Shown here: positions 1 through 12,851 of the stretch, piece by piece
How positions within the stretch are numbered: the stretch's first letter is position 1
Layout: the number at the start of each line of letters is the position of its first letter
DNA from: Candidatus Desantisiibacteriota bacterium
Lineage (GTDB): Bacteria > JACRDZ01
NCBI GenBank assembly: GCA_016209155.1
Contig: JACQWU010000054.1
Location: 2,314 to 15,164 of the forward strand
Length of the DNA: 12,851 nt
Reading direction: 5' to 3'
Program-made: the position numbers and the translations under genes
The notes under the pieces: generated by a model
Seen by the model: the letters and a program-made list of their open reading frames with translations, nothing else
Told to the model about the DNA's origin: nothing
Databases searched by the model: none

Positions 1-197
1 GAATAACAGAAAAGGAAATAAAAAAATTTGAAGATAAATACAAGGTTAAATCAAATGATTTTTTAAATAAATATACAGCCGAGGATCTCGAAAGAAAGGA
101 TGAAGAATATATTTCATGGGTTGGAGAGTTGAAATTTAAAGACAGTATTATTTCTGAATTAGCAAAATTAAAAGAGATAGAATATGAAACTATCTGA
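1..197 (+). CDS. C-terminal part of a small TumA-like antitoxin
   Basis: The reading frame that begins at base 3 is open from the window edge to a TGA at 195-197 and gives 64 charged, helical residues ending in EIEYETI. It overlaps the next gene by 14 bases, as toxin-antitoxin partners often do. A stretch around KKFEDKYKVKSNDFLNKY resembles AKKYGIKDVFELDSRIKK in the complete small gene at 9354-9629, which also precedes a TumE-like gene. That parallel is the main reason for calling it the antitoxin partner. The N-terminus lies outside the window, so any DNA-binding part cannot be seen. The function is inferred from position and weak similarity. Confidence 0.55.
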   Translation, partial: ITEKEIKKFEDKYKVKSNDFLNKYTAEDLERKDEEYISWVGELKFKDSIISELAKLKEIEYETI

Positions 198-582
198 ATA
201 CATAGCAACAATAGAAAAAATCATACGTGAATATTCTCAAACCGATCTGATATTGACTCATGAACTTTATAGTGATTTAAGAACAGAAAAATTAGGTATC
301 CTTAAAGGAATTATTGTATTTATAGATAACTCAAAATTAATGTTTACAGAATATGTGAATCTTAAATATGGGACAGAAAAGGTTTCATATTCCTACCACT
401 ATCAAGATGCAAAAGATCAACTTATATTTAGATATGATAATTCAAAACATAGACCTCCTTTACTCTATCTTTGCCACAAGCATTTCAAGAAAAGTATTAT
501 TGAATCAAAAATCCCGAATTTTAGTAATATTATCGAGGAAATAATTGCAATTATTTTAAAAAAACTTGAAGATATTAACTAG
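184..582 (+). CDS. TumE-like toxin (DUF6516-type) family protein
   Basis: This 132-residue protein starts at an ATG after a purine-rich AGAGA. Its central part, with FRYDNSKHRPPLLYLCHKH at about residues 82-100, matches my memory of the TumE/DUF6516 toxin family: a short beta-rich domain with an R-Y-D-N element and a following H-K-H. A Y-R-Y-D-N element recurs in the protein at 9629-9982. The gene overlaps the preceding antitoxin-like gene by 14 bases and so forms a two-gene module. Members are predicted toxins, but the biochemical target is not visible from this sequence. It lies about 1 kb upstream of cas3, on the same strand. The family call is from motif recognition only. Confidence 0.6.
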   Translation: MKLSEYIATIEKIIREYSQTDLILTHELYSDLRTEKLGILKGIIVFIDNSKLMFTEYVNLKYGTEKVSYSYHYQDAKDQLIFRYDNSKHRPPLLYLCHKHFKKSIIESKIPNFSNIIEEIIAIILKKLEDIN

Positions 583-708
583 TTAAAGCATGTACGCAAG
601 CATCCTGAATTTGCTGAAAATATTCCTGAAAATGCTGTTGTTGCAATGCAATTAGATAGAGATAAGGAATTTGAGGTCACAATTTGTGACCTCAAGTTGG
701 AGATATAA
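583..708 (+). pseudogene. Startless DUF5647-like remnant
   Basis: Directly after the TAG of the preceding gene, and in the same frame, the sequence encodes HPEFAENIPENAVVAMQLD followed by RDKEF. This resembles the conserved core of small DUF5647-type proteins, in which an H-P-E-F-A-E-x-I-P motif is followed by a hydrophobic strand and an acidic E-F-N segment. There is no ATG, GTG or TTG before the motif; the first ATG is at 646, in the middle of the conserved part. Right after E-F the sequence enters a 25-bp palindrome (671-695), the similarity is lost, and the frame stops at 706-708. I read this as a gene remnant missing its start and truncated at its end by the palindrome-bearing segment. 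Confidence 0.5.
671..695. repeat. 25-bp perfect palindrome, ORF6N-type
   Basis: TTGAGGTCACAA and its exact reverse complement TTGTGACCTCAA flank a single T. The core GGTCACAATTTGTGACC is identical to that of the larger palindrome inside the intact ORF6N gene at 1205-1233. Read in the frame starting at 671, the bases encode LRSQFVTSSWRYKW. This resembles the R-S-Q-F-V-T core of ORF6N proteins, although no ORF6N domain surrounds it here. It separates the DUF5647-like remnant from the kinase remnant. It could be a displaced ORF6N fragment, a small mobile palindrome or a protein-binding site. Confidence 0.8.
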
Positions 709-1039
709 ATGGTTTTCTCTATATCACAAAGAACTATTAAAAAAATTGAAATACCGCAACCCATTATTCATATTATTGGATTACCGGGTGCTGGGAAATC
801 TACTTTATCAAAAAAACTTGCTAAAAAATTTAAACTTCCAATATTTTATATAGGAAAATATCGTTCGAAATTTCCAGAAACAGGTGTTGGAGAAGCAGAT
901 GCATGGATAAATCTGTTTCATGAAAAGTATTCCGGCGGAAATTATTATTGACACAACGGATTTGAATAGAGATGAAGTTTATAAGATTGCGAAGGAGAAA
1001 GTATGCAGGATAGTGAAGTTGTCCCACAATATCAGATAG
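709..1039 (+). pseudogene. Frameshifted P-loop (AAA_33-type) kinase
   Basis: The first part starts at ATG 709 after GGAG (699-702) and contains a Walker A motif, GLPGAGKST, at residues 24-32, followed by KKLAKKFKLPIFYIGKYRSKFP. This is the pattern of small nucleoside- or nucleotide-kinase-like P-loop proteins. The frame ends at 951. The +1 neighbouring frame (codons from 941) continues sensibly with IIIDTTDLNRDEVYKIAKEKV and stops at 1037-1039; an I-I-I-D-T-T-x-L-N-R strand is what this family carries downstream of Walker A. One frame change around 925-940 would join the parts into a protein of about 110 residues. It is either a pseudogene or a sequence error. The tail overlaps the start of the ORF6N gene. 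Confidence 0.6.
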
Positions 1040-1548
1040 AAAACAAAATATTTTTTATTAGAAACAAAAAGGTGATGTTAGACAGAGACTTAGCTGCTTT
1101 ATATGAAGTTAAAACTAAAGTTCTGAACCAGGCAATTAAAAGAAATATCAAAAGGTTTCCTTCGGATTTTATGTTTCAGTTGAGGCATGAAGAGGTATCT
1201 GAACTTTCAAGGTCACAATTTGTGACCTTGAAAAGAGGACAGAATATCAAGTATTTGCCTTATGCTTTTACTGAAAATGGCGTCGCCATGCTTTCGAGTG
1301 TTTTAAATAGTGAACGAGCGATAACAGTTAATATACAAATAATGAGAACTTTTACAAAACTTCGTGAGATACTTGTTACACATAAAGAATTAAGACAAAA
1401 GATTGAAGGAATGGAAAAGAAATATGATTATCAATTTAAAGTTGTTTTTGATACAATAAATAAATTATTGGAACCTATGGAAAAACCTGTGAAAAAGATT
1501 GGATTTATAAAAGAAAAAAGAGTTAAATACCAATTAGGGCGGAAATAG
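1003..1548 (+). CDS. ORF6N domain DNA-binding protein
   Basis: This 181-residue protein is preceded by GGAG at 994-997, five bases before its ATG. Residues about 9-100 form an ORF6N domain: IFFIRNKKVMLDRDLAALYE, then LNQAIKRNIKRFPSDFMFQL, then SRSQFVTLKRGQN and LPYAFTENGVAMLSSVL. Residues about 120-155 are probably a coiled coil (THKELRQKIEGMEKKYDYQF). ORF6N proteins are phage- and mobile-element-linked and are thought to bind DNA; their exact role is mostly unknown. The R-S-Q-F-V-T segment is encoded by a 29-bp palindrome. The gene ends only 39 bases before cas3, with no clear terminator between them, so it may be co-transcribed with cas3. It looks like a cargo gene next to the locus rather than a Cas protein. 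Confidence 0.88.
   Translation: MQDSEVVPQYQIENKIFFIRNKKVMLDRDLAALYEVKTKVLNQAIKRNIKRFPSDFMFQLRHEEVSELSRSQFVTLKRGQNIKYLPYAFTENGVAMLSSVLNSERAITVNIQIMRTFTKLREILVTHKELRQKIEGMEKKYDYQFKVVFDTINKLLEPMEKPVKKIGFIKEKRVKYQLGRK
1205..1233. repeat. 29-bp perfect palindrome inside the ORF6N gene
   Basis: TTTCAAGGTCACAA (1205-1218) is followed by one T and by its exact reverse complement TTGTGACCTTGAAA (1220-1233). It lies within the codons for LSRSQFVTLK. Fourteen uninterrupted base pairs within coding sequence are not required by the protein alone, because many synonymous codons would break the symmetry. The 17-base core is shared with 671-695. Confidence 0.85.
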
Positions 1549-1587
1549 AATATCTTGAATGTTATATGGATTGATGTGAGGTAAAAG

Positions 1588-3144
1588 ATGATTTCAATAA
1601 TGTCGCGTACTGTTAAAGAAGAAAATGGTTTAAGGCCATTTCAAAGAGAAACTTTGAACGCTTTACAGTCTGACGCTGATTTAATTGTTGTTGAATCTCC
1701 TGTAGGCTCAGGCAAAAGTCATATTGTCAGACAAGTCGCAGAAAATTGGCAGGGAGCGGTTGTTCTTACATACCCGACAAAAATTCTAATGGATACGCAA
1801 AGGCGGGCGTTAAAAAATGATTTTCCTGAATCAATAATGTGGCCGGAAGAAACAGGTATCCCGCGAAACAATGCTCCTACAATTTTTTATTATTCCTCTG
1901 ACGCGTTAATATCTTTCCTGAAACAGCAAAAGAAAGATTATCGTCTTGATAGGAGTGAACTGTTTGATACGATTCTTCATCAGCAATTTTGGGCAAGCAA
2001 AAGAAATATTATAGTGACCTCTCCGGATGTTCTTCATCTTCTGGCAAATTTGAAGGCTTATAGGGGATCGCAGAGGATGTTGTCCTTTTTGAATGGATCA
2101 GTGGTTGTATTTGATGAATTTCATTTATATACCGGCCTGAAAAATTTTCCAAAATTACTTGATAATCTTTTTGAGTCCGGCATCAAAAAAGTTATTCTTC
2201 TTTCCGCCACCCCTGTGTTTACAGAAGAAATGCAAAGTTTACTTGCCCGGTATAAGACACACTATATTAATTTTAAAAATTCTATCGGCGGCGAAAGCGA
2301 TACGGTATTTAATTACCCGTTGGATCTTGAATTTGTTAATTGCCGGTACACGAAACGAAATGATTTAATAGCGGTTCTCGAACAGTATATTCCCTGCCTG
2401 CCAAAGCCTATGGCGATTATATTTGACTCAGTTTTTAGGTTGAGGCATATATTACCTTTGCTTAAAAAACAGTTTGGCGCCCAGTGGAATATAGTTGAAT
2501 ATAGCGGTTTTCATAAGGATAATTATTCGCTTAGCGATAAGACAATTTTAGTTGGCACATCCTCAATTGAAGTCGGTATTAATATGGTTTTCAAAAGCCT
2601 TATTACAGAAGCATCTTATTGGACATCAGCGGTGCAAAGAATTGGAAGAGTTGGAAGGTTTTGCGATGGAAAGGTAATTGTACTGACCACGAAGAATATG
2701 GAGCCTTATCTGTCTTCAAAAAACATAATTTCCCGTGATGAATTGGAGAATGATCTCAAGTTGGTATTGAAGGATATAAAAATGACGCATGTTTGTGGAG
2801 ATATGTTTAGAGGAGACAGCTACCCTTTTCTTGTTTATGACCTTGACTATAAAAGGCTTTCGTCCTATACTGAATCAATATTTTCAATGTACGAACCGAC
2901 AAGCTGGATTAATGACTGGCAATGTTTGAGTGTTCAGGAAAAAGAAGAACACCTTGCAAAATATATTAAAAATAATGAAACCATTTCAGATATTTTGCTT
3001 AAGGATAAATTATTTCCATTTTGGGGCGTTATTGAAGGCCGTTTAAGAGATAAATACGAAAAAATTTCTGTGCATGCTGCTGCTGATGAATTAAGTATTC
3101 TTTGTGAAGAATCAAATATGAGATATGCTTTTGAAAGGAATTAA
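1588..3144 (+). CDS. cas3: Type I-D Cas3 helicase (Cas3', no HD domain)
   Basis: This 518-residue superfamily 2 helicase should unwind and translocate along target DNA once the I-D surveillance complex has bound. Visible motifs, in order: Walker A SPVGSGKS at residues 37-44; motif Ia TYPTKILMDT at about 61-70; Walker B as DEFH at 176-179 (F in place of the usual A of DEAH); motif III SAT at 206-208; a C-terminal RecA-like domain with GTSSIEVGINM; and motif VI QRIGRVGR at 350-357. There is no N-terminal HD nuclease; the helicase begins almost at once. This is the known type I-D arrangement, where the HD lies on Cas10d. ATG 1588 follows GAGGT (1578-1582) at five bases; ATG 1600 is possible but less well placed. 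The next gene begins two bases after its stop. Confidence 0.93.
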   Translation: MISIMSRTVKEENGLRPFQRETLNALQSDADLIVVESPVGSGKSHIVRQVAENWQGAVVLTYPTKILMDTQRRALKNDFPESIMWPEETGIPRNNAPTIFYYSSDALISFLKQQKKDYRLDRSELFDTILHQQFWASKRNIIVTSPDVLHLLANLKAYRGSQRMLSFLNGSVVVFDEFHLYTGLKNFPKLLDNLFESGIKKVILLSATPVFTEEMQSLLARYKTHYINFKNSIGGESDTVFNYPLDLEFVNCRYTKRNDLIAVLEQYIPCLPKPMAIIFDSVFRLRHILPLLKKQFGAQWNIVEYSGFHKDNYSLSDKTILVGTSSIEVGINMVFKSLITEASYWTSAVQRIGRVGRFCDGKVIVLTTKNMEPYLSSKNIISRDELENDLKLVLKDIKMTHVCGDMFRGDSYPFLVYDLDYKRLSSYTESIFSMYEPTSWINDWQCLSVQEKEEHLAKYIKNNETISDILLKDKLFPFWGVIEGRLRDKYEKISVHAAADELSILCEESNMRYAFERN

Positions 3145-3146
3145 TA

Positions 3147-5729
3147 ATGCTTACAACCGAAGAAATAAAAGCTATATTAAAACCTCAATTTGGCTTTTTG
3201 GGTAAAGGCGGGGAATTCAAAGAAGAGCCCTTATGGGTTCATGCTTTTACTTTATGGAGTATCGCGTCAAAAATTATAAAATTTATCCCTCGGTTTGATG
3301 ATAAGGAGCGGAGGCTTCTTGAGATTACCGTTTTAATCCATGACATTGGTAAAATGTCTGATAAAAATCAATCTATATTATCAGGTGGGGATGAGGGTAG
3401 GGTCGGACATACTCAAACAAAAGAACAAATTAAAGCGTATTTTGAAAATCACGGACTGATAGAAGAGTTCGCTCTTTCGGAAAGGGATATTGATTTTATT
3501 TATCATGCTCATTTACATCATGATTTGCCGGAAGAAGCCCTGAAAACAGCCCCGCCGAGTTTGGCAATTTACGCGGATATTGTCAGGTACGCTGATTGGC
3601 TCGCTTCACAAGAAAGGGTTGACAGGCAGTTGATACAGCGTATTTCCAATTCATTAGAGCCATTTTGTCAGATTACTCTGGTCAACATTTCAAGGCCTGA
3701 TGGGCCGTCTAATTATTTATTATTTGATACAGCCTATAATATTTACAAAGAAACAGGCTGGGATGTATTAAGTGTTTTTCCAAATAGTTTATTGCTTATT
3801 GCCCCTAAAAATGCTTTGTATCCAACAAAAAATGAAATTGTCCAAAAATTTCAAGACAGGCTTATCAGAGAATCTTTATTACTGCAGAAACCTGTTGTAA
3901 CGAATTTTGCTTCCGTTCTTCTTGCTGGTGAGTCAGCTAAAAATCCGAAATTATACCTGGAAGTTCATAAGGAATATATTATTGAAACTCTTGGCGATTT
4001 TGAGAAATCGCATTTATTGTTTTTTAAGCTCTTAATAGAAATAATAGATATTTCCGGGAAGTTGGTTCCTGACATTAAAGAAGCATATCTAACACTGGAT
4101 ATTCTTAAAGGGCTTAGCGGAACAAGAGGGATACCGATAGCGAGAAAAAAATGGATAGATTCAGGCGGAAAAATTACCGAGCCGCTTAAAGAAATGTTAA
4201 AAGAGATGTTTAATTTCTTTTCTTTAAATAAAGTTGTTCCTTTTGAAATATTTAATAATGAAGACGCGGTAAAAATTTTAAAACAGGTTTCGGCTGAGGA
4301 GCTTTATAATATTTTATACAAACTAACAGAAAAATTATTTCCAAATATATCAAATATCGCGTTTCAAAATGCTCTGGATTCTCTTATCAGTATGGAAGAA
4401 GAGGCCGATTTTAGAGAGATTGCTATCAATAGATTTGAAAAATATAAGGAATATAAAGCAACACAGAATCCGGAAAAGGGGATATGTGAGAGTTGTGGAT
4501 TCGTAATAGCTTTTCCCACTCAAAAATCTCTGAATTTTCCGGGAGGAAAACGATGGGGTTTTTCACAGATAAATGCTCATACTGACAGCGCGAGAGCCAC
4601 ATGCACTCTATGCGCTTATGATACTATGATTATGAGAAAAGATATTCCGGAAAGCAAAAGTTCTATATATGTAAGGCTTGAATCAAAGAGCGCTGATATA
4701 TGGTTTTTATATGATGACATTAGTAAATTAATACAAAATTTGGACGCATCTTTTTCTAATCCTTATGAACTGGAAAACCTTAATGAAAATAGCGGGTATG
4801 GTTTTCTTCCTGTTCCAAAGACTTTTAAAATGCCGAAATTTAAAGAAAAAACAAAATATATTTTACAAGGCTTTAATAGCGTTAGAGGATATATCATCCC
4901 AATAACACGCGTTGATAATAATGCAAGCCCAAAAGATTTAAGGGCAAAATATTTAAGCCTTTACGCCCTTCTTAAAATGATGGGATTTGACGCGCATATC
5001 GGGTTTGAAGAGCAGAACGGGCTGTTTGGTGATAATCCTATTGCAAAGCATGGAGAGGATTACGAAAGTCTTTACTACAGAGGATTAGCTGTTAAATATT
5101 TGGCAAGAATTACTAAAAAAGACAGTAACGCACATGTATTTGCCGAAGCATTGTTGACAAAAAGCCCTTCAACGGCATTATCTAAAATTTGTGAATCAGT
5201 AGAAGATAACAAAATTAAACAAGAACGAGTTATTTATATTATGGAAGCAATTGTGAAAGGGGATTTTAAAATATCAAAAAACGGAGGTGAATATACTATG
5301 AAAGAATTATTGCAGGACGCGGCATTTTTCTCGGAAGGAATTCCAGCTTTTATACGGAGCAAAAAAAATGGGGATTATGATGCGTGGTATACAAAATCAT
5401 CAAAACACCTCATTACAAAACCTGTCTCAAAGACAATGAATAGTATTCTTCAAGGTGATGATTTTGAAACAGCTTTTGCAAAATTTCTGTCATTAATAAG
5501 AGAAAATATATCATCAGATAAAACTAAAGAAGATTCCGAAGGTAAAAAACCTAAAGTTGATATAAATGACCTTAAACCTTTTGTTGAAAAGACAAAAGAA
5601 ATATTAAAACGGTATTATAATCTAAGAGAAAATGATGTATCTTCTTTTATTCAGGCAAAAAATGCTTTGTTATCCTCAATCTATTTATTAAAACGTTATC
5701 CAAATATAAAGGAGGTTGTTAATGGTTAA
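3147..5729 (+). CDS. cas10d: Cas10d large subunit with HD nuclease
   Basis: This 860-residue large subunit of the type I-D complex begins after AAGGA (3135-3139) at seven bases. Its N-terminus is an HD phosphohydrolase/nuclease domain: H32, LIHDIGK with H65-D66, H88, and YHAHLHHD with H120, H122, H124, H125 and D126. In type I-D this domain takes the place of the Cas3 HD and is the likely DNA-cutting site. A zinc-finger-like pair, CESC (C447, C450) and CTLC (C486, C489), lies in the middle, as in other Cas10 proteins. I see no GGDD palm motif, in keeping with I-D members, which are not known to make cyclic oligoadenylate. The last 143 residues are helical and can be made separately from an internal start (5298). 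It overlaps csc2 by eight bases. Confidence 0.92.
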   Translation: MLTTEEIKAILKPQFGFLGKGGEFKEEPLWVHAFTLWSIASKIIKFIPRFDDKERRLLEITVLIHDIGKMSDKNQSILSGGDEGRVGHTQTKEQIKAYFENHGLIEEFALSERDIDFIYHAHLHHDLPEEALKTAPPSLAIYADIVRYADWLASQERVDRQLIQRISNSLEPFCQITLVNISRPDGPSNYLLFDTAYNIYKETGWDVLSVFPNSLLLIAPKNALYPTKNEIVQKFQDRLIRESLLLQKPVVTNFASVLLAGESAKNPKLYLEVHKEYIIETLGDFEKSHLLFFKLLIEIIDISGKLVPDIKEAYLTLDILKGLSGTRGIPIARKKWIDSGGKITEPLKEMLKEMFNFFSLNKVVPFEIFNNEDAVKILKQVSAEELYNILYKLTEKLFPNISNIAFQNALDSLISMEEEADFREIAINRFEKYKEYKATQNPEKGICESCGFVIAFPTQKSLNFPGGKRWGFSQINAHTDSARATCTLCAYDTMIMRKDIPESKSSIYVRLESKSADIWFLYDDISKLIQNLDASFSNPYELENLNENSGYGFLPVPKTFKMPKFKEKTKYILQGFNSVRGYIIPITRVDNNASPKDLRAKYLSLYALLKMMGFDAHIGFEEQNGLFGDNPIAKHGEDYESLYYRGLAVKYLARITKKDSNAHVFAEALLTKSPSTALSKICESVEDNKIKQERVIYIMEAIVKGDFKISKNGGEYTMKELLQDAAFFSEGIPAFIRSKKNGDYDAWYTKSSKHLITKPVSKTMNSILQGDDFETAFAKFLSLIRENISSDKTKEDSEGKKPKVDINDLKPFVEKTKEILKRYYNLRENDVSSFIQAKNALLSSIYLLKRYPNIKEVVNG
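5283..5290 (+). promoter_or_regulatory. Internal ribosome binding site in cas10d for Cas11d
   Basis: GGAGGTGA is a near-perfect anti-Shine-Dalgarno complement lying inside cas10d, seven bases before an in-frame ATG at 5298. In the cas10d frame it only encodes part of N-G-G-E, so it looks kept for translation initiation. Its quality is as good as or better than that of the operon's gene starts. Confidence 0.8.
5298..5729 (+). CDS. cas11d: Cas11d small subunit from internal start in cas10d
   Basis: The ATG at codon 718 of cas10d, in frame and preceded by GGAGGTGA, would give a separate 143-residue protein identical to the C-terminus of Cas10d (starting MKELLQDAAFFSEGIPAFIR). It appears largely alpha-helical, with a charged linker near SSDKTKEDSEGKKPK and a helical end near ILLKRYPNIKE-like sequence, which suits a Cas11 small subunit. 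It is established for type I-D, I-B and I-C systems that small subunits are made by internal translation of the large-subunit gene. In the complex, several copies would line the belly and contact the displaced DNA strand. What I see is the ribosome site, the ATG and the size; production in this organism is inferred. Confidence 0.78.
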   Translation: MKELLQDAAFFSEGIPAFIRSKKNGDYDAWYTKSSKHLITKPVSKTMNSILQGDDFETAFAKFLSLIRENISSDKTKEDSEGKKPKVDINDLKPFVEKTKEILKRYYNLRENDVSSFIQAKNALLSSIYLLKRYPNIKEVVNG

Positions 5730-6579
5730 TTTACTCACTACCCCATCGTTATTGAGCAAAGGTGTATATTTACAGTTAGTTGTAGAAATGAAATTATTAG
5801 ATGACGCTATTATACGGAGTAATGAGGCAGAAGAAGTTTTAACCCATCATTATAAAGCTATCGAGAACAGGTTTATTATTCCATGGCGAAAGGTTAAAGG
5901 TAAGTTAAGGCGGTTGGTATTAGAAAAGCAAAGGGGTTTGGATATTGAACCGGATTGTGCATTAAAAGATGCGCTGTGCATGCGTTGCCCATCATGTTTA
6001 TTATTTGGAGGAACCGGTGAAACAAGTGGAGCGGGCCCTTATGGTAAACAGGATTATAATATTTTATCCCGTGTCTTAGGTGAAACTTTCATTTCGACCA
6101 ATAAAGTTGAAGGAGTCCAAAATTATACTCAAAATGCTGTCGGAGAAAAAGACTTAATGACCGGCCAGGCCCTGATGACTATACTTACTGTTCCAAAGGA
6201 AACTATTTTTAAAGGTGTTATAACTATAAAAGATCCAACACCTGAAATGGTATCAATTATTGCGGATAACCTTAAAAGATTAACAAGAATAGGCGCCAGG
6301 AGTGTTGAATGGGGACGGGTTGAAACAAATATACTAGGTTATAAATTATCTGACAGAGAAGATATTACTGTTTATCATTTATTGGAAGATTCTTCACAAA
6401 CCGTATTCCAAAATGATCTTAACGCTTTTATCCAAAGTTTGCCGAATGCTGATGCGTCTTATACAACATTAAACAATCAACTGCCGGAACTTTTTAAAGA
6501 CCTGATTGCAAGACGTTCTCCTAAAAAAGATAAAAAGGTAAAAACAAAAGAAGATGAAAATGAGGCAGGAGCAGAATAA
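5722..6579 (+). CDS. csc2: Csc2 (Cas7-family backbone subunit, type I-D)
   Basis: This 285-residue Cas7 protein should polymerise along the crRNA spacer to form the complex backbone. I place the start at ATG 5722, six bases after GGAGG (5711-5715); a TTG six bases earlier is less likely. Recognisable Csc2 segments are KGKLRRLVLEKQRGLDIE; a cysteine cluster C79, C86, C89, C92 (CALKDALCMRCPSCLLFGGT) that probably binds zinc; the glycine-rich SGAGPYGKQDYN; and ITIKDPTPEMVSIIADNLKR with RIGARSVEWGRVE. The C-terminal tail is lysine-rich and probably disordered (SPKKDKKVKTKEDENE). It overlaps cas10d by eight bases and csc1 by one (TAATG), so the three are translationally coupled. The subunit carries no nuclease motif. 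Confidence 0.9.
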   Translation: MVNLLTTPSLLSKGVYLQLVVEMKLLDDAIIRSNEAEEVLTHHYKAIENRFIIPWRKVKGKLRRLVLEKQRGLDIEPDCALKDALCMRCPSCLLFGGTGETSGAGPYGKQDYNILSRVLGETFISTNKVEGVQNYTQNAVGEKDLMTGQALMTILTVPKETIFKGVITIKDPTPEMVSIIADNLKRLTRIGARSVEWGRVETNILGYKLSDREDITVYHLLEDSSQTVFQNDLNAFIQSLPNADASYTTLNNQLPELFKDLIARRSPKKDKKVKTKEDENEAGAE

Positions 6580-7523
6580 TGGATATATATCCATATACTA
6601 TTACGCTTATTGATCCTTTATTTTATTCGCATGAAGCGCTGTCAGGAGCATATACACAGCCCTATATCCATGCTACAGCTATTAACCACGCGGCAGCCTG
6701 GAGTATGGGACGAGCGCGGGAGGATCAGAGCTATATTATTTCAGACGCGAATGGCGGAAGGAATATCCCGCGATATGAGCATTCATGGATTGAGCCCGAT
6801 TTTTATTTTACCCCGGCCGCGATTAAAGGGGAAATAAATTATATCGTTGAAACAGTTAAAGGAGATATGGATTATTTTATTCAGCCGGGATTTGGACAGG
6901 CTAAAATAATGGGTAAAAATATTGGAAGAAATGAAGTTTTAAAGGCATACAGAATCTTTTTGTTGCCGCCTGAAACGGTATTTACAGGATACCTTCATGC
7001 GAATGAGGATGTTGTTGAACATATTCCGAACTACATAAGGCTGGGTAGTTTTAGAGGAAAAGCGGAGCTTAAAATTGAGAAACAAGAAAAAATATTTGGA
7101 ATAGTTTCCGATCAATATGTTAATCATCTAGTGGATCCCTTAGTTTCTAGTGTAAAACGCGGTGTAATGATAGGTATGTTTCCTTATCCAATAATAGACA
7201 ACGCGCTTGCCGGGAATACTTACGAAATACGAAAACATGGACGAAGAGAGTTTATCGCAATACCTTCGCGCGCTGTTACGTTTAATAAAGATGAACTTCT
7301 TAAAAGACTTCAGGAGTTGAAACCCGGGCTATCAAAAGCTAAAGATGTTTCGTTAACCTTAAAAGACCGTACTTATATTATTTTGCACATGATAAGAACA
7401 GCTCTTTCCGTAAAACTTTTTTTGGCTGGGATTCATGGGGAAGAGCGGCTTGAGTCTGAATTAAAAGAGATAGAAGGCTTTGAAGTTATTCGTCTGGCTT
7501 CAAAAGGAGAAAATCAAATATAG
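6579..7523 (+). CDS. csc1: Csc1 (Cas5-family subunit, type I-D)
   Basis: This 314-residue protein is placed as the Cas5-type subunit that caps the 5' handle of the crRNA. It starts at the ATG of a TAATG overlap with csc2, seven bases after AGGAG (6567-6571). The N-terminus, YPYTITLIDPLFYSHEALSG followed by a Y-I-H-A-T-A-I-N-H-A segment, is typical of Csc1, and a later stretch KAYRIFLLPPETVFTGYLHA matches the family beta-strand pattern. Together with its place directly after csc2 this makes the call fairly firm. It seems longer than the Csc1 proteins I recall; the extra part is at the C-terminus (about 240-314), which is charged and helical. Its stop TAG overlaps an ATA that opens the next reading frame. 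Confidence 0.85.
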   Translation: MDIYPYTITLIDPLFYSHEALSGAYTQPYIHATAINHAAAWSMGRAREDQSYIISDANGGRNIPRYEHSWIEPDFYFTPAAIKGEINYIVETVKGDMDYFIQPGFGQAKIMGKNIGRNEVLKAYRIFLLPPETVFTGYLHANEDVVEHIPNYIRLGSFRGKAELKIEKQEKIFGIVSDQYVNHLVDPLVSSVKRGVMIGMFPYPIIDNALAGNTYEIRKHGRREFIAIPSRAVTFNKDELLKRLQELKPGLSKAKDVSLTLKDRTYIILHMIRTALSVKLFLAGIHGEERLESELKEIEGFEVIRLASKGENQI

Positions 7524-7819
7524 ACGAATCGATTATTAATGTTGATGAAGAAACAGCGCAAGAATATCAAAAACGCATAGAAAGAAAACTTGCTGGGAAA
7601 GAACCGCTTGATAAAACATTGGTTTTCTACGAAATATTAAACCAGCTTTCAGGTAAGCCTATGAGCAAAGAAAATCTTGTGGATGAGTTGGAAAATAATT
7701 CAAAAGAATGTGTTTCTGTTAATTTGTTTTACCTTGAAAAAATCGGTTTTATTGAATATAATAATGGCAAATACACCATAATTCCTAAAATAAAGAAGCT
7801 CTTAACAAAAACAAAGTAA
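7520..7819 (+). CDS. Small winged-helix protein with non-standard start
   Basis: A 99-residue reading frame runs from ATA 7520 (overlapping the csc1 stop TAG) to a TAA at 7817-7819. The coding-like sequence DESIINVDEETAQEYQKRIERK begins well before the first TTG (7619), so starting at 7619 would cut off a plausible helical N-terminus. GGAG (7506-7509) lies ten bases before the ATA. Residues about 33-99 look like a winged helix: LVFYEILNQL, then a helix pair, then LFYLEKIGFIEYNNGKYTI as recognition end and wing. It may bind DNA and regulate the operon, or act as a small complex-associated protein; I do not recognise a named family. The start could instead reflect a -1 frameshift from csc1, giving a Csc1-winged-helix fusion. 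Confidence 0.6.
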   Translation: MDESIINVDEETAQEYQKRIERKLAGKEPLDKTLVFYEILNQLSGKPMSKENLVDELENNSKECVSVNLFYLEKIGFIEYNNGKYTIIPKIKKLLTKTK

Positions 7820-7825
7820 AGTTGT

Positions 7826-7851
7826 ATTCATAATTATGCCATTTTATGAAT
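7826..7851. promoter_or_regulatory. Dyad upstream of the second winged-helix gene
   Basis: ATTCATAA (7826-7833) and its exact reverse complement TTATGAAT (7844-7851) are separated by ten bases and end 11 bases before the ATG at 7863. The 18-bp centre-to-centre spacing, the position in the only real gap between csc1 and cas6, and the winged-helix product directly downstream make an autoregulatory operator plausible. A weak promoter (TTGTAT 7823-7828, 16 bases, TATGAA 7845-7850) would overlap it. Confidence 0.35.
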
Positions 7852-7862
7852 GAAAGTATACC

Positions 7863-8129
7863 ATGTGCTTATTCGCGCTGAAATATTTATTTTATATAAT
7901 TTTTGAGGGGGAAAAAACAATTCCTGAATTAATGAAAGACGTTGGTGGTTCACAATCTAACGTCTCGCATGCCATGAGCACCCTTTACAAACTTGGTTTA
8001 GTAACCCATCCCGACAAGAGGGTGAGGTACTGGACAGCTGATTCATCAAATGAATTAGTTCGATTAATGGAAAAACTTCTTTTTGTTTCTGGAAATAACC
8101 CTGCTTTTATAATAACAAAACGGGAATAA
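7863..8129 (+). CDS. Winged-helix (ArsR/MarR-like) regulator
   Basis: This 88-residue protein starts at ATG 7863 with no strong ribosome site. Residues about 3-57 form a winged helix: ALKYLFYIIFEGEKTIPELM (helices 1 and 2), SQSNVSHAMSTLYKLGLV (recognition helix, with S-Q-S-N-V-S-H typical of ArsR-like regulators) and VRYWTADSS (wing). A leucine-rich helix, ELVRLMEKLLFV, follows and could dimerise. No metal-binding cysteine pair is seen. It probably binds DNA; the dyad just upstream is an obvious candidate target. The stop TAA overlaps an ATA that opens the next frame. If a base was lost near 8125, or if a -1 shift occurs there, this protein would continue into the nucleotidyltransferase reading frame as a two-winged-helix fusion. 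Confidence 0.7.
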   Translation: MCLFALKYLFYIIFEGEKTIPELMKDVGGSQSNVSHAMSTLYKLGLVTHPDKRVRYWTADSSNELVRLMEKLLFVSGNNPAFIITKRE

Positions 8130-8632
8130 CGATAAAAATTCTTATTGATTCAACAAAATTTTCAAAAGTTACTGTAATAAAAACTTTAAAAAAATTAAAA
8201 CTATCGAAATTAATAGAGAGAGTTGGTAAATCAAATAATTATCCCTCTCAAACAAATTCTGCCGGCTTATTTTTTAATATATGTTTTCTTATACGCGCTT
8301 TTTTTAATAAAAATAAAAACGCTGAATTATCTTTGCCTGAAATCATGGAACAACTTAAAAATGATAGTTCAGTTTTGATTTTGGCGCATTATGGCTCCTC
8401 TGCAAGAGGAACTATTGATAAATTTAGTGATATAGATATTTTTGTTGTAACCAGAGATAAAATTTCCAGAGGGGATATTATTTCAAAATACTCCGGCAAA
8501 AAAATAGACCTTAATGTATATTCCAAAAAGGGATTTTTAGAACTTTTAAAATTTCAGCCGGATTTTATTCGCAATCTCTCCAGGTCAAGAATTCTAAAAG
8601 GTAAAGATATTTTGGAAGAGGTAGTTAAATGA
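8126..8632 (+). CDS. Winged-helix/nucleotidyltransferase (MNT-like), odd start
   Basis: The frame is open from 8099 to a TGA at 8630-8632 and has no ATG, GTG or TTG until 8333, which would remove a convincing winged helix. I therefore mark it from ATA 8126, which overlaps the previous stop; 168 residues. The N-terminal part reads TIKILIDSTKFSKVTVIKTL then KLSKLIERVGKSNNY, the usual winged-helix end of such fusions. The nucleotidyltransferase core is HYGSSARGTIDKFSDIDIF, with G90-S91 and aspartates D102 and D104, and a third, D128, in KKIDLNVY: a complete Pol-beta-type metal site. Relatives are MNT antitoxins that adenylylate HEPN toxins, but no HEPN gene is seen here. Its stop overlaps the cas6 start as ATGA, so it is coupled to cas6. 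The substrate is unknown. Confidence 0.7.
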   Translation: MTIKILIDSTKFSKVTVIKTLKKLKLSKLIERVGKSNNYPSQTNSAGLFFNICFLIRAFFNKNKNAELSLPEIMEQLKNDSSVLILAHYGSSARGTIDKFSDIDIFVVTRDKISRGDIISKYSGKKIDLNVYSKKGFLELLKFQPDFIRNLSRSRILKGKDILEEVVK

Positions 8633-9294
8633 TTATTCAACAGTCAATTCTTAAGTTAAAAACAGAACCTTCACTATCCGCTCATGGAAATAGTTTAAGA
8701 GGCTATATCTCCAATCAGTTTCCCCAATATGACATTCTCCATAATCATAAAGATGTTGGCAAATTTATATATTTATATCCAAGAATTCAATACCGGATTA
8801 TAAAAGAAGAAGGATATATCATTGGCATTGAAGAAGGAAGTAATTTGGTTCAATTGATAGGATCAAAAATTGAAACTATTACACTGAAAGATGAAATTCA
8901 CAAAATTTTAAAAAAACAGATTACATCTGAAGATGTCCAATTTGGAATTACGGATTCTGTTATAACATATTCTTTTATAAAGCCCTGGCTTGCCTTGAAT
9001 GAAAAAAATTATAGTGATTTTATACATGTAAGAACTAAAAAAGATAAAGATGTAATTCTGAAAAACATATTAACCGGCAATTTGCTAAGTATATCTAAAA
9101 GCCTTGGGTATATTGTAGAACAACAAATAAATGTTACATCTTTAAATTTATCTGAGACGGACTCATTTCTTAAAGGCACCCCCATGCTTGGTTTCCTCGG
9201 CACCTTCTCCGTCAACTTTGAAATCCCGGATTTCTGGGGAATCGGGAAGTCGGTGTCGCGGGGATTTGGGACAGTAAAAAAACTTAAAATATAA
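8629..9294 (+). CDS. cas6: Cas6 crRNA-processing endoribonuclease
   Basis: This 221-residue Cas6 should cut the CRISPR repeat transcript to give mature crRNAs for the I-D complex. The ATG is the first half of an ATGA overlap with the nucleotidyltransferase gene. The C-terminal glycine-rich loop GIGKSVSRGFG (residues 204-214) is the hallmark of the family and contacts the repeat RNA. H19, H38 and H40 near the N-terminus are candidates for the general-acid histidine, H38 or H40 (ILHNHKD) being best placed. Base composition changes sharply within the gene: bases 9181-9270 hold 51 G+C in 90, against 13 in 50 just before. This last third of the RNA-binding domain also uses different codons, as if it had been exchanged with another allele. 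Confidence 0.88.
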   Translation: MIIQQSILKLKTEPSLSAHGNSLRGYISNQFPQYDILHNHKDVGKFIYLYPRIQYRIIKEEGYIIGIEEGSNLVQLIGSKIETITLKDEIHKILKKQITSEDVQFGITDSVITYSFIKPWLALNEKNYSDFIHVRTKKDKDVILKNILTGNLLSISKSLGYIVEQQINVTSLNLSETDSFLKGTPMLGFLGTFSVNFEIPDFWGIGKSVSRGFGTVKKLKI

Positions 9295-9353
9295 AAGAGT
9301 TAGATATTTTGAAGCGGAAATGTTAAAATATTAATTAGAAAGGGGGAATAAAA

Positions 9354-9629
9354 ATGGCTGTTATAGATATGGTAGCAAAAGAATTACATATGTCACCTAA
9401 AAATCTTTTAAAAGAAAGTCTAAAAACTTATCTCGAAATAAAACTTTCAAAATTAGAAGCAGACATTTTTTTAATTGCAAAAAAATATGGAATTAAAGAT
9501 GTTTTTGAACTTGATTCAAGAATTAAAAAGGGATTCTTAAATGAGAAGGAAACATACGAGGATTACTTTGTTTTAGATAATCTTGAGGCCGAACGGGAAA
9601 AAACAAAGAAAATCATGGAGAAGCTTTAA
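9354..9629 (+). CDS. TumA-like antitoxin
   Basis: This 91-residue acidic and basic helical protein has a strong ribosome site, AAAGGGGG, just before ATG 9354. The N-terminal part, VAKELHMSPKNLLKESLKTY, could be a ribbon- or helix-type DNA-binding element (the pattern resembles a helix-turn-helix with M-S-P-K as turn). Then follow AKKYGIKDVFELDSRIKKGF and a charged C-terminal helix, typical of a tail that wraps a toxin. Its stop and the toxin start overlap (TAATG at 9627-9631). The central section resembles the partial antitoxin at the window's left edge. The name rests on gene pairing with a TumE-like protein. Confidence 0.65.
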   Translation: MAVIDMVAKELHMSPKNLLKESLKTYLEIKLSKLEADIFLIAKKYGIKDVFELDSRIKKGFLNEKETYEDYFVLDNLEAEREKTKKIMEKL

Positions 9630-9982
9630 TGCCGGCAATTGAAAATTTAAAAAGGATAGCTGAAATTGAATTTTCGGATATTGTTAAAACTACATATCAA
9701 TATGAATATAAATTAAGAATCATTCTTATCAACAATACTTTTATAGATGTATATTTATCTCAAAAACTGCACAACAAATTTGGTTTTCATTGGGAATGCA
9801 AGGACAAAAAGAAAACTATTTATAGGTATGACAATTTTCCAGATATGAATTGGCAGTCCATATCGACCTTCCCGTATCACTTTCATAATGGAGCGCAAGA
9901 TTCAGTTGAGGCTTCACCGTTTCCGCTAACAGCAATTGAAGGATTTAGGGCATTTATGAAATTTGTAAAAAATAAATTGTAA
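9629..9982 (+). CDS. TumE-like toxin family protein
   Basis: This 117-residue protein is coupled to the preceding gene by a TAATG overlap. The middle holds beta-strand-rich LRIILINNTFIDVYLSQKLH, then KKKTIYRYDNFPD (about residues 69-81) and a histidine-bearing FPYHFHNGAQDSVEASPFP. The Y-R-Y-D-N followed by an F-P-x-H element is the part I associate with TumE/DUF6516 proteins, and the same layout occurs in the protein at 184-582. The pair sits between cas6 and cas1, splitting the effector and adaptation halves of the locus. It may be an ordinary addiction module, or it may guard the locus against loss. No catalytic residue can be assigned firmly. Confidence 0.62.
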   Translation: MPAIENLKRIAEIEFSDIVKTTYQYEYKLRIILINNTFIDVYLSQKLHNKFGFHWECKDKKKTIYRYDNFPDMNWQSISTFPYHFHNGAQDSVEASPFPLTAIEGFRAFMKFVKNKL

Positions 9983-9992
9983 TTGGCATACA

Positions 9993-10034
9993 TTACCTAA
10001 CAGATTATATAATATATAATTATATGTTAGGTAA
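9993..10034. repeat. 10-bp inverted repeat around an AT-rich loop
   Basis: TTACCTAACA (9993-10002) and its exact reverse complement TGTTAGGTAA (10025-10034) enclose 22 bases made almost only of A and T. It starts 10 bases after the TumE-like stop. It has no T-run after it, so it is not a standard terminator; a regulator-binding site is possible. CAGGAG and ATG at 10048 follow, but that frame closes after nine codons, and another frame from 10055 gives only 24 residues. I cannot support a gene in 9983-10234. Confidence 0.5.
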
Positions 10035-10156
10035 CAGGAGAAAATATATGTCGTATGATAAAAGATACTTTGGATGAAGAGCACAATATTTTAAATAAAT
10101 GTAATTCCAATATGGAAAATGGCTTCTGAATGAACAATAGAAGAACGTGATTCGGT

Positions 10157-10220
10157 TTCCGTGACCCGTTGCCGTAAATAAACAAACGGATCACGGAACA
10201 CGGGAAACGGCATCTTTTTT
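10157..10220 (+). terminator. Hairpin of heptamer repeats with T-run before cas1
   Basis: TTCCGTGACCCGTT (10157-10170) pairs with AACGGATCACGGAA (10185-10198) in a 14-bp stem with one G-U pair and a 14-base loop; further on, six Ts lie at 10215-10220. The right half, read on the minus strand, is a tandem of four heptamers of the form CCGTNNN. The left half has the same units on the plus strand. It may end transcription from the toxin-antitoxin pair, or be a leftover repeat element; the T-run is 16 bases from the main stem, which weakens the terminator reading. Confidence 0.45.
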
Positions 10221-10234
10221 ATTAAGGATTACAT

Positions 10235-11236
10235 ATGCAACTCGTAATTAACTCTTATGGTTCATATCTTCAAAGAAACGGCGACTGTTTTAAAGTCAAA
10301 GTTGATGATAAGGTTTCTGAAATATCCTGCAAAAAAATATCATCTATCCTTATTTCAACAGCCGCGTATATTACAACTGATGCCATAAAACTGGCAATGG
10401 AAAACAATATTGATATTGTTTTTATCGATGATTTTGGGGATCCTTACGGCAGGATATGGCATCCAAAGCTTGGAAGCACTACACTCATAAGAAGAAGACA
10501 ACTGGAAATATCGGAAACTGAAAAAGGGCTTAATCTTGCGGTTGATTGGATAAAGACAAAATTTACAAATCAAATAGAATTATTTAAAAGGCTTAGGGAA
10601 ACAAGGCCGCAAAAATCCGCAGAGATTACAAGCTACATTTCAAAACTTGAAAATACAATGACAAGCTTAAACTCTCTTTCAGGTACAATTGATGAAAATC
10701 GGGGAACCATTATGGGGATAGAGGGAAGCGGTGGAAGAATTTATTTTGAGGCTTTAAGTTTTTTAATGCCGGATAGATATAAATTTGAAGGACGAAGCAG
10801 AAATCCGGCAAAAGATGAATTTAATTGTTTATTAAATTATACCTATGGAATACTTTATTCCAAAGTTGAGAAAGGCTGTATAATCGCGGGGCTTGATCCA
10901 TATGTGGGTTTTATCCATACGGATCATTATAATAAAAAGTCACTGGTGTTTGATTTGATTGAAAATTATCGTATCTGGGCAGATGAAACTGTGGTAAACA
11001 TGTTTGCCGGAAGAAAAGTCAAGGTTGAATATTTTGATAAAATTCCAAATGGATTAACTTTAAACAAAGAAGGCAAAGCCGGATTAATCACCGAATTTAA
11101 TACATATATGGATGAATCAATTAGATATAATGGAAGAAATATTAAACGCGATAATATAATTCAGTTTGATTGCCACAGGATTGCGAATGAATTGATAAAA
11201 GGCAGTGAAAGTGTAAGTGAAAGTGGGGGAAAATAA
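10235..11236 (+). CDS. cas1: Cas1 spacer integrase
   Basis: This 333-residue Cas1 should form, with Cas2, the integrase that inserts new spacers at the leader end of an array. ATG 10235 follows AAGGA (10224-10228). The N-terminal beta domain runs to about residue 80 (LVINSYGSYLQRNGDCFKVK). The helical catalytic domain holds E163 in GIEGSGGRIYFEAL, H228 in GFIHTD, and E243 in the D-L-I-E segment; these are the expected metal ligands, with the usual 15-residue spacing from H to E. The last residues, SESVSESGGK, are encoded by a run of AGTGNN hexamers (11204-11227) and look like a tail acquired from that repeat. A hairpin with a T-run precedes the gene, so it may have its own promoter; I see no convincing one. 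Confidence 0.95.
   Translation: MQLVINSYGSYLQRNGDCFKVKVDDKVSEISCKKISSILISTAAYITTDAIKLAMENNIDIVFIDDFGDPYGRIWHPKLGSTTLIRRRQLEISETEKGLNLAVDWIKTKFTNQIELFKRLRETRPQKSAEITSYISKLENTMTSLNSLSGTIDENRGTIMGIEGSGGRIYFEALSFLMPDRYKFEGRSRNPAKDEFNCLLNYTYGILYSKVEKGCIIAGLDPYVGFIHTDHYNKKSLVFDLIENYRIWADETVVNMFAGRKVKVEYFDKIPNGLTLNKEGKAGLITEFNTYMDESIRYNGRNIKRDNIIQFDCHRIANELIKGSESVSESGGK
11204..11227 (+). repeat. Hexamer cluster A (AGTGNN x4) at the end of cas1
   Basis: Four consecutive units read AGTGAA, AGTGTA, AGTGAA and AGTGGG inside the last codons of cas1. They are inverted relative to cluster B (11237-11266), so the transcript can fold across the cas1/cas2 junction. Confidence 0.75.
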
Positions 11237-11572
<336 letters not shown>

Positions 11573-11602
11573 AGTGTAAGTGTAGGTGAAAGTGTAAGTC
11601 AA
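11573..11602 (+). repeat. Hexamer cluster C (AGTGTA-type) after cas2
   Basis: Units read AGTGTA, AGTGTA, GGTGAA, AGTGTA and a decayed AGTCAA, starting one base after the cas2 stop. It is inverted relative to cluster D at the start of cas4, so C and D bracket the four-helix-bundle gene. Confidence 0.75.
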
Positions 11603-11620
11603 AGATAGGGAGATGAATTT

Positions 11621-11989
11621 GTGAATAAAATAAAGAGCGTTGAAGACCTATATGTTTTTAAAAAAGCACATGCTTTAGTATTGAAAATATATGAATTAAC
11701 GGAAAAATTTCCATCCCATGAGAAATTTGGTTTGATTTCACAAATAAGAAGATCGGCATATTCAGTTCCTTCAAATCTTATTGAAGGTGGTAATCGTCTT
11801 GGGAGTAAAGAATATAGACAGTTTGTTGGCATAGCAAGAGGATCAATTTCAGAGCTTAAATATCAGCTTATGCTATCTAAAGATTTAAAATATATTTCAT
11901 CTGAAATGTTCGAGGAAATTAAAAAAGAAATTTTGGAAATTAGCTGTATGCTAATGGGATTAGCAAATTCTTTATATAAAAAGGTATGA
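11621..11989 (+). CDS. Four-helix bundle protein (23S IVS/S23 type)
   Basis: This 122-residue protein begins at GTG 11621, after AGGGAG. It matches the four-helix-bundle family first known from intervening sequences in 23S rRNA genes: SVEDLYVFKKAHALVLKIYE (helix 1), FPSHEKFGLISQIRRSAYSV (the conserved F-P-x-x-E-x-x-G-L-x-x-Q-I-R-R-S-A), PSNLIEGGNRLGSKEYRQF (the conserved N-I-x-E-G), then two more helices. Relatives include the Avd accessory protein of diversity-generating retroelements, but no reverse transcriptase is seen here. The biochemical function is unknown; a pentameric nucleic-acid-binding barrel is the usual structure. It stands between cas2 and cas4, framed by inverted hexamer clusters, which suggests insertion with its repeats rather than a role in adaptation. 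Confidence 0.9.
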   Translation: MNKIKSVEDLYVFKKAHALVLKIYELTEKFPSHEKFGLISQIRRSAYSVPSNLIEGGNRLGSKEYRQFVGIARGSISELKYQLMLSKDLKYISSEMFEEIKKEILEISCMLMGLANSLYKKV

Positions 11990-11994
11990 TTTAA

Positions 11995-12633
11995 ATGGAT
12001 GCCATTACTCCCATCACTTACACTTGCACATACACTGATTTTGACACTGACATGACTGCCATGATTACACCATCAGAGGTAGTAGAGCATCTTTACTGCC
12101 CGCGATTTACGTATTTTATGAATTGTCTGGATATCCCCCAGCATGAGGAATTAAGGTATAAAGTATTGAAAGGCAGAGAGCTTCATGAGAAACGTGAGGT
12201 TGAAAACCGCGAATATATTAGAAAAAAAATAGGATGTGTAAATAAAGATGTATCGGTATATATCGCTTCACGCAATTTGAGAATAAGAGGCATTGTTGAT
12301 GAAGTGCTTGAGCTTAATGATGGTACACTTGCTCCGTTAGATTACAAGTTTGCGGAATATAATGATTTCACATTTGAAACTTACAAAATTCAATCGGTAT
12401 TATACGCGCTTTTGATAATGGAAAATTATAACAAACCCGTTAAAAAAGGTTTTATCTGCTATATAAAAAGCAGCAATAAGATAAAAGAAATTATTTACAG
12501 TGAACAGGATATTTGTTATACTAAAGATGTTATTAATGAAATATTTAATATAATACTAAAAGGCTATTATCCCAAAAAAACTAAATACCAGAACAAATGT
12601 ATTGATTGTTGCTACAGGAATATTTGTGTATAA
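11995..12633 (+). CDS. cas4: Cas4 exonuclease for spacer trimming
   Basis: This 212-residue RecB-family Cas4 with an iron-sulphur cluster should trim and select prespacers by their PAM for Cas1-Cas2. Four cysteines fit the cluster: C35 in EHLYCPR and C202, C205 (or C206) and C211 in KCIDCCYRNICV. The nuclease site is H64 (RELHEKRE), D102 (GIVDEV), D116 and K118 (PLDYK), and Q133 in the QSVLYA motif. ATG 11995 has AAAAGG upstream. The first 20 residues (rich in T, Y and D) are encoded by hexamer cluster D and have no counterpart in the family; ATG 12052 or 12061 (MITPSEVVEHLYCPR) would give the normal start, but has no clear ribosome site. Ends 218 bases before the window edge. Confidence 0.93.
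   Translation: MDAITPITYTCTYTDFDTDMTAMITPSEVVEHLYCPRFTYFMNCLDIPQHEELRYKVLKGRELHEKREVENREYIRKKIGCVNKDVSVYIASRNLRIRGIVDEVLELNDGTLAPLDYKFAEYNDFTFETYKIQSVLYALLIMENYNKPVKKGFICYIKSSNKIKEIIYSEQDICYTKDVINEIFNIILKGYYPKKTKYQNKCIDCCYRNICV
12013..12035 (-). repeat. Hexamer cluster D in the start of cas4
   Basis: On the minus strand this reads GTGTAT, GTGCAA, GTGTAA, GTGAT. The 17 bases at 12020-12036 are identical to 11245-11261 in cluster B, and a decayed unit follows near 12041-12046. It lies within the first codons of the longer cas4 reading frame. Confidence 0.75.
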
Positions 12634-12787
12634 AAATGGAGCGGAATGCGGAAACATTGAAGGTATTAAAATTGACTAATCTGGAAAATTTATTTGGATT
12701 TAAATTTTAATAGTTATAACATATTGAAAATAAAAGATTTTTTGATTGTTTTTGGATGCATAATATTCTAAAAATGGAGGATAAATA
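12634..12787. other. AT-rich intergenic stretch after cas4
   Basis: This stretch is AT-rich, has no open frame of note and contains TTGACT (12672-12677) and TAATAT (12761-12766), but no well-spaced promoter pair. It could be the start of a CRISPR leader, as arrays often follow the adaptation genes, yet no direct repeat is visible up to the window end. Confidence 0.3.
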
Positions 12788-12851
12788 TTGATTTTGGATG
12801 TAAAAAACAACAAAAATGGTGTTAGTAAAAACTGCCTAACTATAAAGAGAA
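12788..12851 (+). CDS. Possible start of a gene running off the window
   Basis: GGAGG at 12776-12780 is followed after seven bases by TTG 12788. The frame stays open to the window edge and reads MILDVKNNKNGVSKNCLTIK. The ribosome site is as good as those of the cas genes, but 21 codons are too few to judge, and a chance open frame is possible. I recognise no family in it. Confidence 0.35.
   Translation, partial: MILDVKNNKNGVSKNCLTIKR

Follow-up and report, generated by a model that had tools for sequence, protein, structure and literature searches.

Three small reading frames between csc1 and cas6 raise the question of what a cassette of winged-helix and nucleotidyltransferase genes is doing inside a CRISPR-Cas operon. 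The operon lies in the window, by which we mean the whole stretch of 12,851 nucleotides analysed here, and its proposed assignment to type I-D holds: a separate Cas3' helicase, a Cas10d with HD, Csc2 and Csc1 are all present, with Cas3', Csc2 and Csc1 exceeding the NCBIfam cut-offs and Cas10d matching the PADLOC Cas10d. The genes follow each other in the order cas3', cas10d, csc2, csc1, the three reported frames, cas6, a TumE-type pair, cas1, cas2, a gene for a four-helix protein and cas4, with the following features (window positions).

1588..3144, + strand: cas3' (I-D helicase); TIGR03158, 8e-29, over the cut-off
3147..5729, + strand: cas10d (large subunit with HD); PADLOC Cas10d, 7e-9; Cas3 HD, 3e-8; 64-70% identity to relatives
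5716..6579, + strand: csc2 (cas7d); TIGR03157, 9e-24, over the cut-off
6579..7523, + strand: csc1 (cas5d) with a C-terminal extension, last ~45 aa deleted; TIGR03159, 3.5e-12; 314 aa vs 359-360 aa in relatives
7509..7510 (base uncertain by a few nt), no strand: junction of a 203-nt deletion, csc1 tail and A' start gone; DNA alignment vs three intact loci
7520..7819, + strand: remnant A, the C-terminal two thirds of A' (winged helix), lacking a normal start codon; 44-53% identity to intact A'
7863..8129, + strand: remnant B, the N-terminal winged helix of BC; HTH_5, 1.7e-7; 51-58% identity to BC
8093..8100, no strand: junction of a 49-nt deletion, BC frameshift; DNA alignment
8099..8632, + strand: remnant C (stop-to-stop), the second winged helix and MNT-type nucleotidyltransferase of BC; NTP_transf_2, 6.3e-8; 51-52% identity to BC
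8393..8509, + strand: active site GS-X10-DxD and third Asp in remnant C; sequence motif
8629..9294, + strand: cas6 (Cas6b family), ATGA overlap with C; Cas6b_C, 5e-41
9354..9982, + strand: toxin-antitoxin pair in the cas6-cas1 gap, a small upstream gene (TumA-like by position) and TumE; TumE, 1e-13, for 9629-9982
10235..11236, + strand: cas1; TIGR00287, 4.5e-88
11249..11572, + strand: cas2, start uncertain; 65-79% identity to Cas2 of relatives
11995..12633, + strand: cas4; TIGR00372, 7.6e-37

The frames announced as three small genes do exist at 7520-8632, but they are the remains of two genes. Frame A has no ATG, GTG or TTG at its start, the only in-frame candidates being ATA at 7520 or TTG at 7619, and frame C has none of these codons before TTG at 8333. 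ATA starts for A and C, with an ATAG overlap at 7520 and an ATAA overlap at 8126, were rejected since the relatives favour loss of the original starts. Alignment to intact relatives shows that A is what remains of a 149-aa protein, which we call A', without its first third, and that a larger protein, BC, has its first third in B and the remainder in C. The DNA alignment shows that the 203-nt deletion at the csc1/A border removed both the last 45 residues of Csc1 and the beginning of A', and that the 49-nt deletion at the B/C border shifted the BC frame and thereby split it into B and C. The module in the window is broken and probably no longer works as it does in the relatives. Given that the source is a MAG, we considered that the frameshift might be an assembly error; deletions of 203 and 49 nt are atypical of such errors, and one relative shows a separate loss, which makes an error less likely but leaves it some probability. 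What was described as two winged-helix proteins stands for B, which matches the ArsR-type HTH_5, and less so for A, whose similarity to a winged helix is weak. The third product had been predicted to be a winged-helix/MNT-type nucleotidyltransferase with a complete active site, and C indeed matches NTP_transf_2 and has all the active-site residues, namely GS at 8393-8398, DID at 8429-8437 and the third Asp at 8507-8509 (D102, D104 and D128 in the original prediction, which numbered from the ATA at 8126). The ATGA overlap said to couple this last frame to cas6 is present at 8629. The picture given by the initial scan is thus corrected: the small genes it reported here are debris, and the intact form has to be studied in relatives.

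Scanning the window Csc2, as a single sequence, against 84,980 species genomes identified four close operons with Csc2 proteins 73-79% identical, belonging to a Candidatus Kuenenia MAG (L026), a Nitrospira MAG (L027), a Thermodesulfovibrionia MAG (L028) and a Nitrospirae MAG (L029). Three of them (L026, L027 and L029) have two intact genes between csc1 and cas6. The first, A', encodes a 149-aa winged-helix protein and starts 86 nt before the csc1 end in a different frame. The second, BC, overlaps cas6; its product of 282-288 aa combines two winged helices with a nucleotidyltransferase bearing the MntA motif GSX10DXD. These three operons hold the only intact copies known, every one from a MAG, and the branch of type I-D to which they belong is rare. 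In L028 the Csc1 tail is intact, and with it the first A' codons that overlap it; of BC, only about 38 codons from its end remain, interrupted by stops. L028 lost the cassette by another deletion than the window, which indicates that the module was lost twice independently. The cassette is lost or broken in two of the five operons (window and L028), and it is dispensable. Its presence at the same place in three related operons, with a remnant in the fourth, is more than chance would produce. The check proposed at the outset was to look for the same nucleotidyltransferase beside csc1 or cas6, with recurrence in several phyla as support for a functional link, and it was found between the two genes in Planctomycetota and Nitrospirota MAGs besides the window genome. 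A search of about 640 genomes did not find full-length BC elsewhere. Recurrence by independent recruitment in several phyla is not supported, the pattern being that of a single insertion that moved with the operon: a tree built from Csc2, Csc1 and Cas6 joins the Kuenenia and Thermodesulfovibrionia operons (support 100), a grouping that implies either passage of the operon from one phylum to another or a binning error. The best reading is that the cassette results from one insertion and recurs across phyla by transfer of the whole operon.

The search set for BC consisted of 395 genomes of the phylum of the Thermodesulfovibrionia MAG and 241 relatives of the window genome. Full-length BC, scoring above 500 bits, was found only in the three intact operons, at one copy per genome, and the next best hit outside the branch reached 41 bits. 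Searches of plasmids, phages and viral contigs with C, BC or Csc2 gave no match, and A, B and C were unmatched in more distant I-D loci. In the sister operons of a neighbouring branch (G593, G709, G564 and G1101; Csc2 59-66% identical), csc1 is followed directly by cas6, with no cassette. As to selection, pN and pS were 0.22-0.25 and 0.69-0.83 for the nucleotidyltransferase part of BC, where synonymous sites are saturated, 0.14-0.23 and 0.64-0.79 for cas6, and 0.33-0.36 and 0.68-0.81 for A', the latter from the three intact-to-intact pairs only, the window row being one codon out of phase and left out. BC is under purifying selection of about the strength seen in cas6, and the constraint on A' is weaker than that on BC. 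The window branch is not faster in the nucleotidyltransferase part of BC, which suggests that the decay is recent or that parts of the module are still constrained.

These data bear on a rival account of the cassette, namely that it is a toxin-antitoxin remnant riding in the operon with no role in CRISPR, temporarily kept and now disappearing. Its breakage in the window, its near disappearance from L028 by an independent deletion and the sister operons that manage without it are what such a passenger would lead one to see. However, purifying selection like that on cas6 across a deep divergence, the intact overlaps with csc1 and cas6, and the failure to find free full-length copies of BC in the 395 and 241 genomes argue against it, and we deem this account rather unlikely.

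The composition of BC indicates where the cassette may have come from. The Pfam models TrmB, HTH_5 and MarR_2 each exceed their cut-off in at least one BC, and Polbeta or NTP_transf_2 is over its cut-off. AlphaFold2, run on five sequences only, gave two confident winged helices in BC, with the nucleotidyltransferase part at low confidence (pLDDT mostly 40-65), and a helical fold with a winged helix for A'. The winged helices of BC superimpose on ArsR/MarR repressors with a VIA-align Z of about 10; both the Foldseek and the VIA-align lists are filled by winged helices, and the structural comparison confirms these only. The predicted nucleotidyltransferase is thus assigned from the Pfam matches and the GS-X10-DxD motif, which in MntA transfers AMP to HepT (PMC7641770). 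All four cassette sequences (BC of L026, L027 and L029, and remnant C) retain this motif and the third Asp; the ten other MNT-type proteins compared lack an Asp at the latter column.

Among free-standing proteins, those closest to BC have a winged helix-MNT architecture and a length of about 180-220 aa; BC aligns to them over its residues 94-281 (E 6e-17). In nine of nine loci, the gene next to these free relatives encodes a helical protein, mostly with a 4-nt ATGA overlap, and the eight scanned are all HEPN above the Pfam cut-off, the ninth (L071) being almost the same as L070. Known MNT-HEPN pairs have the MNT gene upstream, with the antitoxin as its product (PMC3710099). In every intact cassette locus, the gene that follows BC with the same type of overlap is cas6, and a HEPN gene beside BC is absent. 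The suggestion of an MNT-type antitoxin with a toxin that belongs to the Cas machinery, or has given way to it, is therefore backed in part, by the kinship to HEPN-paired MNTs and by cas6 in the HEPN slot. The idea that one of the neighbouring proteins conceals a HEPN toxin was considered and rejected: hhalign comparisons of Cas6, A' and the Csc1 extension showed no meaningful similarity, with probabilities <1%.

Compared with known systems, BC shares with the winged helix-MNT subgroup of HEPN/MNT (HepT/MntA, type VII), paired with class II HEPN (PF05168), the domain order, the GS-X10-DxD motif and the overlap with the next gene. It differs in having cas6 instead of a HEPN gene, an extra N-terminal winged helix, the partner A' and a third Asp that the free relatives compared do not show, and it scores 16-21 bits against a cut-off of 60 for the NCBIfam MntA. 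The PADLOC candidate PDC-M05A, in PADLOC just a candidate defence family, matches the second winged helix and nucleotidyltransferase of BC (5e-10), but is a protein of about 200 aa without the first winged helix. Csa3 and other winged-helix regulators of cas operons are likewise winged-helix proteins in cas loci, and BC weakly matches the winged-helix part of Csa3 in PADLOC (6e-9); however, it has no CARF match, carries a nucleotidyltransferase and reaches 15.6 bits against an NCBIfam cut-off of 60.2. The similarity to the Hailong nucleotidyltransferase HalB is short (4.5e-6), confined to the nucleotidyltransferase core and below the cut-off (23-26 vs 190 bits). A Cmr1-MntA fusion (PDB 9z7q), to judge from its name, couples an MNT domain with a subunit of a CRISPR effector, but Cmr1 is a type III subunit and the similarity of BC is not significant (E 0.6); in the literature searched, we found no paper on this fusion and none on such a type I-D component. 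A review of type I-D mentions frequent transcriptional regulators and no nucleotidyltransferase (PMC10212523). The parts are of known kinds, and their combination, with cas6 replacing HEPN in its slot, appears to be new.

The reading we hold most likely, and to which we give about half of our confidence, is that the cassette is a once-inserted winged helix-MNT antitoxin without its HEPN toxin, which now serves as a DNA-binding nucleotidyltransferase regulator of the cas operon. In a single event, the antitoxin gene of a winged helix-MNT/HEPN module would have entered a type I-D operon between csc1 and cas6; its HEPN toxin would have been lost, leaving cas6 in the slot of the toxin. BC, with or without A', would then recognise an AT-rich palindrome where the BC gene begins and, by binding it, set the expression of BC itself and of the downstream genes from cas6 on, so that control of cas6 expression by the cassette is plausible. 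The MNT domain would switch this regulatory state by attaching a nucleotide, AMP to judge from its descent, to a client that is either a protein or a nucleic acid. Sharing an operon with cas6 is no proof of a role in CRISPR immunity, and the choice among a regulator, a solitary antitoxin, a passenger and a modifier of Cas proteins goes beyond what sequence data decide.

A candidate for the element bound by such a regulator is the exact 16-mer ATATAATTATACNATG, which each of the three intact genomes carries in a single copy, located where BC begins; the surrounding DNA there reads ATATAATTATAC. It contains the palindrome TATAATTATA, and a TATAAT lies at -12 to -7 of the conserved ATG, as would be expected of a leaderless promoter for BC. 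Alternatively, the palindrome may simply be a -10 box. When the region was scanned for promoters, promoter-like matches were no commoner than in shuffles, and the DNA alignment shows that the window has lost the 16-mer. Since an upstream translation start is possible, in which case the same bases would code for YNYT, the operator reading is suggestive only.

Alternatively, BC might act as a solitary antitoxin, adenylylating and disarming HEPN toxins encoded elsewhere (in the host, on plasmids or in phages), or guarding the CRISPR locus within its rotating toxin-antitoxin cargo. The kinship of BC to HEPN-paired MNTs agrees with this, as does the cas6-cas1 gap, where all close relatives examined carry genes of toxin-antitoxin type, among them the MNT-HEPN pairs of L028 and L068, but the intact loci have no HEPN gene beside BC. 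Moreover, the extra N-terminal winged helix and the co-conserved A' are both missing from the free modules, and the fixed place and tight csc1/cas6 overlaps suggest a local role, so that we give this alternative a minor chance.

A local client of another kind might be a Cas component. The Csc1 proteins of all five cassette-clade operons carry a C-terminal extension of about 110 aa (359 vs about 247 aa), located at 7260-7523 in the window and at 11528-11926 in L026, whereas those of the four sister operons are 246-248 aa long and have none. The extension has no credible Pfam match and, against the PDB, only chance matches to fluorescent proteins. Together with the position of cas6 in the HEPN slot, this distribution fits direct modification of a Cas component, such as Cas6 or the Csc1 extension, in place of the HEPN toxin. 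In a fuller form, BC would nucleotidylate Cas6, extended Csc1 or the assembled complex and thereby restrain the type I-D effector, with the Cas machinery as the client. Against this, L028 has the full Csc1 extension and cas6 without the cassette, and HEPN similarity is absent from Csc1, A' and Cas6; both forms strike us as quite improbable.

The coupling of CRISPR immunity with toxin-antitoxin parts has long been discussed (PMC3506569, PMC3710099), and a toxin-less, antitoxin-like gene kept under selection in a type I-D operon fits this idea. An antitoxin-derived nucleotidyltransferase fixed in an interference operon without its toxin would make it testable whether such antitoxins turn into regulators or modifiers of Cas proteins.

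Several smaller observations concern the rest of the locus. The cas6-cas1 gap contains differing toxin-antitoxin or related small genes in every close operon examined (window 9354-9982; L026 14265-15030; L027 13931-14813; L028 12826-13532; L029 3616-5585; also L068, L063, L064 and L065). The types found are a TumE pair, four-helix S23/IVP, MNT with HicA, MNT-HEPN (in L028 and L068), a YhcG nuclease with an antitoxin/nucleotidyltransferase, PIN, MNT-HepT-like and Bro-N with S23; three modules stand in series in G1101 (L068). This gap looks like a hot spot for toxin-antitoxin type cargo. A conserved gene pair, near-identical between L028 (5086-5627) and L065 (3901-4442), is located upstream of cas3; in L065 it combines a PBECR2-like nuclease domain (below the cut-off) with a DUF2283 gene, and it looks like a further toxin-antitoxin pair. 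Upstream of the window operon, a second TumE-family toxin gene is found at 184-582 (Pfam 1.7e-16), and the 19-nt palindrome AGGTCACAATTTGTGACCT, a possible operator, occurs at 674-692, upstream of an ORF6N gene (1003-1548), and again inside it at 1210-1228; ORF6N genes also precede cas3 in L026, L064 and L065. The contig of the window also carries, outside it on the upstream side and ahead of a short N run, the frame L025 73-1467, which is ComM/YifB-like at its start and then UvrB-like and, judged from its translation, is a probable assembly chimera. Finally, related repeats of the type GTGTAAGTGTA / TCACATACACTT at window 11237-11266, 11574-11603 and 12014-12036 border cas2 and the four-helix S23/IVP gene (11621-11989), which suggests an inserted element.
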